DNA of 64,000 nucleotides, from the NCBI GenBank assembly GCA_004379135.1, contig NBNI01000007.1:62001-126000 (forward strand). Direction: 5' to 3'. The stretch is from Acidimicrobiales bacterium mtb01 (lineage in GTDB: Bacteria > Actinomycetota > Acidimicrobiia > Acidimicrobiales > Ilumatobacteraceae). Below are positions 1-64,000 of the stretch, piece after piece (within the stretch, counting starts at the first letter, position 1; the number at the start of each line of letters is the position of its first letter). The notes beneath the pieces are model-generated. The model ran no database searches. It was not told where the DNA came from and was given only the letters and a program-made list of their open reading frames with translations. The position numbers were made by a program, and so were the translations under genes.

Positions 1-149
1 CCGAACACCAACCGCTCGACCTCTACGGCGAGAGCGCTCGGTTGCGCTTCGTGGCGCGGTTGCGCGGCGAGCAGAAGTTCGACGGGATCGACGCCCTCAG
101 AGCCCAACTCGACCGCGATATCGACGCCGCGCGACGAGCACTCGGCTGA
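1..149 (+). CDS. ribF: Riboflavin kinase/FAD synthetase, C-terminal end (partial)
   Basis: Only the last 48 codons lie in the window, read from base 3 to a TGA at 147-149. The tail contains DLYGESARLRFVARLRGE followed by a helical end with DALRAQLDRDIDAARRALG. This is the typical end of the riboflavin kinase domain of bifunctional RibF, which phosphorylates riboflavin to FMN and adenylates it to FAD. The start and the FAD synthetase domain are outside the window. It is convergent with the FO synthase gene. The family call rests on this short tail only, but the pattern is distinctive. Confidence 0.8.
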   Translation, partial: EHQPLDLYGESARLRFVARLRGEQKFDGIDALRAQLDRDIDAARRALG

Positions 150-182
150 GCTGTCGGCTCAGTACTCGACTGGAGAGCTCGT

Positions 183-2609
183 TCAGTTGCCGGCGACCGG
201 ATGCAGATGGCGGTACGCCGTGTTGCGCTGCACGAGGGTGCGACCCAGCGGGGCCGTCACGGCCCGGAAGCCGTCCTCGGTCATCTTCTGGCCGTGATTC
301 GCGCCGGCGGCGCGCGAGATGTTCTCGTCCATGAGCGTGCCGCCCATGTCGTTGCAGCCGGCCTGGAGGAGTTGGCGGGCGCCGTCCACGCCGATCTTGA
401 CCCAGCTCACTTGAACGTTGTCGATGAGGCCGTCGTACACGATGCGACCGATCGCGTGCATGAGAACCGTCTCGCGGAAGGTCGGGCCGCGGCGCGACTT
501 CTTCTGCAAGTAGATGGGTGAAGCCATGTGCACGAACGGCAGGGGAATGAACTCGGTGAAACCACCGGTCTCCTTCTGCAGATCGCGGGTTCGGATCATG
601 TGCTCGGCCCAACTGCTCGGATCCTCGACCGAGCCGAACATGATCGTGATGTTCGAGTGCAGACCAACCCGGTGGGCGACGCGATGGCATTCGATCCACT
701 CGTCGGCGTCGACCTTGTCGGGGCACAGAACCTTGCGCGCGCGAGTGTCGAGGATCTCGGCCGCCGTACCGGGCAACGACGCGAGTCCGGCCGCCTTCAT
801 CTTGCGGAGGTAGGTCTCGAGATCTTCGCCGTTTCGCCGAGCACCCTCGGTGATCTCGAGTGCGGTGAACCCGTGCACGTGCATCTCGGGGACGGCGTCC
901 TTCACGGCCTGGGTGACGTGGAGGTAGTAGTCGCCGTCGAAGTCGGGGTGGATGCCGCCCTGCAGCGTGACCTCACTGGCCCCCATGTTCCAGGCTTCTT
1001 CGGCGCGACGCGCGATGTCGTCGAGAGTGAGGAGGTACGGCGTGCCGCGGAGGTTGAGTGACAACGGACCCTTGGAGAATCCGCAGAACTTGCACTTGAA
1101 GGTGCACACGTTCGTGTAGTTGATGTTGCGGTTGTGCACCCACGTGACCGTGTCGCCGACCGCTTCACGTCGCAGGTGATCGGCGTATTCGGCGATCGTC
1201 GCGACCTCGCGACCGCGGGCGGCGAACAACGCGACGATCTCGTCGAAACCGATCTCCTGGCCGCCGCGATGGCCGTCGATGATCTCGTGCACACGGGAAC
1301 GGCCCGCGGTCGATGAAGTGGTGTTCGCAATTCCGGCCCCAGGAACCAGAGCGGCTGGCTTGTTGTTGGCTCCGCTGTACCACTGGGTGCTGCGATGGCC
1401 CACCAGCACCACTTCGGCACCGTCGTGCACCACGTCGGCGGCGGTGACCTTCTCGGGCCAGATCGCACCCGGATCGTCGCGTCCCATGCCCTCGGCGTCA
1501 CTGCGATCGAGGACCGTGAACCGAAGCGAGGGTTCGATCCACGGGCTGTCGCCGAGACCGAGCGAGTTCTCGCCGGTGATGAATTCGGGGTACACCGTGA
1601 GCCGCGGCGCCAGGTTCATTCCGCGTGATTCGGTCACTAGACGGAGACGGTCGAGATCGGGCCACGGGCGTTCGGGGTTCACGTGGTCGGCGGTCACCGG
1701 TGACACGCCACCCCAATCGTCGATACCGGCGTCGAGAAGGACACCGAAATCATCGGAGAGATTCGGCGGTGCCTGCAGGTGGATCTCGGGCGGCAGGATC
1801 ACGCGGGCCGCGGCGATCGACCACATGAACTCGTCGTGCGGGCACGGAGCCTCGTTCTGCATGCCGGTTCGGGGCTTGGGCAGGAAGTTCTGCACGATGA
1901 CTTCCTGGACGTGACCGTGTCGTGCGTGCGATTCGGCGATGGCGACCAAGGCGTCGATTCGGTCGGCGCGGCTCTCGCCGATTCCGCAGAGGATGCCGGT
2001 GGTGAACGGGATCTTCAGTTCGCCGGCGAGTTCGAGTGTGGCGAGGCGGCGCTCGGGTGTCTTGTCGGGTGCGCCCCGATGGCACGACAGATCGTCGCGC
2101 AGCGATTCGATCATCATCCCTTGGCTCGGGCTCACGGCGCGCAGACGCAGCAGGTCGTCGCGATTCAACGCGCCCGCGTTGGCGTGGGGCAGCAAGCCGG
2201 TTTCGTCGATGACCAACTTGGCCATGGCAGCGAGGTAGTCGACGGTCGATGCGTAGCCGTGGGCATCGAGCCATTCGCGGGCCACCGAATAGCGCTCCTC
2301 GGGAGCCTCGCCGAGCGTGAAGAGCGCCTCGTGGCATCCGTGCTTCGCACCTTGCTTGGCGATGGCGAGCACTTCATCAGGCGACAGGTACGGGCTCTCG
2401 AGGCGGGCCGGCGGTTGCGCGAAGGTGCAGTAGCCGCACGTGTCGCGGCAGAGCATCGTGAGCGGGATGAACACCTTGGGGGAGAAGGTGACCCGGGTGC
2501 CGTGGTGTTCGTCGCGGATGCGACGAGCCATGGCCATGAGTTCGTCGAGCGGGGTGTCGGCGAGATGACGGAACGGACCGTCGGAGACAGGAATGCGCTG
2601 GCGCGACAT
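183..2609 (-). CDS. fbiC: Bifunctional FO synthase (CofG-CofH fusion)
   Basis: About 808 residues. It makes FO, the deazaflavin chromophore of coenzyme F420, from tyrosine and 5-amino-6-ribitylaminouracil. Two radical-SAM modules are visible. The N-terminal CofG-type half has the CxxxCxxC cluster CRDTCGYC (Cys54, 58, 61). The C-terminal CofH-type half has CTFKCKFC (Cys502, 506, 509). The fused arrangement is typical of actinobacteria. The frame is open 23 codons further upstream (to 2678), but I chose the ATG at 2609 because GAGG sits 6 nt before it and the homologous sequence begins soon after. It lies beside flavin genes and in the same window as a predicted F420-dependent LLM enzyme, which fits its role. 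Confidence 0.95.
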   Translation of the reverse strand: MSRQRIPVSDGPFRHLADTPLDELMAMARRIRDEHHGTRVTFSPKVFIPLTMLCRDTCGYCTFAQPPARLESPYLSPDEVLAIAKQGAKHGCHEALFTLGEAPEERYSVAREWLDAHGYASTVDYLAAMAKLVIDETGLLPHANAGALNRDDLLRLRAVSPSQGMMIESLRDDLSCHRGAPDKTPERRLATLELAGELKIPFTTGILCGIGESRADRIDALVAIAESHARHGHVQEVIVQNFLPKPRTGMQNEAPCPHDEFMWSIAAARVILPPEIHLQAPPNLSDDFGVLLDAGIDDWGGVSPVTADHVNPERPWPDLDRLRLVTESRGMNLAPRLTVYPEFITGENSLGLGDSPWIEPSLRFTVLDRSDAEGMGRDDPGAIWPEKVTAADVVHDGAEVVLVGHRSTQWYSGANNKPAALVPGAGIANTTSSTAGRSRVHEIIDGHRGGQEIGFDEIVALFAARGREVATIAEYADHLRREAVGDTVTWVHNRNINYTNVCTFKCKFCGFSKGPLSLNLRGTPYLLTLDDIARRAEEAWNMGASEVTLQGGIHPDFDGDYYLHVTQAVKDAVPEMHVHGFTALEITEGARRNGEDLETYLRKMKAAGLASLPGTAAEILDTRARKVLCPDKVDADEWIECHRVAHRVGLHSNITIMFGSVEDPSSWAEHMIRTRDLQKETGGFTEFIPLPFVHMASPIYLQKKSRRGPTFRETVLMHAIGRIVYDGLIDNVQVSWVKIGVDGARQLLQAGCNDMGGTLMDENISRAAGANHGQKMTEDGFRAVTAPLGRTLVQRNTAYRHLHPVAGN

Positions 2610-2735
2610 GAAGAACCTCGATGTTCGAGAGACGACCCGGTGGGCCGCTTCGTGGATTCGGTTGTTGCCAGGGCACAACGGGAGTCGACGGATGCGAGAA
2701 GCCGCTGACCCCCTACCTGTCGTGCTGAGGTCAGA

Positions 2736-3593
2736 CTAGCGAAGCGGCTGGTTCTTGAACGCCTCGAGGACGTTCGCCGTGGCCACGCCCACGCGGTGGC
2801 CGGTTCGGGCCACGAAACCCACCTGGACTCCGGAAGCCGGGTCGCGCACGGTGAAGAACTGCTCGTGGCCGTCGGCGTCGACCATCACCTCGGTGAGGAG
2901 AGGTGCCCCGGCACCGCTCAGCGTGGCCCGGGCGTAGTCGGCGTTGAGCACCTCGATGGCGATGTGGTGGATGCCGGTGCCGTGCGTGGCGATGTGTTCG
3001 GCCACTTCCGGTCCGGCTTCGGGGCCCACGAGGACGATCGTGACGCCGCCGGCTCCGAGCACCGCGATTCCCGCCGAGGTCGTCGAACCACCCGGCGTGG
3101 TCTGTTCGAGATGGAAGCCGAGACGATCGGTGAACAGCGTCGTGGCCGCCGTGATGTCGGAGACCGCGACGACCATGTGGTCGACACGCGACGCGACGGT
3201 GTCGATGGCCGAACGAGTTCCCTCGGGTGTGGCCGACTTGTCGGGGGCCGGATCGGGTCGACGTCCGGCCACCTCGATGCGGTGGGTTTCCGACAGCAGG
3301 ACGCGCATCACCTGTTCAGCGAAGTCGGGGTCGACGCCGGCGTCAATGGCCCACTGCCGACGGCTGTTCACCACGTCGCGCACACGAGCCGGCTGAATGA
3401 CCGGCGTGTCGCTGCGTTCCTTCACGCGTGCGACTTCGTGGCAGACCTCGAGGCGCTCGGCCAGGACGGCGAGGAGTTGACGATCGAGTTCGTCGATGCG
3501 CGCGCGCAAAGCGCCGAGATCGGGTTCGGTCGTCACGAGGGAAACGGTAGTCGGCGAGGATCGCCGGATCGGGAAGGAATCACGCCCCGGCAC
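2736..3593 (-). CDS. AroQ-type chorismate mutase-like domain fused to a VOC (glyoxalase-fold) domain
   Basis: 285 residues from a GTG at 3593; a second GTG at 3536 (residue 20) is an equally possible start. Residues about 26-108 form a three-helix AroQ module (LRARIDELDRQLLAVLAERL, then VARVKERSDTPVI). The loop reads QPARV, closer to the PxRV seen in isochorismate-pyruvate lyase PchB than to the DxxRE of classical chorismate mutases. A Glu stands about where enteric enzymes have a catalytic Gln. Residues about 135-275 are a VOC domain (VDHMVVAVSDI, then GTGIHHIAIEV). Its last strand VQVGFVAR lacks the usual metal-binding Glu. It could act on chorismate or a chorismate-derived product, but the substrate cannot be assigned. 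The adjacent genes do not explain the fusion. Confidence 0.75.
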   Translation of the reverse strand: MPGRDSFPIRRSSPTTVSLVTTEPDLGALRARIDELDRQLLAVLAERLEVCHEVARVKERSDTPVIQPARVRDVVNSRRQWAIDAGVDPDFAEQVMRVLLSETHRIEVAGRRPDPAPDKSATPEGTRSAIDTVASRVDHMVVAVSDITAATTLFTDRLGFHLEQTTPGGSTTSAGIAVLGAGGVTIVLVGPEAGPEVAEHIATHGTGIHHIAIEVLNADYARATLSGAGAPLLTEVMVDADGHEQFFTVRDPASGVQVGFVARTGHRVGVATANVLEAFKNQPLR

Positions 3594-3596
3594 GAA

Positions 3597-4760
3597 TCAC
3601 GGACGTGTCAGAGTCACTTCTCGGGTCGACGGCTCGAGCGACAGAGTCCAGCCACCCTCGTGGACGGCGTGGTGGTGCCGTGAGCAGAGTGGAACTTGGT
3701 TATCGAGGTCGGTTCGACCCCCGTTTTCCCAGTAGTCGATGTGGTGGATCTGACATCGGTGGTACGGAACATCGCAATCGGGAATCGCGCAGGTCGTGTA
3801 CATCGCCGATGGGCAAGCCGTGGCGAGCTTCGGCTCGTCGACAGCATCCGGCCCGACGGTCGCACATGATCAGTCCCGGAAGATGGCGGGCCTCCTGCAA
3901 TTGTCTCCGATCCGAACTCCCACGTCTCGCCCACATCGGCTCGAGGGTTGGTGTAGAGGGTGGCGGCCATCGGTCAGCGATGCGAGGTCGACATGAACGA
4001 CGACCTCGGCGCGACACGAAGGCGCGCTGGCGTCTCCATCGCCTCTCGCGTCGAGTGCGGCGACGAGAGCCAGTGCGCGGAGGTGATCGTTCGGCTCGAT
4101 ACCGGGCGCGACATCGACGTGATGTTTGACATGTCCGGAGTGGAAGAGACGCTCTTTCGTTCGCTCGATGACCGACGAGATCGCGGTGCCCGATATCGGG
4201 TCGAATTGACCTCGGATCTGGAACATGCCGTCGGAATCGGTCCAGGTACGCAAGTGGGTGGAGCGGCGCTGACGTTCGAAGCGGGACAGTCCGTCATCGG
4301 TGCGACTGATCTCGAGCGTCTTCTTGACGATTTCGGAGAACTCGACGCTCGACAGGGTGGTCGCAGCCTCCGTGAGGTGCGGTAGGTGAGCGAGCAAGGC
4401 GTCGCGGTCGGGGCCGGCGTCCTTGAGGCCTCGGGCAAGAACATCGATGTGAGCCGCCGTGGTGGTGCCCGCCGAAAGTGCCGCACCGAGCGTGGGGGCC
4501 ACGGCGACCGTTCGCGAGCGGGCGACGGCCTCTCGGGCCTCGCGCAGGGTGAGGCCCCCGTGCGACACCAACTCGAATTCGGTGATCACCCGAGTGGGTG
4601 CGACCGGATCGGAAACGAGAGATTCGAGTCGAGCGACGAGGGCAAGCTCGCGGGCGACCAGGCGGGCCTTGGCGACACGCGTGAGTTCGAGTTCGTGGCG
4701 AACTTCGGAGAGGGAGAGAGCATCGACCGATCGGGTGAACTCTGCGACTGATGTGCTCAT
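3597..4760 (-). pseudogene. Broken DUF222/HNH endonuclease gene
   Basis: The 5' part (ATG at 4760) encodes a DUF222 domain (VAEFTRSVDALSLSEVRHEL through AEVVVHVDLASLTDG). The 3' part (3597-3803) encodes an intact HNH motif (CAIPDCDVPYHRCQIHHIDY, then LCSRHHHAVHEGGW). Both parts are in one frame, but an in-frame TGA at 3870-3872 separates them. Within the linker, expected family residues appear in other frames (GETWEFGSETI in a second frame, EARHLPGLIMCD in a third), which suggests several compensating indels plus the stop. DUF222-HNH genes are numerous and fast-decaying in actinobacteria. A cluster of sequencing errors is the alternative explanation. Confidence 0.8.
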
Positions 4761-4805
4761 TGCGATCACCACCATAAAGAGGGGGTGTTGCAGAGTTGTT
4801 CGGAA

Positions 4806-5411
4806 CTACTTCTGGTAGGGGTCGACTAGACGTTCGATGTGCTTGGCGAGCACGTCCATCTCGAGATTCACCCTTGAGCCGGCCGGCCGGAATCCGAGTG
4901 TCGTGACACTGGCGGTGTGCGGGATGACCGCGACGCGAAACGTGTCGTCGGTCAGGTCGAACGCGGTGAGGCTGATGCCATCGACGGTGACCGAGCCCTT
5001 TTCGACGAGCAGCCGCATGAGTTCCCGAGGAACTCGCACCACGAGATCGGGGGCGGCCGACACCACTTCACCAACGGCGTCGACGTGACCGAGCACCATG
5101 TGGCCGCCGAGGCGATCGCCGAGCGCCATCGGACGCTCGAGATTCACCCGATCACCCGGCCTCAGTGATCCGGTTGTCGTGCGCTTGAGGGTCTCGTCGC
5201 TCACGTCGGTGTCCCACCACGAGCGGCCATCGGCCGTGCCGCTGTCGACGAGGGTGAGGCAGCAGCCGTTCACCGCGATGGACGCGCCCAGACCCGAACC
5301 TTCGAGAACGGTGCTGGCTGCGATCCGCAGGCGCACGCCCGGACCCCACTCGGTAGAGACGGGAGTCGACGACACGACCGTGCCGAGCTCTTCGACGATC
5401 CCCGTGAACAT
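4806..5411 (-). CDS. ribE: Riboflavin synthase alpha subunit
   Basis: 201 residues beginning MFTGIVEELG, the invariant start of the family. Two lumazine-binding beta-barrel repeats follow: residues about 1-95, and about 96-195 starting GHMVLGHVDAVGEV. It dismutates two 6,7-dimethyl-8-ribityllumazine molecules to riboflavin in the cytosol. The second repeat carries VTVDGISLTAF, matching the first repeat's IAVNGCCLTLV. Length is normal for the family. It sits alone here rather than in a rib operon, and ribF is 5 kb away. No Shine-Dalgarno sequence is seen. A TAGTTT hexamer 6 nt before the ATG suggests a leaderless mRNA. Confidence 0.96.
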   Translation of the reverse strand: MFTGIVEELGTVVSSTPVSTEWGPGVRLRIAASTVLEGSGLGASIAVNGCCLTLVDSGTADGRSWWDTDVSDETLKRTTTGSLRPGDRVNLERPMALGDRLGGHMVLGHVDAVGEVVSAAPDLVVRVPRELMRLLVEKGSVTVDGISLTAFDLTDDTFRVAVIPHTASVTTLGFRPAGSRVNLEMDVLAKHIERLVDPYQK

Positions 5412-5417
5412 GGGGTC

Positions 5418-5423
5418 AAACTA
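5418..5423 (-). promoter_or_regulatory. Leaderless -10 (TAGTTT) for ribE
   Basis: On the minus strand TAGTTT lies 6 nt before the ribE ATG, placing the expected transcription start at or next to the A of ATG. Confidence 0.6.
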
Positions 5424-5544
5424 CCGGTGGGTCGATCGGGCTGACTTTGCCCATCGGCGCCAGAATCACGATGTGGCCGTGATCCGTGCTTCGTCGCCAG
5501 CTGTGTTGGCTCGCCGCGTCACCGAAGGTGGTCTGTCGACTGAC

Positions 5545-5808
5545 ATGGTCTACGAGTTCGTCCATTCCGACGATCTGCACACGATCATCGCCGAACTCGA
5601 CACCACGGCGCCGATCGGTCCGGTGTCCGGCAAAGCGGTGTGGGTCTTCGACGTCAATCCGCATCCATGGGCCCAGGAGGTGGCCGAGGCGGTATGGGAG
5701 TCGCTCGACTGGAGCGAGGTCCCTGAAGACGCCGAGGAGCCATACGAGCGGAATTGTGTGGAAAAAGGCTGGTCGTGCCGCATTCTTGTGCGGGTCGGAT
5801 GGTCGTGA
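5545..5808 (+). CDS. Small tryptophan-rich protein of unknown function
   Basis: 87 residues from ATG 5545 (MVYEFVHSDDLHTIIAEL) to TGA 5808. I do not recognise the family. It is soluble, acidic and has six Trp (for example AVWVFDVNPHPWAQEV and EAVWESLDWSEV), with a basic Cys-containing end (NCVEKGWSCRILVRVGWS). Third codon positions are mostly G or C in the first two thirds, as in neighbouring real genes. In-frame GTG codons upstream could give a longer form. No strong ribosome binding site is seen. The overlapping minus-strand frame is less gene-like. The gene call is tentative. Confidence 0.5.
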   Translation: MVYEFVHSDDLHTIIAELDTTAPIGPVSGKAVWVFDVNPHPWAQEVAEAVWESLDWSEVPEDAEEPYERNCVEKGWSCRILVRVGWS

Positions 5809-5868
5809 TCGGCCCGGGAACGGCGAGCGGCCCGCCCGCGACCAGGTGGAACGAACGTCCTGCTCCCG

Positions 5869-5874
5869 TAGCCT
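5869..5874 (+). promoter_or_regulatory. Possible -10 (TAGCCT) upstream of rpsO
   Basis: TAGCCT about 85 nt before the rpsO start could drive rpsO-pnp with a leader of roughly 80 nt. A nine-codon frame (5879-5908) begins just behind it. No convincing -35 is seen. Confidence 0.3.
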
Positions 5875-5959
5875 GACCATGTCCGACGGGGCTCCGGCTC
5901 CGGCGTGATGCTCCTCCCGGAGCGACCTCCGCACGAACAACACGGAAGGCAGAGCCATC

Positions 5960-6223
5960 ATGGCCGCAACACCCAAGACCGAGACGATCGCCAAGCATTG
6001 CAAGCACGGCACCGACACGGGTTCGCCCGAGGTGCAAATCGCACTTCTGAGCGAGCGCATCAACCACCTCACCGATCACCTGAAGGATCATCCGAAGGAT
6101 CACCACAGCCGTCGTGGGCTGCTGATGATGGTGGGCCGCCGTCGTCGTCTGCTCGACTACGTCAAGGGCCGGGATATCAGCCGGTACCGCGAAATCGTGG
6201 CCGAGTTGGGTCTGCGTCGATAA
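5960..6223 (+). CDS. rpsO: 30S ribosomal protein S15
   Basis: 87 residues, a normal length for S15, which binds 16S rRNA helices h20-h22 in the platform of the small subunit. Recognisable family segments are [22 protein letters not shown] and [20 protein letters not shown]. The first of these carries the helix that contacts rRNA. GGAAGG lies about 9 nt before the ATG as the ribosome binding site. It is followed by pnp on the same strand, the classic rpsO-pnp pair, with a hairpin between the two. Confidence 0.97.
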
Positions 6224-6240
6224 GACGCACAACACATAAC

Positions 6241-6262
6241 ACCGAGCAGTGAACGGCTCGGT
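6241..6262 (+). other. rpsO-pnp intercistronic hairpin
   Basis: A perfect 7-bp stem ACCGAGC/GCTCGGT with an 8-nt loop lies between rpsO and pnp. It has no U-run, so it is more likely an mRNA processing or stability element than a strong terminator. Hairpins at this site are known in enterobacterial rpsO-pnp. Confidence 0.5.
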
Positions 6263-6353
6263 TGTCAGTCGCCGAGGCCGCTTCCGAGGATGCGACCCCG
6301 CCGACTGGGAACCGGCCCGCTGCTCCGAACACGGCGGCCAAGTCCGCCGTTCG

Positions 6354-6360
6354 AAAGGAG
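6354..6360 (+). promoter_or_regulatory. Ribosome binding site that fixes the pnp start
   Basis: AAAGGAG, 6 nt before GTG 6367. It supports this start over an in-frame TTG at 6262, which lies inside the intercistronic hairpin. Confidence 0.8.
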
Positions 6361-6366
6361 CTCGTC

Positions 6367-8832
6367 GTGGCTGACGCCATCCGAGTGTCGGGTCCCGTCG
6401 GGGGCACCGACAAGTCATTGTCATTTGAAACCGGCCGCTTCGCCCTGCAAAGCCAGGGTGCGGTCGTCGCAACCATCGGGAAGAGCATCGTGCTCGCCAC
6501 CGCGAACGCCGCCAAGGACGTTCGCCCCGGCGTCGACTTCTTCCCGTTGACGGTCGACGTCGAAGAGCGCGCCTACGCCGCGGGCAAGATCCCCGGTTCG
6601 TTCTTCCGCCGCGAGGGTCGTCCCACCGAGGACGCCATCCTCACGTGCCGCCTCACCGACCGCCCGCTGCGTCCGGCGTTCCCCGACGGATTCCGCAACG
6701 AAGTGCAGGTCGTCCTCACCGTGCTCGGCGCCGATCAGGTGAACCCGCACGACGTGCTGAGCATCAACGCCGCCTCGGCCGCGCTGATGATCTCGGGCAT
6801 CCCGTTCGAAGGCCCGATCGGTGCGGTTCGCGTGGCATTCGCGCAGGACGGCACCTGGATTCCTCACCCCACCTATCAGGAGGGTGACGAGAGCACGTTC
6901 GAACTCGTGGTCGCTGGCCGCGAACTCGACAACGGCGACGTCGCCATCATGATGGTCGAGGCCGGTGGCAGCGAGAAGTCGTTCGAGTACTACGCGAGCG
7001 GCGCCCCGAAGGTGAACGAAACCGTTCTGGCCGGTGGTCTCGAGGCCTCCAAGCAGTGGATCAAGGAATCCATCGCGTTGCAGCGCCAGTTGGTCGCTTC
7101 GGTCATCGCCACCAAGGGTGCCATCACCCCGCTGGCCTTCACGCCGGTCCTCGACTACACCGACGACATCTACGCCGCGGTCGACGCTTCGGTGAGCAAC
7201 GACGTCGCCGACGCCATCAAGATCGCCAAGAAGGCCGATCGCAACGCCGCCACCGACGCCGCCACCGCCAAGGCCGTGGCCGAGTTGTGCGGCGAGGGCA
7301 AACCCTTCGCCGGTCGCGACAAGGAAGTGAAGGAAGCCGTCCGCAGCCTCACCAAGACCCTCGTGCGCAAGCGCATCGTCGACGAAGGAATTCGTATCGA
7401 CGGCCGCGGCCCGCGCGATCTTCGTCCGGTGTCGGCTGAAGTCGGTGTGCTGCCCTCGGCCCACGGCTCGGGTCTGTTCCAGCGCGGTGAGACCCAGGTC
7501 ATGAACGTCACGACGCTGGCCATGCCGCGCATGAACCAGATGATCGACTCGCTCACCCCGGTCAGCGAGAAGCGCTACTTGCACCACTACAACATGGCTC
7601 CGTGGGCCAACGGTGAAACCGGCCGCGTGGGTTCACCCAAGCGCCGCGAGATCGGCCACGGTGCGCTCGCCGAGCGCGCGCTCTTGCCGGTCGTGCCGAG
7701 CCAGGAGGACTTCGCTTACACGCTTCGTCTCGTGTCGGAAGTGATGTCGTCCAACGGTTCCACGTCGATGGCTTCAGTGTGCTCGTCGTCGCTGTCACTC
7801 ATGGACGCCGGTGTGCCGATCAAGGCTCCGGTGGCCGGCATCGCCATGGGTCTCGTGTACGCCGAAGGCAAGTACACGAGCCTCACCGACATCCTCGGTG
7901 CCGAAGACGCGTTCGGCGACATGGACTTCAAGGTCGCCGGCACCGCCGACGCCGTGACGGCCCTGCAGCTCGACACCAAGATCGACGGCATTCCGGCCGA
8001 CGTTCTGGCCGCCGCGCTCGATCAGGCCAAGGAAGCCCGTCTCAAGATCCTCGACGTGATGAACGCCGCCATCGCCGCCCCGCGTGCCGAGGTGGCCGAG
8101 AGCGCTCCGAAGATCACGTCGATCACCATTCCGCTCGACAAGGTCGGCGAAGTGATCGGACCCAAGGGCAAGGTCATCAACACCATTCAGCAGGAGACCG
8201 GTGCCGACATCAGCGTCGACGACGACGGAGTCGTGGGCATCGTCACCATCGGAGCCGTGGAAGGTTTCCGCATGGAAGACGCCAAGGCGCGCATCCTCGC
8301 GATCGTCGATCCGCCCAAGGCCGAACTCGGCGCGGTGTACAACGGCCGCGTGGTGTCGATCACCAAGTTCGGCGCTTTCGTCAACATCCTCCCGGGCCGC
8401 GATGGTCTGGTGCACATCTCGAAGTTGGGTCGCGGCAAGCGCATCAACAACGTCGAAGACGTCCTCACCCTCGGTCAGGAGATCGAAGTCCGCGTCGACG
8501 ACATCGACGACAAGGGCAAGGTGTCGCTCACTCCGGTGGGCGATGACTTCGCTCCGGTCGCCGGTGGCGACTCGGGTTCGTCGGACGACCGGCCGCGCTC
8601 GGGTGACCGTTCGCGTTCGGGCGATCGTCCCCGCTCCGATGGAGCCGTGTCGGTGAGCTTCGAAGACGCCTTCGACAGCGAGATCGCCGGCCAGCTCGGC
8701 GACCTCGGCCCCGGTGGCGAAGCCGGCAGCGACGACCGCGGCGAGCGTCGCGGTGGTCGTGACGGCGGACGTGACGGCGGTCGTGACGGCGGTCGTGGCG
8801 GTCGCGATCGCGGCCCGCGCCGTCATCGCTGA
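6367..8832 (+). CDS. pnp: Polyribonucleotide nucleotidyltransferase (PNPase)
   Basis: 821 residues from GTG 6367. It is a phosphorolytic 3'-5' exoribonuclease. Domain order: first RNase PH domain (about 10-145), helical linker, second RNase PH domain (about 330-465, with FQRGETQVMNVTTLAMPRMN), KH domain (VIGPKGKVINTIQQETG near 597), then an S1 domain (GRVVSITKFGAFVNILPGRD near 656). The last roughly 95 residues are a family-variable tail rich in Arg, Gly, Asp and Ser. It ends in four GRDG-type repeats and RGPRRHR, probably a disordered RNA- or protein-binding extension. The preceding AAAGGAG and the domain alignment support the GTG start. Confidence 0.97.
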   Translation: MADAIRVSGPVGGTDKSLSFETGRFALQSQGAVVATIGKSIVLATANAAKDVRPGVDFFPLTVDVEERAYAAGKIPGSFFRREGRPTEDAILTCRLTDRPLRPAFPDGFRNEVQVVLTVLGADQVNPHDVLSINAASAALMISGIPFEGPIGAVRVAFAQDGTWIPHPTYQEGDESTFELVVAGRELDNGDVAIMMVEAGGSEKSFEYYASGAPKVNETVLAGGLEASKQWIKESIALQRQLVASVIATKGAITPLAFTPVLDYTDDIYAAVDASVSNDVADAIKIAKKADRNAATDAATAKAVAELCGEGKPFAGRDKEVKEAVRSLTKTLVRKRIVDEGIRIDGRGPRDLRPVSAEVGVLPSAHGSGLFQRGETQVMNVTTLAMPRMNQMIDSLTPVSEKRYLHHYNMAPWANGETGRVGSPKRREIGHGALAERALLPVVPSQEDFAYTLRLVSEVMSSNGSTSMASVCSSSLSLMDAGVPIKAPVAGIAMGLVYAEGKYTSLTDILGAEDAFGDMDFKVAGTADAVTALQLDTKIDGIPADVLAAALDQAKEARLKILDVMNAAIAAPRAEVAESAPKITSITIPLDKVGEVIGPKGKVINTIQQETGADISVDDDGVVGIVTIGAVEGFRMEDAKARILAIVDPPKAELGAVYNGRVVSITKFGAFVNILPGRDGLVHISKLGRGKRINNVEDVLTLGQEIEVRVDDIDDKGKVSLTPVGDDFAPVAGGDSGSSDDRPRSGDRSRSGDRPRSDGAVSVSFEDAFDSEIAGQLGDLGPGGEAGSDDRGERRGGRDGGRDGGRDGGRGGRDRGPRRHR
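8755..8802 (+). repeat. 12-bp tandem repeats coding the PNPase GRDG tail
   Basis: Four 12-bp units close to GGTCGTGACGGC (8755-8766, 8767-8778, 8779-8790 and 8791-8802, the last diverged). They encode repeated Gly-Arg-Asp-Gly at the C-terminus of pnp. A repeat of this kind can expand or contract in frame. Confidence 0.75.
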
Positions 8833-8863
8833 CGCGATTCGCTTTCCAACCAACTCGATTCAT

Positions 8864-8881
8864 CACCGAACCGATTCGGTG
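8864..8881 (+). terminator. Hairpin after pnp, possible terminator
   Basis: CACCGAA/TTCGGTG, a 7-bp stem with a 4-nt loop (ccga), 32 nt after the pnp stop. There is no T-run after it, so it may only protect the 3' end. It lies immediately before the dapB -10. Confidence 0.4.
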
Positions 8882-8888
8882 CCCGGTT

Positions 8889-8894
8889 TAGGAT
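8889..8894 (+). promoter_or_regulatory. Leaderless -10 (TAGGAT) for dapB
   Basis: TAGGAT 7 nt before ATG 8902, with no Shine-Dalgarno sequence in between. Confidence 0.6.
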
Positions 8895-8901
8895 CGCCGA
8901 C

Positions 8902-9678
8902 ATGACTGGTTCGCCCATCAAAGTCGGCGTGTTCGGAGCCGGGGGGCGCATGGGCGCCACGGTGTGTGACGCCGTGGCCGCCGATGCCGGTTTGCAACTG
9001 GTCGCCGCCGTCGATCCGGCGGCGGTCGGTCGCTCGGTCCACGGAATCGCCATCTCGGCCGATCCGCGTGCCATGGCCGACGCCGGAGTGCAGGTGGCAG
9101 TCGACTTCACCGTGGCCGCCGCGTCGCGTACCAACCTGCAGTGGTGTGCGCTGCACGGCGTGCATGCGGTCGTCGGCACCACCGGCTTCTCCGACGACGA
9201 CTATGCGTCGTTCCGCAAGGCGTTCACGTCGTCCAACTGTCTCATCGCGGCCAACTTCGCCATCAGCGCGGTGCTGATGATGAAGTTCGCCGAGATGGCC
9301 GCACCGTGGTTCGACACCGCCGAGATCATCGAATTGCATCACGACGCCAAGGCCGACGCACCGTCGGGAACCGCGGTGGCCACGGCGCGCCGCATGGCGG
9401 CGGCGTCACAGGAGTGGGCGGCCGACCCCACGCAGCACGAAGTGGTTCCGGGTGCGCGAGGCGGCAAGGGTCCGGCCGACATCCGTCTGCACGCGGTGCG
9501 CATGCGGGGCATGGTCGCGCATCAAGAAGTGATCCTCGGCGCGGCCGGTCAGACGCTCACCATCCGCCAGGACAGCTACGACCGGGTGTCGTTCATGCCC
9601 GGCGTTGTGCTGGCGTGCAAGAAGGTGTCGACTCTGCCCGGACTCACCCTCGGGCTCGACGCCGCTCTCGGTCTCTGA
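8902..9678 (+). CDS. dapB: 4-hydroxy-tetrahydrodipicolinate reductase
   Basis: 258 residues. It reduces the product of DapA with NAD(P)H in lysine and diaminopimelate synthesis, feeding peptidoglycan. The N-terminal Rossmann motif VGVFGAGGRMGATVCDAV is present, as are VAVDFT, the TGFSD segment, and the substrate region ELHHDAKADAPSGTA with the catalytic His-His and Lys. The C-terminal sheet contains MVAHQEVILGAAGQTLTIR. Length is normal. The start is read as the ATG 7 nt after a -10 hexamer. No other lysine gene is adjacent. Confidence 0.97.
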   Translation: MTGSPIKVGVFGAGGRMGATVCDAVAADAGLQLVAAVDPAAVGRSVHGIAISADPRAMADAGVQVAVDFTVAAASRTNLQWCALHGVHAVVGTTGFSDDDYASFRKAFTSSNCLIAANFAISAVLMMKFAEMAAPWFDTAEIIELHHDAKADAPSGTAVATARRMAAASQEWAADPTQHEVVPGARGGKGPADIRLHAVRMRGMVAHQEVILGAAGQTLTIRQDSYDRVSFMPGVVLACKKVSTLPGLTLGLDAALGL

Positions 9679-9705
9679 TCTCCTCGGCTCGTTCGGCCGA
9701 CAAGA

Positions 9706-10935
9706 TCAGCAGTACACGTTCTTGGTGTACGGAACGTCGTCGTCGAGCGGCCGCACGTACGCACCCTTGGGCCCGAGATCGCGGGCGTCGCAGGCCTCGC
9801 TCTTCGTGGCGTACGGGCCGAAGTACACGATGTAGATCGGTGCACCGTCGGCCTCGGGCCACAACGAGTCGCAGGTCTGGTCGTTGCGCAGGTACGACGA
9901 ACCCGGATAGCGCTTCAGGAGTTTGGCGATGTTCGCGCGATTGCGGGTCTCGCTCGACGACACCGAGGCGCCCACCGCGGTGATGTACGAGCCGTCGCAC
10001 TCGGGCTGGGTCATCCGCACGCCGGTGATCTCCAGATCGTTGGGGAAGACGAGTTCGGGCCGCGTCTGCGCGGTTTCGACTTCGGTCTTCCGGGTGGTGC
10101 CGTCGTCGAGGATGTCGATGCGCGAGTCGACCACCACGTCGCAGAAGAACGACTCGGAGCCATCGGCGAGGGACAGAACTTCGCCCGTCTTGCACGCGGT
10201 GTACTCCACGAAGTCGAACGAGCGATCGGTGATGGCGATCGCGGTCCATTCGTCGCCGATCGGTCGGCCGCTCACGATGTCGACGAGCTCGTCGTCGAAC
10301 GCGCGGAACACGTACGACACGGCACCGTCGTCCGAACCCGACCACGTGATCACGACCATCGGATTGGCGACGAGACGACTACCGAGCACTTCGAACGCGA
10401 CGGCAGTATCGGGCGACTGGAACGGGATGCCGTCGACCGACGTCCACTGGCCGTTCGACCACCCGAGCAGCACCAATCCGGCGATCGATTGGCTCGGCCG
10501 AGCGGCCAGGTCGTCGGCGCTGGCGATGGCGAGGATGCGATCACCGCTCACGAACGGCTCGTCGAGGTGCGGTTGCAGGAACGCGGCCGAGAAACCGCGC
10601 CAGGCGTCGGAAGCGAGTCGCAACTGGTCGACCGGAGCGGTGGTGGTTGTTGCGACGGTCGTGGCCGGTGCCGGGGTTGTGGGTGCCGCCGCCGGTTCGC
10701 CGTCGTCGATCGCCAAGACGATGACGAGCACCAACAGGGCCAGGGTCGACACGATGGCCAGGAGCGACACCGCGACGAGACCCCGATTGCGGGAGTTGCC
10801 CCCAACGTGACCGGCCGGATCGACCTGATCGATCGTCGGGACATTGGCCACGCTCTGGGCGGTGAGCATCACTCCGCAGTCGACGCAGAACAACGCGTCG
10901 TCGGGATTGTCGGCCCAACACAGACCGCACTTCAT
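9706..10935 (-). CDS. Zinc-ribbon, single-pass membrane protein with SPOR-like C-terminus
   Basis: 409 residues. Cys3, 6, 17 and 20 (MKCGLCWADN, then FCVDCG) form a cytoplasmic zinc ribbon. Residues about 52-76 are one membrane helix. A Thr/Pro/Ala-rich linker (about 80-100) and a large extracytoplasmic part follow. The last roughly 80 residues (YITAVGASVSSSETRNRANI, then PIYIVYFGPYATKSEACDAR) resemble a SPOR fold, which in known proteins binds denuded peptidoglycan. The ribosome binding site GGGGAGG lies 5 nt before the ATG. The precise family is unknown. A cell-envelope role is inferred from the architecture only. Confidence 0.7.
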   Translation of the reverse strand: MKCGLCWADNPDDALFCVDCGVMLTAQSVANVPTIDQVDPAGHVGGNSRNRGLVAVSLLAIVSTLALLVLVIVLAIDDGEPAAAPTTPAPATTVATTTTAPVDQLRLASDAWRGFSAAFLQPHLDEPFVSGDRILAIASADDLAARPSQSIAGLVLLGWSNGQWTSVDGIPFQSPDTAVAFEVLGSRLVANPMVVITWSGSDDGAVSYVFRAFDDELVDIVSGRPIGDEWTAIAITDRSFDFVEYTACKTGEVLSLADGSESFFCDVVVDSRIDILDDGTTRKTEVETAQTRPELVFPNDLEITGVRMTQPECDGSYITAVGASVSSSETRNRANIAKLLKRYPGSSYLRNDQTCDSLWPEADGAPIYIVYFGPYATKSEACDARDLGPKGAYVRPLDDDVPYTKNVYC

Positions 10936-11006
10936 GATGTCCTCCCCGTGGTGTCGGGATGAACTGTAGTCAGCCGACGCGACGACGCGTCAGAGAGCGT
11001 TCGCGA

Positions 11007-11486
11007 TCAGAGGTGTCCGAGAACGATCTCGCAGGCGCTCACGGTGACGCCGGGACCCTGCTCGACGTTGATCTCGGTGACCACACCGTCCTGGAGGATG
11101 GCCGAGTAGCGCTGCGAACGGGTGCCGAGGCCGAAGCCCGAACCGTCCATCTCGAGGCCGACCGAGCGTGTGAACTCACCGCTGTCGGCGAGCATGAGAA
11201 TTCCGTCGGCGCCCTGAGCCTTGCCCCACGCATCCATGACCCACGGATCGTTCACGCTCACGCACGCGATGGTCTCGACGCCCTTGGCCTTCAACGCTTC
11301 GCGATTCTGCACGTAGCCGGGGAGGTGCACCATCGAGCAACCGGGGGTGAAGGCACCGGGAACGGCGAACACCACGACCTTGCCCTTGCCGAGAGCGTCG
11401 TGCGAGTTCACGGTCTCGGGCATGCCACTCGAGCCGAGCACGCGGAACTGAACGTTCGGAATCTTGTCGCCGACGGAAATGGCCAT
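11007..11486 (-). CDS. Peroxiredoxin, Prx5/AhpE-like
   Basis: 159 residues. It is a thiol peroxidase that reduces hydrogen or alkyl peroxides. The peroxidatic Cys lies in PGAFTPGCSMVHLPGY, the Prx5 signature, followed by VSVNDPWVMDAW. The frame stays open far upstream, but ATG 11486 is preceded by AAGGAG at 5 nt and by nothing family-like further up. In an organism with mycothiol (mshD is in this window) the reductant could be mycoredoxin, which is inference. Confidence 0.93.
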   Translation of the reverse strand: MAISVGDKIPNVQFRVLGSSGMPETVNSHDALGKGKVVVFAVPGAFTPGCSMVHLPGYVQNREALKAKGVETIACVSVNDPWVMDAWGKAQGADGILMLADSGEFTRSVGLEMDGSGFGLGTRSQRYSAILQDGVVTEINVEQGPGVTVSACEIVLGHL

Positions 11487-11557
11487 GGTTGCTCCTTCAG
11501 GAAACGGGTGAGCGAAATCTAGGCCCGAGGCCCGCGGGACGCTCAGTCGAAACCGAC

Positions 11558-12277
11558 CTACGGCTGATTCTCGGTGGTGGAAGGCTCGCTGGCTGGATCG
11601 TCGGTGGGGTGTTCGATCTCGTGCAGCACATCGGGCGCCGATCGACGGGCCTGCTGGGCGCTCTGTACGAAGGTGAGGGCGAAGAGGCCGGCGACGATCC
11701 ACCACTGGTAGTCCTCGATCCAGTTCAGGAACGACCGGATCTGGTCTTCGAAGGCCTGGCCGCCGGCCCACAGCACCACCAGTTTGAGTGCGATACCGAT
11801 CGAGAGCAGCGACACGAAACGCCACGGTGCGAAGCGACGATGGCCGGCCATCATGCACACGAGGTTGCTGGCCGGCATCAGGATGATGAGCAGCCAACCG
11901 GCGCGATCGATTCCGGTCTGGAACCAGCGGTAGATGGCCGGGAGTTCCCCCACCTGCTTCTCGGTCCATCGCAAGGCGCGCTCGCCGTACCACCGTCCGA
12001 GGAAGAAGAGCACGGTTCCGGCGAGGAAGAGTCGGACGAACCCGAGCACCGCGTACGGAAGCGGATCGATGAACGGGACCGATCCGAACAAGTTGCGGTT
12101 GCGGGCCGACAGCGCGAGAACCACCGCCGGGCGCTCGTCGACCCAGGCCGGGCCGATGTTCGATCCGAAGGTACCGAGGGCGAACAGAACGCCCGCGCTG
12201 ATCAGAATCGCCCGACGGGCGAGGGGCGACGCGTGGATCGGCTCGGCCCCCTCGGCATCGTTGGTCGGGCCGGACAT
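11558..12277 (-). CDS. DedA/VTT-like integral membrane protein
   Basis: 239 residues with about five hydrophobic segments (AILISAGVLFALGTF; YAVLGFVRLFLAGTVLFFLG; WLLIILMPASNLVCMMAG; FVSLLSIGIALKLVVLWAGG; WWIVAGLFALTFVQSA). The central region with GRWYGERALRW and LMPASNLVCMMAG resembles the VTT/DedA superfamily, whose members move polyprenyl phosphates or other lipids. The cytoplasmic tail is acidic. The start is ATG 12277 because TAGATT lies 8 nt upstream and the N-terminus becomes hydrophobic after a short polar lead. Family membership is moderate confidence. Confidence 0.65.
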   Translation of the reverse strand: MSGPTNDAEGAEPIHASPLARRAILISAGVLFALGTFGSNIGPAWVDERPAVVLALSARNRNLFGSVPFIDPLPYAVLGFVRLFLAGTVLFFLGRWYGERALRWTEKQVGELPAIYRWFQTGIDRAGWLLIILMPASNLVCMMAGHRRFAPWRFVSLLSIGIALKLVVLWAGGQAFEDQIRSFLNWIEDYQWWIVAGLFALTFVQSAQQARRSAPDVLHEIEHPTDDPASEPSTTENQP

Positions 12278-12285
12278 GAACAGTG

Positions 12286-12291
12286 AATCTA
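12286..12291 (-). promoter_or_regulatory. Leaderless-type -10 (TAGATT) for the DedA-like gene
   Basis: TAGATT on the minus strand, 8 nt before ATG 12277. Confidence 0.45.
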
Positions 12292-12377
12292 CGAGATGTT
12301 CGGCGCTCAGGCACGTCGCGGCCCTGGTGGCGGCGCGAGCACGGGCACTATTGTTCGGCAGCGACAAGGGGGACTTC

Positions 12378-14018
12378 ATGGCCGCGAATTTTCCGGGATT
12401 GATGCAAGACGTTCCGCTCGGGATCCTTCACATCTTCGAGCGAGCCGAGCGTTACTTCGGTCGCAAGACCATCGTGACCGCGACGGCCACCGGTCTCGAG
12501 CGCACGACGTATGCCGATTGGGCCGATCGGACCCGACGCGTCGGAACGGTGCTCGACACCCTCGGCATCTCGTCGTCGGGTCGCGTGGCCACGTTCGCAT
12601 GGAACACCGCGCGGCACCTCGAGCTGTATTTCGCGGCCCCGTGTTCGGGCCGGGTTCTGCACACCTTGAACATCCGGTTGTTCCCCGAGCAGCTCACGTA
12701 CATCGCCAACCACGCCGAGGACGAAGTGATCTTCGTCGACCGCTCGCTCATCGGTCTGCTGGCCCCGCTGTTGCCCACGTTCACCACCGTCAAGCATCTC
12801 GTGATCATGGACGACGGCAAGGGCGACGTACCGGCCGACCTCGGCAACTTCCAGGTCCACGACTACGAGAAGTTGATCGCCGCCGCGAAACCGTCGTCGT
12901 TCGTCGAGGTTCCCGAGAACACCGCGGCGTCCATGTGCTACACGAGCGGAACCACCGGCAACCCCAAGGGCGTCGTGTATTCGCATCGCAGCACGTTCCT
13001 GCACACGATGGCCACCATGATCGTCGACGGGCTCGGCGTCTCCGAACGCGACACGATCCTCCCCGTCGTTCCGATGTTCCACGCCAACGCGTGGGGTCTC
13101 GCGCACGCGGCAGTGGCGGCCGGCGCGAATCTCGTGATGCCCGGCCCCGATCTGTCGGGCAAGGCGGTGGCCGACCTCATCGTGAACGAGAAGGTCACGG
13201 TGGCGGCCGGTGTGCCCACCATCTGGATGGGCGTGCTTCCCGAACTCAAGGGTCGCGACACGTCGAGCCTGCGCGCGATTCCGTGCGGCGGATCGGCCGT
13301 TCCACGCGCGTTGTCGGAGGCGTACCGCGAGCAGACCGGTCTGCCCATCCTGCAGGCGTGGGGAATGACCGAGACCAGCCCGCTGGCGGCGGTGTGCCAC
13401 CTCGACTCCGATCAACTGCTGCTCGATCTCGACACCCAAGCCGATCTGCGCACCCAAGTGGGTCGCTCGATGTTCGGTGTGGAGTGCCGGGTGGTCGAAC
13501 CTGGCACCACCAACAACGTGCCGTGGGACGGCGAGTCGAGCGGCGAGCTGCAGTGTCGCGGCAACTGGATCGCCGCGACGTATTACAACGACGAACGCGC
13601 CGGTGAGAGTTTCACCGCCGACGGTTGGCTGCGCACCGGCGACGTCGCATCGGTCGACGATCGCGGTCGCATTCGGCTGCTCGACCGCACCAAGGATCTC
13701 ATCAAGTCGGGCGGCGAGTGGATCAGCTCGGTCGAGATCGAGAACGAACTCATGGCCCATCCGAAGATTCGCGAGGCGGCGGTGATCGGCGTCTCGCATC
13801 CGAAGTGGTCGGAGCGTCCGCTGGCCTGTGTGGTGCTCGAGAAGGACGCCACCATGACGCCGGCCGAGGTGATCGAGTATCTCGCGCCTACGTTGGCCAA
13901 GTGGCAGTTGCCCGACGACGTGGTGTTCATCGACGAGGTGCCCAAGACCAGCGTGGGCAAGTTCTCGAAGAAGACGTTGCGCGACCGCTTCGCCGACTAC
14001 CAGCTACCGACGGTCTAG
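12378..14018 (+). CDS. Fatty-acyl-CoA synthetase (AMP-binding enzyme)
   Basis: 546 residues. It activates a carboxylic acid through an acyl-adenylate to its CoA thioester. The P-loop-like A3 motif is CYTSGTTGNPKGVVYSH. The motifs AWGMTETSPLA, GWLRTGDVASVD, DRTKDLIKSGGEWISS and the C-terminal catalytic Lys region PKTSVGKFSKKTLRD are all intact. It resembles medium- to long-chain acyl-CoA ligases of the FadD/AlkK type. AAGGGGG lies before ATG 12378. Its 3' end overlaps the end of the ABC ATPase gene by 4 bp in convergent orientation. The substrate chain length is not predictable from sequence. Confidence 0.93.
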   Translation: MAANFPGLMQDVPLGILHIFERAERYFGRKTIVTATATGLERTTYADWADRTRRVGTVLDTLGISSSGRVATFAWNTARHLELYFAAPCSGRVLHTLNIRLFPEQLTYIANHAEDEVIFVDRSLIGLLAPLLPTFTTVKHLVIMDDGKGDVPADLGNFQVHDYEKLIAAAKPSSFVEVPENTAASMCYTSGTTGNPKGVVYSHRSTFLHTMATMIVDGLGVSERDTILPVVPMFHANAWGLAHAAVAAGANLVMPGPDLSGKAVADLIVNEKVTVAAGVPTIWMGVLPELKGRDTSSLRAIPCGGSAVPRALSEAYREQTGLPILQAWGMTETSPLAAVCHLDSDQLLLDLDTQADLRTQVGRSMFGVECRVVEPGTTNNVPWDGESSGELQCRGNWIAATYYNDERAGESFTADGWLRTGDVASVDDRGRIRLLDRTKDLIKSGGEWISSVEIENELMAHPKIREAAVIGVSHPKWSERPLACVVLEKDATMTPAEVIEYLAPTLAKWQLPDDVVFIDEVPKTSVGKFSKKTLRDRFADYQLPTV

Positions 14019-14761
14019 AACCGACCCGACTCGATCACGCGCTGCAAGAACTGGCGCGTGCGCTCGTTCTCGGGCGAGGAAAAGAACTTGTCGGGCGGCG
14101 CCATCTCGGCGATCTGACCCTGGTGCAGGAAGCAAACTCGATCGGCGATCTCGCGTGCGAAAGCCATCTCGTGGGTGACGATGAGCATGGTCATGCCACC
14201 GCCCTTCAATTCGCGCACGACGTCGAGAACCTCGCCCACCAGTTCGGGGTCGAGCGCCGACGTGATCTCGTCGAGCAGCAGGATCTCGGGCGACATGGCG
14301 AGGCTGCGGGCGATGGCCACACGCTGTTGCTGGCCGCCCGACAACTGGTCGGGGTAGGCGTCGGCCCGGTCGCCCAGACCGAGACGCTCGAGAAGTTCGC
14401 GGGCGGTGTTCTCGGCCTCGCTCCTCGACACGCCGAGAACCTTGCGCGGTGCGAGCGAGAGATTCTTCAGCACGTTCATGTGCGGGAAGAGGTTGAAGCT
14501 CTGGAACACCATGCCGATCCGGCGTCGGATGGGGTCGACCGGAAGGCCCGGCACGCTGATGTCGACGTCGTCGACGACGACCTGGCCGTCGTCGATCGGT
14601 TCGAGCAGATTGACGCAGCGCAGGAGCGTGCTCTTGCCGCTGCCCGAAGCGCCGACGAACGCGACCACCTCGCGATCGGCGACGTCGATCGACACGCCGT
14701 CGAGGACGACTCGCGACCCGAACGACTTGCGGACGTCGATGAGTTGCAGCTTCGGGATCAT
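14015..14761 (-). CDS. Polar amino-acid ABC transporter, ATP-binding protein
   Basis: 248 residues of the GlnQ/HisP type. Walker A GASGSGKST, the Q-loop in RIGMVFQSFNLFPH, signature LSGGQQQR, Walker B ILLLDEITSALD and the H-loop VTHEM are intact. The DEIT in Walker B in place of DEPT is a minor variant. The ATG at 14761 overlaps the permease stop (ATGA), so translation is coupled. With the permease and the binding protein upstream it forms a complete importer for an amino acid, probably polar. Confidence 0.95.
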   Translation of the reverse strand: MIPKLQLIDVRKSFGSRVVLDGVSIDVADREVVAFVGASGSGKSTLLRCVNLLEPIDDGQVVVDDVDISVPGLPVDPIRRRIGMVFQSFNLFPHMNVLKNLSLAPRKVLGVSRSEAENTARELLERLGLGDRADAYPDQLSGGQQQRVAIARSLAMSPEILLLDEITSALDPELVGEVLDVVRELKGGGMTMLIVTHEMAFAREIADRVCFLHQGQIAEMAPPDKFFSSPENERTRQFLQRVIESGRF

Positions 14762-15645
14762 CGCACGGCCGTCCCGGAGGTCCGGCGCCGCTCGCGGGCG
14801 GTGAGCCAGTCGACGAAACGCGTCTCGGGAATCGTGAGGACGAGGAAGATGACGGCGGCCGCGACGTACGGCGTGAAGTTGGCGAACTTCGACTTGTCGA
14901 TGCCGGCTTGGCGCAGGATCTCGATCGGTCCGATGAGGCTCACCAAGGCGACGTCCTTCTGGAGCGACACCATGTCGTTCATCAGCGGCGGGATGACCCG
15001 CCGTACGGCCTGGGGCACGATCACGTGGCGCATGGTCTGGCTCGACGACAGGCCGAGCGAGCGTGCGCCGGCTCGCTGGCTCTCGTGGACGCTCTCGATG
15101 CCGGCTCGGAAGACCTCGGCCACGTAGGCCGAGTAGGCGAGTACCAGGGCGACCGAACCCCACAGGTACGGGCTGTTGTAGGGGCGATCGAGCCCGAGTC
15201 CGGGAACGCCGAATCCGATGAGGAGGATCGTCAGGATGACCGGGACGCCGCGGAAGATGTCGGTGTACGCGGCGGCGAAGAGGCGAAGGGGGAACAGCGC
15301 CGGCGTGCGCACGTTGCGGAAGATCGCGAGAAGCATGCCGATCAGCAGGATGAACGGAGTGCTCCAGGCGAAGATCTGCAGGTTCTTCACGAACGCGTCG
15401 AGGAGCCGGGGGAACGAGTCGTTGAAGAGTTCGCCGTCGAAGAACGACTTGCGAACCTTGTCCCAGCCCGGGGTGAGCGGGACGAAGATGACGAGCGCTC
15501 CCACGACGATGGCGGTGGAGGCGGCCGCGATGGTGGCCGAGCGGCGCCGTTGCCGCCGTTCGAACTCCTGGCGACGAGTCAGTTGCCGTCGGCCCGACGT
15601 GACAGTGCCCGGGCGATCGCTCGGCCCGGGCACTGTGTCGGTCAT
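14758..15645 (-). CDS. Polar amino-acid ABC transporter, permease
   Basis: 295 residues. A long basic cytoplasmic N-terminus (about 45 residues, with RRQEFERRQRRR) precedes five or more membrane helices. The HisM/GlnP-type EAA loop is SLGLSSSQTMRHVIVPQAVRRVIPP, followed by NDMVSLQKDVALVSLIGPIEI. Unlike the other two importer genes, it has its own leaderless -10 (TAATCT, 7 nt before ATG). Permease and ATPase could therefore be transcribed without the binding protein. Confidence 0.95.
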   Translation of the reverse strand: MTDTVPGPSDRPGTVTSGRRQLTRRQEFERRQRRRSATIAAASTAIVVGALVIFVPLTPGWDKVRKSFFDGELFNDSFPRLLDAFVKNLQIFAWSTPFILLIGMLLAIFRNVRTPALFPLRLFAAAYTDIFRGVPVILTILLIGFGVPGLGLDRPYNSPYLWGSVALVLAYSAYVAEVFRAGIESVHESQRAGARSLGLSSSQTMRHVIVPQAVRRVIPPLMNDMVSLQKDVALVSLIGPIEILRQAGIDKSKFANFTPYVAAAVIFLVLTIPETRFVDWLTARERRRTSGTAVR

Positions 15646-15652
15646 GGCGTAG

Positions 15653-15658
15653 AGATTA
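15653..15658 (-). promoter_or_regulatory. Leaderless -10 (TAATCT) for the permease gene
   Basis: TAATCT on the minus strand, 7 nt before ATG 15645, in the 83-bp gap after the binding-protein gene. It is a good match to the -10 consensus. Confidence 0.6.
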
Positions 15659-15728
15659 CGCCGGGTGGTTGCGACGAAACGTCGGAACGGTTCGTCGGAT
15701 CGATGTTTCGGATCGATGTCTCGGGCGA

Positions 15729-16577
15729 TCAGCCGACCGAGATCACCGGAGCGCCGACGTTCTCGCTCAGCCACTTGTTGGTGATCTCGGCCAACGAGCC
15801 CGAGTCCTTCAGCGCGGCCAGAGCCTTGTTCACGCAACCGACGAGCTTGTTGTCCTTCTCGAACAGCAGACCGAAGTTGTCGGTGGAGCCACCGGCGTCG
15901 GCCGGGAACTGACCGATCACGGACGAACCCTCGATCTCGACGGCCGAGATGTAGAGAGCGGTCGGAAGGTCGACGACGATCGCGTCGATCTGGCCGGCGT
16001 CGAGAGCAGCCTTCGCTCCGGCGTTGTCGTCGTAGACGAACGCCTCGTTCGAGGGCTTGATCACGTTGTTGATGAAGTCGAGGCTGGTCGTTCCGGCCTG
16101 AGCGCCGAACTTCACGTCGACGAGATCGGCCACCGAGGTGGCGCCGGCGGCCGGCGAACCATCGAGAGCCACGATCGCCTGGTTGGTGGTGTAGTACGGG
16201 TCGCTGAACGACACGATCTCCGAACGCTCCGGGGTGATGGAGTACTGCTGGAGGTTGAAGTCGAAGTTCTTCGCGCCGGGCTGGATGGCCTCGTCGAAGG
16301 TGGTGCGCACCCACACGACGTTCTCGTTCTCGAAGCCGAGTTCGCCGGCGACCGCGTAGGCCACCGCGGCCTCGAAGCCTTCGCCGCTCTCGGGAGCATC
16401 GTTCTCGACCCAGGGCGAGAAAGCCGGATTGCCGGTGGCGATGGTGAGCTTGCCCTCGGTGATGGTGGGGCAGTCGCCGCCGCTCGAGCCTTCGTCGTCG
16501 CCACCGCATGAGGCGAGGGCGAAGGTGCCGATGATGGCCGCGGCCAATGACACGCGCCGGATGGTGGAGGGGATCAT
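15729..16577 (-). CDS. Amino-acid ABC transporter, substrate-binding lipoprotein
   Basis: 282 residues. The lipoprotein signal peptide ends FALASC with lipidation Cys24, followed by a polar GGDDEGSSGG linker. The SBP family 3 fold is evident from GKLTIATGNPAFSPW, GFEAAVAYAVAGELG, VSFSDPYYTTNQAIVAL and VDLPTALYI. It captures an amino acid outside the membrane and delivers it to the permease. The ribosome binding site AAAGGA lies 4 nt before ATG. Its upstream region holds a perfect 13-bp palindrome that may be an operator. Confidence 0.94.
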   Translation of the reverse strand: MIPSTIRRVSLAAAIIGTFALASCGGDDEGSSGGDCPTITEGKLTIATGNPAFSPWVENDAPESGEGFEAAVAYAVAGELGFENENVVWVRTTFDEAIQPGAKNFDFNLQQYSITPERSEIVSFSDPYYTTNQAIVALDGSPAAGATSVADLVDVKFGAQAGTTSLDFINNVIKPSNEAFVYDDNAGAKAALDAGQIDAIVVDLPTALYISAVEIEGSSVIGQFPADAGGSTDNFGLLFEKDNKLVGCVNKALAALKDSGSLAEITNKWLSENVGAPVISVG

Positions 16578-16606
16578 GGGGTCCTTTCGGAATGGGATGT
16601 CGGGAT

Positions 16607-16619
16607 GGGAACGGTTCCC
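16607..16619. promoter_or_regulatory. 13-bp palindrome in the binding-protein leader
   Basis: GGGAACGGTTCCC is perfectly symmetric and lies 30 bp before the start of the binding-protein gene. A TAGTCT (minus strand, complement of 16621-16626) borders it. It could be a repressor site or an RNA hairpin. Confidence 0.4.
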
Positions 16620-16693
16620 GAGACTACCGACCCTCGAACCTGATTCCCGACCAAATTAGTCAGGTTTGGCTGAGCCGATCGTCACGTGAGGGG

Positions 16694-16723
16694 TTGACGG
16701 TGAGACGGAAGGCGTCTTAGTGT
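16694..16723 (+). promoter_or_regulatory. Promoter of the tetR-diiron operon
   Basis: TTGACG (16694-16699), an 18-bp spacer, then TAGTGT (16718-16723), with the GTG start codon 7 nt further on. This is a near-consensus housekeeping promoter with a leaderless transcript. Confidence 0.75.
16701..16719. promoter_or_regulatory. Likely TetR operator between -35 and -10
   Basis: The inverted repeat AGACG-GAAGG-CGTCT (16703-16717) lies between the -35 and -10 hexamers of the tetR promoter, as expected for autorepression. The flanking bases 16701 (T) and 16719 (A) extend the symmetry partly. Confidence 0.5.
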
Positions 16724-16730
16724 CTCAACT

Positions 16731-17318
16731 GTGACAACGGGCATGACTCCGTCTCGCAGTGCCGAGGATCGAGTTCTCGATGCGCTGCACGAGTGCATCG
16801 TGCGCTGGGGCCTCGGCAAGGTCACCATCGACGACGTCGCGAACGAGTCGCACGTGTCGCGCGCGTCGATCTACCGCATGTTCCCGGGCGGCAAGGACGT
16901 GATGTTCGAGGCCCTCCGGGTGCGCAACACGCGCGAGTTCTTCGCAGGAATGCGCTCGGCTCTGCTCGACTCCGATTCGCTGCTCGATCTCACCGTGCAG
17001 ATCGCCGTGTACGCGACCACCGAACTGCGCACTGACGAGCATCTCGTCACCATGCTCGCGACCGAAGAGGCCACCGCAATTCGCGATCTCACCGTCGACG
17101 GACTGCCGCGCATCATCAATGTCGCGTCGGCGTACCTGCTGCCCATGGTCACCGCGTACGTGCCCCACGACGTCGGAGTCCGCTTCGTCGACCTTCTCGC
17201 GCGTCTCGTGATCTCGCACTTCCTCGCGCCCAGCTCGCTCGTCGATCTGGGCGATCCGGCCTCGGCGCGCGAATTCTTCGCGCCACTCGTGGCCTTCATC
17301 GATCTTCCCGTCAGTTAG
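16731..17318 (+). CDS. TetR-family transcriptional regulator
   Basis: 195 residues from GTG 16731, placed by the -10 hexamer 7 nt upstream; an ATG four codons later is the alternative. The N-terminal HTH (KVTIDDVANESHVSRASIYRMFPGGKDVM, about residues 31-59) is a clear TetR DNA-binding domain. The C-terminal ligand-binding half is helical and unassigned. It is followed 51 bp downstream by the diiron protein gene, which it probably controls together with itself. Confidence 0.92.
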   Translation: MTTGMTPSRSAEDRVLDALHECIVRWGLGKVTIDDVANESHVSRASIYRMFPGGKDVMFEALRVRNTREFFAGMRSALLDSDSLLDLTVQIAVYATTELRTDEHLVTMLATEEATAIRDLTVDGLPRIINVASAYLLPMVTAYVPHDVGVRFVDLLARLVISHFLAPSSLVDLGDPASAREFFAPLVAFIDLPVS

Positions 17319-17369
17319 CCAGTCAGAAGTCCAGCCAGTCATCGATCTCGACAACAGGAGACCAACACC

Positions 17370-18497
17370 ATGAGCATCACCGAGAAGGAAAGCCAGGAGA
17401 TCATCGGCCGAGCCGAACTCAACGACATCGAGGCGATCCTGGCCATCCCCACGTGCGACCCGAACGAGGTGCAGCACGTGGTGAAGGACAACGCCGACGC
17501 CATCTTCTCGTGGGACTACTCGCTGTCCCGCCCGGCGTTGCGCCGTCTCTATGAAAAGGCCAAGGTCGGCCAGTGGAACGCCACCACCGATCTTCCCTGG
17601 GACACCGACGTCGACGTCGAGGCCCAGGTGTCGGCCGACCTCGCCGCCGCGGTGTCGGGCCTGACCGCCAGCCACTACGACGGCACGCCGGTCGAGAAGT
17701 GGGGCGACAAGGAGTGGACCGAGTTCGCCGTTCTGCAGCGCAAGTGGAGCCTCTCGCAGTTCATGCACGGCGAGCAGGGTGCGCTTCTCTGCACCGCCAA
17801 GATCACCGAGACCGTGCCGTGGTACGACGCGAAGTTGTACGCCTCGACCCAGGTCGTCGACGAGGCCCGTCACGTCGAAGTGTTCGCCCGTTATCTCGAC
17901 GAGAAGTTGGGCGGCGGTTTCCAGATCAACGCCCACCTGCGCATGCTGCTCGACGACATCATCAACGACAGCCGCTGGGACATGACCTACCTCGGCATGC
18001 AGGTGATGGTCGAGGGCCTGGCCCTGGCCGCGTTCGGAAACCTCTACCAGTTCACGAGCGAGCCGCTCCTCAAGCAGTTGCTGCGCTACGTCATGAGCGA
18101 CGAGGCCCGTCACGTGGCATTCGGCGTCCTGTCGCTGCAGGAGGCCTACTCCGAGATGAGCGACAAGGAGATCAAGGATCGCCAGGAGTTCGCCTACGAG
18201 GCCTCGGTCCGCATGCGCGACCGTTTCATGTCGCAGGAAGTCTGGGAGCGCATGGGCATCAACACCCGCGACATCGTGCCGCTGGTTCTCAACGACCCGA
18301 CGCGTGAGGTCTTCCAGCAGATGCTTTTCAGCAAGATCGTGCCCAACTGCAAGAAGCTCGGGTTGCTCGACCGCAACGATTCGTGGCTGCGCAAGCGTTA
18401 CGAGGAGATGGGCGTCATCCAGTTCGAGAACATGGAGGACACCGGCGAGGAGTACACCAAGTTTGCCCTGGGCGAGGAGATGCCCGCCAGCCACTGA
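17370..18497 (+). CDS. Ferritin-like diiron oxygenase/oxidase
   Basis: 375 residues. Two DEARH motifs are obvious. The likely diiron ligands are Glu135 (HGEQGALL), Glu165/His168 (DEARHVEVF), Glu215 (MVEGLALAAF) and Glu245/His248 (DEARHVAFG). This gives the two ExxH pairs plus two more Glu expected for the R2/AurF-like superfamily, which oxidises substrates with O2. It could be an N-oxygenase, hydroxylase or desaturase-like enzyme; no specific reaction can be named. AGGAGA precedes ATG. Downstream of tetR, it is probably induced by the same ligand. Confidence 0.8.
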   Translation: MSITEKESQEIIGRAELNDIEAILAIPTCDPNEVQHVVKDNADAIFSWDYSLSRPALRRLYEKAKVGQWNATTDLPWDTDVDVEAQVSADLAAAVSGLTASHYDGTPVEKWGDKEWTEFAVLQRKWSLSQFMHGEQGALLCTAKITETVPWYDAKLYASTQVVDEARHVEVFARYLDEKLGGGFQINAHLRMLLDDIINDSRWDMTYLGMQVMVEGLALAAFGNLYQFTSEPLLKQLLRYVMSDEARHVAFGVLSLQEAYSEMSDKEIKDRQEFAYEASVRMRDRFMSQEVWERMGINTRDIVPLVLNDPTREVFQQMLFSKIVPNCKKLGLLDRNDSWLRKRYEEMGVIQFENMEDTGEEYTKFALGEEMPASH

Positions 18498-18507
18498 CCG
18501 ACAGCAG

Positions 18508-18513
18508 TACCTT
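18508..18513 (+). promoter_or_regulatory. Leaderless -10 (TACCTT) for murF
   Basis: TACCTT 6 nt before ATG 18520, just behind the stop of the diiron gene. Confidence 0.5.
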
Positions 18514-18519
18514 CGGGGC

Positions 18520-19854
18520 ATGCGTTGGCGTGCTCAGGACCTGGCCCGTGCTCTCGCCGAGCACGGGCCCTGTCGTTTCGTGGGGCCCGACGTGGAGATC
18601 GACGGGGCGTCGTTCGACTCCCGCTCGCTCGTGCCGGGTCGGATGTTCGTGCCGTTGGTGGCCGAGCGCGACGGACACGAATTCGTCGACGATGCAGTCG
18701 CGCATGGTGCCGTTGCGTATCTGTCGTCGCGTCCGGCGCGCGCCGATCTCGTGGACCGCATCGCGTGCATCGAAGTGGCCGATACCGGAGAAGCGCTCAT
18801 GGACGCGGCGCGATGGGCTCGCACACTTCTTCCGGCGGGCACGATGGCGGTGGGCATCACCGGCTCGGTGGGCAAGACCACCACCAAGGATCTGGTGGCC
18901 GCGGCCATTTCGAGCACCAAGCGAACAGTCGCCTCCGAGCGTTCGTACAACAACGAGCAAGGATTGCCGGTCACGATCCTCAACGCACCGATCGATACCG
19001 AAGTGCTGGTTCTCGAGATGGGGATGCGCGGATTCGGCCAGATCGATCTGCTCTGTCGTATCGGTCGACCGGCGATCGGCGTGGTCACGCGCGTCGGCGA
19101 GGCGCACACGAGTCTGGTCGGCGGCCTTGACGGGGTCGCGCGGGCCAAGGGCGAATTGGTGGAAGCGTTGCCGTCGTTCGGTGTGGCCGTTCTGAACGCC
19201 GACGACGACCGCGTGATCGCCATGCGATCGCGCACTTCCGCCCGCGTGCTCTCGTACGGCGAATCGCCGACGGCCGACGTTCGCATCGATGGCCTCTCGC
19301 TCGACAGCGAGGGCCGCGCCAGGTTCTCGGTACGAACACCGGACGGGTCGGCCGCGATTCGACTCGCACTTCCCGGACGGCATTCGGCTTCCAACGCCGC
19401 CGCGGCCGTCGCGGTCGGAGTCGCCCTCGGCGTTCCGCTCGATGCGATGGCGGAGGGGTTGGCCGATGCGCGGGTGAGCGCACACCGGTCGAACGCCGTG
19501 CGCCTGGCTTCGGGTGCGACCCTTCTCGACGACTGCTACAACGCCAATCCCACGTCGATGCTGGCCGCGCTCGACACCTTGGCCGCGCTCGGTTCGCGTC
19601 GACGACTCGCCTTCCTCGGGCTCATGGCCGAACTCGACGATCCGGCCGAAGCCCATGCGCGCGTCGCGCGCCGCGCGCGCGAGCTCGGCATCGAACTCGT
19701 CGCGGTGGGCACCGATCTCTACGGTTCGAACCCGGTGGAAGTCGATACGGCGATCGAGCGTCTGCGTGCGCTCGGTTCGGATGATGCCGCGCTCGTGAAG
19801 GCGAGTCGGGTGGCCGCTCTCGAACGCCTTGTCGACGCGGTCACGTCTCCCTGA
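18520..19854 (+). CDS. murF: UDP-N-acetylmuramoyl-tripeptide--D-Ala-D-Ala ligase
   Basis: 444 residues. It adds D-Ala-D-Ala to UDP-MurNAc-tripeptide, the last cytoplasmic step in building the peptidoglycan stem peptide. The ATP loop GITGSVGKTTTKD, the EMGMRGFGQI segment, the central-domain LPGRHSASNAAAAVAV and the C-terminal DDCYNANPTSM are all family marks. Length is typical. It lies outside a dcw cell-wall cluster; none of murE, mraY, murD or ftsW adjoins it. Its end overlaps the convergent MFS gene by 14 bp. Confidence 0.96.
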   Translation: MRWRAQDLARALAEHGPCRFVGPDVEIDGASFDSRSLVPGRMFVPLVAERDGHEFVDDAVAHGAVAYLSSRPARADLVDRIACIEVADTGEALMDAARWARTLLPAGTMAVGITGSVGKTTTKDLVAAAISSTKRTVASERSYNNEQGLPVTILNAPIDTEVLVLEMGMRGFGQIDLLCRIGRPAIGVVTRVGEAHTSLVGGLDGVARAKGELVEALPSFGVAVLNADDDRVIAMRSRTSARVLSYGESPTADVRIDGLSLDSEGRARFSVRTPDGSAAIRLALPGRHSASNAAAAVAVGVALGVPLDAMAEGLADARVSAHRSNAVRLASGATLLDDCYNANPTSMLAALDTLAALGSRRRLAFLGLMAELDDPAEAHARVARRARELGIELVAVGTDLYGSNPVEVDTAIERLRALGSDDAALVKASRVAALERLVDAVTSP

Positions 19855-21100
19855 GGAACGCCCATCGCGGCAAGCGGTCGAGATCGCACCACCACGCGAG
19901 GAACAGCGCATAGACGGCGCCGATCAGCAGGACCCAGCGTGCACCGATGGCGTCGATCACGGGACCGGCGACGAGTCCGCCGATGGTGATGGTGCCGCCG
20001 AACGACATGAACCACAACGGCATGACGGTTACACGCTCTTCGTCGCGCAGGTTCTGCTGGAAGACCGTCGCCATCACGGTGGCGAGCAGGAAGTAGAAGG
20101 TGCCCAAGGCGAAGCCGGCCGGGAACGCCGGGCCTGGTGACCCGAGCCAACCGAAGATCGCCAGGCTGATACCGAAGCCCACGAACGAGGCTGAGATGAC
20201 CTTCGGGCGATGCACCCTCGTGAGGAACGTGCCGGCGGCGGCTGCTCCGGCGAACGCTCCGGTTCCGAACACCGCGTAGATCCAGCGATACGTGGAACCC
20301 TCGGGGTCGACGCCCAGGTTCTCGCGGGTGACCGACGGGAAGAGCGCCACCACCACGAGCGAGAAGAACGAGAAGGTGGTCATCGACAACAGCAGGCGCG
20401 ACAGGACCGGGCGATCGCGGGCGATGTTCACGCCGGTGAACAGTCGACGCCATCCCTGGTCGTGATCGAGCGTGCGAACGGCCGGCAGGGTCACCATCGT
20501 GAGAGCCACGATCAGGACGAGGTACGTGGCGGCGTTGATCACGAAGAGACTCGCGGTCGACACACCGACGATGTTGAGGAGAGCGGCGATGCTCGGCCCC
20601 AGCACTCGGGTGCCGTTGAGCTGCATCGAGTTCATGGAGATCGCGCCGGCGAGGTCGCGCTTGTCGACGAGCATCGGAATCGTCGCCTGGAACGCCGGAT
20701 TGTTCAGTGCGTTGGCGATGCCCACCGCGGCCTGCGCGACGAAGAGCGACCAGATCGGTCCGTCGGACGCGACCAAAGCGGCGATCACCAGTGCGAACAC
20801 GAGTTGCACCCACTGCATGCCCATGAGCCACCGCTTGCGGTCGAAGCGGTCGGCGATCAGGCCACCGGGCACGGCCAGCAGCAGGATCGGACCGAGCTGG
20901 GCGAACACCAGGAGCGACACCACTTGAGCCGAGCCGGTCCGGTGATCGACATACGCTGGCAGCGCGAGGTTCTGCATCCACGTGCCGATGTTGGAGAAGA
21001 ACAGCCCGGACCAGATGAGTCGGTAGTCGCGATAGGCCATGGCCGCTCGGGCCGAACCGGGGGTGTGCCCGTGCGGAAGCGGAGGAAGTTCGTCGTTCAT
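19841..21100 (-). CDS. MFS transporter (EntS/DHA3-like exporter)
   Basis: 419 residues with about twelve hydrophobic segments. The N-terminal RDYRLIWSGLFFSNIGTWMQNLALPAYV and the loop GGLIADRFDRKRWLM match the MFS group that includes the enterobactin exporter EntS. AFQATIPMLVDKRDLAGAIS is another mark of this group. It probably effluxes a small molecule. Substrate and regulator are not evident, and neighbours give no clue. Confidence 0.88.
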   Translation of the reverse strand: MNDELPPLPHGHTPGSARAAMAYRDYRLIWSGLFFSNIGTWMQNLALPAYVDHRTGSAQVVSLLVFAQLGPILLLAVPGGLIADRFDRKRWLMGMQWVQLVFALVIAALVASDGPIWSLFVAQAAVGIANALNNPAFQATIPMLVDKRDLAGAISMNSMQLNGTRVLGPSIAALLNIVGVSTASLFVINAATYLVLIVALTMVTLPAVRTLDHDQGWRRLFTGVNIARDRPVLSRLLLSMTTFSFFSLVVVALFPSVTRENLGVDPEGSTYRWIYAVFGTGAFAGAAAAGTFLTRVHRPKVISASFVGFGISLAIFGWLGSPGPAFPAGFALGTFYFLLATVMATVFQQNLRDEERVTVMPLWFMSFGGTITIGGLVAGPVIDAIGARWVLLIGAVYALFLAWWCDLDRLPRWAFLRET

Positions 21101-21162
21101 GGGCCTCGGCGAGCCTAGTGAGGGTCCGCTGTCGGAGACCGGGACGGTGACAGACTCGACGT

Positions 21163-21345
21163 GTGAGTTCCGACGCGATCACCGACGTCACAGCGCAGGC
21201 AAAGCCGATCGATACCTCCGCGACGTCGTGTCGATCACCTCTCGGCACCTATCCGGAGTGCCCGTTGTGCGGTGGCGATTTGTTCCCCGAGCACGCTCAC
21301 TTCAAGTGCTCGGGTTGCGGCTGGCGCGACTCCTGCTGCGACTAG
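21163..21345 (+). CDS. 60-residue zinc-ribbon microprotein
   Basis: It starts at GTG 21163. The C-terminal half holds CPLC (33, 36) and CSGC (49, 52), a compact zinc ribbon with WRDSCCD at the end. Function is unknown. Small proteins with one such ribbon often bind nucleic acid or a partner. CAGACT lies 6 nt before the GTG, compatible with the leaderless pattern seen elsewhere in the window. Its stop overlaps the stop of the convergent amidase gene. Confidence 0.65.
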   Translation: MSSDAITDVTAQAKPIDTSATSCRSPLGTYPECPLCGGDLFPEHAHFKCSGCGWRDSCCD

Positions 21346-22727
21346 CGCCAGTTCGGCGCACCGATCGCGCGCTCGATGTGCTGGGCGACGGCCAGCACCA
21401 CGTCTTCGCGGCCGGGTCGTCCAACCACTTGCACGCCGATCGGCAATCCGGCGTTGGCACCCGAATGGCGGCCGGCCGGCACCGACACGATCGGTAATGG
21501 TGACACCAGATTCCACACCGAGGTCATGTCCTCGGAATGATGGCGGTCGTCGTCGTGATGACGCGCGCGGCGATCGTTGAGTTCCTTGGTGGCGGGTCCC
21601 GGAGGTTGCGACATCGTCGGACATACGATCACGTCGTTGTCCGCGAGCACCGCGGCGACACGAGTCCACGCGACCGTGCGATCGATCTCCAGTCGCTTGG
21701 CCTCCACCGCGCCGAGAGCGCGGCCGTATTCGATCAGCGAACGCACGTCGCGATCGAGATCGTCGGCACTGGTGTCGTACAGGTCGCCGTAGTACGCGGC
21801 CATGAAGATTCCCCACAGCTGCAGCCAGACGAGGTTGTCGTGGGCCGTGAAGAGGGGAGGAGCCTCCGTGCACCGTGCACCGGCGTCGCCGAGAAGACCG
21901 ACCACGTCGACGACGGACCGTGCGATCTCGTCGTCGACCGCCCAGCAGCCGAGATCGACCGACCAGCTCACCTTCAACGACGAGAGGTCGACCCGGCTGC
22001 GCTCGACGGGGGGATGCACCGAGTACGGGTCGCGCAACGACGGGCCCTGAGTGGTGAGCAGGAACTCCCACGCATCGTCGACGCTTCGCGCCAGCGGTCC
22101 GTGATGCGAGATCAGATCCCAGAGGCCGGGCAGCACGTCCATCGGTATTCGTCCGAGTGACGGCTTGAGTCCGACCAGCCCGCACCAGGCCGATGGAATA
22201 CGGACCGAGCCGCCCATGTCGGAGCCTTCGGCCACCGCGACGCAACCCGACGCCACGGCCGCCGCCGATCCTCCGCTCGAACCGCCAGTAGTCCGTTCGG
22301 GATTCCACGGGTTTCGCGAGGCCCCGTGGAGGAGGTTGTCGGTGATTCCGGCGTGGGCGAATTCGGGCGTGTTGGTGCTGCCGATGATCACCGCGCCGGC
22401 CGAGAGCAATCGCTCGACGACCCAACCCGTCGAGTCGGCGACGTGCGCCGCGTGGGTGCGCGATCCGAGCGTGAGTCGATGACCCGCCCACGGCGACGTG
22501 TCCTTGATCGCGACGGGAATTCCGAAGAGTGCACGACCATCGTGCGGTCCGAGGGTTCGGGCCCGCTCGCGCGCCTCGTCGGCCCAGATCTCGACGAAGC
22601 AGTTGAGCGACGGCTGGACCTCAGCCGCGCGAGCAAGTGCCTCATCGACGATTTCGAGCGGCGAGGCTCGACCCGACGTGATGAGTTCGCGCTGGGCGGC
22701 GATCGTCGCGAACGTCGAGTCGCCCAT
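21342..22727 (-). CDS. Amidase (amidase signature family)
   Basis: 461 residues. The Ser-cisSer-Lys triad is visible: Lys in VAIKDTSPW, the Gly/Ser loop TGGSSGGSAAAVASG, and GSDMGGSVRIPSAWCGLVGLKPS. It hydrolyses an amide whose identity is not predictable. ATG 22727 lies 11 nt after the LLM oxidoreductase stop, so the two genes are probably co-transcribed. The longer upstream reading lies inside the LLM gene and is not family-like. A histidine-rich stretch (RRARHHDDDRHHSED, about residue 390) is unusual. Confidence 0.92.
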   Translation of the reverse strand: MGDSTFATIAAQRELITSGRASPLEIVDEALARAAEVQPSLNCFVEIWADEARERARTLGPHDGRALFGIPVAIKDTSPWAGHRLTLGSRTHAAHVADSTGWVVERLLSAGAVIIGSTNTPEFAHAGITDNLLHGASRNPWNPERTTGGSSGGSAAAVASGCVAVAEGSDMGGSVRIPSAWCGLVGLKPSLGRIPMDVLPGLWDLISHHGPLARSVDDAWEFLLTTQGPSLRDPYSVHPPVERSRVDLSSLKVSWSVDLGCWAVDDEIARSVVDVVGLLGDAGARCTEAPPLFTAHDNLVWLQLWGIFMAAYYGDLYDTSADDLDRDVRSLIEYGRALGAVEAKRLEIDRTVAWTRVAAVLADNDVIVCPTMSQPPGPATKELNDRRARHHDDDRHHSEDMTSVWNLVSPLPIVSVPAGRHSGANAGLPIGVQVVGRPGREDVVLAVAQHIERAIGAPNWR

Positions 22728-22738
22728 CGACGGGTTCG

Positions 22739-23785
22739 TCAGGCCTTGATGAGGTCGGCGTAGAGCGGGAGCACCATTGGTGGTCCGCTCACGAGAAAGG
22801 TGGTGATGCAGGTCTCCTTCCACCGATCGAGTTCACCCTTGATCTTGTCGGGCGGGCCCACCAGGGCCACGTCCTCCACCATCGCGAGCGGGATCGCGGC
22901 GGCCGCTTCATCCTTCTTGCCGGCGAGGTACAGGTCCTGCACCTTGAGTGCCACGTCCTCGTAGCCCATGCGCGCGAACACCTCGAAGTGGAAGTTGGCG
23001 CCCCGCGCACCCATGCCACCGGCGTAGAGCGCGAGGAACGGACGCACCATGTCGGCGCACTTCTCGACGTCGTCGCCCGGCACGATGAGAATGGTGGTCG
23101 CAACTTCGAAGCGGTCGGCCTTGTTGGCCTCGCCCGACTTGGCGAATCCCTCGTTCAGGCACTTGCGGTAGAAGCCGTCCTCCTTCGGCGAGAAGAACAG
23201 CGGCAGCCACCCGTCGCAGATCTCGGCCGACAGGGCGACGTTCTTCGGACCCTCGGCGCCGAGGAAGATCGGGATCTCGTTGCGCAACGGATGGACGGTC
23301 GACTTGAGCGGTTTGCCCAGACCGCGGCCGTCGGGCTTGGTGTACGGAAGGTCGTAGAACTCGCCGTGGTGCTCGATCGGCTTCTCGCGACGGATCACGT
23401 TGCGCACGATCTCGACGTACTCGCGTGTTCGCGCGAGGGGCTTGCCGTAGGCCTGGCCGTACCAGCCCTCCACGACCTGTGGTCCGCTCACGCCGAGGCC
23501 GAGGATGAATCGTCCGTTCGACAAGTGATCCATGGTGATCGCGGCCATCGCAGCCGCCGTTGGCGTGCGGGCGTTCATCTGCATGATCGACGTTCCGAGA
23601 CGAACCTTCTCCGTCTGCGATCCCCACCAAGCGAGCGGCGACAGCGCATCCGAGCCGTACGCTTCGGCCGTCCACACGGAGTCGAAACCGAGTCGTTCGG
23701 CTTCCTTCACTCCTTCGAGCGCACCCTTCGGGGGACCCGCCGACCAGTAACCAGTGGAATAACCGAGCTTCAACTCTTTCGCCAT
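22739..23785 (-). CDS. LLM-class F420-dependent oxidoreductase
   Basis: 348 residues of the luciferase-like monooxygenase fold. LGYSTGYWSAGPP, ERLGFDSVWTAEAYGSDALSPLAW, RLGTSIMQMNARTP and FILGLGVSGPQVVEGWYG are typical of the actinobacterial F420 group. The cofactor precursor is made by fbiC in this window. Substrate unknown. It is probably co-transcribed with the downstream amidase, and the P450 gene lies 80 bp upstream on the same strand. CACCAT 6 nt before the ATG is a weak leaderless-type hexamer. Confidence 0.88.
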   Translation of the reverse strand: MAKELKLGYSTGYWSAGPPKGALEGVKEAERLGFDSVWTAEAYGSDALSPLAWWGSQTEKVRLGTSIMQMNARTPTAAAMAAITMDHLSNGRFILGLGVSGPQVVEGWYGQAYGKPLARTREYVEIVRNVIRREKPIEHHGEFYDLPYTKPDGRGLGKPLKSTVHPLRNEIPIFLGAEGPKNVALSAEICDGWLPLFFSPKEDGFYRKCLNEGFAKSGEANKADRFEVATTILIVPGDDVEKCADMVRPFLALYAGGMGARGANFHFEVFARMGYEDVALKVQDLYLAGKKDEAAAAIPLAMVEDVALVGPPDKIKGELDRWKETCITTFLVSGPPMVLPLYADLIKA

Positions 23786-23865
23786 GTGGCCATGGTGGCA
23801 CCCCGTCCGGCGCGGTCAGCAACCGGGCGCAGATCGACCGAGTGTCGATGCCACACCAGGGAGCA

Positions 23866-25080
23866 TCAGTTCGGGGTAAAGGTGAGCGGAAGCTTCTCGG
23901 GTCCGTAGATGGCGACCGTCGACGGCTTCCAGGTGACGTCGCCGTCGATCCTCATGTTGGGGAGCCGCTTGGCGAGGATGGCCAGGGCCTCTTGTTGTTC
24001 GGCTCGGGACAACGCGGCGCCGAGGCAATAGTGGATTCCTGAACCGAACGTCATCTGCGGCTGACCGGCTGGTTCGCGCGTGATGTCGAACCGGTCGGCG
24101 TCGGCGAACACCGTCTCGTCCCGGTTGGCCAGGGCCAGGGCCGGCGAGATGAGTGTGCCCTTGGGGAAGAGGACCCCGCGGTGCTCGATGTCGGTGCTCG
24201 CGATGCGTGCGGTGCTGCGAACCGCGCCGAAGTAGCGCATCGTCTCCTCCACCGCACGCGGAGCCAATTCGGGCCGTTCGGCGAGCAACTTCCACTGGTC
24301 GGGGTGTTCGGCGAACAACGCGATCGAGCAGCCGAGCTGATTGCGCGTGGTGTCGGTGCCGCCGACGATCACGGCCTCGACCATCATCACCAATTCGTCC
24401 TCGCTCAGCCGGTCGCCTTCTTCTTCGGCGGCGATGAGACTCGTGAGTAAATCGTCGGCGGGCTTGTTTCGGCGATCGGCGATGAGTTGCCTCGTGTACT
24501 CCTCGAGTTCGATCTGCGCCTTGAGGATGATTTCGACCTCGTCGGCCGCCGTGGCGTTGAAGATGCGCAGCACGTCCTCGGCCCACACGCTGAACGACTT
24601 CCAGTCGCTCTTCGGTGCGCCCAGAAGTTCGCAGATGATCGGGATGGGGTAGGGGTCGCACACGTCGGCGGCCAGGTCGCACCGTCCGTTCGGGGTGACC
24701 GGTGCGAGGAGGCCCTCGAGAACTTCGCGCATGAACGGGCGCAACTTGTCGGCCGACCGCGGAGTGAACGACGGCGCCACCAGCCGGCGCAGTCGGGTGT
24801 GGACGTCACCTTCGGCCGAGAGGATCGATTCGCGTCGGCGTGCCTTGATGCGCTCGTCCTGGACGCCCATGAGTTCGCTGGCCATCGAGGCCACGCTCTG
24901 CCAACGGCGATCGCGCAGGACCGACTGGCAGTCGTCGTAGCCGAACACGATGTAGGCGAATGATCCGCGGGCGATCCAGGACGACTTGGCGATCTGGGCG
25001 AGAGCTGCGCGTTGTTCGGCGGCATCGGCGAAGACGAAATCGACGGTGGGGATCTCGAGTTCGGAGACGGGGGTGGCCAT
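23866..25080 (-). CDS. Cytochrome P450
   Basis: 404 residues. The heme-ligand loop FGSGIHYCLGAALSRAE (Cys352), the K-helix motif EETMR and the I-helix GGTDTTRNQ are intact. It is a class I bacterial P450 needing external ferredoxin and reductase, neither of which is adjacent. It probably hydroxylates a lipid or xenobiotic. It is transcribed divergently from the aldehyde dehydrogenase. TAGTTT 6 nt before ATG indicates a leaderless start. Confidence 0.95.
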   Translation of the reverse strand: MATPVSELEIPTVDFVFADAAEQRAALAQIAKSSWIARGSFAYIVFGYDDCQSVLRDRRWQSVASMASELMGVQDERIKARRRESILSAEGDVHTRLRRLVAPSFTPRSADKLRPFMREVLEGLLAPVTPNGRCDLAADVCDPYPIPIICELLGAPKSDWKSFSVWAEDVLRIFNATAADEVEIILKAQIELEEYTRQLIADRRNKPADDLLTSLIAAEEEGDRLSEDELVMMVEAVIVGGTDTTRNQLGCSIALFAEHPDQWKLLAERPELAPRAVEETMRYFGAVRSTARIASTDIEHRGVLFPKGTLISPALALANRDETVFADADRFDITREPAGQPQMTFGSGIHYCLGAALSRAEQQEALAILAKRLPNMRIDGDVTWKPSTVAIYGPEKLPLTFTPN

Positions 25081-25086
25081 GCCTTC

Positions 25087-25092
25087 AAACTA
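25087..25092 (-). promoter_or_regulatory. Leaderless -10 (TAGTTT) for the P450 gene
   Basis: TAGTTT on the minus strand, 6 nt before ATG 25080. The plus-strand octamer CAAACTAA that contains it is repeated 14 bp away (25086-25093 and 25100-25107). Confidence 0.55.
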
Positions 25093-25106
25093 ACGGAGGC
25101 AAACTA

Positions 25107-25163
25107 ATGGTGGGACTTCGTTCGAGAGCCCTCGGGGCGGCCTTGACCGCCCGTCTACTCTGA
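25107..25163 (+). other. Possible 18-codon leader ORF before the aldehyde dehydrogenase
   Basis: ATG 25107 has a consensus GGAGG 7 nt upstream. It encodes MVGLRSRALGAALTARLL and stops 5 nt before the aldehyde dehydrogenase ATG. The -10 proposed for the dehydrogenase lies inside it, so the two readings compete. Confidence 0.2.
25156..25161 (+). promoter_or_regulatory. Leaderless -10 (TACTCT) for the aldehyde dehydrogenase
   Basis: TACTCT 7 nt before ATG 25169. Confidence 0.55.
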
Positions 25164-25168
25164 ACTCC

Positions 25169-26593
25169 ATGAAGACCTACCGCAACTTCGTGAACGGCCA
25201 GTACGTCGACGCCAAGGACGGCAAGACGATCCCGGTGATCGACCCCACTTCGGGTGAGCAGTACGCGACGGCACCCAATTCGGGGGCGGCCGATGTCGAC
25301 GCCGCGATGAAGGCGGCCTCCGACGCCTTCGAGGGTTGGCGCGACTCCACACCGAAGGATCGCTCGCTGGCGCTGTTCCGAATCGCCGACGCGATCGAGG
25401 CCCGGGCGGAGGAGTTCATCGCGCTCGAGTCGGAGAACTGCGGCAAGCCGGTCGGCATCACCCGGTCGGAGGAGATTCCGCCGATGGTCGACCATGTTCG
25501 TTTCTTTGCCACCGCGGCCCGCCACCTTGAGGGCAAGAGTGCGGGCGAGTACGTGCCGGGCATGACGAGTTACATCCGCCGCGAGCCCGTCGGTGTGTGC
25601 GCTCAGGTCGCGCCGTGGAACTACCCGATGATGATGGCGGTCTGGAAGTTCGCTCCGGCCGTCGCCGCCGGCAACACGGTGGTTCTCAAGCCGAGCGACA
25701 CCACCCCGGTCACCACCACGCTCCTCGCCGAGATCTGCGCCGAATTCCTGCCGCCCGGTGTGGTGAACGTGATCTGCGGCGATCGCGACACGGGTCGCGC
25801 GATGGTCGTTCACCCGACCCCGTCACTGGTAAGCGTGACGGGTTCCGTTCGCGCCGGCATGGAGGTGGCCGAAGCGGCCGCCAAATCGCTCAAGCGCGTG
25901 CACCTCGAACTCGGCGGCAAGGCCCCGGTGGTGGTGTTCGACGACGCCGACATCGACGCCGCCGCGGAAGGCATCGCCATCGGTGGCTACTTCAACGCCG
26001 GCCAGGACTGCACCGCCGCGACGCGTGTGCTGTGCGGAGCCGGTGTCTACAAGGACTTCGTGGCGGCGTTGTCCGAGCGGGCCAAGGCCACGGTGTGCGG
26101 CGCCCCCGATTCCGACGACACGTTCTTCGGACCCGTCAACAACGCCAATCAGTTGGCCCGCGTGAGCGGTTTCCTCGATCGACTCCCCAAGCACGCCGAG
26201 GTCAGCGCCGGCGGTTCTCGCCAGGGCAACAAGGGCTACTTCTTCTCGCCCACGGTCGTCAGCAATCTGAAGCAGGACGACGAGATGATTCAGAACGAGA
26301 TCTTCGGACCGGTCATCACAGTGCAGAAGTTCTCCGATGAAGACGAAGCCGTGCGTCTGGCCAATGGAGTGGAGTACGGGTTGGCGTCGAGCGTCTGGAC
26401 GAAGGACTTCGCCCGCGCCATGCGCATGACGAAGCGACTCGACTTCGGCTGTGTGTGGGTGAACACCCACATCCCGATGGTCGCCGAGATGCCGCACGGC
26501 GGTTTCAAGAAGTCGGGTTACGGCAAGGATCTCTCGGCCTACGCGCTCGACGATTACACGCGTATCAAGCACGTCATGGCGAATCTCGCCTGA
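25169..26593 (+). CDS. Aldehyde dehydrogenase, gamma-aminobutyraldehyde/betaine-aldehyde type
   Basis: 474 residues. NAD-binding VLKPSDTTPVTTTLLA, the Glu region HLELGGKAPVVVFDDAD and the catalytic Cys281 in NAGQDCTAATRV are intact, as is EIFGPVITV. It oxidises an aldehyde to its acid with NAD(P)+. The subgroup resembles gamma-aminobutyraldehyde dehydrogenases. The adjacent transaminase, putrescine/spermidine importer and amine oxidase support a role in polyamine breakdown to GABA. This substrate assignment is inference. Confidence 0.92.
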   Translation: MKTYRNFVNGQYVDAKDGKTIPVIDPTSGEQYATAPNSGAADVDAAMKAASDAFEGWRDSTPKDRSLALFRIADAIEARAEEFIALESENCGKPVGITRSEEIPPMVDHVRFFATAARHLEGKSAGEYVPGMTSYIRREPVGVCAQVAPWNYPMMMAVWKFAPAVAAGNTVVLKPSDTTPVTTTLLAEICAEFLPPGVVNVICGDRDTGRAMVVHPTPSLVSVTGSVRAGMEVAEAAAKSLKRVHLELGGKAPVVVFDDADIDAAAEGIAIGGYFNAGQDCTAATRVLCGAGVYKDFVAALSERAKATVCGAPDSDDTFFGPVNNANQLARVSGFLDRLPKHAEVSAGGSRQGNKGYFFSPTVVSNLKQDDEMIQNEIFGPVITVQKFSDEDEAVRLANGVEYGLASSVWTKDFARAMRMTKRLDFGCVWVNTHIPMVAEMPHGGFKKSGYGKDLSAYALDDYTRIKHVMANLA

Positions 26594-26619
26594 TGTTGCA
26601 GTGAATCTCGCCTGAGGGT

Positions 26620-27990
26620 TCAGCGGCGCGCGAACTCCGACGCGGCATGTTCGATCGCGTCGGTCAGGACGTCGCCGATGAAGCGCAGTTCATCGGGTCC
26701 GCACACGAGCGTGGGCGCGAGGACGAGCACCGGCTCGGCGCGATCGTCGGCGCGGCAGAAGAGGCCGTTGGTGTAGATACGCGGTGACAGGATGTCGCGC
26801 AGGAGCCAATTCGACTCGGCGGCGTCGAAGGTCTGCTTGGTGTCCTTGTCCTTGACGAGTTCGATCACACGGAAGTAGCCGCAGCCGCGCACGTCACCGA
26901 CCAGTGGGAGTCGGCTGAGCGACTCCATCACGTCGTCGAAGACCGGCTCGTTGCGTCGAACCGAACCGAGCACGTCCTCTTTCTCGAGCAGGTCGATGTT
27001 GGCCAGCGCCACCGCGCAACTCACCGGGTGGCCGCCGAACGTGAGTCCGTGCAGCAGGATCTCGCCGTCGCGCTCGATGAAGGGTGCGGCGATGCGGTCG
27101 CTCACCACCACGCCGCCGAGCGGGGCGTAACCGCTCGTGACTCCCTTCGCGAACGTGATCATGTCGGGTTGGTAGCCGAATCTCTCGCAACCGAACCAGT
27201 GGCCGAGGCGACCGAAGCCGCAGATGACCTCGTCGGAAACGAGCAGGATCCCGTGGTGATCGCAAAGCGCTCGCACGCGTTCCCAGTAACCAGGTGGAGG
27301 CACGAGCGCGCCGCCGGTGTTCTGCACCGGCTCCATGATCACCATGGCCACGGTTTCCGGTCCGGCCTCGATGATCGCCCGTTCGACGTCATCAGCGCAG
27401 GCGAGCGAGCATGTCGCCTGCTGCGAGCAGAACCCGCAGCGGTATCGATTGGTGTTGGCGGCCTTGAGCGCCCAGGGGAGCAGTGGTTCGAAGGGCTCGC
27501 GGATCCCGGGAATGCCCGTGATGCTGAGCGCCCCGAGAGTGGTGCCGTGGTACGCGTAGTTGCGGCTGACCACCTTGCGACGCTGCGGCTGACCGATGGC
27601 TGCGAAGTACTGCACGGCGATCTTCCACGCCGACTCCACCGCCTCGCCGCCGCCGCTCGTGAAGAAGACGCGGTTGAGGTCGCCGGGGGCCAGGTCGGCC
27701 AGACGCGTGGCCAGGTCGATCGCCGGTTCGTGGGCGAAACTCCAGATCGGGAAGTAGGCCAGTGACTCGGCCTGCCGAGCGGCCACCTCGGCCAGTTCGG
27801 CGCGGCCGTGGCCGATGTTCACGGTGAAGAGGCCGGACAGGCCGTCGAGGTAGCGACGGCCGGCGTCGTCGAAGATCCACGGACCCTCGCCACGACTGAT
27901 CACCGGCAGGCCCGAGCGCTGAGTGGCGTGGAGGTTGGTGAAGTGGCCCCAGAGATGCCGACGGGCGTTGAGTTGGCGATCGTCGGTCAT
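26620..27990 (-). CDS. Class III PLP-dependent aminotransferase
   Basis: 456 residues, fold type I. The PLP lysine is Lys282 in MITFAKGVTSGYAPLGG. The motif GILLVSDEVICGFGRLG carries the cofactor-ring Asp. The N-terminal region has FFTSGGGEAVESAWKIA. A Cys cluster CGFCSQQATCSLAC near residue 190 could bind a metal or be structural. The family includes putrescine and beta-alanine/omega transaminases. Beside the aldehyde dehydrogenase and the Pot importer, a polyamine amino donor is likely. It is convergent with the dehydrogenase and divergent from potA. Confidence 0.9.
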   Translation of the reverse strand: MTDDRQLNARRHLWGHFTNLHATQRSGLPVISRGEGPWIFDDAGRRYLDGLSGLFTVNIGHGRAELAEVAARQAESLAYFPIWSFAHEPAIDLATRLADLAPGDLNRVFFTSGGGEAVESAWKIAVQYFAAIGQPQRRKVVSRNYAYHGTTLGALSITGIPGIREPFEPLLPWALKAANTNRYRCGFCSQQATCSLACADDVERAIIEAGPETVAMVIMEPVQNTGGALVPPPGYWERVRALCDHHGILLVSDEVICGFGRLGHWFGCERFGYQPDMITFAKGVTSGYAPLGGVVVSDRIAAPFIERDGEILLHGLTFGGHPVSCAVALANIDLLEKEDVLGSVRRNEPVFDDVMESLSRLPLVGDVRGCGYFRVIELVKDKDTKQTFDAAESNWLLRDILSPRIYTNGLFCRADDRAEPVLVLAPTLVCGPDELRFIGDVLTDAIEHAASEFARR

Positions 27991-28052
27991 GGTGGGGTTC
28001 GGGGCCAGTTGCGATGACGGTCAGGTCACCGGACGATCACCCTAGTTGTCGC

Positions 28053-28080
28053 TTGGCTGGGAGCGGGGGTGTCCTAAGAT
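28053..28080 (+). promoter_or_regulatory. Promoter of the pot operon
   Basis: TTGGCT (28053-28058), a 16-bp spacer, TAAGAT (28075-28080). A leader of about 60 nt follows, ending in GGGAGGGGG and the potA GTG. Confidence 0.55.
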
Positions 28081-28146
28081 CCCCCGAGACGTCTCGCTCG
28101 AGGCGTCGGCGAGGCAAGGACATCTCTGGGGAGGGGGTTCGGGCAG

Positions 28147-29265
28147 GTGTCGCAGGACCGGGGTGCAGTCGAACTCGAGAACGTCACCAAGCGATACGGC
28201 TCGGTCGTCGCCGTCGATCACTTGAGCCTGTCGATCCGATCCGGTGAGTTCCTCTCTCTTCTCGGCCCGTCGGGATGTGGGAAGACCACCACGTTGCGCA
28301 TGCTGGCCGGCTTCGAGCAGCCCGACGAGGGTTTCATTCGGATCAGCGGCCAGTACGTGCAGGGCATCCCGCCCTACAAGCGCGATGTCAATACCGTCTT
28401 CCAGCATTACGCGCTCTTCCCGCACATGACCGTGAGCGAGAACGTCGCCTACGGACTGCGGCAGAAGGGCGTCAACAAGTCGGAGATGGCCACTCGAGTG
28501 GCCGAGGCCCTCGACATGGTGCAGATGAGCAAGTTGGCCGACCGCAAACCTCGCCAGATGTCGGGCGGTCAGCAGCAGCGCGTGGCAGTGGCGCGGGCGC
28601 TCGTCAACCGGCCGAGTGTGCTCCTCCTCGACGAACCGCTCGGCGCCCTCGATCGCAAGCTGCGCGAAGAGATGCAGATCGAACTCAAATTGCTGCAGAG
28701 TCGGCTGGGCATCACGTTCGTGTTCGTCACCCACGACCAGGAAGAGGCCATGAGCATGAGTGATCGAATCGCGATCATGCTCGACGGCCACATCGAGCAA
28801 CTGGGCGACCCCGAGACGGTGTACGAGCACCCGGCCTCGGCCTTCGTGGCCGGTTTCATCGGTCGCAACAACTTCTGGAGCGGTGTCGCCACTGAGCACG
28901 GGGCTCGCGCCGATGACGGCACCGAATTCGTGGCCAGCCGTCCCGAAGAAGACGTCCCGAACGGCCAGGGTGCTTTGGCGGCGGTCCGGCCCGAGTGCAT
29001 CAACCTGTCGGTCGAGCGTCCGAGCAGCACCAACAACGCCTTCCAGGGCACGGTGGCCGGCGTGTCGCACTTCGGCGACGTGCTCCAGTACGTGGTGCAC
29101 GCCGCCGATCGCGACGTCCTCGTTCTCACGCCTCGTGCCAACGCTTCGCGTCTCCACGCCGGCGATTCGGTCTGGGCGAGTTGGTCCGCGGACGACGTTT
29201 ACCTCTTCTCGTCGCGGCAGGCCGACATCGTTATGGCCGAAGCCGATGAGGTCGAAGACGAGTGA
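28147..29265 (+). CDS. potA: Spermidine/putrescine ABC transporter, ATP-binding protein
   Basis: 372 residues from GTG 28147. Walker A GPSGCGKTT, NTVFQHYALFPHMTVSENVAYG, signature MSGGQQQR, Walker B VLLLDEPLGALD and the H-loop FVTHDQEEA are present. A TOBE-type regulatory domain occupies about 270-372. PotA-like proteins energise import of polyamines. It heads a plus-strand run: potA, potD, fused potBC, amine oxidase, 2-hydroxyacid dehydrogenase. Confidence 0.94.
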   Translation: MSQDRGAVELENVTKRYGSVVAVDHLSLSIRSGEFLSLLGPSGCGKTTTLRMLAGFEQPDEGFIRISGQYVQGIPPYKRDVNTVFQHYALFPHMTVSENVAYGLRQKGVNKSEMATRVAEALDMVQMSKLADRKPRQMSGGQQQRVAVARALVNRPSVLLLDEPLGALDRKLREEMQIELKLLQSRLGITFVFVTHDQEEAMSMSDRIAIMLDGHIEQLGDPETVYEHPASAFVAGFIGRNNFWSGVATEHGARADDGTEFVASRPEEDVPNGQGALAAVRPECINLSVERPSSTNNAFQGTVAGVSHFGDVLQYVVHAADRDVLVLTPRANASRLHAGDSVWASWSADDVYLFSSRQADIVMAEADEVEDE

Positions 29266-29319
29266 CCAGTTTCAGTGACCGATAGTCAGCAACCGATCCA
29301 TCAGCAAGAAGGAGAAGCC

Positions 29320-30567
29320 ATGAACACACCGAAGATGCCCAAGGAGATGAAGATTCTCGCCCCGCACAGTTTCCGGGAGCGCCTGTCGCGCCGCGCCGTG
29401 CTGAAGGCTGGAACCGCGGCCGCAGGCCTCGCGGTGGTCGTGGCGGCCTGTGGTGGGGACGACGACGGTGGATCGTCGGGCGGCGACTCGGGTGGCGACT
29501 CCGGAGGCACCCAGGCGTCGGGCGACTGGAGCCGGGTCATCAACAAGGCGTCCGGCACCCTGGCCATGTACACGTGGGGCGACTACAACGACCCCGACAT
29601 CGTCGGGGCGCTGGCCGAAGCCGAGCTCGGCGTCACGATGAAGGTCGACTACTTCAACTCGAACGAAGACCTCATCACCAAGTTGGCCACCTCCAGCGGT
29701 GCGAGCGGCTTCGACATCGTGGTGCCCACCGGCCCGTACATCCCGCAGATGATCGAGAAGGGTCTCATCCAGAAGTTCGACAAGTCGTTGCTGCCCAACA
29801 TCTCGAACGTCGATCCGGCCTACCTGGCCCAGGAATGGGACCCGAGCAACGAGTACTCGGTCTGCAAGAACTGGGGAACCACCGGGTTCTACTACGACTC
29901 CTCGGTCATCACCCGCGAACTGAAGGACTGGAAGGACTTCCTCGACGTGTGCATGAACGAGGCGAGTGGCAACTGCTCGATGCTCGACACCGGCCCCAAC
30001 ATGTGCGGTGTGTGGTTCTGGGCCAACGGCCACGACTGGAACACCACCGACCCGGCGCTCCTCGATCAGTGCGAGGCGTTCCTGGTCGACGAGTTCGCGC
30101 AGCACGTGAAGGCGTTCGACTCGTACCCGAGCACGGCTCTGGCTGAAGGCGCGTATTCGATCTCGATGGCCTGGAACGGCGACGCCCGCCAGGCGTATTA
30201 CCGAATCGCCGAGAACGGTGGTGACCCGTCCGTGTGGAAGTGGGTGCTGGGCGCACCCGAGACCGAACTCTGGATGGACAATTACTGCGTCCCCGTGGGA
30301 GCTCCGAACCCCGAAGCCGCTCACGCCTGGATCAACTGGGAGCTCATCCCCGAGATCTCCGTCAAGGATCTGCAGTACCACGGCTACAACACCGGTATGA
30401 AGAACATGTCGCAGCTCATCTCCGAGCTCGCTCCCGATCTCGAGTACGGCGACATGATCTTCTTCACCGACGAGCAGGTGAGCACTTTCCGAACCCAGGA
30501 GATCACGCCGGCCATCGACCGTCTCGTCGACATCCTCAACAAGATGAAGGCCAAGGCCGGAGGCTGA
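29320..30567 (+). CDS. potD: Spermidine/putrescine-binding Tat lipoprotein
   Basis: 415 residues from ATG 29320, chosen because GGAG lies 5 nt before it. The N-terminus has a twin-arginine motif SRRAVLK (Arg24-25) followed by a hydrophobic stretch and a lipobox ending VAAC (Cys44), so it should be exported folded and lipid-anchored. The mature part has the PotD-type MYTWGDYNDPDIV, SGFDIVVPTGPYIPQMIEKG and AYSISMAWNGDARQAY. A Gly/Ser/Asp-rich linker follows the Cys. It binds polyamine outside the cell for the fused permease downstream. Confidence 0.92.
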   Translation: MNTPKMPKEMKILAPHSFRERLSRRAVLKAGTAAAGLAVVVAACGGDDDGGSSGGDSGGDSGGTQASGDWSRVINKASGTLAMYTWGDYNDPDIVGALAEAELGVTMKVDYFNSNEDLITKLATSSGASGFDIVVPTGPYIPQMIEKGLIQKFDKSLLPNISNVDPAYLAQEWDPSNEYSVCKNWGTTGFYYDSSVITRELKDWKDFLDVCMNEASGNCSMLDTGPNMCGVWFWANGHDWNTTDPALLDQCEAFLVDEFAQHVKAFDSYPSTALAEGAYSISMAWNGDARQAYYRIAENGGDPSVWKWVLGAPETELWMDNYCVPVGAPNPEAAHAWINWELIPEISVKDLQYHGYNTGMKNMSQLISELAPDLEYGDMIFFTDEQVSTFRTQEITPAIDRLVDILNKMKAKAGG

Positions 30568-30573
30568 TCCTTC

Positions 30574-32613
30574 GTGACCGCCGCGGTGTCGGCTTCCGGT
30601 CGTCGTAGGTTGCGCGGGCCCAAGTTCGCCCTCGCGATCCCGTCGATCGTTTGGTACCTGCTGTTCTTCGCGATTCCGATCGCCTTCGTGGTGATCTACT
30701 CGTTCGGAACCAAGGACCAGAGCCGACTCCTGCCGGTCGACCTCGGCAACCTCACTACAAAGAACTACTCCGACGTCTTCGACGACACCTTCTTCAAGGT
30801 GTTCCGGGCCACCCTCCGGATCTCGGTCGTGGCGACGGCGATGTGCTTGCTCATCGGCCTGCCCGTCGCATACTTCGCGGCGTTCAAGGTGAGCGAGAAG
30901 TGGCGTGCGGTGATCCTGGCCGCGGTGATCGTTCCGAGTTTCACGTCGTTCCTCATACGAACAGTGGCGTGGCGAATTCCTTTGGCTCCCAACGGAACCT
31001 TTTCCAAGTGGCTGTCCGACATCGGGGTGATCGGCGAGCAGGGAATCCAGATCCTGCAGACGCAGACCGCCGTGCAGATCGCGATCATCTACAACTACCT
31101 CGGCTTCATGATCCTGCCGCTGTTCGTGGCGCTCGATCGCATCGACGTACGAATGCGCGAGGCCAGCAAGGATCTCGGTGCCGGACGAGTGGCCACGTTC
31201 TTCGGCGTGACGTTGCCGCTGGCCGGCCCCGGGATCATCGCCGGCGTTCTGCTCACGTTCATCCCGATGTGCGGCGACTACGTCACAGCCACCGTTCTGG
31301 GCGGCGCCAAGGGGAACATGATCGGCTCGATGATCGCATCGCAGTTCTCGCAGGCGCAGAACTGGCCGCTCGGGTCGGCCATGGCCGTCCTCATGATCGG
31401 TGCCGTGCTCCTGGTGCTGGTGGTGAGCGCGCTCATCTACTTCGTCATTCCTCGACTGATCGGACTGTTCGAGCCGCTGGCTCAGAGCTTGCGGGCGGCG
31501 CGCCACGAACGTTCGGTCGCCGCCATGGCCAAGCTCGGCTCGGAGCCCGCTCGGGTGGCCCGAGTCGAACCGGTGCGCATGGCGATGAGCGTCTGGACGG
31601 CTCTCGTCCTGGTCTTCATGTTCATTCCCATCGGCTTGGTGATCCTGCATTCGTTCAACGGTGGTGCCTCGTTCACAATCTGGGCCCGCAACCCGAGCAC
31701 CAAGTGGTGGGGAGAACTGTTCGACGGCGGCTCGACGACCGCCATGCTTCTTCGTTTCGTCGCGATCATCGCGGTCGCGTTGGTGATCAAGCGGATCCTG
31801 GCGGCGCGGTCATCCCTGCCGCCTCGCTCGTTGAACTGGGTGGGTCCGATCGGGTTCGGGATCGCCCTCATCGTGAACGGTCTCGTGACCGATTGGTTCC
31901 GCGACGTGTTCGCCTTCGTGAGCATCGGCGACGCCATCCGCAACTCGTTCCTGGCCGCGTTCGGTGCCACCGTGATCGCGGTGGTCCTCGGAGGGCTCTC
32001 CGGCGTGGCGCTCGCCCGTCGTCCCGGAACCTGGTCGAAGATGTTCATGGCCACCGTGTTCCTCATCCTCGTGACTCCCGAGATCATGGACGCCATCGCC
32101 CTGGTCACCTGGTTCCAGCGCATCGCCGATATCCCGGTGCTCGGATACGTGTTCCGCGAGGGGATCGGACCGTTCAGCGGTGGCATCAGCAAGTTGTGGG
32201 TGGGTCAGTCGCTCTACGCGAGCGCGGTGGTCACGCTCATCGTTCGCGCCCGTCTGGCCGGACTCGACGAGTCGCTCGAAGAGGCGGCGGCCGACCTGGG
32301 CGCCACCCCGGCTCGGGCCTTCCGCCAGATCACGCTTCCACTCATCTCGTCGGCCTTGATCGCTGGGGGTCTGCTGTCGTTCACGCTGTGCCTCGACAAC
32401 GCGGTGATCTCCACGCTCGTGAGCGAAGCCGGATCCACCACTTTCCCGGTGGCGTTGCTCGGCGCCACCAAGAGCACGGTGAAGCCATTCTGGGGTGTGG
32501 GTGCCGTGGTTCTCTTCGTGATCACGATGGCGGCGCTGGTGTTCGTGGCGCGCGTCTTGCGACGCTCGGGCGAGTCGTCGAGTCAGATCGCCGCCACTCT
32601 CGCCGGCAGTTGA
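30574..32613 (+). CDS. Fused polyamine ABC permease (PotB-PotC in one chain)
   Basis: 679 residues from GTG 30574, 6 nt after the potD stop. The first half (about 1-310) is PotB-like with the EAA loop EASKDLGAGRVATFFGVTLP near residue 196. The second half (about 330-679) is PotC-like with EEAAADLGATPARAFRQITLP near 569. In known polyamine importers these are two proteins that pair to form the pore. The second half also has an insertion of about 50 residues after its first helix that adds one or two hydrophobic segments (FVAIIAVALVIKRILAA; FGIALIVNGLVTDWF). Nothing in the frame suggests a sequencing join, because both halves are full length with a long linker. Confidence 0.9.
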   Translation: MTAAVSASGRRRLRGPKFALAIPSIVWYLLFFAIPIAFVVIYSFGTKDQSRLLPVDLGNLTTKNYSDVFDDTFFKVFRATLRISVVATAMCLLIGLPVAYFAAFKVSEKWRAVILAAVIVPSFTSFLIRTVAWRIPLAPNGTFSKWLSDIGVIGEQGIQILQTQTAVQIAIIYNYLGFMILPLFVALDRIDVRMREASKDLGAGRVATFFGVTLPLAGPGIIAGVLLTFIPMCGDYVTATVLGGAKGNMIGSMIASQFSQAQNWPLGSAMAVLMIGAVLLVLVVSALIYFVIPRLIGLFEPLAQSLRAARHERSVAAMAKLGSEPARVARVEPVRMAMSVWTALVLVFMFIPIGLVILHSFNGGASFTIWARNPSTKWWGELFDGGSTTAMLLRFVAIIAVALVIKRILAARSSLPPRSLNWVGPIGFGIALIVNGLVTDWFRDVFAFVSIGDAIRNSFLAAFGATVIAVVLGGLSGVALARRPGTWSKMFMATVFLILVTPEIMDAIALVTWFQRIADIPVLGYVFREGIGPFSGGISKLWVGQSLYASAVVTLIVRARLAGLDESLEEAAADLGATPARAFRQITLPLISSALIAGGLLSFTLCLDNAVISTLVSEAGSTTFPVALLGATKSTVKPFWGVGAVVLFVITMAALVFVARVLRRSGESSSQIAATLAGS

Positions 32614-32619
32614 CGCGTC

Positions 32620-33942
32620 ATGCGCGTCGTCGTGGTCGGGACCGGCCTGGCCGGGTTGAGCGCCGCCGAGTCGCTCGCGAGCGGGGGCGCCGATGTCGTG
32701 CTGCTCGAAGCAACCGAACGCATGGGCGGTCGAGTGCGCACCGTTGCCCTGGGTGGGCAGGTGGTGGAAACCGGGGCCGAGTGGGTCGACTCGACGCATT
32801 GGCGCATGCACGAACTGATGGATCGGTTCGGAGTCGAGCGCGAGGGCGAAGGAATGATCTGGTCGACAATTCGCCGCTGGCTCTTCTGGGACGGCGTTCG
32901 GTACGCGGGTGAGCGAATCGCCGACGTCGACCCGCGGGCCGTCGACGAACTCGATCGCTACGACGACCATGTCGATGCGATGGGTGATGCGATGGCCGAT
33001 CCGTCGCGGCCGTCGAGCCACCCCGACGCCGCCCGTCTCGATTCGCTGTCGTTGGCCGACGCGATGCGAGAACTCGATCTCGGGGCGGTCGCGAGTCTTT
33101 TCGCGCGGCGCAACTCGCAGGGCGAGTTCGCGGCCGAGCCCCGCGACGTCTCGCTTCTCTTCGTCGCCCAACAACGTGCGCAGGAGCGAGTCGAACTCGA
33201 GCGCCTCGGAGTCGAGTTCCGCGCCCACCGCGTGGTGGGCGGTCTGTCGCGAATCGTCGACGGGCTGCGACGTGACGTGGCAAGGAAGGCGGACATCCGC
33301 GTCGGTTCGCCAATGGTGTCGCTCGATCAATCGAGTGGGTCGGTTCGAGTCGGTGTGGCCGACGGCTCGACATTGGAGACTGATCACGTCGTTCTGGCTC
33401 TGCCGCTCGGGCCGCTTCGAGCCATCGAGTTCACCAGTGCGATGCCGAATGATCTGCGCGCGGCCGTGCACGGACTCGGCTGGGGTCAGATCACCAAGAC
33501 GGCCGTTCGCTTTTCGCGCCGCGAGTGGTTGCGTGGATACGGCACCACCGATTCGGTGAGCCAGCGGCTCTACGAGCCGACCATCGATCAGACGGGCGAG
33601 CCGGGAGTCCTGATGGCGTATTGCGGTGGCGACGGAGGGCTCGAGTTGGCCGCGCAGCCCGAGGAGGAGCGCATCGCGGCGATCACCGCCGACATGCGGC
33701 GTGTGCACGGCATCACCGCCGAAGCAATCGATGCGGTGTCGCAGGCGTGGCCCGACGCGCCCTTCGCGCGCGGGGCGTACTCGGTGTATCGACCGGGGGA
33801 GGTGTTGCGGTACTGGGACGTGCTGCGCGCACCGTGGGGGAGAGTGCACCTCGCGGGCGAACACGTCGCCACCTGTACCGGGTACATGGAGGGTGCGGTC
33901 GAGTCGGGTTACACGGTGGCCGCGCGGATCCTCGCCGACTAG
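32620..33942 (+). CDS. FAD-dependent amine oxidase
   Basis: 440 residues. The dinucleotide-binding N-terminus VVVVGTGLAGLSAAESL, with an acidic end VVLLEA, is followed by ERMGGRVRT. The C-terminal FAD region VHLAGEHVATCTGYMEGAVESG is intact. This is the monoamine/polyamine oxidase superfamily, which oxidises C-N bonds and makes H2O2 and an aldehyde. It starts 6 nt after the permease stop, so it belongs to the pot operon. Oxidation of the imported polyamine is the natural inference, but other amines are possible. Confidence 0.88.
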   Translation: MRVVVVGTGLAGLSAAESLASGGADVVLLEATERMGGRVRTVALGGQVVETGAEWVDSTHWRMHELMDRFGVEREGEGMIWSTIRRWLFWDGVRYAGERIADVDPRAVDELDRYDDHVDAMGDAMADPSRPSSHPDAARLDSLSLADAMRELDLGAVASLFARRNSQGEFAAEPRDVSLLFVAQQRAQERVELERLGVEFRAHRVVGGLSRIVDGLRRDVARKADIRVGSPMVSLDQSSGSVRVGVADGSTLETDHVVLALPLGPLRAIEFTSAMPNDLRAAVHGLGWGQITKTAVRFSRREWLRGYGTTDSVSQRLYEPTIDQTGEPGVLMAYCGGDGGLELAAQPEEERIAAITADMRRVHGITAEAIDAVSQAWPDAPFARGAYSVYRPGEVLRYWDVLRAPWGRVHLAGEHVATCTGYMEGAVESGYTVAARILAD

Positions 33943-33955
33943 CGTTCGACGCGCC

Positions 33956-34888
33956 ATGGACAAACCGCCAAGTAGTCAGTCCCCGCGCATCGCCGTGCTT
34001 CCCGAGACGGCCCCCGACTGGATGCGCGAAGCCGTCACCGCCGCTGGAGGCGAACTCTCCAGCCTCGATCGTGCGGATGCGCTCATTTGGGGAGCCGCGC
34101 GCGACCCGAAAGGTCTCGAGGCGGTTCTGGCCGAATCGGATCACCTGCGGTGGATCCAGTTGCCGTTCGCCGGTGTGGAGGAATTCGCACATCTGATCGA
34201 CAATCGGCGATTGTGGACCTGCGGCAAGGGCGTGTACGCCGAGCCGGTGGCCGAGATGGCCGTGACCCTGTCGCTGTTCGGCTTGCGCGGACTCCACGCG
34301 TACTCGCGAGCCAAGGAGTGGTCGCGCCCGATCGGTCGCAACCTGATCGGAGCCCGCGTCACGATCCTCGGCGGTGGCGGCATCACCGAGCAGATCGTGC
34401 GCTTGCTGGCCGGGTTCGATTGCCACATCACTGTCGTGCGCAATCGTGTGAACGACATGGATGGCGTCGACGTGGTGCTCGAGAGCGATCGCCTCCTCGA
34501 CGCGCTGCCCGGTGCCGACGTGGTGATCCTTGCCCTGCCGCTCACAGCCGACACGGTCGGACTGATCGGACGCAACGAGTTCGAGGCGATGGAGTCGCAC
34601 GCCTGGCTCGTGAACGTGGCCCGCGGCAAGCATGTGGTCACCGACGATCTCGTGTGGGCGTTGCAGAACCGAATCATCGGGGGAGCCGCCCTCGACGTGA
34701 CCGATCCCGAGCCCTTGCCGGCCGGTCATGCGCTCTGGTCGCTCGACAACTGCGTGATCACTCCGCACGTGGGCAACACGCCCGAGATGGCGGTACCGCT
34801 GCTGAGCGAACGCATTTCGGCGAACGTGCGAGCGTGGTTGGAAGGCGACGAGTTGATCGGGCCGGTCGACCCCGAACTCGGCTACTGA
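33956..34888 (+). CDS. D-2-hydroxyacid dehydrogenase family protein
   Basis: 310 residues. The catalytic set is present: Arg in VNVARGKHVV, Glu in DVTDPEPLP and His in ITPHVGNTPE. The nucleotide loop reads VTILGGGGITEQIVRLL, in which the last Gly of the usual GxGxxG is replaced. Cofactor binding may therefore differ. It probably reduces a 2-keto acid with NAD(P)H. It is the last gene of the pot run (13-bp gap), though the metabolic link is unclear. Confidence 0.85.
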   Translation: MDKPPSSQSPRIAVLPETAPDWMREAVTAAGGELSSLDRADALIWGAARDPKGLEAVLAESDHLRWIQLPFAGVEEFAHLIDNRRLWTCGKGVYAEPVAEMAVTLSLFGLRGLHAYSRAKEWSRPIGRNLIGARVTILGGGGITEQIVRLLAGFDCHITVVRNRVNDMDGVDVVLESDRLLDALPGADVVILALPLTADTVGLIGRNEFEAMESHAWLVNVARGKHVVTDDLVWALQNRIIGGAALDVTDPEPLPAGHALWSLDNCVITPHVGNTPEMAVPLLSERISANVRAWLEGDELIGPVDPELGY

Positions 34889-34914
34889 ATCCGGCGCAAT
34901 TGCCGTCGCAGCCT

Positions 34915-34920
34915 TAGCCT
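34915..34920 (+). promoter_or_regulatory. Leaderless -10 (TAGCCT) for the DnaJ gene
   Basis: TAGCCT 7 nt before an ATC codon at 34928 that seems to be the translation start. Confidence 0.5.
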
Positions 34921-34927
34921 CGTCGTC

Positions 34928-35536
34928 ATCGGCGCGTACTACGACATCCTCGGCGTGTCGCCCACGGCGACCGCGGACGAGATCCGCTCGGCCTATCGCG
35001 CTCTCGCACGACGGCATCATCCCGATGCCGTGGCCGCGGCCGGCGGCTCGGCGCCACCGGGGGCCGACATGGCGGCGATCAACCGGGCGTGGTCGGTTCT
35101 CGGTGATCCGGGTCGGCGCGCGATGTACGACGCGTCGTTGCGCAACGGGGTCGACGAGGCTCCGCGCGCCGGCCGAGCGACCGTATCGACTCCCTCTGCC
35201 GCGAATCAGACGTACGTGCGACCGAATCCGACGCCGCCACGATTTCCCTGGCGTTTCGTGCTCGCTCTCGTCGTGCTCGGAACCGTGGCCATTCTCATCA
35301 TCGGCGCTCTCACCGATCCGGCGGGCCCGGCCCCGATCGACAACTTGATCCAGCCGGGTTCGTGCGTCGACATCGACGATCAGAGGCAGGAGGCGTTCGA
35401 GGTGCCGTGCAGCGGTTCCCACGAAGCGGTGGTCGCTCGACTCGTTCCGTTCGACGCGCGTTGCGCACCCGGTGAGCAGGGATTCCGCGATCGCCAGGGC
35501 ATGGGCCAGGTGTGTGCGGTCGTGTCCGAGCGGTAG
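34928..35536 (+). CDS. DnaJ-domain membrane protein with extracytoplasmic C-terminus, apparent ATC start
   Basis: 202 residues if read from ATC 34928. The J-domain begins (M)GAYYDILGVSPTATADEI and carries the HPD tripeptide in ALARRHHPDAV. The nearest standard start (GTG 34955) would remove the conserved helix I region YYDILGV. Residues about 112-133 form one membrane helix. The outer part, with SCVDIDDQ and FEVPCSGSHEAVVARLV plus further Cys, resembles the small septum-formation/PASTA-like domain seen after membrane helices in actinobacteria. No DnaK or GrpE adjoins. The DnaJ call is firm; the ATC start is inferred from the -10 position and the domain boundary. Confidence 0.8.
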   Translation: MGAYYDILGVSPTATADEIRSAYRALARRHHPDAVAAAGGSAPPGADMAAINRAWSVLGDPGRRAMYDASLRNGVDEAPRAGRATVSTPSAANQTYVRPNPTPPRFPWRFVLALVVLGTVAILIIGALTDPAGPAPIDNLIQPGSCVDIDDQRQEAFEVPCSGSHEAVVARLVPFDARCAPGEQGFRDRQGMGQVCAVVSER

Positions 35537-35538
35537 CG
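35533..35538 (+). promoter_or_regulatory. Possible -10 (TAGCGT) for tRNA-Val
   Basis: TAGCGT overlaps the DnaJ stop codon, 13 nt before the tRNA. The tRNA could instead be read through from the DnaJ gene. Confidence 0.3.
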
Positions 35539-35551
35539 TGACGATCCACTG

Positions 35552-35628
35552 GGGCGATTAGCTCAGTCGGCTAGAGCGCCACGTTCACACCGTGGAGGTC
35601 ATCGGTTCGAGCCCGGTATCGCCCACCA
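35552..35628 (+). tRNA. tRNA-Val(CAC), CCA encoded
   Basis: The acceptor stem is GGGCGAT/ATCGCCC. D-stem GCTC/GAGC, anticodon stem CCACG/CGTGG with loop TTCACAC (anticodon CAC, reading GUG) and T-arm GGTTCGAGCC are present. Discriminator A35625 is followed by a genomically encoded CCA (35626-35628). Confidence 0.95.
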
Positions 35629-35632
35629 GTTC

Positions 35633-35665
35633 ACCGCCCGGTCGAGAGACCGGGCGGTTCGTTTT
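35633..35665 (+). terminator. Intrinsic terminator after tRNA-Val
   Basis: A perfect 11-bp stem ACCGCCCGGTC/GACCGGGCGGT with loop gaga is followed by TCGTTTT. It is the strongest terminator structure I see in the window. Confidence 0.85.
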
Positions 35666-35704
35666 CGTCCCACGGGTTCGCTGAACTGTGTCGGGTCCGA
35701 CCGG

Positions 35705-35710
35705 TACTCT
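35705..35710 (+). promoter_or_regulatory. Leaderless -10 (TACTCT) for the DUF3499 gene
   Basis: TACTCT 7 nt before GTG 35718. Confidence 0.55.
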
Positions 35711-35717
35711 GACGCCC

Positions 35718-36368
35718 GTGCGGCGCACCTGCGAACGACTCGGTTGCGGTCAGCCGACGGCCGTCGTCTACGGAATGAGCGAAGGTGCGTCGGGATCGAT
35801 GACGTTGTGGATCGACCGGTACGTGCCCGACGGCAAACCCATCGCCGATGTTCGCGGTGCTCTGTGCGTCACGCACGGCGAGCGGCTCACCGCTCCGGTG
35901 GGCTGGTCGTTCGAGGACCGTCGTGAGCGCGCACCGCGACTCTTCAAGCCATCGGTCGATGACAGGCCCAATCTCACCGTCGTTCCCGACAAGCCGGCCA
36001 AGACTCGTCGTGAACGCGCCAAGGATCTTCCGCGTCCGAGTCTGTTCAACGAGGCCGCCGAGGCACCCAAGCCCGTCGCGGTCACGCCGCAATCCGTTGC
36101 TCCGCAGCCGGCTGCTCCGAAACCGGTTGCCGCGCCGGTCCCCACGCCCGCGCCGGCACCGGCGCCGCGAGTCGTCACGCCCATCTTGAAGGATTCGCAG
36201 CGGATCGACTCGGACGACGAACGCGGCGGCGACGAGACCGGAGACATCACGGGCTCGTGGGTTCCCCATTTCGATCCCGACGACGATCTCGGCGGCGTGC
36301 TCGACGCCACCGGACCCATGCTGCGCGACGCGTTCCGTCCGCGTCACAACGGTCGCGCCCGCGACTGA
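35718..36368 (+). CDS. DUF3499-family protein
   Basis: 216 residues from GTG 35718. This start gives the family's usual MRRTC beginning and is 7 nt after a -10. An in-frame upstream GTG at 35688 exists. The N-terminal region (Cys5, Cys10 in RRTCERLGCGQP, then ALCVTHGERLTAPVGW) is the DUF3499 core of actinobacteria, probably metal-binding. After about residue 95 it becomes a Pro/Ala-rich low-complexity linker, then an acidic end with TGDITGSWVPHFDPDDDLGG. Function unknown. It is probably co-transcribed with the SRPBCC gene. Confidence 0.85.
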   Translation: MRRTCERLGCGQPTAVVYGMSEGASGSMTLWIDRYVPDGKPIADVRGALCVTHGERLTAPVGWSFEDRRERAPRLFKPSVDDRPNLTVVPDKPAKTRRERAKDLPRPSLFNEAAEAPKPVAVTPQSVAPQPAAPKPVAAPVPTPAPAPAPRVVTPILKDSQRIDSDDERGGDETGDITGSWVPHFDPDDDLGGVLDATGPMLRDAFRPRHNGRARD

Positions 36369-36371
36369 CCC

Positions 36372-36794
36372 ATGGATCTGCGCATCGAACTGGCCACTTC
36401 GGCCTCTCCCGATCGACTCTTCTCGTTCGTCGACGACCTCGCCGACTATCCGGCGTGGATGGGTCTCGTCCACGCGGTCGGCGCCGCCGAGGGCGGAGCC
36501 TGGAACGTCGAACTTCGCGGTCGCATCGGACCCTTCGCCCGTTCGAAGAAGCTTCGGATGGCGCGCACCATGATCGACGCGCCGAGCCATGTGCGATTCG
36601 AGCGATCCGAAACCGATGGTCGGCAACACGGGCGCTGGATTCTCGACGCGCGGGTCGAGTCCGCCGTCGACGGATCGCATCTCACGATGGATCTCCACTA
36701 CTCGGGCCGTCTGTGGTCGTCGGTCGTCGAACGCGCACTCCTCGACGAGGTGGAGGCGAGCAAGGCTCGATTGTCGGCGCTCTTGGCCGATTGA
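36372..36794 (+). CDS. SRPBCC (START-like) family protein
   Basis: 140 residues starting 3 bp after the DUF3499 stop. MDLRIELATSASPDRLFSFVDDLADYPAWMGLV and the strand-rich remainder fit the helix-grip fold that encloses hydrophobic ligands. The last helix (VERALLDEVEASKARLSALL) closes the pocket. Ligand unknown. Co-occurrence with DUF3499 suggests a common role, but nothing more specific can be read. Confidence 0.85.
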   Translation: MDLRIELATSASPDRLFSFVDDLADYPAWMGLVHAVGAAEGGAWNVELRGRIGPFARSKKLRMARTMIDAPSHVRFERSETDGRQHGRWILDARVESAVDGSHLTMDLHYSGRLWSSVVERALLDEVEASKARLSALLAD

Positions 36795-36798
36795 CCGA

Positions 36799-37617
36799 TC
36801 AGCCGGCTGCGAACGCCGTCCATCGACCGTCGGCCCGGCGTTCGAGACGCAGATCGAGATCGAAGCACTCCGACAACAGCGGCGCTGTGAGCGTCGAATC
36901 GATCGGCCCGTGGGCGAGCACCGCTCCCTGACGGAGCATGAGGACATGGGTCATGCCGGGTGGCACCTCGTCCACGTGGTGGGTCACGAGAACGAGCGGC
37001 GGGGCGGTCGGGTCACGCGTGATGTCGCCCAAAGCGCGCACCAACTGCTCGCGGCCGCCCAGGTCGAGGCGGGCGCTCGGCTCGTCGAACAGCAGAACGG
37101 CCGGGTCGTTCATGAGCGAACGGGCGAGCAGAACTCTCTGCTGCTCACCTGACGACAAGGTGGCGAAGGTGCGGCCGGCGAGTTGGCCGACGCCCATGCG
37201 TTCGAGGCAATCGCGGGCCCGCGAGCGGTCGGCGTCGTCGTACTGGTGCCACCACGGCTCGAGGGCGGCGTTCTTCGCGGTCATCACCACGTCGAGCGGA
37301 TCGAGAGCACCGCGCAATTCCATGGCGAACGAGGCCGACACGTAGCCGATCCGCCGGCGAAGTTCTCGGACGTCGGTCGTCCCGAGGGTTTCGCCGGAGA
37401 CACTGACCGAACCACGGGTGGGGTGTTCGTACATCGCGGCGATGCGAACGAGCGTCGTCTTCCCCGAGCCGTTGGCGCCGAGGATCAGCCATCTTTCCGA
37501 CGCACCCACGCGCAACGACACCTGGTCGAGGATCGTGCGACCGTCGCGCACGAACGTGATTGCATCGACATCGAGCGCATCGGGACCCGGGTGGCGGAGA
37601 ATCCGGTCGTCGCTCAT
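36799..37617 (-). CDS. Lone ABC-transporter ATP-binding protein
   Basis: 272 residues from ATG 37617. Walker A GANGSGKTT, signature LSSGEQQR, Walker B AVLLFDEPSARLD and switch His VTHHVDEVP are intact. The Q-loop region reads RIGYVSASF, without the usual Gln. No permease or binding protein adjoins. Relatives without partners include molybdate/iron-type and ModF/YlmA-like ATPases, so its partner must be elsewhere or it works outside transport. The end is convergent with the SRPBCC gene, 4 bp apart. Confidence 0.88.
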   Translation of the reverse strand: MSDDRILRHPGPDALDVDAITFVRDGRTILDQVSLRVGASERWLILGANGSGKTTLVRIAAMYEHPTRGSVSVSGETLGTTDVRELRRRIGYVSASFAMELRGALDPLDVVMTAKNAALEPWWHQYDDADRSRARDCLERMGVGQLAGRTFATLSSGEQQRVLLARSLMNDPAVLLFDEPSARLDLGGREQLVRALGDITRDPTAPPLVLVTHHVDEVPPGMTHVLMLRQGAVLAHGPIDSTLTAPLLSECFDLDLRLERRADGRWTAFAAG

Positions 37618-37690
37618 CGCACGACCATTGTGCCCGATTCGATCGATGCACGGCACGTACGAGTGACCGGTCTCGTGAACCGACGTTCGG

Positions 37691-37696
37691 TACTGT
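37691..37696 (+). promoter_or_regulatory. Leaderless -10 (TACTGT) for the first M23 peptidase
   Basis: TACTGT 7 nt before ATG 37704. Confidence 0.55.
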
Positions 37697-37703
37697 TTTC
37701 CCG

Positions 37704-38795
37704 ATGTCCGGTCGACTGCGCTCCCGTTTTGCGCTGTTCACCGGTCTCCTCGCGATCGGAGTCGGCGGCGTCGCCGTGCCGTCGCTGGCCGTCACTCCGC
37801 GTTCGGCGGCCGAACGCGCCGCCGACGAGATCGAAGGGGCCCGCGAACGAGCCAACGAGGCCGCCCAGGCGTTGTTCGATGCCGAATCACGGCTCGATGG
37901 GTTGCGGTTGGAGGAGGAGGCGACGGCACAGGAAGTGGCCGACCTCGAAGCACGAGCCAACGCCCTGTCGTCGACCGTTCAGGAATTGGCCGTACGGCGA
38001 TTCATGTCGGGCTCGGGGAGCGTGCCGCTGCTTTCCGGTCTCGACGGTCCGACCGAGCGGGTCCAGAAAGAGTTCTTCGTCTCGCTCGCGACCGACACGT
38101 CGCAGGCGACGCTCGACGAGTTCGACGCGGTGGCGTCCGATCTGGCCGACAAGCGTGAACGGCTCGCGGCGCAGCAGACCGAGACGGCACGCGCGATCGT
38201 CGAGTTGGAAGCGGCCAAGAAGCGAGCCGACGTCGAACTCGAACGGCTCGAGGAGATCGAGGCCAAGCGGCTCGCCGACGAAAAGGTGCGCCAGATCCTG
38301 GCCGCCCGCCGGCAGGCCGCCCTGCAGTCGGGCGCCTTCACGTCCGGCGCCACGGTGTTCCAGCGCTACGGAACCGCCGGGTTCCTGTCGAGCGGCGTCT
38401 ATCTCGATGGTTCGATCATCTGCCCGGTCCTCGGCTCGACCGCGTTCGGCGACACGTGGGGTGCACCGCGAAGCGGAGGGCGGCGTCACGAGGGTGTCGA
38501 CATGCTCGGCCCGACCGGTCTGCAACTGGTGGCCGTCGTGTCGGGGTACGTGACGTTCAAGACCGGTTTGCTCGGCGGCCTGGTCGCGACGCTCGAGGGC
38601 GACAACGGCAACACGTATTTCTACGGTCACCTCAGCGCGTACGAAGGTTCGAATCGAACGGTCGGCCAGGGAGATGTCATCGGTTATCTCGGCGACACCG
38701 GCAACGCACAGGGCACCCCGCACCTGCACTTCGAGATCCGACCCAATCGCGGTCGGCCGGTCAATCCCTATCCGTCGGTTCGTGCCGCCTGCTGA
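37704..38795 (+). CDS. Secreted coiled-coil M23 peptidase, EnvC/NlpD-like
   Basis: 363 residues. A signal peptide (SRFALFTGLLAIGVGGVAVPSLAV) is followed by long coiled coils (about 35-85 and 125-200, rich in Ala, Glu and Arg). A LytM/M23 domain (about 235-360) carries the zinc ligands in RRHEGVDML and HLHFEI. Such proteins cut peptidoglycan cross-bridges or activate amidases during division. The arrangement resembles FtsEX-linked EnvC-type hydrolases, but no ftsEX is adjacent. It ends SVRAAC with a terminal Cys, shared with the next gene. Confidence 0.9.
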   Translation: MSGRLRSRFALFTGLLAIGVGGVAVPSLAVTPRSAAERAADEIEGARERANEAAQALFDAESRLDGLRLEEEATAQEVADLEARANALSSTVQELAVRRFMSGSGSVPLLSGLDGPTERVQKEFFVSLATDTSQATLDEFDAVASDLADKRERLAAQQTETARAIVELEAAKKRADVELERLEEIEAKRLADEKVRQILAARRQAALQSGAFTSGATVFQRYGTAGFLSSGVYLDGSIICPVLGSTAFGDTWGAPRSGGRRHEGVDMLGPTGLQLVAVVSGYVTFKTGLLGGLVATLEGDNGNTYFYGHLSAYEGSNRTVGQGDVIGYLGDTGNAQGTPHLHFEIRPNRGRPVNPYPSVRAAC

Positions 38796-38884
38796 TCATT
38801 CCGTTCGGTGAACGGCATTCCAGCGTGGTGTGAACTCTTGTCGAACTCACTGTCGCTGTGTCGGGAGAAGTTCGCGGTGAGACG

Positions 38885-38890
38885 TAATTT
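38885..38890 (+). promoter_or_regulatory. Leaderless-type -10 (TAATTT) for the second M23 peptidase
   Basis: TAATTT 8 nt before ATG 38899. Confidence 0.5.
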
Positions 38891-38898
38891 CGACCCGT

Positions 38899-39492
38899 AT
38901 GGCACTGGGACGTTCGTGGCTCGCGGTCCCGGTGCTTCTCGTGGGTTTGTCGAGCGGTGGATGCCTGCCTTCGCACGAACTCGACAAGGCGATGCGTACG
39001 GTCGTTGCGCGTCCGCTGGTCACCCAGCGAGATGTCGCTCCCTCGGTGACTCGCCCCGCGGTGAACCGCGCTCTCCCTGGGCAGCGTGTGCGACAGGACG
39101 ACGCTGACTCGATGATCTGTCCCGTGGTCGGTTTCACCGCCGTGGCGGACAACTTCGGGGTGCCCCGAGGCCAGGGGCGCACCCACGATGGAATCGACAT
39201 GTTCGGAACGGCCGGCCTGCCCGTGGTGGCGGTCGTGTCGGGCCGGCTCTCCTTGCGACCCGGTGTGCTCGGCGGCCTCGTCGCGCGCCTCGTCGGTGAC
39301 GACGACACGAGTTACTTCTACGGCCACCTCCAGGCGTTCGAAGGTGTCAGCCGGGAGGTCGCCCAAGGCGAGGTCATCGGCTACTTGGGTGCGACGGGCA
39401 ACGCCGACGGAGTTCCTCACTTGCACTTCGAGATCCGCCCGAACCGAGGTCGACCGATCGACCCGTATTCGTCGGTTCGTGCCGCCTGCTGA
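38899..39492 (+). CDS. Second M23 peptidase, probable lipoprotein
   Basis: 197 residues. A hydrophobic N-terminus ends LSSGGC (Cys22), a weak lipobox. The M23 domain (RTHDGIDMF; HLHFEI) is closely similar to the C-terminal half of the preceding protein, including the final SVRAAC. It lacks the coiled coils. The pair looks like an old tandem duplication with different anchoring: one secreted and coiled-coil, one lipid-anchored. Each gene has its own leaderless -10. Confidence 0.88.
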   Translation: MALGRSWLAVPVLLVGLSSGGCLPSHELDKAMRTVVARPLVTQRDVAPSVTRPAVNRALPGQRVRQDDADSMICPVVGFTAVADNFGVPRGQGRTHDGIDMFGTAGLPVVAVVSGRLSLRPGVLGGLVARLVGDDDTSYFYGHLQAFEGVSREVAQGEVIGYLGATGNADGVPHLHFEIRPNRGRPIDPYSSVRAAC

Positions 39493-39512
39493 GACCTGCG
39501 CAAACTAGGGGG

Positions 39513-40502
39513 GTGAGCGACGCTTCTCCCGCCTCGGCCCGCGATGCTCTGGCCGAAGGACTCGCCCGCGTGCTGGGCACGCCGGTCGAGAACCTGGTGC
39601 GGTTGTCGGGTGGGGCTTCGCGCGAAACCTGGAGTTTCTCAGCGGGTGGTCGACGTCTCATCCTGCAGCGACAGCGTTCGGGCGACGTGCGCGACATGGG
39701 AGTCGAGGCGAACGTGCTGCGCGCGGCCCACGCCGCCGGCGTCCGTGTTCCCGAGTTGCTGGCGAGCGGTACGGCCGATTCGCCCATCGGATCGTCGTTC
39801 ATGGTGCTGTCGCACGTCGACGGTGAGACGATCGCACGCAAGATCCTCCGGGACGACACGTTCGCTCGGGCGCGCGAAGTGCTCGTCGGCGATCTGGCGG
39901 CCGCGTTGGCGCGGCTCCACTCGATCGATCCGTCGAGCATCACCGGATTGCCGGCCACCGATCAGGTGGCCCAGTACCGAACGACTCTCGATGACCTCAA
40001 TGCCTCGCTCGATCAGGCCCACCCCACCTTCGAGTTGGCGTTCCGCTGGCTCGAGGCGAACCGTCCCGAATCGGCCCGTCGCTCGCTCGTGCACGGCGAC
40101 TTCCGCCTCGGCAACGTGATGGTCGGTCCCGACGGTTTGCGCGCGGTGCTCGATTGGGAGCTGGCGCACGTGGGCGACCCGATGGAGGACCTCGGTTGGT
40201 TGTGCGTGCGGGCGTGGCGATTCGGCTCGGCGTCGCCGGTGGCCGGTGTCGGCACGTACGACCAGCTCGCCTCGGCGTACGAACGGGAGAGCGGCCTGAG
40301 CATCGACCTCGACGTCGTTCGCTGGTGGGAGGTCCTCGGCACGCTCAAGTGGGGAATCATGTGCATGATCCAGACCAGTTCGCACCTCCTCGGTCTGGCG
40401 CGAAGCCACGAACTGGCGGCGATCGGCCGGCGCGTATGCGAGAACGAGTACGACCTCTTCCTCGCACTCGACGGCCGTTGGCAAGGACTCGGTGTGAAGT
40501 GA
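39513..40502 (+). CDS. Aminoglycoside-phosphotransferase-fold protein (FadE36-like)
   Basis: 329 residues from GTG 39513. The kinase-like fold shows the ATP-binding Lys/Arg region RRLILQRQRSG, the catalytic loop VHGDFRLGNVMVG and the metal-binding LDWELAHVGDP. This subgroup is usually encoded with a DUF6285 protein and acyl-CoA dehydrogenases, so a CoA- or lipid-related substrate is more likely than an antibiotic. CAAACT 6 nt before GTG may be its -10. It overlaps the next gene by 4 bp (GTGA). Confidence 0.88.
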   Translation: MSDASPASARDALAEGLARVLGTPVENLVRLSGGASRETWSFSAGGRRLILQRQRSGDVRDMGVEANVLRAAHAAGVRVPELLASGTADSPIGSSFMVLSHVDGETIARKILRDDTFARAREVLVGDLAAALARLHSIDPSSITGLPATDQVAQYRTTLDDLNASLDQAHPTFELAFRWLEANRPESARRSLVHGDFRLGNVMVGPDGLRAVLDWELAHVGDPMEDLGWLCVRAWRFGSASPVAGVGTYDQLASAYERESGLSIDLDVVRWWEVLGTLKWGIMCMIQTSSHLLGLARSHELAAIGRRVCENEYDLFLALDGRWQGLGVK

Positions 40503-40846
40503 GCGAACTCCACGACGTCCCGAGTGCCGCGCAATTGATCGAAGCGGTTCGTGAGTGGCTCGAACGCGATGTCCTGACTTCGACCACGGGGCGTGTGCAG
40601 TTCCACACGCGGGTGGCGATCAACGTGCTGGCGATGGTCGAGCGCGAACTGGAACTCGGAGCCGATCAGCGTGCGACCCACGCGGCGCGTCTGGCCGACC
40701 TGGGCGTGGCCGACGATCACGAACTGGCGCGGGCCATTCGCGAAGGTCGACTGGACGATCGCCTCGGCGAGGTCGTCGCGGCCGTTCACGCGAGCGTGGT
40801 CGAGAAGTTGAAAGTGGCGAACCCGGGCTACTTCGAGTCGCGCTGA
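40499..40846 (+). CDS. DUF6285-family protein
   Basis: 115 residues from GTG 40499, translationally coupled to the phosphotransferase. LHDVPSAAQLIEAVREWLERDV, GRVQFHTRVAINVLAMVEREL and an end rich in helices match the small helical family that accompanies this phosphotransferase in actinobacteria. Function unknown, probably a partner of the kinase. Its 3' end overlaps rlmN by 19 bp in convergent orientation. Confidence 0.85.
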   Translation: MSELHDVPSAAQLIEAVREWLERDVLTSTTGRVQFHTRVAINVLAMVERELELGADQRATHAARLADLGVADDHELARAIREGRLDDRLGEVVAAVHASVVEKLKVANPGYFESR

Positions 40847-41883
40847 TCGCGCGTCGAGAGTTTCACCGGCTGCCCGGCCGCCAACTGTCCGCAGGCGGCC
40901 GCGATGTCGGTGCCGCGGTTCTGGCGGACCGTGGCGTTCACGCCGAGCGCTTCGAGACGATCGCGGAACTCGTGCACGCGCATCTTGCTCGAGCCACGCA
41001 CTTCGTATCCGGGCGTGGGGTTGAGCGGAATCAGGTTCACGTGCGGAGCGAGGGTGAGCGAGTGGCACAGTCGGGCCAGTTCGGACGCGTCGCGGTCGCG
41101 GTCGTTGACGCCGGAGATGAGAGCCCATTCGAAACTCAGGCGGCGACCCTTGATCTCGAGGTATTCGTCGCACGCCTCCATCAGCATGGCGATGGGATAG
41201 CGCTTGTTGATCGGGACCAGCTCGTCGCGCAGTTCGTCGTTGGCGGCGTGCAGGCTCACGGCCAGATTCACCGGGAGGGGGCGATCGGTGAGTCGCTTGA
41301 TGCCGGGCACGATGCCGACGGTCGACACCGTGAGATGCCGTGCCGACATGCCCACGTCGTCGTGCAGGCGCACCAGTGAATCCCACACCGGCTCCTCGTT
41401 GGCGAGCGGCTCGCCCATTCCCATGTAGACCACGTTGCTCACGCGGCGTCCGAGCGACTTGGCGCGTTGCGCCGCGCGCACCACCTGTTCGACGATCTCG
41501 CCACTGGCCAAGTGGCGCGTGAAGCCGGCTTGTCCGGTGGCGCAGAAGCCGCACGCCATCGCGCAACCGGCTTGGGTGCTCACGCACACCGTGGCGCGGT
41601 CGGCGTAGAGCATCAGCACGGTTTCGATCCGGCTGCCGCCGTACAACTCCCACAGGAACTTCACCGTCTTGCCGCGGTCGGATTCGGCCTCGGTGACCGG
41701 GGTGAGCGCCAGGGGCAGCGCTTCGTCCACCCGTGTGCGAAGCGCCTTGGGCAGATTGGTCATCGACTCGGGAGTGGCGAGTTCCTTGTACAGGCCGTTC
41801 CACACCTGATCGATGCGATAGCGCGGTTCTCCGTCGAGGATCCGCGACAGATCGTCGCGCGTCACCTGGTAGCGAGTGGTCAC
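40828..41883 (-). CDS. rlmN: 23S rRNA (A2503-C2)/tRNA (A37-C2) methyltransferase
   Basis: 351 residues from GTG 41883. Radical-SAM Cys107, 111 and 114 in CAMACGFC. VVYMGMGEPLANEEPVW and the second methyl-carrying Cys near the end (AAACGQLA) are conserved. The N-terminal helical RNA-binding part is typical. It methylates C2 of adenine in the peptidyl-transferase centre. GTG overlaps the pepF stop by 4 bp, so translation is coupled to pepF. The longer upstream reading is a shadow of pepF. Confidence 0.95.
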   Translation of the reverse strand: MTTRYQVTRDDLSRILDGEPRYRIDQVWNGLYKELATPESMTNLPKALRTRVDEALPLALTPVTEAESDRGKTVKFLWELYGGSRIETVLMLYADRATVCVSTQAGCAMACGFCATGQAGFTRHLASGEIVEQVVRAAQRAKSLGRRVSNVVYMGMGEPLANEEPVWDSLVRLHDDVGMSARHLTVSTVGIVPGIKRLTDRPLPVNLAVSLHAANDELRDELVPINKRYPIAMLMEACDEYLEIKGRRLSFEWALISGVNDRDRDASELARLCHSLTLAPHVNLIPLNPTPGYEVRGSSKMRVHEFRDRLEALGVNATVRQNRGTDIAAACGQLAAGQPVKLSTRDQRDSK

Positions 41884-43691
41884 GACAGTCCGGCGAGGCG
41901 GGAGTATTCGTTCATGCGCGCGCGCAGCACGTCGAGGCTGGCCGTCCAGAAGCCCTCGTCGGTCACGTCGAGTCCGAAGGCCGATCCGAGCTCCTCGGCG
42001 GTGTTCATGCCGGCGCGCGAGAGCAGATCGTCGTAGCCGGCCCGGAAGCGATCGGGGTCGCGGTGGAACTGGGCGTACAGCCCGAGCCCGAACAAGAGAC
42101 CGTACGTGTAGGGCCAGTTGTAGAAGTGGCTGCCGTAGTAGTGCGGCTTCAGGACCCACATGTGCGGGTGAGCGGTCGATTGGTCGAGGCCGTCGCCGTA
42201 GGCGGCCGTCTGCGCTTCGAGCATCATCTCGTTGAGTTCCTGGACGCCGAGCGAGCGTCGCTGGCGACGGGCGAACACCTCGGTCTCGAACAGGAACCGG
42301 CTGTGGATGTCGACCACCACTTGATTGGCGCCGAGGAGATCGACGTCGAGCAGACTCAGTCGCTCGTTGCCCGAAAGGCGAGCCAGACCGGCTTCCACCA
42401 TCAGCGTCTCGCAGAAGATGCTCGCGGTCTCGGCCAACGCCATGGGCAGGCGCTTCTGCAGAGGCGTGCGTCCGGCCAACTGCGTGTTGTGGTACGCGTG
42501 CCCCAACTCGTGGGCCGTGGTCTGGGCCGATTCCACCGAACCGCTCCAGTTGAGCAGGATCAGCGAACGGTCGTCGACGAACGGCATGCAAAACGCACCG
42601 CCCACCTTGCCGTCGCGGGGCGGCGCATCGATCCACGATTCGGCGATGGCGCGATCGACCATGCCCGCGAGTTCGGCGCTGTATTGGCCGAACGCACTCT
42701 TCACCAGTTCGATCGATTCGTCCCACTCGATGGAGTTCGACGACGTGGGAAGAGGTGCGACGAGATCCCACCACGGAAGTCCGTCGTCGTGACCGTGCAG
42801 ACGCGCCTTCGTGCGCATCCACCGGCGGAAGTCGGGAAGCGAGGCGCTGACCGCCGACTGCATCGCGTCGAACGTGGCCCGACTCACGCTGTTGGCAAAC
42901 AACGAAGCGTCGAGTGGTGCGGCCCAGTGCCGGCGGCGGTTGACGGTGTTGGCCTCGCCCTTGATCGCGTTCATGGCGGCGGCGCAAGCGGTGGCCACCT
43001 GCGGCCAGGCCGCCATCTCGGCGTCGTACGCGGCGCGGCGCACGGCCGGGTCGGGGCTGGTAGCCAAGCCGCGAATAGCCGGCATCGGAAGACGAGTGCG
43101 GCCGGAAGGGAGGTCGACCTCGGTCGACAACTGCGAGGTGACGTCACCCTGCAGACGACCCCACGCGCCGGATCCGGTGGTGGACAGTTCGGCGTAGAGC
43201 CCCTCTTCGATCTCGGACATCTGATGATCGGCGCGTGCGGCCAGCCGGGTGAGGGGGCCGATGTGTTCACGGGCCTCGTGACTCACGGTGGCGAGTGCAT
43301 CCGGATCGTGATGCGCGGTGAAGTCGGCCAGTCGTGCGAGCAATGGGCTGACCCTCGAGCCGAGAACTTCGACCTCCGACAGGAGCGATTGTGCCGTTTC
43401 GTGGCGCGTGTCGGTCGACACCGTCGCGTACACGTATGCCTCGAGGATCTCCATTTGCGCGACGGTGGAGTTGAACGCGGCGATGGCGCGGTCGGCACGA
43501 TCGCCCGTCGTCGCGTCGATCGTCGGAACCGCTCCGTCGGCACCACCGCGGATGTCGAGTTCGTCGTACAAGGCCTCGAGACGGGATACCTCGGCTCCGA
43601 GTCGTTCGAGCGATGCCACGAAGGTGCGGCTGGTGAGCGACTCGTGAACGTCGGTGACGCTCCACGAGGGCAGGTTCTGCGTGTCGGTCAT
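41880..43691 (-). CDS. pepF: M3-family oligoendopeptidase F
   Basis: 603 residues from ATG 43691, with GAGGGG 7 nt upstream. The zinc motif HELGH (His394, Glu395, His398) lies in TTAHELGHAYHNTQLAG. The downstream Glu region and KPHYYGSHFYNWPYTYGLLF are family marks. It cleaves short peptides in the cytosol. It follows mshD by 11 bp and leads into rlmN, so mshD-pepF-rlmN is one transcript. Confidence 0.95.
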   Translation of the reverse strand: MTDTQNLPSWSVTDVHESLTSRTFVASLERLGAEVSRLEALYDELDIRGGADGAVPTIDATTGDRADRAIAAFNSTVAQMEILEAYVYATVSTDTRHETAQSLLSEVEVLGSRVSPLLARLADFTAHHDPDALATVSHEAREHIGPLTRLAARADHQMSEIEEGLYAELSTTGSGAWGRLQGDVTSQLSTEVDLPSGRTRLPMPAIRGLATSPDPAVRRAAYDAEMAAWPQVATACAAAMNAIKGEANTVNRRRHWAAPLDASLFANSVSRATFDAMQSAVSASLPDFRRWMRTKARLHGHDDGLPWWDLVAPLPTSSNSIEWDESIELVKSAFGQYSAELAGMVDRAIAESWIDAPPRDGKVGGAFCMPFVDDRSLILLNWSGSVESAQTTAHELGHAYHNTQLAGRTPLQKRLPMALAETASIFCETLMVEAGLARLSGNERLSLLDVDLLGANQVVVDIHSRFLFETEVFARRQRRSLGVQELNEMMLEAQTAAYGDGLDQSTAHPHMWVLKPHYYGSHFYNWPYTYGLLFGLGLYAQFHRDPDRFRAGYDDLLSRAGMNTAEELGSAFGLDVTDEGFWTASLDVLRARMNEYSRLAGLS

Positions 43692-43702
43692 GATGGAACC
43701 CC

Positions 43703-44659
43703 TCAGTGATGATGATCGGAGCCGGTCACCTGGCGGCCGTTGCTTCCGAGTGAGACGTCGCCGACGAAGGCCCGATCGGTTCGGTGCAGATGGAAGCCGA
43801 GATCCTCGTACATCGTGACGGCGGCCCGATTGGAGGCGTCGACGTAGAGCATGGCGGTGGTGATTCCGCGGTCGGCGATGCTTTGAAGGCCGGCCACGGT
43901 GAGTCCGCGTCCGAGGCCACGACCGTGGAAGTCGGGGTGGACCGCGATCACGTAGATCTCGCCCATGGTCGGATCGGTGTCGCGGTGGATCTTGGTCCAG
44001 CAGAAGCCGGCGAGTCGGCCGTCGATCTCGTGCAGCAGGAAACCGGCTGGATCGAACCATGCCTGCGCCATGCGCGACGTGAGCGTCACGATGTCCCATC
44101 CGCCTTGTTCGGGATGATGCGCGAAGGCGGCATTGTTGACGTCGAGCCAGGCCTGCTCGTCGTGGCCCTTCACGAACGCGCGGACCGGCACCGCCGCCGA
44201 TTGATCGGCGACGCTGAGGGGGAGCGAACGGCGCATCTGATGCAACGTTCGCCCGGGTGCGAGTCCGACCTCCTGGGCGACGGCTTCATGAGCACCCGTG
44301 GGTTCGAACACCCACCAATGCACGTGTCCGCCGCCCGAGCGCGCGACCTCGTCGAGGGTCGCATCGAGAAGTTCGGGCCCGATCACGTTCATCTCGTAAC
44401 GGTGATGTGGATGCACCACGAGTTCGATGGAGTACGAACCATGGCCGCGACTCACCTGGGCGTAGGCGACGGGATGGTCGTGACCCGGCTCCCAGGCCAC
44501 GAATCCGGCGAACCCCTCGCGGCCGCCGTCCACCAAGTCGAGCCACAAGTGGTCCGACAACGGACGGTGTCCGTCGGCGCGCTCGGCGTCACGGAGAAGA
44601 TCGCGAACGATCGCGATGTCGTCGGGCGCCATCTGACGCTTGATGTCGAGGACCCGCAT
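43703..44659 (-). CDS. mshD: Mycothiol synthase (two GNAT domains)
   Basis: 318 residues. It acetylates cysteinyl-glucosaminyl-inositol, the last step of mycothiol synthesis. The N-terminal acetyltransferase half is degenerate. The C-terminal half has DVNNAAFAHHPEQGGW, the CoA loop HPDFHGRGLGRGLTVAGL and MLYVDASNRAAVTMYEDLGF, all characteristic. The C-terminus ends in four His out of six residues (SDHHH). Mycothiol is specific to actinobacteria. TAGGGT 6 nt before ATG indicates a leaderless start, facing the nth promoter. Confidence 0.93.
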   Translation of the reverse strand: MRVLDIKRQMAPDDIAIVRDLLRDAERADGHRPLSDHLWLDLVDGGREGFAGFVAWEPGHDHPVAYAQVSRGHGSYSIELVVHPHHRYEMNVIGPELLDATLDEVARSGGGHVHWWVFEPTGAHEAVAQEVGLAPGRTLHQMRRSLPLSVADQSAAVPVRAFVKGHDEQAWLDVNNAAFAHHPEQGGWDIVTLTSRMAQAWFDPAGFLLHEIDGRLAGFCWTKIHRDTDPTMGEIYVIAVHPDFHGRGLGRGLTVAGLQSIADRGITTAMLYVDASNRAAVTMYEDLGFHLHRTDRAFVGDVSLGSNGRQVTGSDHHH

Positions 44660-44665
44660 GGCCTC

Positions 44666-44671
44666 ACCCTA
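44666..44671 (-). promoter_or_regulatory. Leaderless -10 (TAGGGT) for mshD
   Basis: TAGGGT on the minus strand, 6 nt before ATG 44659. It is 16 bp from the matching -10 of nth, facing the opposite way. Confidence 0.65.
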
Positions 44672-44687
44672 CCGTTCGACCCCTGAG

Positions 44688-44693
44688 TAGGGT
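44688..44693 (+). promoter_or_regulatory. Leaderless -10 (TAGGGT) for nth
   Basis: TAGGGT 6 nt before ATG 44700. Confidence 0.65.
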
Positions 44694-44699
44694 TCGGGC

Positions 44700-45359
44700 A
44701 TGGCCGCATCGAAACGTCGCCCGAACGGTGCGGCCGATCGAACGGTCGAGGTGGCGCGCCGTCTCGCGCGGCTCTATCCCGAAGCCATCTGCGAACTCGA
44801 CCACCGCAACGCGTACGAATTGCTGGCGGCCACGATCCTGTCGGCGCAATGCACCGACGCGCGCGTCAACATGGTCACCCCTTCGTTGTTCGCGAGATAT
44901 CCGTCCCCGTACGACTTGGCCGTGGCCAAGCCGGCCGACGTCGAGAAGATCATTCGATCCACCGGCTTCTACCAGAACAAGACGAAGAGCCTCATCGGCA
45001 TGGCGCAAGCCCTCGTCGAGCGTTTCGACGGCGAGGTTCCGCACGACCTCGACGATCTGGTCACCATTCCCGGTGTCGGCCGCAAGACCGGCAACGTGGT
45101 GCGCAGTGTCGTGTTCGATCTGCCCGGGCTTCCCGTCGACACCCACGTCGGCCGACTGTCGCGTCGTCTCGCTCTCACTCGTCAGGACGATCCGGTGAAA
45201 GTGGAACTCGAACTCAACCGCTACTTGCCGGGCGAGGAGTGGGGCTCGTTCAGCCTGCGGCTCATCCTGCACGGACGCCGCGTGTGCGACGCGCGCAAGC
45301 CCCGTTGCGATGAGTGCACTCTGGCCGACATCTGCCCGTCGGCCGGCCGGGCCCGCTGA
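44700..45359 (+). CDS. nth: Endonuclease III (DNA glycosylase/AP lyase)
   Basis: 219 residues. It removes oxidised pyrimidines in base excision repair. The helix-hairpin-helix [12 protein letters not shown] carries the catalytic Lys, with the catalytic Asp in [12 protein letters not shown] 4Fe-4S site [17 protein letters not shown] (Cx6Cx2Cx5C) is near the end. Length and order are standard. It is divergent from mshD with only 40 bp between starts. Confidence 0.97.
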
Positions 45360-45381
45360 TACTCGCGGTCGTCGGGAGCCG

Positions 45382-45588
45382 TCAGCCGGCGATACGACTG
45401 GCGCGGGCCAGGGCGCGGTGCGCCGAACGCAGCGCCCGTTCGGCTTCGTGGATGGCCGACATGAGGTCGTCGAGGTTCTCTCCGAGGTTGGCCGAGCCGA
45501 GTTCGCGAACGCGATCGAAGTAGCGATCGGTTCCCTCGGCCATCACGGCGAGTTCGGCGGCAATGGTGGAGAGTTCGCGCGGGGTCAC
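45382..45588 (-). CDS. Small helical protein of unknown function
   Basis: 68 residues from GTG 45588. Sequence LSTIAAELAVMAEGTDRYFD through NLDDLMSAIHEAERALRSAH looks like a two-helix hairpin with heptad-like spacing. I do not recognise the family. TAGCGT 6 nt before GTG supports it as a real leaderless gene. It is divergent from hisC. Confidence 0.55.
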   Translation of the reverse strand: MTPRELSTIAAELAVMAEGTDRYFDRVRELGSANLGENLDDLMSAIHEAERALRSAHRALARASRIAG

Positions 45589-45594
45589 GGGACC

Positions 45595-45600
45595 ACGCTA
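45595..45600 (-). promoter_or_regulatory. Leaderless -10 (TAGCGT) for the small helical gene
   Basis: TAGCGT on the minus strand, 6 nt before GTG 45588. Confidence 0.5.
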
Positions 45601-45645
45601 GGTCGCCGTGTCGCGAACTCACTTCGACCCGTTCGGCCTGGTCGG

Positions 45646-45651
45646 TAGCCT
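45646..45651 (+). promoter_or_regulatory. Leaderless -10 (TAGCCT) for the his operon
   Basis: TAGCCT 6 nt before the hisC GTG. It would drive hisC-B-H-A-F-mmuM. Confidence 0.6.
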
Positions 45652-45657
45652 CATGGC

Positions 45658-46719
45658 GTGACGCGCCTCCCCGTTCGCGACGATTTGAAGGCCCTCGAGG
45701 GCTATCACTCGCCGCAGGTCGACGTCCGGGTGCGCCTCAACACCAACGAGGCGCCGGTCGGCCCACCGGCCGAGTTCGAGGAGGCGTTGACGCGCGCCGT
45801 GGCCGCGATCGACTGGAATCGCTACCCCGACCGCGCCGCCACCGAACTCCGGCGCGCCATCGCCGGTCTGCACGAGGTCGACCCGTCGATGGTCTTCGTC
45901 GCCAACGGAAGCAACGAGGTGCTGCAGACGATCCTGCTCACCTTCGCCGGCCCCGGACGCACCGTCGCCACGTTCGAACCCACCTATCAACTCCACGCCC
46001 ACATCGCGCGCATCTCCGGAGCGACGGTGGTGGAAGGCGAACGAGCGTCCGACTTCTCGCTCGACCCGGCCGAGGTGCGGCGCGTGCTCGCGGCGCACGA
46101 GCCGCACGTGACGTTCCTGTGCTCGCCCAACAATCCGACCGGCGGCGTCGACAGCGAAGCAACCATCCGCGAGGTCGTGTCGCTCGCCCCCGGTCTGGTG
46201 GTCGTCGACGAGGCCTACGGACAGTTCGCCCCGTGGAGCGCGGTCGAACTCGTGTCCGACGATTCGTCGGTGATCGTGGTGCGCACCTTCAGCAAGACCT
46301 GGAGCATGGCGGCGGCGCGACTCGGTTACGCGATCGCACCGTCGTGGGTCGTGAGCGAACTCGACAAGGTCGTCCTGCCGTATCACCTCGATGCCGTCAA
46401 GCAGGCTGCCGGCTCCATCGCGCTCCGATTCGTCGATCAGATGAACGAGCGGGTTCGTGCGATCGTGGCCGAACGCGAGCGCGTGATGGCGGCTCTCCGC
46501 GATCTCGACGTCGACGTGTTCCCGAGCGGCGCCAATTTCGTCCTGTTCCGTCCGCGTGGGCGAGCCGGACGATCGGTGTGGCAGGGACTGCTCGATCGCA
46601 GCGTCCTCATCCGCGACTGCTCGGGCTGGCCGCGGCTGGCCGACTGCCTGCGCATCACCATCGGCACACCCGATGAGAATTCCTCGTTCATCGCCGCCCT
46701 CACGGAGGTCCTGTCATGA
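45658..46719 (+). CDS. hisC: Histidinol-phosphate aminotransferase
   Basis: 353 residues from GTG 45658. The PLP Lys lies in VRTFSKTWSMAAARLGYAIA. SPNNPTGGVD, DEAYGQFA and the N-terminal LNTNEAPVGP are family marks. It transaminates imidazole-acetol phosphate with glutamate. It is first gene of a tightly coupled run; its stop overlaps the hisB ATG. hisG, hisD and hisE are not in the window. Confidence 0.96.
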   Translation: MTRLPVRDDLKALEGYHSPQVDVRVRLNTNEAPVGPPAEFEEALTRAVAAIDWNRYPDRAATELRRAIAGLHEVDPSMVFVANGSNEVLQTILLTFAGPGRTVATFEPTYQLHAHIARISGATVVEGERASDFSLDPAEVRRVLAAHEPHVTFLCSPNNPTGGVDSEATIREVVSLAPGLVVVDEAYGQFAPWSAVELVSDDSSVIVVRTFSKTWSMAAARLGYAIAPSWVVSELDKVVLPYHLDAVKQAAGSIALRFVDQMNERVRAIVAERERVMAALRDLDVDVFPSGANFVLFRPRGRAGRSVWQGLLDRSVLIRDCSGWPRLADCLRITIGTPDENSSFIAALTEVLS

Positions 46720-47312
46720 GTGCCCCGCGCACCGCCACCCGCACCCGTACCACCGCCGAGACCTCGATCGAACTGAGCATCGATCTCGACGGCCGCGGCA
46801 CCACGTCGGTCGACACCGGAATTCCCTTCTACGACCACATGCTCTCTCAGATCGGCAAGCACGGCGGTTTCGACCTCACGATCGCGGCTCGTGGCGATCT
46901 TCAGATCGACACGCATCACACGGTCGAGGACGTCGCCATCGTTCTGGGCGAGGCATTCCGCGAAGCATTGGGCGACAAGGCCGGCGTTCGTCGCTTCGCC
47001 TCGGGTCTGTATCCGCTCGACGAGGCGCTGTGCGAGATCGCACTCGACTTGTCGGGTCGCCCTTTCGTGGTCTGGAACGTTCCGATGCCCGAGAGTCTTC
47101 CGCTCGGTACTCCGCCGTTCGACCCGCAATTGGCCGAACACGCCGTGTCGTCGTTCGCGACGGCGGCCGGCATCACGCTTCACGTCACGCTCAAGCGCGG
47201 TCGCAACGTGCACCACGTGATCGAGTGCGTCTTCAAGGGTCTCGGACGCAGTCTGCGCGACGCGGTCCGTGTCGAAGGGGGAGGGGTTCCCTCCACCAAG
47301 GGAGTCCTGTGA
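46716..47312 (+). CDS. hisB: Imidazoleglycerol-phosphate dehydratase
   Basis: 198 residues. Repeated metal-binding signatures are present: GIPFYDHMLSQIGKHGGFD, DTHHTVEDVAIVLGEAF, and the second-half counterparts NVHHVIECVFKGLGRSL. It dehydrates IGP in histidine synthesis. The N-terminus has several Thr and Arg before the fold, as in actinobacterial forms. GGAGG lies 7 nt before ATG, inside the end of hisC. It is monofunctional, without the phosphatase domain. Confidence 0.97.
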   Translation: MSAPRTATRTRTTAETSIELSIDLDGRGTTSVDTGIPFYDHMLSQIGKHGGFDLTIAARGDLQIDTHHTVEDVAIVLGEAFREALGDKAGVRRFASGLYPLDEALCEIALDLSGRPFVVWNVPMPESLPLGTPPFDPQLAEHAVSSFATAAGITLHVTLKRGRNVHHVIECVFKGLGRSLRDAVRVEGGGVPSTKGVL

Positions 47313-47941
47313 GCGGTCCGTCGATCGCGGTCCTCGATTACGGCATCGGCAATCTTCGTTCGGCCGAGAAGGCTCTGCAGCGAGTCGGCGGCGATGCTCG
47401 TCTCGTCACCGAGGCCGCCGATGTTCGCGCGGCCGACGCCGTGGTGCTGCCGGGTGTCGGCGCGTTCGGAGCGTGCATGAACGCTCTGAAGTCGTCGGGT
47501 CTGGCCGACGCCGTTCGCGACGCCGTCGAATCGGGGCGACCGTTCCTTGGTATCTGCGTTGGCATGCAGATGCTCTTCTTGGCGAGCGACGAGGACCCCG
47601 ACGCGATCGGCCTCGGTGTGATCCAGGGTCGAGTCCGGTGGATTCCGGCCGGCGTGAAGCGTCCGCAGATGCAGTGGAATCGGGTGGACGTTCGTCTCGC
47701 CGACGATCCGATGTTCGCCGGCTCCGAGTGGACCGACGAGCCGTGGGTGTACTTCGTGCACTCGTTGCACGGTGTCCCCGACGACCCCGATGTCGTCGCG
47801 GCGACGTGCGAGTACGGCGGAACGCTCAACGCCGCCTTTCGCAAGGGCAACGTATTCGCCACCCAGTTCCACCCCGAGAAGTCGGGATCTTCCGGCCTCG
47901 CCTTGCTCGCCAACTTCGTGACGGTGGCTCGTGGGCGTTGA
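47309..47941 (+). CDS. hisH: Imidazole glycerol phosphate synthase, glutaminase subunit
   Basis: 210 residues from GTG 47309, overlapping hisB by 4 bp. The triad is Cys83 in FLGICVGMQML with His and Glu in ATQFHPEKSG. The oxyanion strand is VVLPGVGAFGACM. It passes ammonia from glutamine to HisF. The longer upstream frame is a shadow of hisC/hisB. Confidence 0.96.
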   Translation: MSGPSIAVLDYGIGNLRSAEKALQRVGGDARLVTEAADVRAADAVVLPGVGAFGACMNALKSSGLADAVRDAVESGRPFLGICVGMQMLFLASDEDPDAIGLGVIQGRVRWIPAGVKRPQMQWNRVDVRLADDPMFAGSEWTDEPWVYFVHSLHGVPDDPDVVAATCEYGGTLNAAFRKGNVFATQFHPEKSGSSGLALLANFVTVARGR

Positions 47942-48656
47942 GCTTTACCCGGCGATCGATCTGCGTGGCGGCCGCGTCGTGCGGTTGTCGCAAGGCGACT
48001 ACGCCCGCGAGACCGCGTACGGCGACGACCCGGTTCGCGTCGCCGACGACTTCGCGTCGGCCGGTGCACCGTGGGTGCATGTGGTCGACCTCGATGCTGC
48101 TCGTTCGGGCGACCCGGTGAATCGCCCGATCATCGCGACGATCGCCGCGCGACTGGCCGGACGCGCGCGGTTGCAGACCGGTGGCGGGGTCCGCACGATC
48201 GGCGACGCCGAAGCCTTGCGGGCGGCTGGTGTGTCGCGCGTGGTCATGGGCTCGGCGGCGGTGGCCGATCCGCCGTTGGTGAGTGCGGTCACCGACGTGA
48301 TCGACGTCGCCGTCGGTCTCGATCATCGAGCCGGACGGGTGGCCGTGCACGGCTGGACCGAGGACTCGGGGGTGTCGCTCGACGACGCGCTCACCTGGTT
48401 TCCCCGGGCTTCGGCCTTCGTCATCACCGACATCGCGCGTGACGGAATGCTGAGCGGCCCCGACGTCGACGGCCTCGCCCATGCGATCGCCCGCACATCG
48501 GTGCCGGTGATCGCCAGCGGCGGGGTCGCATCCCTCGACGACGTGTCGACGTTGGCGGGGTTGTCCGGCCTCGCCGGCATCATCACGGGACGCGCGATCT
48601 ACGAAGGCCGTTTCAGCGTGTCGGAAGCATTGGCTCGACTGGAACGAGGCTCGTGA
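47931..48656 (+). CDS. hisA: Phosphoribosylformimino-AICAR-P isomerase (HisA or PriA)
   Basis: 241 residues from GTG 47931, overlapping hisH by 11 bp. Half-barrel repeats with [21 protein letters not shown] and [15 protein letters not shown] carry the two catalytic Asp. In many actinobacteria without trpF this protein (PriA) also serves tryptophan synthesis. Whether trpF exists elsewhere cannot be seen here, so the dual role is open. Confidence 0.95.
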
Positions 48657-49417
48657 AGGTCGCGCGCGTCATTCCATGCCTCGACGTGACCGCGGGTCGC
48701 GTGGTGAAGGGCACCAACTTCGTCGATCTTCGCGATGCCGGCGACCCGGTCGAGTTGGCGGCGCGTTACGACACCGAGGGCGCCGACGAACTCGTATTCC
48801 TCGACATCACCGCATCGAGCGATGGGCGCGACACGATGATCGACGTCGTCCGACGAACGGCCGAGCAGGTGTTCATTCCGTTCACCGTGGGCGGAGGCAT
48901 CCGCAGTGTCGACGATGCCCGTCGGATGCTGCGGGCCGGTGCCGACAAGGTGAGCGTCAACACGTCGGCCGTCCAGAATCCGCAGTTGATCTCCGAGATC
49001 GCCGCCGAGTTCGGTGCGCAATGCGTGGTGTGCGCCATCGATGCCAAGCGCCGGGCCGACGGCTCGTTCGAGGTCTTCCTGCACGGCGGCCGCACTCCCA
49101 CCGATATAGATGCGGTCGAATGGGCGGGTCGCGCGGCCGGCCTCGGGGCCGGCGAGATCCTGCTCACCTCCATGGATCGCGACGGAACCAAGGAGGGATT
49201 CGACCTCACGCTCACGCGCCGCGTGAGCGAGGCGGTGGGCGTGCCGGTCATCGCCTCCGGTGGCGTCGGGAATCTGCAGCATCTCGTCGACGGTGTCGCT
49301 CGCGGCGGTGCCGACGCGGTTCTGGCCGCGTCCATCTTCCACTTCGGCGAGTTCACGGTCGCCGAGGCCAAGGCGGCCATGTCGGCGGCCGGAATCGTCG
49401 TGCGTCCGGTGCGCTGA
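48653..49417 (+). CDS. hisF: Imidazole glycerol phosphate synthase, cyclase subunit
   Basis: 254 residues from GTG 48653, overlapping hisA by 4 bp. [19 protein letters not shown] and [18 protein letters not shown] hold the catalytic Asp pair. [14 protein letters not shown] and [12 protein letters not shown] bind phosphate. It forms IGP and AICAR with HisH. Confidence 0.97.
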
Positions 49418-50254
49418 ATGATCACCGTCATCGACGGCGGACTCTCGACGGCGTTGGCCGAACTCGGTGCCGACACGAGTGGCCCGTGGTGGACGGCCGA
49501 CGCACTACTTACCGCTCCGCGGATCCTGGAAGCTGCCCATCGGGCATTCGTGGCGGCCGGCGCGCGGATCGTCACGACGGCGAGTTATCAGTGCCCGTCG
49601 CACGAACACGAGGCTCTGCGCGCATCGACGGACGTCGCCCGTCGGGCCGCGGGAGACGACGCCCGCGTGGCGGCGTCGATCGGCCCGTTCGGTGCCTGGC
49701 TCGCCGACGGCAGCGAGTATCACGGGCGATACGACGCGCCTCTCGAGGTCATGCGCTCGCGGCACTCCGAACGCATCCGTGTTCTCGCCGGGACGAACGT
49801 CGACCTCTTCGCCGTCGAGACCCAACCGCGCGCCGACGAAGCCGAGATGATCGCCGAGATCCTCGTCGATCACGGCGCACCACCAGCCTGGTTCTCGTTC
49901 GGTTGCCGCGATGGTTCCACCACTTACGGTGGAGACGATGTGGCTGACGCCGTCCGCCGGATCGCCGGGTATCCGAACCTCGTCGCAGTGGGGGCGAACT
50001 GCGCCTCGCCCGACGTGGTCGACGCGGTGGTTTCCACGCTTGCTCCGCTCGGACTGCCGATGGTGGCCTATCCGAATCACGGACGCGCGTGGGACGCGGT
50101 TGCTCGCTCGTGGACGGGCGAAGCCTCCGATCTTGCCGACGAGGCGCGACTCGGCCGGTGGAGGCGCGCCGGGGTCGCGATGGTGGGCGGGTGCTGTGGC
50201 GTCGGGCCGAACGAACTCGCGCACCTCGCCCGGTCGTGCGCGCGACTCGATTGA
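49418..50254 (+). CDS. mmuM: Homocysteine S-methyltransferase family protein
   Basis: 278 residues; its ATG follows the hisF stop directly. Zinc Cys195 (VGANCASPD) and Cys259-260 (VGGCCGVGP) match the Betaine/S-methylmethionine:homocysteine methyltransferase fold, with the N-terminal [13 protein letters not shown]. It probably makes methionine from homocysteine and a methyl donor such as S-methylmethionine. Its place in a histidine run is odd. The specific donor is inferred. Confidence 0.85.
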
Positions 50255-50282
50255 CACGAGGTACGGCACGCGAACGTAGTGT
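50251..50282 (+). promoter_or_regulatory. Promoter of the aldo-keto reductase gene
   Basis: TTGACA (50251-50256) and TAGTGT (50277-50282) are 20 bp apart, longer than usual. TAGTGT is 6 nt before ATG 50289. The -35 overlaps the mmuM stop codon. Confidence 0.5.
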
Positions 50283-50288
50283 GCGGGT

Positions 50289-51299
50289 ATGAGCACGTCC
50301 GCGTCCACGTCCCTCGTCCCGAACCCGAAGATGGAGTATCGCCGATTGGGCGGGACCGGTCTGCAGGTGTCGGTTCTGTCGTTCGGTTCGTGGGTCACGT
50401 TCGACAATCAGTTGAAGGACGACGCCGCGTTGGCATGCATGCAGGCGGCCTGGGAAGCCGGCTGCAATTTCTTCGACAACGCCGAGGCCTACGCCGGCGG
50501 CCAGAGCGAAGCGATCATGGGCCGGGTCATCCGCGAGTTGGGATGGAAGCGTCATCACTACGTGCTCTCCACGAAGGTCTTCTGGGGTATCGACGGACAG
50601 ATCCCGAATCTCCACAACACGCTCAACCGCAAGTACTTGCACCACTCGATCGAGGGTTGCCTCGAAAGACTGCAGGTCGACTTCGTCGACATCCTGTTCT
50701 GCCATCGCCCCGACCCGCGCACACCGCTCGAGGAGACCGTGTGGGCGATGAGCGATCTCGTCGACCGGGGCAAAGTTCTCTACTGGGGGACCAGCGAATG
50801 GTCGGCCGACGAGATTCGTGCGGCGTGGGAGATCGCCGAGCGGCATCACCTGCACAAGCCGGTGACCGAGCAGCCGCAGTACAACATGCTCGAACGGCGG
50901 CGTGTCGAGACCGAGTACAAGCGCTTGTATGAGGACATCGGACTCGGCACGACCATCTGGAGCCCGCTGGCGTCCGGGATGCTCACCGGCAAGTACCTCG
51001 AGGGAATTCCGACCGATTCGCGCGGTGCGCTCCCCGGTTACGGATTCCTGAAGTCACGACTCACCGACGAAGCCGCATTGGCCAAGGTTCGACGACTGGT
51101 GCCGATCGCCGACGAACTCGGTTGTTCATTGGCCCAGTTGGCGTTGGCTTGGTGCACCAAATTCCCGGGTGTGTCGACGGTGATCACCGGGGCCAGCCGT
51201 CAGTCGCAGGTGACCGAGAACTTCGCCGCTCTCGACGTGATCCCGTTGCTCACCGACGACGTGATGCAGCGAATCGACGCCGCTCTCACCGCGAAGTGA
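50289..51299 (+). CDS. Aldo/keto reductase, potassium-channel beta-subunit-like
   Basis: 336 residues. [20 protein letters not shown] opens the barrel. The catalytic tetrad Asp-Tyr-Lys-His is visible: [24 protein letters not shown] and [10 protein letters not shown]. The C-terminal cofactor loop is [14 protein letters not shown]. It is an NADPH reductase of carbonyls. It has its own leaderless promoter. It is convergent with the alpha/beta hydrolase, overlapping by 14 bp. Confidence 0.92.
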
Positions 51300-51906
51300 G
51301 CCACCGGGCCGCGGCGTCGGCCACGGTGCGGGTACGGCCGGCCAGGAAGTGATCGCCGTTCGCGATGCTCTCCAGAGTCGCGTTCGTCCATGAATCCACG
51401 ATCGGCTGGGCGGACGACGACGGTGTGAACTGGTCGTGTTCGGCGGCCAGCACCAGCTTGGGTCGCGGATCGCGGGCCGCCAGCACATCGCTGCGCATGG
51501 CCGTGAGCGGCGGGGCGACGGCGATCCAACCCGACACCCGCGGTTCGATCACATCGAGAGCCACGATCGACCCGAACGAATAGCCGACAATCCAGATGTC
51601 GTCGTGCAGCCCGGCGAGGAAGTCGACCGCGGCCGCCACGTCGAGGCGTTCGGCCTCGCCGCCATCGTGTTCGCCCGAGCTGTTTCCGACACCGCGGAAA
51701 TCGAAGCGAAGGGAGTGGAACCCAACTCTCGGAAGGGCCTCGAAAATGGCGTCGACCACCGGATTGAATCGGTCGCCGCCGTACAGCGGATGGGGATGGG
51801 CGATCACCACCGCACCACGCACCGGCTGATCGGCGTCCGCCGTCGTGACGTCGGCTTCGAGTTCTTGGTGATCGATCGTGGTGAGAGTCACGGTGCGGTT
51901 CGACAC
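51286..51906 (-). CDS. Alpha/beta hydrolase
   Basis: 206 residues if it starts at GTG 51906, which is 7 nt after TACCGT. The fold is clear: [30 protein letters not shown], the nucleophile elbow [16 protein letters not shown] and the late His in ANGDHFLAG. The elbow Ser in GYSFGS, an Asp and the His form the triad. The oxyanion HPHPLYGG motif groups it with small dienelactone-hydrolase-like or CocE-like proteins. The reading upstream of GTG is antisense to groES and is not family-like. Substrate unknown. Confidence 0.85.
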
Positions 51907-51913
51907 GGGATCG

Positions 51914-51923
51914 ACGGTACCGT
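51914..51923. promoter_or_regulatory. Shared palindromic -10 of two divergent leaderless genes
   Basis: ACGGTACCGT is a perfect 10-bp palindrome. On the plus strand TACCGT is 7 nt before the groES GTG (51931). On the minus strand the same TACCGT is 7 nt before the hydrolase GTG (51906). The two -10 hexamers share the central TA. Start codons are only 24 bp apart. Confidence 0.7.
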
Positions 51924-51930
51924 GATCGTC

Positions 51931-52266
51931 GTGGCCAAGGACCAGGTCGAGGACGACAAGCTCCCCATCAAGATGCTCAACGACCGCCTCCTGGTGCGGA
52001 TCCCGGACAAGGAAGGGGAGCGTCGGAGCAGCGGCGGCATCCTGATTCCGGCCACGGCGCAATTGTCGAAGCGACTCGTGTGGGCCGAGGTCGTGGCGCT
52101 CGGCCAGAACGTCCGGAGCGCCGAGGTGGGCGACCGAGTGCTCTTCAGCCCCGAAGACCGCTACGAGGTCGAGGTGCAGGGGGCCGATTACATCATGTTG
52201 CGCGAACGCGACCTGCACGCCGTGGCGGCCAGTCGAATCGAGTCGCACACCGGGCTCTACCTCTGA
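51931..52266 (+). CDS. groES: GroES-type co-chaperonin
   Basis: 111 residues from GTG 51931. The GroES beta-barrel and mobile loop show in LPIKMLNDRLLVRIP, RRSSGGILIPATAQL and GDRVLFSPEDRYEVEVQGADYIMLRERDL. It caps the GroEL cavity during folding. No groEL is adjacent. It is about 14 residues longer than the usual 95-100, with extensions at both ends. It leads into hisI by 12 bp, making groES-hisI-trpE-ygfZ one probable transcript. It could be a second, specialised copy. Confidence 0.9.
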   Translation: MAKDQVEDDKLPIKMLNDRLLVRIPDKEGERRSSGGILIPATAQLSKRLVWAEVVALGQNVRSAEVGDRVLFSPEDRYEVEVQGADYIMLRERDLHAVAASRIESHTGLYL

Positions 52267-52278
52267 GAGGCTGAGTCG

Positions 52279-52623
52279 ATGATTCGCGCGACCGCCGAAC
52301 AGCTCGCCGCCGTCAAGTACGACGCCAATGGTCTCGTGCCCGCCATCGCCCAGGACGTGAACACCGGGGAAGTCCTCATGATGGCGTGGATGAGCTCCGA
52401 GAGCCTCGCCCTCACCTTCGCCGAGGGACGCATGGTGTACTGGAGCCGCAGTCGGCGCGAGTTGTGGCGCAAGGGCGACACCAGTGGCGATCGCCAGTTC
52501 GTGCGCGAGGCCTATTACGACTGCGACGGCGACACCCTTCTCTTCAAGGTCGAACAAGAAGGAAAAGGGGCGTGCCACACGGGTGCCCGCACCTGCTTCT
52601 TCTCGGTGTTCGGCGAGCAGTGA
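52279..52623 (+). CDS. hisI: Phosphoribosyl-AMP cyclohydrolase
   Basis: 114 residues. It opens the adenine ring of PR-AMP, the third histidine step. [37 protein letters not shown] and the zinc site YDCDGD with HTGARTCFF are intact. It is monofunctional (no HisE domain). It is separated from the hisC-F run by four genes and instead coupled to trpE. The ribosome binding site GAGG lies 8 nt before ATG. Confidence 0.97.
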
Positions 52624-54146
52624 GCGACCTCGCGGTTCGCCCGACGCGCGAGGAGTTCCGCTCGCTCGCCGCGACGCACACGGTCGTCCCGGTGTGGGTG
52701 GAAATCCTGGCCGACCTCGAGACACCGGTTGCCGCCTTCGCCAAGCTCGTCGGAATCGACGAGAGCGGATTCCTGCTCGAGTCGGTCGAACACGGCGAAC
52801 GCTGGAGTCGCTTCTCGTTCGTGGGTCGCCGCCCGCGGGCCACGCTCACGTCCTTCGGTCGTCGCGTCGAGGTGAGCGGCGAGGTGCCGTCCTCGGTCCC
52901 GCGTGATCGAGGCATGCTCGCGGCCCTCGACGAGCTCCTTCGCTTGTACCGCAGTCCGGTCATTCCCGACCTGCCGCCGCTGCAGGGCGGCGTCATGGGA
53001 TACCTCGGCTACGACATCGTCCGCGAAGTCGAGCACTTGCCCAACCCTCCCGCCGACGATCGCGGCCTGCCCGATGCGGTGGTGAGCGTGATCGGCTCCC
53101 TCGCCGCGTTCGATCACTGGCGTCAGCGCGTCTACCTGATCGAGAGCGTGCCCGTGATGGGCGTCGACGATCTCGACGCCGCCTACGACGCGGCGGCCGC
53201 TCGTGCGCTCCAGTCGGTCGCCGATCTGGCCCAACCGCTGCCTTATTCGCCGGTCGAACCTCCCACGCGTGGCGACGAACTGCCGACCGCCGTGTCGACG
53301 ATGGGCGGCGGCCGTTACCAGCAGGCGGTCGAAACCGCCAAGGAATACATCCGCTCGGGTGACATCTTCCAGGTCGTCCTATCGCAACGTTTCGAGATCC
53401 AACTCGACGCCGATGCCTACGACGTCTACCGCGTCCTCCGCCAGGTCAACCCGAGCCCGTACATGTACTTCCTCCGCCAACCCGAGGTGACCATCGTCGG
53501 AAGTTCGCCCGAGCCGATGGTGCAGCTCATCGGCGACCGCGTGATCAGTCGACCCATCGCCGGAACCCGCAAGCGCGGACAGAACGACGAACACGATCGT
53601 CGACTCGCCGCCGAACTGCGCGAGAACCCGAAGGAAGTCGCCGAACACGTGATGCTGGTCGATCTCGCTCGCAATGACGTGGGACGCGTGGCCCGCTTCG
53701 GTTCCGTGAAGGTCGACGAACTGATGACTCTCGAGCGATACAGCCACGTGATGCACCTCACGTCGCAGGTGAGCGGATCATTGGTCGATGGGCGTTCGGC
53801 GGTCGACGTGCTGCGGGCCACCTTGCCGGCCGGGACCGTGAGCGGAGCTCCCAAGGTGCGCGCCATGGAGATCATCGACGAACTCGAACCGGTGAAGCGC
53901 GGGCCGTACGCCGGAGTCGTCGGCTACCTCGACTTCAGCGGCAACCTCGACACCGCCATCGCGATCCGCACCATGTTCATCGGACCCGACGCGGCCTACC
54001 TGCAAGCCGGAGCGGGCATCGTCGCCGACAGCGATCCCGACGACGAAGACCTGGAGTGCCGCAACAAGGCGGCTGCCTTGCTGGCCGCGGTTCCGGCCGC
54101 CCGACGCATGACTCGTCGCCGACGCGACGGAGGCACGAGCGCATGA
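52620..54146 (+). CDS. trpE: Anthranilate synthase component I
   Basis: 508 residues from GTG 52620, overlapping hisI by 4 bp. [16 protein letters not shown] carries the tryptophan feedback-binding region. The chorismate-binding half has [24 protein letters not shown] and [22 protein letters not shown]. It makes anthranilate with TrpG, which is not adjacent. No tryptophan leader peptide or attenuator is visible. Regulation therefore seems to be by promoter and feedback. Confidence 0.96.
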
Positions 54147-54910
54147 TCGCCGTCGACCTTCCGCGCGAGGCTCTCTTGGTGTCGGGGCGCGATGCCGGCT
54201 CGTATCTGCATTCGCAACTGAGCAATGACATCGCCTCGCTGGCGGTCGGCGAATCGAGGCACTCGCTCGTTCTCGAACCGACCGGCCGGGTAGTCGCCCT
54301 CGTTCGCGTGACCCGTCGGGCCGACGCCGAATTCCTCGTCGACCTCGCGCCTGGATTCCTCGACGTCGTGGCGGCCCGGTTGGCCAAGTTCAAGATCCGG
54401 GTGCAAGCCGACATCTCGCCACTGAACGTCCGGTGCGTGGCGCTGCGAGCCGAGGTGCCCATCGACACATCGAACGTCATTCGAGCCGCTGGTGACGAGT
54501 TCCTCGCATTGCCGGCCTGGTGGTGCGATGGCCGCGCGATCGATCTGCTGTCGACCGAACCGATCGCGGTCGAACGCCACGGATCGTTCGACGACTTCGA
54601 AGCGAGCCGCATCGCCGCGGTGTGGCCGGAGATGGGATCGGAGATCGTTCCCGGCGAGACGCTTCCGGCGGCCACTGGCGTGGTGACGGTGGCCGTGAGT
54701 TTCACCAAGGGTTGTTACCCGGGCCAAGAGCTCGTCGAGCGGATGGACAGTCGCGGCTCGTCGGCGCCGCGCACGCTGCGCTCGGTCGTCGTTCCGCGTG
54801 GCAGTGGCGTCGGCGATCCGCTCGTGGTCGATGGTGCCGACGTCGGCGTGATCACGTCGCTGAGCGGCGATCGAGCCCTGGCGTACGTCAAGCGCGACGC
54901 CGAGATCTGA
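54143..54910 (+). CDS. ygfZ: YgfZ/GcvT-fold protein (iron-sulfur cluster repair)
   Basis: 255 residues, ATGA overlap with trpE. The diagnostic KGCYPGQELVERM is present near residue 192, with the N-terminal folate-binding-like VSGRDAGSYLHSQLSNDIASL. YgfZ proteins use a tetrahydrofolate-like pocket and the conserved Cys to support Fe-S enzymes such as MiaB; a miaB gene begins 9 kb downstream. Size is near the lower end for the family. Confidence 0.9.
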   Translation: MIAVDLPREALLVSGRDAGSYLHSQLSNDIASLAVGESRHSLVLEPTGRVVALVRVTRRADAEFLVDLAPGFLDVVAARLAKFKIRVQADISPLNVRCVALRAEVPIDTSNVIRAAGDEFLALPAWWCDGRAIDLLSTEPIAVERHGSFDDFEASRIAAVWPEMGSEIVPGETLPAATGVVTVAVSFTKGCYPGQELVERMDSRGSSAPRTLRSVVVPRGSGVGDPLVVDGADVGVITSLSGDRALAYVKRDAEI

Positions 54911-54916
54911 ATCGAG

Positions 54917-56161
54917 TCATTCGGCCCGGACGAGGCGCTGGATGAGTGCGCGTATTTCGGGGCGTTCGCGCAATCCCTGGAACTCGGAATCGTTGAGCAG
55001 GGCCGACAGGAGCAACGTTTCGTCGGCGTCGTCGCGGGTCGCGCCATGGGCGGCCACCGTGATCCATTGGGCGGCGGCTTCGTCGTGTCCTTCAAGGCTC
55101 AGACATCCGGCGATGAGCACCGCCAGGTTGGTGGATGGATGGACTCGGAAGCAGTCCGATCCATACGACGCACCATGGGAGTACCGACCGGCTCGCTTCA
55201 AGGCCCACACCAAGGTGTTCTGGCTCAACTCCGGGTGATCGCGCAGCGGAGCGGGGAGCGGAGTCGGAAGCAGATCGATGAGCGGGTCGAGCAGATCGGG
55301 TGTCGCGGCGTGCGGGGGAGCCCATGTTCTCGGTCGACCGCTCGAATCGGTGAGGTCGTCGAGGACGATGCGGCGAGCGGAATCAGCGTTTCCAGTTTCG
55401 AGGGCCCGATGCGCCTCCCACCACGGCGACAGCGAGTGTCCCGGAGGCAGCAACCCGGGTCGACCGGTGAACCATGCTTCTTCCTCGGCGGCCGCCGCCG
55501 CGCGGGCGGCGATCAGCGGATTGCGCGACGTGCGCGGACGACTCTGCACCGACAGCAACTGCATCTGGATCACGAGGAGGATCGCGGCGAACGACGACAG
55601 CGGCCGGAGATCCTCGACGACGAGCATTCCGACGAAGATGCCGGCGGTGACCGGAACGCTCAGTCGGATCATGATCGCACGACCCCGTCCGGGCCGGAAC
55701 AGATCGACCGCCTCGGCGGCGATGTTGCCGCCGTCGAGCGGCATCACGGGGATGAGATTGAACACCCCGATGATCGGCCCGGCCCACCAGATGGCGAGTG
55801 AGTATTCGTTGGCGGCGAAGTCGCGGTGATCGATTGGGTTCACGCCCAGAACGAGAAGTGCGGCGAGACCCAGAAGAATCTGGGTGGCCGGCCCGGCCAG
55901 TGCGATTCCGGCCCGCTCGGCCCGGGTGAGGACGCGCGACGGAGTGAACGACGCGTAACCGGCGAGGAAATCGAGCGAGATGCGCGCGGTCGCACCGGTT
56001 CGACGGGCCGCCACCGCGTGGCCGAGTTCGTGGGCGATCGTGAAGACCGCGACCGAACCGGCGAGCCACGTTCCGAGCGGGACTCCGTTGAGGAAGACGA
56101 TCAACAACAAGAACACGAGAAATCCGGGCCGAATCTGGATCGGAAAGCCCAGGATCTTCAT
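54917..56161 (-). CDS. Site-2 protease family (M50) membrane metallopeptidase
   Basis: 414 residues. The membrane part (about 1-200) has HELGH (His44, Glu45, His48) in FTIAHELGHAVAARR and the third ligand region IPVMPLDGGNIAAE. It probably cuts transmembrane substrates such as anti-sigma factors. The cytoplasmic part (about 210-414) is a long helical region of unknown fold with repeated Leu/Ala motifs, possibly TPR-like. TAGCAT 7 nt before ATG indicates a leaderless start, divergent from ppdK. Confidence 0.88.
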   Translation of the reverse strand: MKILGFPIQIRPGFLVFLLLIVFLNGVPLGTWLAGSVAVFTIAHELGHAVAARRTGATARISLDFLAGYASFTPSRVLTRAERAGIALAGPATQILLGLAALLVLGVNPIDHRDFAANEYSLAIWWAGPIIGVFNLIPVMPLDGGNIAAEAVDLFRPGRGRAIMIRLSVPVTAGIFVGMLVVEDLRPLSSFAAILLVIQMQLLSVQSRPRTSRNPLIAARAAAAAEEEAWFTGRPGLLPPGHSLSPWWEAHRALETGNADSARRIVLDDLTDSSGRPRTWAPPHAATPDLLDPLIDLLPTPLPAPLRDHPELSQNTLVWALKRAGRYSHGASYGSDCFRVHPSTNLAVLIAGCLSLEGHDEAAAQWITVAAHGATRDDADETLLLSALLNDSEFQGLRERPEIRALIQRLVRAE

Positions 56162-56168
56162 CTCTCGA

Positions 56169-56174
56169 ATGCTA
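56169..56174 (-). promoter_or_regulatory. Leaderless -10 (TAGCAT) for the site-2 protease
   Basis: TAGCAT on the minus strand, 7 nt before ATG 56161, 19 bp from the facing ppdK -10. Confidence 0.6.
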
Positions 56175-56193
56175 GGTGAGCGGACCCAAACCC

Positions 56194-56199
56194 TAAACT
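56194..56199 (+). promoter_or_regulatory. Leaderless -10 (TAAACT) for ppdK
   Basis: TAAACT 8 nt before GTG 56208. Confidence 0.55.
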
Positions 56200-56207
56200 C
56201 GCACCTC

Positions 56208-58874
56208 GTGCCGTACGTCTACTCCTTCGATCACAAACACCGTCGTCCCCCCATGCAGATGAAAGATCTGCTCGGTGGCAAGGGCGCCAATCTCGCCGAG
56301 ATGACGAGTGTCCTCAAGCTTCCGGTTCCGGCCGGATTCACGATCTCCACCGACGCGTGCCGCGCGTACATGCATGGTGGTTGGCCGAAGGGTCTCGACG
56401 CCGAGATCAAGGTCCAGGTGGCCAAGCTCGAGAAGGCGATGAAGCGCAAGCTCGGCGATCCGAAGGATCCGCTGCTCGTGAGCGTGCGCTCGGGCGCGAA
56501 GTTCTCGATGCCCGGAATGATGGACACCGTCCTCAACCTCGGTCTCAACGATCAGAGCGTCAAGGGACTGGCCGCGGTCACCAACAACGAGCGCTTCGCC
56601 TACGACTCCTACCGCCGATTCATCTCGATGTACGGCCGCATCGTCCTCGGCATCGACGGTTCGCTCTTCGAGCACCCGCTCGAGCACGCCAAGCACGTCG
56701 CGGGCGCGAAGTCCGATGCCGAGCTCTCACCGGCTGTGTTGAAGTCGCTGTGCTCCGAGTACCTCGAGGTCGTCAAGCGTGTCACCGGCAAGCCCTTCCC
56801 GCAGAAGCCCGATGCTCAGCTGCGCGGCGCAGTGGAAGCCGTCTTCAAGAGCTGGAACGGCGCGCGCGCCATCGCGTACCGCGTGCGCGAGAAGATCTCG
56901 CACGATCTGGGCACCGCCGTCAATGTGCAGTCGATGGTGTTCGGCAACCGCGACGACAACTCGGGCACCGGCGTGGGTTTCACCCGCAACGCCGCTACCG
57001 GCGACAACCACCCCTACGGCGACTTCCTCGTGAACGCCCAAGGCGAGGACGTCGTGGCCGGTATCCGCAACACCGAAGACCTCGACGCGCTCAAGGCCCA
57101 GTTCCCGAAGATCCACAAGGAACTCCTGGCGATCTTCTCCCGCCTCGAGGCGCACTACAAGGACATGTGCGACACCGAGTTCACGATCGAACAGGGCAAG
57201 TTGTGGATGCTCCAGACGCGAGTGGGCAAGCGCACCGGCGCGGCTGCTCTTCGCATGGCGGTCGATATGACCAAGGGAACCAAGGGCCCGAAGGGCGTCT
57301 GGAAGATCTCCAAGACCGAGGCCATCTCGCGCGTGTCGGCCGAACATCTCGATCAGGTGTTGCACCCGCAGTTCGAGGGTGGCAAGAACAAGGTGATCGC
57401 CAAGGGTCTCGCCGCGTCGCCGGGCGCGGCCGTGGGCAAGGTGTACTTCACCGCCGACGACGCCGCCGATGCCGCCGATCGTGGCGAGAAGGTCGTGCTC
57501 GTGCGCAGCGAGACGAGCCCCGAGGACGTCCACGGAATGATGGTGTCCCAGGGCATCCTCACCGCGCGTGGGGGTCTCGTGAGTCACGCCGCCGTGGTGG
57601 CCCGCGGTTGGGGAACCCCGGCCGTGGTGGGCGCCGAAGCCGTCAAGATCGAAGGCAAGCAGTTCACCGTCGGCGACGTGGTGGTGCGCGAAGGCGACAT
57701 CATCTCGCTCGACGGCACCACCGGCGAAGTGGTTCTCGGAGAGGTGAAGTTGTCGGCGGCCAAGCCGCCCAAGGAGTTCGAAGTCATCCTCAAGTGGGCC
57801 GACGAGATCCGCAAGGGCAAGCTGGCGGTCCGCGCCAACGCCGACACCGGCGAAGACGCCGAGAACGCCCGCAAGTTGGGCGCCGAGGGCATCGGTCTGT
57901 GCCGGACCGAGCACATGTTCCTCGCACCCGACCGTCTGCCGGTGGTCCGCCGCATGATCCTGGCCAACACCCCGGCCGAGGAAGCGGCCGCGCTCGAAGA
58001 ACTGCGCCGCGTCCAGAAGGTCGACTTCGTCGAGATCCTGAAGGCGATGGACGGTTTGCCCGTCACCGTGCGCCTGCTCGATCCGCCGTTGCACGAATTC
58101 CTGCCCCGCGTCGACGAACTCGAGATCAAGCGGGCCGAGCACGGTCTGTCGGCCGAAGAAGAGCGTCTGCTCTCGGTCGCCAAGGAGTGGGCCGAGTTCA
58201 ACCCGATGCTCGGAACGCGCGGCGTTCGCCTCGGTGTGGTGAAGCCAGGTCTCTACGCCATGCAGGTTCGCGCGCTGCTCGAAGCCGCCGCCGAGCGCGC
58301 GGCCAAGGGCGGCAAGCCGATCGTCGAAGTGATGATTCCGCTCACCGTGACGCGCGAAGAACTCGCACTGGCTCGCTCGTGGGTCGTCGAAGGAATCGCT
58401 GAAGCCACCAAGAAGCAGGCCAAGAAGCCCAAGGTTTCGATCGGAACCATGATCGAGACCCCGCGCGCCGCGTTGCGCGCCGACGAGTTGTCGGAGGAAG
58501 CCGATTTCTTCAGTTTCGGCACCAACGACCTCACGCAGATGACCTTCGGATTCAGTCGCGACGACGTGGAGAGCCGCATGATGCCGGCCTACCTCGAAGC
58601 CGGTTTGCTCAAGCGCAATCCGTTCGAGACGATCGATCAGAACGGTGTGGGCGAATTGGTGCGCATCGCGTCCGAGCGGGGTCGTAAGGCCAAGCCCGGT
58701 ATCAAGCTCGGTGTCTGCGGCGAACACGGTGGCGACCCCGAGTCGATCGACCTCTTCTATCGCGTGGGCCTCGACTACGTGTCGTGCTCGCCGTTCCGCG
58801 TTCCGATCGCCCGTTTGTCGGCGGCCCAGGCCGTGATCGCCGCTCAGGGTGGTAAGAAGTCGGAGACGAAGTAG
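56208..58874 (+). CDS. ppdK: Pyruvate, phosphate dikinase
   Basis: 888 residues from GTG 56208, giving the family's usual MQMKDLLGGKGANLAEM a few residues in. It interconverts pyruvate and PEP with ATP and phosphate. The ATP-grasp domain (about 1-350) is followed by the phospho-His domain with His460 in GGLVSHAAVVARGWG. The C-terminal PEP barrel has GTNDLTQMTFGFSRDDV and Cys837 in GVCGEHGGDP. The regulatory kinase/phosphatase gene is not adjacent. An in-frame upstream reading enters the protease promoter and is not used. Confidence 0.96.
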   Translation: MPYVYSFDHKHRRPPMQMKDLLGGKGANLAEMTSVLKLPVPAGFTISTDACRAYMHGGWPKGLDAEIKVQVAKLEKAMKRKLGDPKDPLLVSVRSGAKFSMPGMMDTVLNLGLNDQSVKGLAAVTNNERFAYDSYRRFISMYGRIVLGIDGSLFEHPLEHAKHVAGAKSDAELSPAVLKSLCSEYLEVVKRVTGKPFPQKPDAQLRGAVEAVFKSWNGARAIAYRVREKISHDLGTAVNVQSMVFGNRDDNSGTGVGFTRNAATGDNHPYGDFLVNAQGEDVVAGIRNTEDLDALKAQFPKIHKELLAIFSRLEAHYKDMCDTEFTIEQGKLWMLQTRVGKRTGAAALRMAVDMTKGTKGPKGVWKISKTEAISRVSAEHLDQVLHPQFEGGKNKVIAKGLAASPGAAVGKVYFTADDAADAADRGEKVVLVRSETSPEDVHGMMVSQGILTARGGLVSHAAVVARGWGTPAVVGAEAVKIEGKQFTVGDVVVREGDIISLDGTTGEVVLGEVKLSAAKPPKEFEVILKWADEIRKGKLAVRANADTGEDAENARKLGAEGIGLCRTEHMFLAPDRLPVVRRMILANTPAEEAAALEELRRVQKVDFVEILKAMDGLPVTVRLLDPPLHEFLPRVDELEIKRAEHGLSAEEERLLSVAKEWAEFNPMLGTRGVRLGVVKPGLYAMQVRALLEAAAERAAKGGKPIVEVMIPLTVTREELALARSWVVEGIAEATKKQAKKPKVSIGTMIETPRAALRADELSEEADFFSFGTNDLTQMTFGFSRDDVESRMMPAYLEAGLLKRNPFETIDQNGVGELVRIASERGRKAKPGIKLGVCGEHGGDPESIDLFYRVGLDYVSCSPFRVPIARLSAAQAVIAAQGGKKSETK

Positions 58875-58927
58875 CCGTCGCGTAAGCGTCGGGTGGTCGG
58901 CGCCCTCGGGTGTCGGAGGGGACAGCC

Positions 58928-59959
58928 ATGCATCTATTCGCGCACAGTTTCGTGCGATCCGAGGCGACGAAGTCGGACTTCGTCGATCTGTCGGTTCCCG
59001 GTTGGGCCTGGATCGCACTCCTCGTCTTCATCGCCATCCTGCTGATGGTCGACATCCTCGTGATCCACCGCGAAGCACACGAGGTCCACATCCGCGAGGC
59101 GGCGATCGAGAGCACCGTCTGGGTCTCTCTCGGAGTCGCGTTCACCGCCGTCATCGCCATCGCCTTCGGGGGAGCGGCTTCGGGCGAGTACATCAGCGGT
59201 TACCTGATCGAAAAGAGCCTGAGCGTCGACAACGTGTTCGTCTGGGCGCTGATCCTCAGTTATTTCAAGATTCCGCCCAAGTTCCAGCACCGCGTTTTGT
59301 TCTGGGGGATCTTCGGGGCGTTGGCCATGCGCGCGATCTTCATCTTCGCCGGGGTCGCGTTGATCGAAAAGTTCGACTGGGTCCTCTATGTCTTCGGTGG
59401 CTTTCTGCTCTTCACCGCCATCAAGCTGGTGGTCGAAGACGAAGACGAGATCGATCCGACATCCGGCCGCTTCTACCGACTCATCAACAAGGTCATTCAC
59501 ACGTCACCGAACTTCGACGGTCAGAAGTTGTTCACCCGCGAGAACGGGCGCCGCGTCGCCACACCGCTCTTCGCGGTTCTTCTGCTCATCGAGTTCACCG
59601 ACGTGCTCTTCGCGGTCGATTCGGTCCCGGCGGTCCTGGCGGTCAGCCGCGAGCAGTTCATCGTCTTCTCGTCGAACGCCTTCGCGATTCTCGGACTGCG
59701 CGCGCTCTACTTCCTGCTGGCCGACGCGCACGCCCGCTTCAGCTATCTGAAGGAGGGCCTGGCCATCATCCTCGCTTTCGTCGGTGTGAAGATGCTCATC
59801 CACGGCTGGTATCACATCCCCACCTGGTTGTCGCTCGTGGTCATCGTGATCGTGATCGCCGCGGCCATCGGGTTCTCGCTCAAGGCCGAGGGGTCGACGG
59901 AGAAGGTCGGCGTCGCGTCGTCCCACGACGAGATTCCACCGCCTTTCGACGAGCGTTAG
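58928..59959 (+). CDS. TerC-family membrane protein
   Basis: 343 residues from ATG 58928, with GGAGGGG 6 nt upstream. Seven to nine hydrophobic segments. The metal-site motifs ALLVFIAILLMVDILVIHR, SLSVDNVFVW and IEFTDVLFAVDSVPAVLAV hold the conserved Asp/Glu/Asn of TerC/Alx. Family members export manganese or serve secreted metalloproteins. The 53-bp gap after ppdK is too short for the Mn riboswitch often found before terC. Confidence 0.92.
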   Translation: MHLFAHSFVRSEATKSDFVDLSVPGWAWIALLVFIAILLMVDILVIHREAHEVHIREAAIESTVWVSLGVAFTAVIAIAFGGAASGEYISGYLIEKSLSVDNVFVWALILSYFKIPPKFQHRVLFWGIFGALAMRAIFIFAGVALIEKFDWVLYVFGGFLLFTAIKLVVEDEDEIDPTSGRFYRLINKVIHTSPNFDGQKLFTRENGRRVATPLFAVLLLIEFTDVLFAVDSVPAVLAVSREQFIVFSSNAFAILGLRALYFLLADAHARFSYLKEGLAIILAFVGVKMLIHGWYHIPTWLSLVVIVIVIAAAIGFSLKAEGSTEKVGVASSHDEIPPPFDER

Positions 59960-59962
59960 CCT
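59957..59962 (+). promoter_or_regulatory. Leaderless -10 (TAGCCT) for dnaG
   Basis: TAGCCT, overlapping the TerC stop codon, 6 nt before ATG 59969. Confidence 0.6.
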
Positions 59963-59968
59963 TCGCCC

Positions 59969-61738
59969 ATGGCGATCGTGGAGGACGACATCGAGAGGGT
60001 GCGTGCCGCCACGTCGATCGTCGAAGTCGTCCAGCAATCCGTGGCCTTGCGCCGAGTGGGTCGCAATTGGGTCGGTCTCTGTCCGTTCCACGCCGAGAAG
60101 AGCGGATCGTTCAATGTTCGTGAGGACACCGGTCGGTACAAATGCTTCGGATGCCAAGCGGCCGGCGACGTCTTCAAGTTCGTGCAGGAGATCGACCACG
60201 TGGATTTCGTGCAGGCCGTCGAGAAGCTGGCCTCGCGCTCCGGGATCACGTTGCAATACACGTCTGGCGGCGAGGGCAAGGACCGTCAACGGCGCAAGAA
60301 GTTGGTCGAGGCCCTCGACGTGGCGGTCGAGTGGTACCACCAGCGTCTGCTCACGGCCCCCGACGCTCGTGCGGCTCGTGATTATCTCCGCCAGCGCGGC
60401 TTGTCGGGCGACGTGGCCCGCCAGTTCCGTCTCGGCTGGGCACCCGACGATTGGGACCTCCTGAGTTCGCACCTGCGCAAGGAGGGTTTCGCGGCGGACG
60501 TCCTGAACGACACCGGTCTGGCCTTCGCCAATCGCACCGGACGACTGCAGGATGCGTTCAGGGCGCGCGTGATGTTCCCGATCTTCACCGACACCGGCGA
60601 AGCGGTCGCCTTCGGCGGACGGATCCTTCCTGGGAGCACCGATCCGGCGAAGTACAAGAACTCGCCCGAGACAAAGGTGTACTTCAAGTCGAAGACGCTG
60701 TACGGCCTCAACTGGGCCAAGGCCGACGTGGTGAAGCACGACCAGGTGGTCGTGTGCGAGGGCTACACCGACGTGATCGGCTTCCATCGATCCGGAGTCA
60801 CGCGGGCGGTTGCCACCTGCGGCACCGCGCTGACCGAGGAGCACGTCCGCATCCTGAAGCGCTTCGCCAGTCGTGTCGTGCTGGCGTTCGACGCCGACGC
60901 CGCGGGTCAAGGTGCGGCCGAGAAGTTCTACGAATGGGAGAAGAAGTACCAGGTGCAGGTCGCGGTCGCCCGATTCCCCGATGGCAAGGATCCGGGTGAT
61001 CTCGCTCTCACCGATCCCGATTCGCTCGCGGTGGCGGTGGACGAGGCCATGCCGTTCCTCGGCTTCCGCGTCAATCGCGTGGTGGCCGCTGCTCCGCTGC
61101 GGAGTCCCGAGGATCGCGCCCGGGTCGCCTCGCGCGCACTGGCGGTCATCAACGAGCACCCCGACGTGAACGTTCGAAAGCTCTACGCCGGTGAGGTCGC
61201 GGCGCGGGTGGGTCTGCCGGTGGCCGACCTGGCCCGCCAGGCCGAGACGCGCCGGGTGGTGGCCGTTTCCGACGAGTCGGTGGGTCAGCCGGTCGCCGCG
61301 CCGGTTCCCGAGTTCAACGCCGAATTCGCCGCCATCTCCCTGCTGCTCCAGCAGTGGGACGACATCGCGCCGTGGTTGATCGCCGATCTGTTCGCGTCCG
61401 ACGTTGCGCGTCGCACCTTCGAGGTTCTCGGCCGGGCATCCGAGGCCGAATCGGGAGTCTTGATCAACAACGCGATGGATCTCGCCGACCCCGAGGTTCG
61501 CGAGCTCCTCGAACGAGCCGCCGTGGCCGACATCGACGTCGCTCCGGCCTTCGTCGCCTTCGACCTGATCGCCGTGGCCGTGCGCCGCACGCTCGCCCAG
61601 CGCACCCGTCTCACCGATCCCGACGAGATCCGGTCCGACCGCGACGCGCGCCAAAAACTCGAGGAGATCGACTCCGAACGCACCGCTCAGGGGGCCGCCG
61701 AGGAATTGCTACGGTGGCTCGTGGATCGCTCGAGCTGA
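59969..61738 (+). CDS. dnaG: DNA primase
   Basis: 589 residues. The CHC2 zinc ribbon is Cys38, His41, Cys59, Cys62 (LCPFHAEKS; KCFGCQAAGD). The primase core follows, then TOPRIM with Glu264 in VVCEGYTDVIG and FDADAAGQGA. The C-terminal helicase-binding region (about 430-589) is helical and diverged, as usual. It makes RNA primers for replication. It is followed by the principal sigma factor, as in the macromolecular synthesis operon; rpsU is not beside it. Confidence 0.97.
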   Translation: MAIVEDDIERVRAATSIVEVVQQSVALRRVGRNWVGLCPFHAEKSGSFNVREDTGRYKCFGCQAAGDVFKFVQEIDHVDFVQAVEKLASRSGITLQYTSGGEGKDRQRRKKLVEALDVAVEWYHQRLLTAPDARAARDYLRQRGLSGDVARQFRLGWAPDDWDLLSSHLRKEGFAADVLNDTGLAFANRTGRLQDAFRARVMFPIFTDTGEAVAFGGRILPGSTDPAKYKNSPETKVYFKSKTLYGLNWAKADVVKHDQVVVCEGYTDVIGFHRSGVTRAVATCGTALTEEHVRILKRFASRVVLAFDADAAGQGAAEKFYEWEKKYQVQVAVARFPDGKDPGDLALTDPDSLAVAVDEAMPFLGFRVNRVVAAAPLRSPEDRARVASRALAVINEHPDVNVRKLYAGEVAARVGLPVADLARQAETRRVVAVSDESVGQPVAAPVPEFNAEFAAISLLLQQWDDIAPWLIADLFASDVARRTFEVLGRASEAESGVLINNAMDLADPEVRELLERAAVADIDVAPAFVAFDLIAVAVRRTLAQRTRLTDPDEIRSDRDARQKLEEIDSERTAQGAAEELLRWLVDRSS

Positions 61739-61751
61739 CGAGCGTTCCGCC

Positions 61752-61758
61752 AAGGGGG
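61752..61758 (+). promoter_or_regulatory. Ribosome binding site that fixes the sigma-factor start
   Basis: AAGGGGG, 7 nt before GTG 61766. It is too close to the in-frame TTG at 61760 for that codon to be used. Confidence 0.7.
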
Positions 61759-61765
61759 TTTGGCG

Positions 61766-63046
61766 GTGGGCAGCACGAGCGACGGCGTGAGCGGAGTTCT
61801 CCCGCCTCCCGTGCGTGGCATCGCACTGTCCGACTGGCGTGAACTCATCGATCACGGTCGTCGACGCGGACGGCTTCTCGCCGAGGAGATCGTCGACGTT
61901 CTCCATCACGTCGAACTCAGCGCCGAACTCATCGACGTCGTGCGCCGTGCGATCGAGGATCACGGCGTCGCGGTCGAGCAGTCGTTCGACCTCGACGAGA
62001 GTGGCGAACTCCGACGTCCTCTCATCGAATCGGGCATCGAGCCGCCGACGGAGGGTCGTCGCCGTCGGCGTTCGAATCGAACCGCGAGCATCGAAGGTCC
62101 CGACCAGGACGCCGTTCGCCTCTACATGTACGAGATCAGCCAGATTCCCCTTCTCGACGCCGAGGGCGAGCGTCATCTGGCCCGCCAGATCGAAGCGGGC
62201 CACGAAGCACAGCGCGTTCTTCGGGCGCACGAACACCAAGATGGCGCATCGGACGGAGCCGTCGACACCGAATTGTCGTTCGCCGAGCGCCGGAGTCTGC
62301 AGCGGGCGGCGGCCGCGGGTGAACGCGCCCGTCAGCAACTGATCACGAGCAACCTCCGATTGGTCGTCAGCATCGCCAAACGTTTCGTTCGACCCAACAT
62401 GCCCTTGGCCGACGCCATCCAGAGCGGGAACATCGGCCTCATGAAGGCGGTCGAGAAGTTCGACCACTCGCGGGGCTTCAAGTTCTCCACGTACGCCACC
62501 TGGTGGATCCGCCAGTCGATCTCGCGGGCGGTGGCCGAAGAGAGTCGGAACATCCGCCTTCCCGCGCACACGGTCGAGCACATCCAGCGCATCCAGCGCA
62601 CCCAGCGCGACTTGATGCAGAAGTTGCAGCGCGAACCGACGATCGCCGAGATCGCGGCCGCGCTCGGCGACGACATCGATCGCGTGGCCGAGTTGCTCCA
62701 CTTCGCGGCCGACACGACGAGTCTCGATCAGCCGGCGCGCGACGACACCGATCTGACGGTGGGGGACAACGTGGCCGCCGACGTCTCCTCCGATCCGACC
62801 GACTCGATCGAGCGCGACGTCCTGCGTGAAGCCGTGCGCCTGGCCTTGGGCGATCTGCCGGAGCGCGAACAAGAAGTGATGCGCATGCGTTTCGGCATCG
62901 ACTGCGACGAGGGAGCGACCCTCGAAGAAGTGGGCCAAGCCTTCAACATCACGCGCGAACGGGTCCGCCAGATCGAGGTGCGCACGCTCACCCGTCTGCG
63001 CCACATGGCCGGCGGCCGGGCGCTGAGGGATTTCGTCCAGGGCTGA
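61766..63046 (+). CDS. sigA: Principal RNA polymerase sigma factor (sigma-70, RpoD/SigA type)
   Basis: 426 residues from GTG 61766. Region 1.2 DAVRLYMYEISQIPLL, region 2 SGNIGLMKAVEKFDHSRGFKFSTYATWWIRQSISRA, region 3 and region 4 with FNITRERVRQIEVRTLTRLR are intact. The N-terminal region 1.1-like part is short (about 100 residues) and acidic/basic mixed. The order dnaG-sigA supports the primary sigma factor. It should recognise the TTGACA/TANNNT promoters seen across the window. Confidence 0.95.
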   Translation: MGSTSDGVSGVLPPPVRGIALSDWRELIDHGRRRGRLLAEEIVDVLHHVELSAELIDVVRRAIEDHGVAVEQSFDLDESGELRRPLIESGIEPPTEGRRRRRSNRTASIEGPDQDAVRLYMYEISQIPLLDAEGERHLARQIEAGHEAQRVLRAHEHQDGASDGAVDTELSFAERRSLQRAAAAGERARQQLITSNLRLVVSIAKRFVRPNMPLADAIQSGNIGLMKAVEKFDHSRGFKFSTYATWWIRQSISRAVAEESRNIRLPAHTVEHIQRIQRTQRDLMQKLQREPTIAEIAAALGDDIDRVAELLHFAADTTSLDQPARDDTDLTVGDNVAADVSSDPTDSIERDVLREAVRLALGDLPEREQEVMRMRFGIDCDEGATLEEVGQAFNITRERVRQIEVRTLTRLRHMAGGRALRDFVQG

Positions 63047-63061
63047 CTCGCGACCCGTCGG

Positions 63062-63067
63062 TAGCCT
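63062..63067 (+). promoter_or_regulatory. Leaderless -10 (TAGCCT) for miaB
   Basis: TAGCCT 6 nt before ATG 63074. Confidence 0.6.
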
Positions 63068-63073
63068 GCCCTC

Positions 63074-64000
63074 ATGGCCGAATCGCGTCGGTACGTGGTG
63101 CGCACCTTCGGGTGCCAGATGAACGAGCACGACTCCGAACGCATCGCCGGACTGCTCGAATCGGACGGCTTGGCACCCGTCGAATCCGACGACGACGCCG
63201 ACGTGATCGTCCTGAACACCTGCTGCATCCGCGAGAACGCCGACAACAAGTTGTACGGCCATCTCGGATGGCTGCGCCAGTGGAAGGATCAGAAACCCGA
63301 TCGACAGATCGTCGTGTCGGGCTGCCTCGCGCAGAAGGACCGCGACATCGTGCGCGATCGTGCGCCGTGGGTCGACGTGGTCCTCGGAACCCACAACGTG
63401 CACCGCGCGGCCGAACTCGTTCAGACGGCCCGCAGCACGGGGCCGATCACCGAGATCCTCGACGCCGCGGTCATCGACGACCACGCCCTCTTCCCGTCGG
63501 CTCTTCCGGCCAAGCGAACCACGTCGTACGACGCCTGGGTCACCATCCAGATCGGTTGCGACAACTCGTGCGCGTTCTGCATCGTGCCGGCCGTGCGCGG
63601 TGCCGAGATCAGCCGCCCGTTCGACGACGTGGTGGCCGAGGTCGAATCGTTGGCCGCTCAGGGCGTCACCGAGGTGACTCTGCTCGGTCAGAACGTCAAC
63701 AGCTACGGGCGCGATCTGCAATTGGCCCGGCGCCGCGAGGGCCTCGACGCGAACGTGCGCCCGATGTTCGCCGATCTCCTGCGCGCGGTCGGAGGAGTCC
63801 CCGGAATCAAGCGGGTGCGCTTCACGAGCCCGCACCCCAAGGACATGCGTTCGGAAACCTTCGCCGCCATGGCCGACACCGCGGCGGTGTGCGAGCACCT
63901 GCACTATCCGCTGCAGTCGGGCAGCGATCGCGTTCTCGCGCTGATGCACCGTGGCTACACGGCCGATCGCTATCTGGCCCGGCTCGCAGAGGCACGCTCG
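63074..64000 (+). CDS. miaB: tRNA-2-methylthio-N6-dimethylallyladenosine synthase (5' part)
   Basis: 309 codons to the window edge; the C-terminal TRAM domain is missing only because the window ends. It begins MAESRRYVVRTFGCQMNEHDS. The N-terminal cluster ligands are Cys14, the Cys in LNTCCIREN and that in VVSGCLAQKD. The radical-SAM cluster is CDNSCAFC in the central domain, with VTLLGQNVNSYG. It adds a methylthio group to i6A37 of tRNAs reading UNN codons. Confidence 0.96.
   Translation, partial: MAESRRYVVRTFGCQMNEHDSERIAGLLESDGLAPVESDDDADVIVLNTCCIRENADNKLYGHLGWLRQWKDQKPDRQIVVSGCLAQKDRDIVRDRAPWVDVVLGTHNVHRAAELVQTARSTGPITEILDAAVIDDHALFPSALPAKRTTSYDAWVTIQIGCDNSCAFCIVPAVRGAEISRPFDDVVAEVESLAAQGVTEVTLLGQNVNSYGRDLQLARRREGLDANVRPMFADLLRAVGGVPGIKRVRFTSPHPKDMRSETFAAMADTAAVCEHLHYPLQSGSDRVLALMHRGYTADRYLARLAEARS

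Follow-up and report, generated by a model that had tools for sequence, protein, structure and literature searches.

In the window, i.e. the whole analysed DNA stretch of 64,000 nucleotides, the entire membrane-spanning portion of a polyamine importer resembling PotABCD is likely built as one protein chain. This chain would have arisen stepwise, by the gain of a membrane hairpin and a subsequent in-frame merger of potB and potC. The fused gene starts with GTG and comprises 679 codons (679 amino acids) in a single open frame with 0 internal stops. The start codon is located 6 nt 3' of potD and is preceded by the sequence GGAGG at a distance of 11–15 nt; the gene ends 6 nt 5' of an amine oxidase gene. 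The coordinates of all features are given in Table 1.

Table 1. Features of the fused permease gene and its neighbours in the window.
Feature	Position	Strand	Basis
Aminobutyraldehyde dehydrogenase	25169..26593	+	NF010000, 717.4 bits, above cut-off of 615
Class-III aminotransferase	26620..27990	-	NF005102, 682.5 bits, above cut-off of 574
PotA-type ATPase	28147..29265	+	TIGR01187 (potA), 387.2 bits, above cut-off of 355.6
PotD-type substrate-binding protein	29275..30567	+	PotD model, 119.5 bits, cut-off of 582 not reached
Fused PotB-PotC permease	30574..32613	+	679 aa, one frame
PotB half, residues 1-295	30574..31458	+	PotB model; PDB sequence match; structure match 8y5i_B
EAA loop 1, residues 195-216	31156..31221	+	conserved columns
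Linker, residues 296-335	31459..31578	+	predicted cytoplasmic, fast-evolving
PotC half, residues 336-679	31579..32610	+	PotC model; structure match 8y5f_C
P1 segment, first copy, about residues 372-388	31687..31737	+	match to canonical P1-TM2 profile
Extra membrane hairpin, about residues 385-438	31726..31887	+	helices of the model; two hydrophobic segments
P1 segment, second copy, about residues 433-449	31870..31920	+	match to canonical P1-TM2 profile
EAA loop 2, residues 569-590	32278..32343	+	conserved columns
Flavin amine oxidase	32620..33942	+	PF01593, 239.4 bits, above cut-off of 19.8

In the encoded protein, a linker of about 40 residues connects a PotB half to a PotC half. The PotB model NF007044 matched residues 25–294 (best stretch) with 217.5 bits and the PotC model NF007047 residues 435–663 with 157.4 bits; the equivalog cut-offs of 348 and 326, respectively, were not reached. 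A PDB sequence search with the fused chain assigned residues 22–290 to E. coli PotB and residues 436–664 to E. coli PotC. The family BPD_transp_1 (PF00528) was detected in two stretches with 72.2 bits (cut-off 26.4), and at E 0.001 it matched all 68 rows of a family alignment. This alignment contained 59 of the 64 named full proteins, the window protein and 8 split halves, with L089 and near-duplicates left out. The columns of the EAA residues E196-A197 in the first half and E569 and A571-A572 in the second half were at least 90% conserved. Thus, the preliminary description had correctly located PotB and PotC in one 679-residue chain with one EAA loop per half, near residues 196 and 569. A 792-aa open frame on the opposite strand (29272-31650) covers potD and half of the fused gene. 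Most likely it is a shadow frame caused by GC-rich codon use.

The occurrence of the fused gene was investigated by a search of the genome collection. This search revealed 79 named loci, 64 of which contained the full fused frame (639–686 aa, including L089 with masked bases); in 14 loci the frame was cut by a contig end and in one (L112) it was broken. Identities of the named fused loci to the window protein ranged from 58.7 to 94.8%. Among the 221 genomes of the window's family, 100 gave a match at 1e-60, and according to a manual count about 70 of the family matches listed had a single frame covering at least 600 residues, under seven genus labels. The family genomes and the 79-locus set overlap, and the family name Ilumatobacteraceae as well as the mostly-lake habitat of the relatives were taken from record titles. 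The broken copy (L112/L148, genome G191) carries a frame change inside the PotB half. At 72–77% protein identity, the locus is also present in records that bear the names Bifidobacterium breve or Ferrithrix thermotolerans (L036, L039, L048, L055, L057, L061 and others); the titles of these metagenome-assembled genomes are probably wrong for that reason.

NG86 dN/dS values were calculated against five relatives. They amounted to 0.013–0.124 for the PotB half (4 of 5 pairs computable) and 0.024–0.063 for the PotC core (5 pairs), and to 0.116–0.654 for the linker (5 pairs) and 0.132–0.564 for the hairpin (all five relatives). Judged by these ranges, both permease domains are under strong constraint, and the linker and the hairpin under weaker constraint. 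An assembly join or a frameshift artefact merging two genes had to be considered, since this genome and nearly all of its relatives are metagenome assemblies, the genes lie apart in L129 and the copy L112/L148 is broken. However, the same fused frame recurs in 64 of 79 named loci at the identities given above and purifying selection acts on both halves, which leaves an artefact a practically negligible probability. An assembly join as the source of the fusion was ruled out by the relatives with the same single frame. Hence the frameshift or join between the halves that the preliminary description had kept in mind was not found, and both the fusion and the insertion recur among relatives.

A gene that is fused could still give rise to a separate PotC in the cell, by internal initiation of translation or by proteolysis. 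The linker contains in-frame start codons, with GTG codon 328 following a GGAG at a distance of at most 16 nt, and a 4-nt overlap probably existed between the ancestral genes. Such a stop/start overlap is a known arrangement for coupled translation. Against a separate PotC, Met is conserved nowhere in residues 296–345 (at most 16 of 60 rows per column, Met only considered), and we regard this alternative to a single chain as very unlikely.

The genome of the window (2.56 Mb, 7 contigs, 97.66% complete) was searched with the PotB and PotC models, which revealed no further potB/potC pair. In the search with the PotB model the fused gene scored 208.6 bits and the next match 49.9 bits; a separate intact pair making the fused copy redundant, as the preliminary description had envisaged, is thus missing from these results. 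The best other matches to the PotC model were a ThiP-like one-chain permease of 519 aa and a ModB-like protein, and a further match was a pair without NCBIfam match at 1e-20. A redundant potB/potC was rejected on the basis of these identifications, which cover the stronger matches. The 519-aa protein (L185:3715-5271, G000:C5) is a second one-chain permease with two domains in this genome; its nearest models are those of ThiP, at scores far below the cut-offs.

An AlphaFold2 model of the fused chain was obtained with middling confidence (pLDDT 70.2, pTM 0.70; five models 53–70). It was superimposed on the one-chain permease FbpB (9j4r_A) along both halves with a Z-score of 29.0 and an rmsd of 3.4 over 479 aligned residues. 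The comparison with PotC (8y5f_C) yielded a Z-score of 18.5 and an rmsd of 2.5 with 249 of 249 residues aligned to model residues 336–663; for PotB (8y5i_B) the corresponding values were 17.6 and 3.0 over 264 aligned residues. The claim that one chain carries the whole membrane pore is therefore supported insofar as both permease domains reside in one chain.

The spermidine contacts and gates of E. coli PotD-PotABC, as listed in PMC11414716, served as reference residues. Among these sites, PotC D198, D108 and S106 correspond to D608, E503 and T501, each of which is invariant in the aligned rows having a letter at the position. The scoop-loop residue K223 of PotC is K in 22 and R in 42 aligned rows. 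Furthermore, PotC L191 (L601) and PotB F164 and L213 are kept in the fused chain. Changed sites are Y223, D226, K241 and S113 of PotB (V237, T240, A255 and F126, respectively) and M104, F142 and Y219 of PotC (L499, V552 and L629, respectively).

The neighbouring genes were compared with protein models and solved structures. The PotA-type ATPase scored 396.1 bits against the PotA equivalog PRK09452, below the cut-off of 482. For the PotD-type protein the best match among solved structures was a spermidine/putrescine-binding protein (E 2.3e-34). It contains the sequence AACGG at residue 57, which we take to be a lipobox-like motif. Of 58 loci examined, 53 have PotA and PotD 5' of the permease gene and in its orientation. 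The aldehyde dehydrogenase was matched in 32 of the 58 loci, the aminotransferase in 23 and the amine oxidase in 21, many of the stretches being short. Together, the neighbour genes and the conserved pore residues point to polyamine uptake, as far as can be deduced from sequence. The substrate might instead be another amine, an opine or 2-aminoethylphosphonate. The scores for PotB, PotC and PotD fall well below their equivalog cut-offs (217.5/348, 157.4/326 and 119.5/582 bits), and a polyamine substrate is consequently not certified by them; several pore and gate residues of E. coli also differ. Nevertheless, PotA, PotB, PotC and PotD were the best-scoring models, and PhnU2 (TIGR03262, putative 2-aminoethylphosphonate permease) reached 90.7 bits on the fused chain with a cut-off of 593.25. 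In addition, the aminobutyraldehyde dehydrogenase exceeded its cut-off in the window and was matched in the 32 loci mentioned, the others often being too short. A substrate other than polyamines thus appears unlikely, and uptake of polyamines is preferred.

The PotC half carries an insertion in its first outer loop (P1). In the window protein, 76 residues separate the TM1 motif (SFN) and the PotC core. Among 78 hairpin-bearing sequences, a set from two collections that includes some duplicates, this distance is 76 residues in 61, 77 in 8, 90 in 8 and 71 in 1, versus 12 residues in 19 and 13 in 1 of 20 hairpin-free sequences. The insert therefore measures 64 residues here and 59–78 overall. Two hydrophobic segments were present in all 72 hairpin-bearing proteins scored. 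About 50 extra residues with one or two hydrophobic segments had been described before; the segment is real, but it is larger and contains two. In the AlphaFold2 model the hairpin forms the helices 385–412 and 423–438 (block pLDDT 71–89 over residues 381–440). Since the loop between the hydrophobic segments is rich in K/R (median of 5 K/R and 0 D/E in 72 proteins), an out-in-out orientation of the hairpin is suggested. Counting of hydrophobic peaks in 63 fused proteins gave 14 peaks in 48, 15 in 12, 16 in 2 and 13 in 1, but these counts are crude, and 13–14 peaks were also obtained for plasmid proteins without the insert.

A P1-TM2 profile built from 20 hairpin-free PotC sequences matched immediately N-terminal (E 3.5e-6, single comparison) and immediately C-terminal (E 2.8e-6) of the hairpin; in both cases 0 of 60 column shuffles scored as high. 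Because a P1-like segment flanks the hairpin on each side, a partial tandem duplication of TM1-P1-TM2 is the probable origin of the hairpin. The direct comparison of the two presumed TM1-P1-TM2 units gave a weak result (P 0.0088; 3 of 150 shuffles as good), and with the same profile the TM1-P1 region of PotB scored 22.0 versus 18.1 for the presumed second unit. Duplication of the whole unit was not adopted on this basis; the support is limited to the P1 part. Insertion of a foreign hairpin into P1 is also possible, if doubtful: the hairpin helices alone showed no similarity to canonical TM1 or TM2 above shuffles. The P1-like segments on both sides, each at E ~3e-6, speak against a foreign origin, as does the insert length of 59–78 residues, which is near that of one TM1-P1-TM2 unit. 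Our best guess is that the hairpin constitutes a peripheral, weakly constrained structural element outside the pore. In an order sample, 87 of 397 genomes matched a hairpin-bearing PotC at 1e-25 and only 4 of them aligned through the hairpin, all of the window's family and all fused. The listed matches of the other genomes begin at residue 99 or later, past the hairpin; local alignments may stop at a divergent hairpin, so that its absence elsewhere is unproven.

The order of events was deduced from an IQ-TREE phylogeny of 65 PotB+PotC-core sequences (the window protein, 33 of the 64 named full loci and 31 others). Separate genes bearing the hairpin (L145, L134, L130-L133) branched outside the fused sequences, and L138, which is split and hairpin-free, was sister to all hairpin-bearing sequences. 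The hairpin clade received a support value of 66 and the fused clade one of 72; a single fusion in the hairpin-bearing lineage is likely, though not firmly resolved. As separate potC genes already bear the hairpin, its gain was probably an older event, distinct from the fusion. The tree thus suggests the order separate potB and potC, hairpin, fusion, with one relative split again. This relative, L129 (G063), is nested among the fused sequences, where the closest nodes around it have values of 91, 95, 99 and 100. A frameshift in the linker separates its two genes, reflecting either a sequencing error or a true fission. In 20 of 24 split relatives, including all six hairpin-bearing ones other than L129, the potB stop and the potC start overlapped by exactly 4 nt (RTGA); the exceptions were the re-split L129, L152, L157 and L161.

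A second fused clade (L135, L137 and L146) was placed elsewhere on the tree. Its members, from genomes G215, G223 and G013, resemble the window protein in their fused PotB-PotC adjoining PotA and PotD and in their 14 peaks each, but they lack the P1 insert and carry the two extra hydrophobic segments in the linker. This sister lineage fused independently. L136, which is cut by a contig end, also belongs with it. In a phylum sample of 396 genomes, 146 of which had a match at 1e-40, the full-length single frame occurred among the matches listed only in the window and two family members.

The fused permease was compared with known systems. With E. coli PotABCD (8y5f, 8y5i; PMC11414716) it shares the PotB and PotC halves, the EAA loops, the neighbouring PotA and PotD and the acidic spermidine contacts, one of them unchanged (D608) and one exchanged for a different acidic residue (E503). 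The E. coli permeases differ in being two separate 6-helix proteins without the P1 hairpin and in several gate and contact residues. The ferric permeases FbpB/FutB (FeT family; 9j4r) also consist of one chain with two 6-helix domains, and both halves aligned. However, 9j4r is a ferric importer according to its PDB title and is 17–19% identical; with 479 of the 490 residues aligned to the model, it has too few left to accommodate a P1 hairpin as large as this one. The partner protein of the one-chain FeT/FbpB permeases binds iron, whereas the binding protein next to the fused permease matches the PotD/PotF type. Two plasmid-borne fusions, from Rhizobium sp. 007 (L182:3890-5722) and Pantoea sp. 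At-9b (L183:3980-5743), likewise have a binding protein and an ATPase alongside. Their N-terminal halves best match PotB; the C-terminal half of the former matches PotC and that of the latter PotC and PhnU2. They differ in length (610 and 587 aa), are 26–27% identical and have no P1 insert, the PotC model spanning 248 and 244 residues. Another fused importer component, the PotC-PotD protein NF043073, is of Mycoplasma origin. According to the model description it is also a fusion inside a spermidine/putrescine importer, but one that joins permease and binding protein.

In the passages considered of a 2013 survey (PMC3654945), polyamine-family permeases are two proteins of 6 TMSs and ferric permeases one protein of 11–12; for 6 members of the polyamine/opine/phosphonate uptake family (POPT, TC 3.A.1.11) the table gives a pair of membrane proteins, each with 6 TMSs. 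The window locus agrees with POPT in its adjoining PotA-type ATPase and PotD-type binding protein and departs from it in its one frame with 14 hydrophobic peaks. Measured against these passages, a polyamine-type permease that combines 14 hydrophobic segments in one chain represents a new topology. No paper on a PotB-PotC fusion was found among the open-licence literature matches listed. The earlier statement that polyamine importers use two separate permeases holds for the studied polyamine systems but not as a rule, as FbpB/FutB, ThiP and the Rhizobium and Pantoea fusions illustrate. The fusion is unusual, not unprecedented, given the one-chain two-domain permeases FbpB and ThiP and the plasmid fusions.

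We propose that adjacent potB and potC genes overlapping by 4 nt were the starting point, that a hairpin of two helices was then added to the first outer loop of PotC, with partial tandem duplication of TM1-P1-TM2 as the probable mechanism, and that potB and potC subsequently merged in frame. In the resulting importer, whose membrane topology we infer, a lipid-anchored PotD-type protein would bring putrescine- or spermidine-like amines from outside. A PotA dimer would drive transport from inside, presumably with one PotA per EAA loop. Alternating access would proceed as in E. coli PotD-PotABC, with the two membrane domains covalently joined; that the fusion fixes heterodimer pairing is plausible. 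A more far-reaching reading takes the protein as a 14-helix one-chain polyamine importer with a duplicated TM1-P1-TM2 of PotC, in which two P1 elements face the binding protein. Extra helix pairs would be tied to permease fusion, as two independent fused lineages carry them at different sites, and the hairpin would aid folding, pairing or docking. We consider this reading improbable.

What makes the locus valuable is less the bare fusion than the natural series of steps and the duplicated P1 element. The series, which runs from split genes to split genes with the hairpin, then to the fused gene with the hairpin and back to a split state, illustrates the conversion of a two-gene importer with a 4-nt gene overlap into a single gene. 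A single-chain PotBC would also allow either half to be altered without mixing of subunits. For the organism itself, the fused gene is probably the main polyamine-type uptake route, because it is the only potB/potC pair found in the genome.
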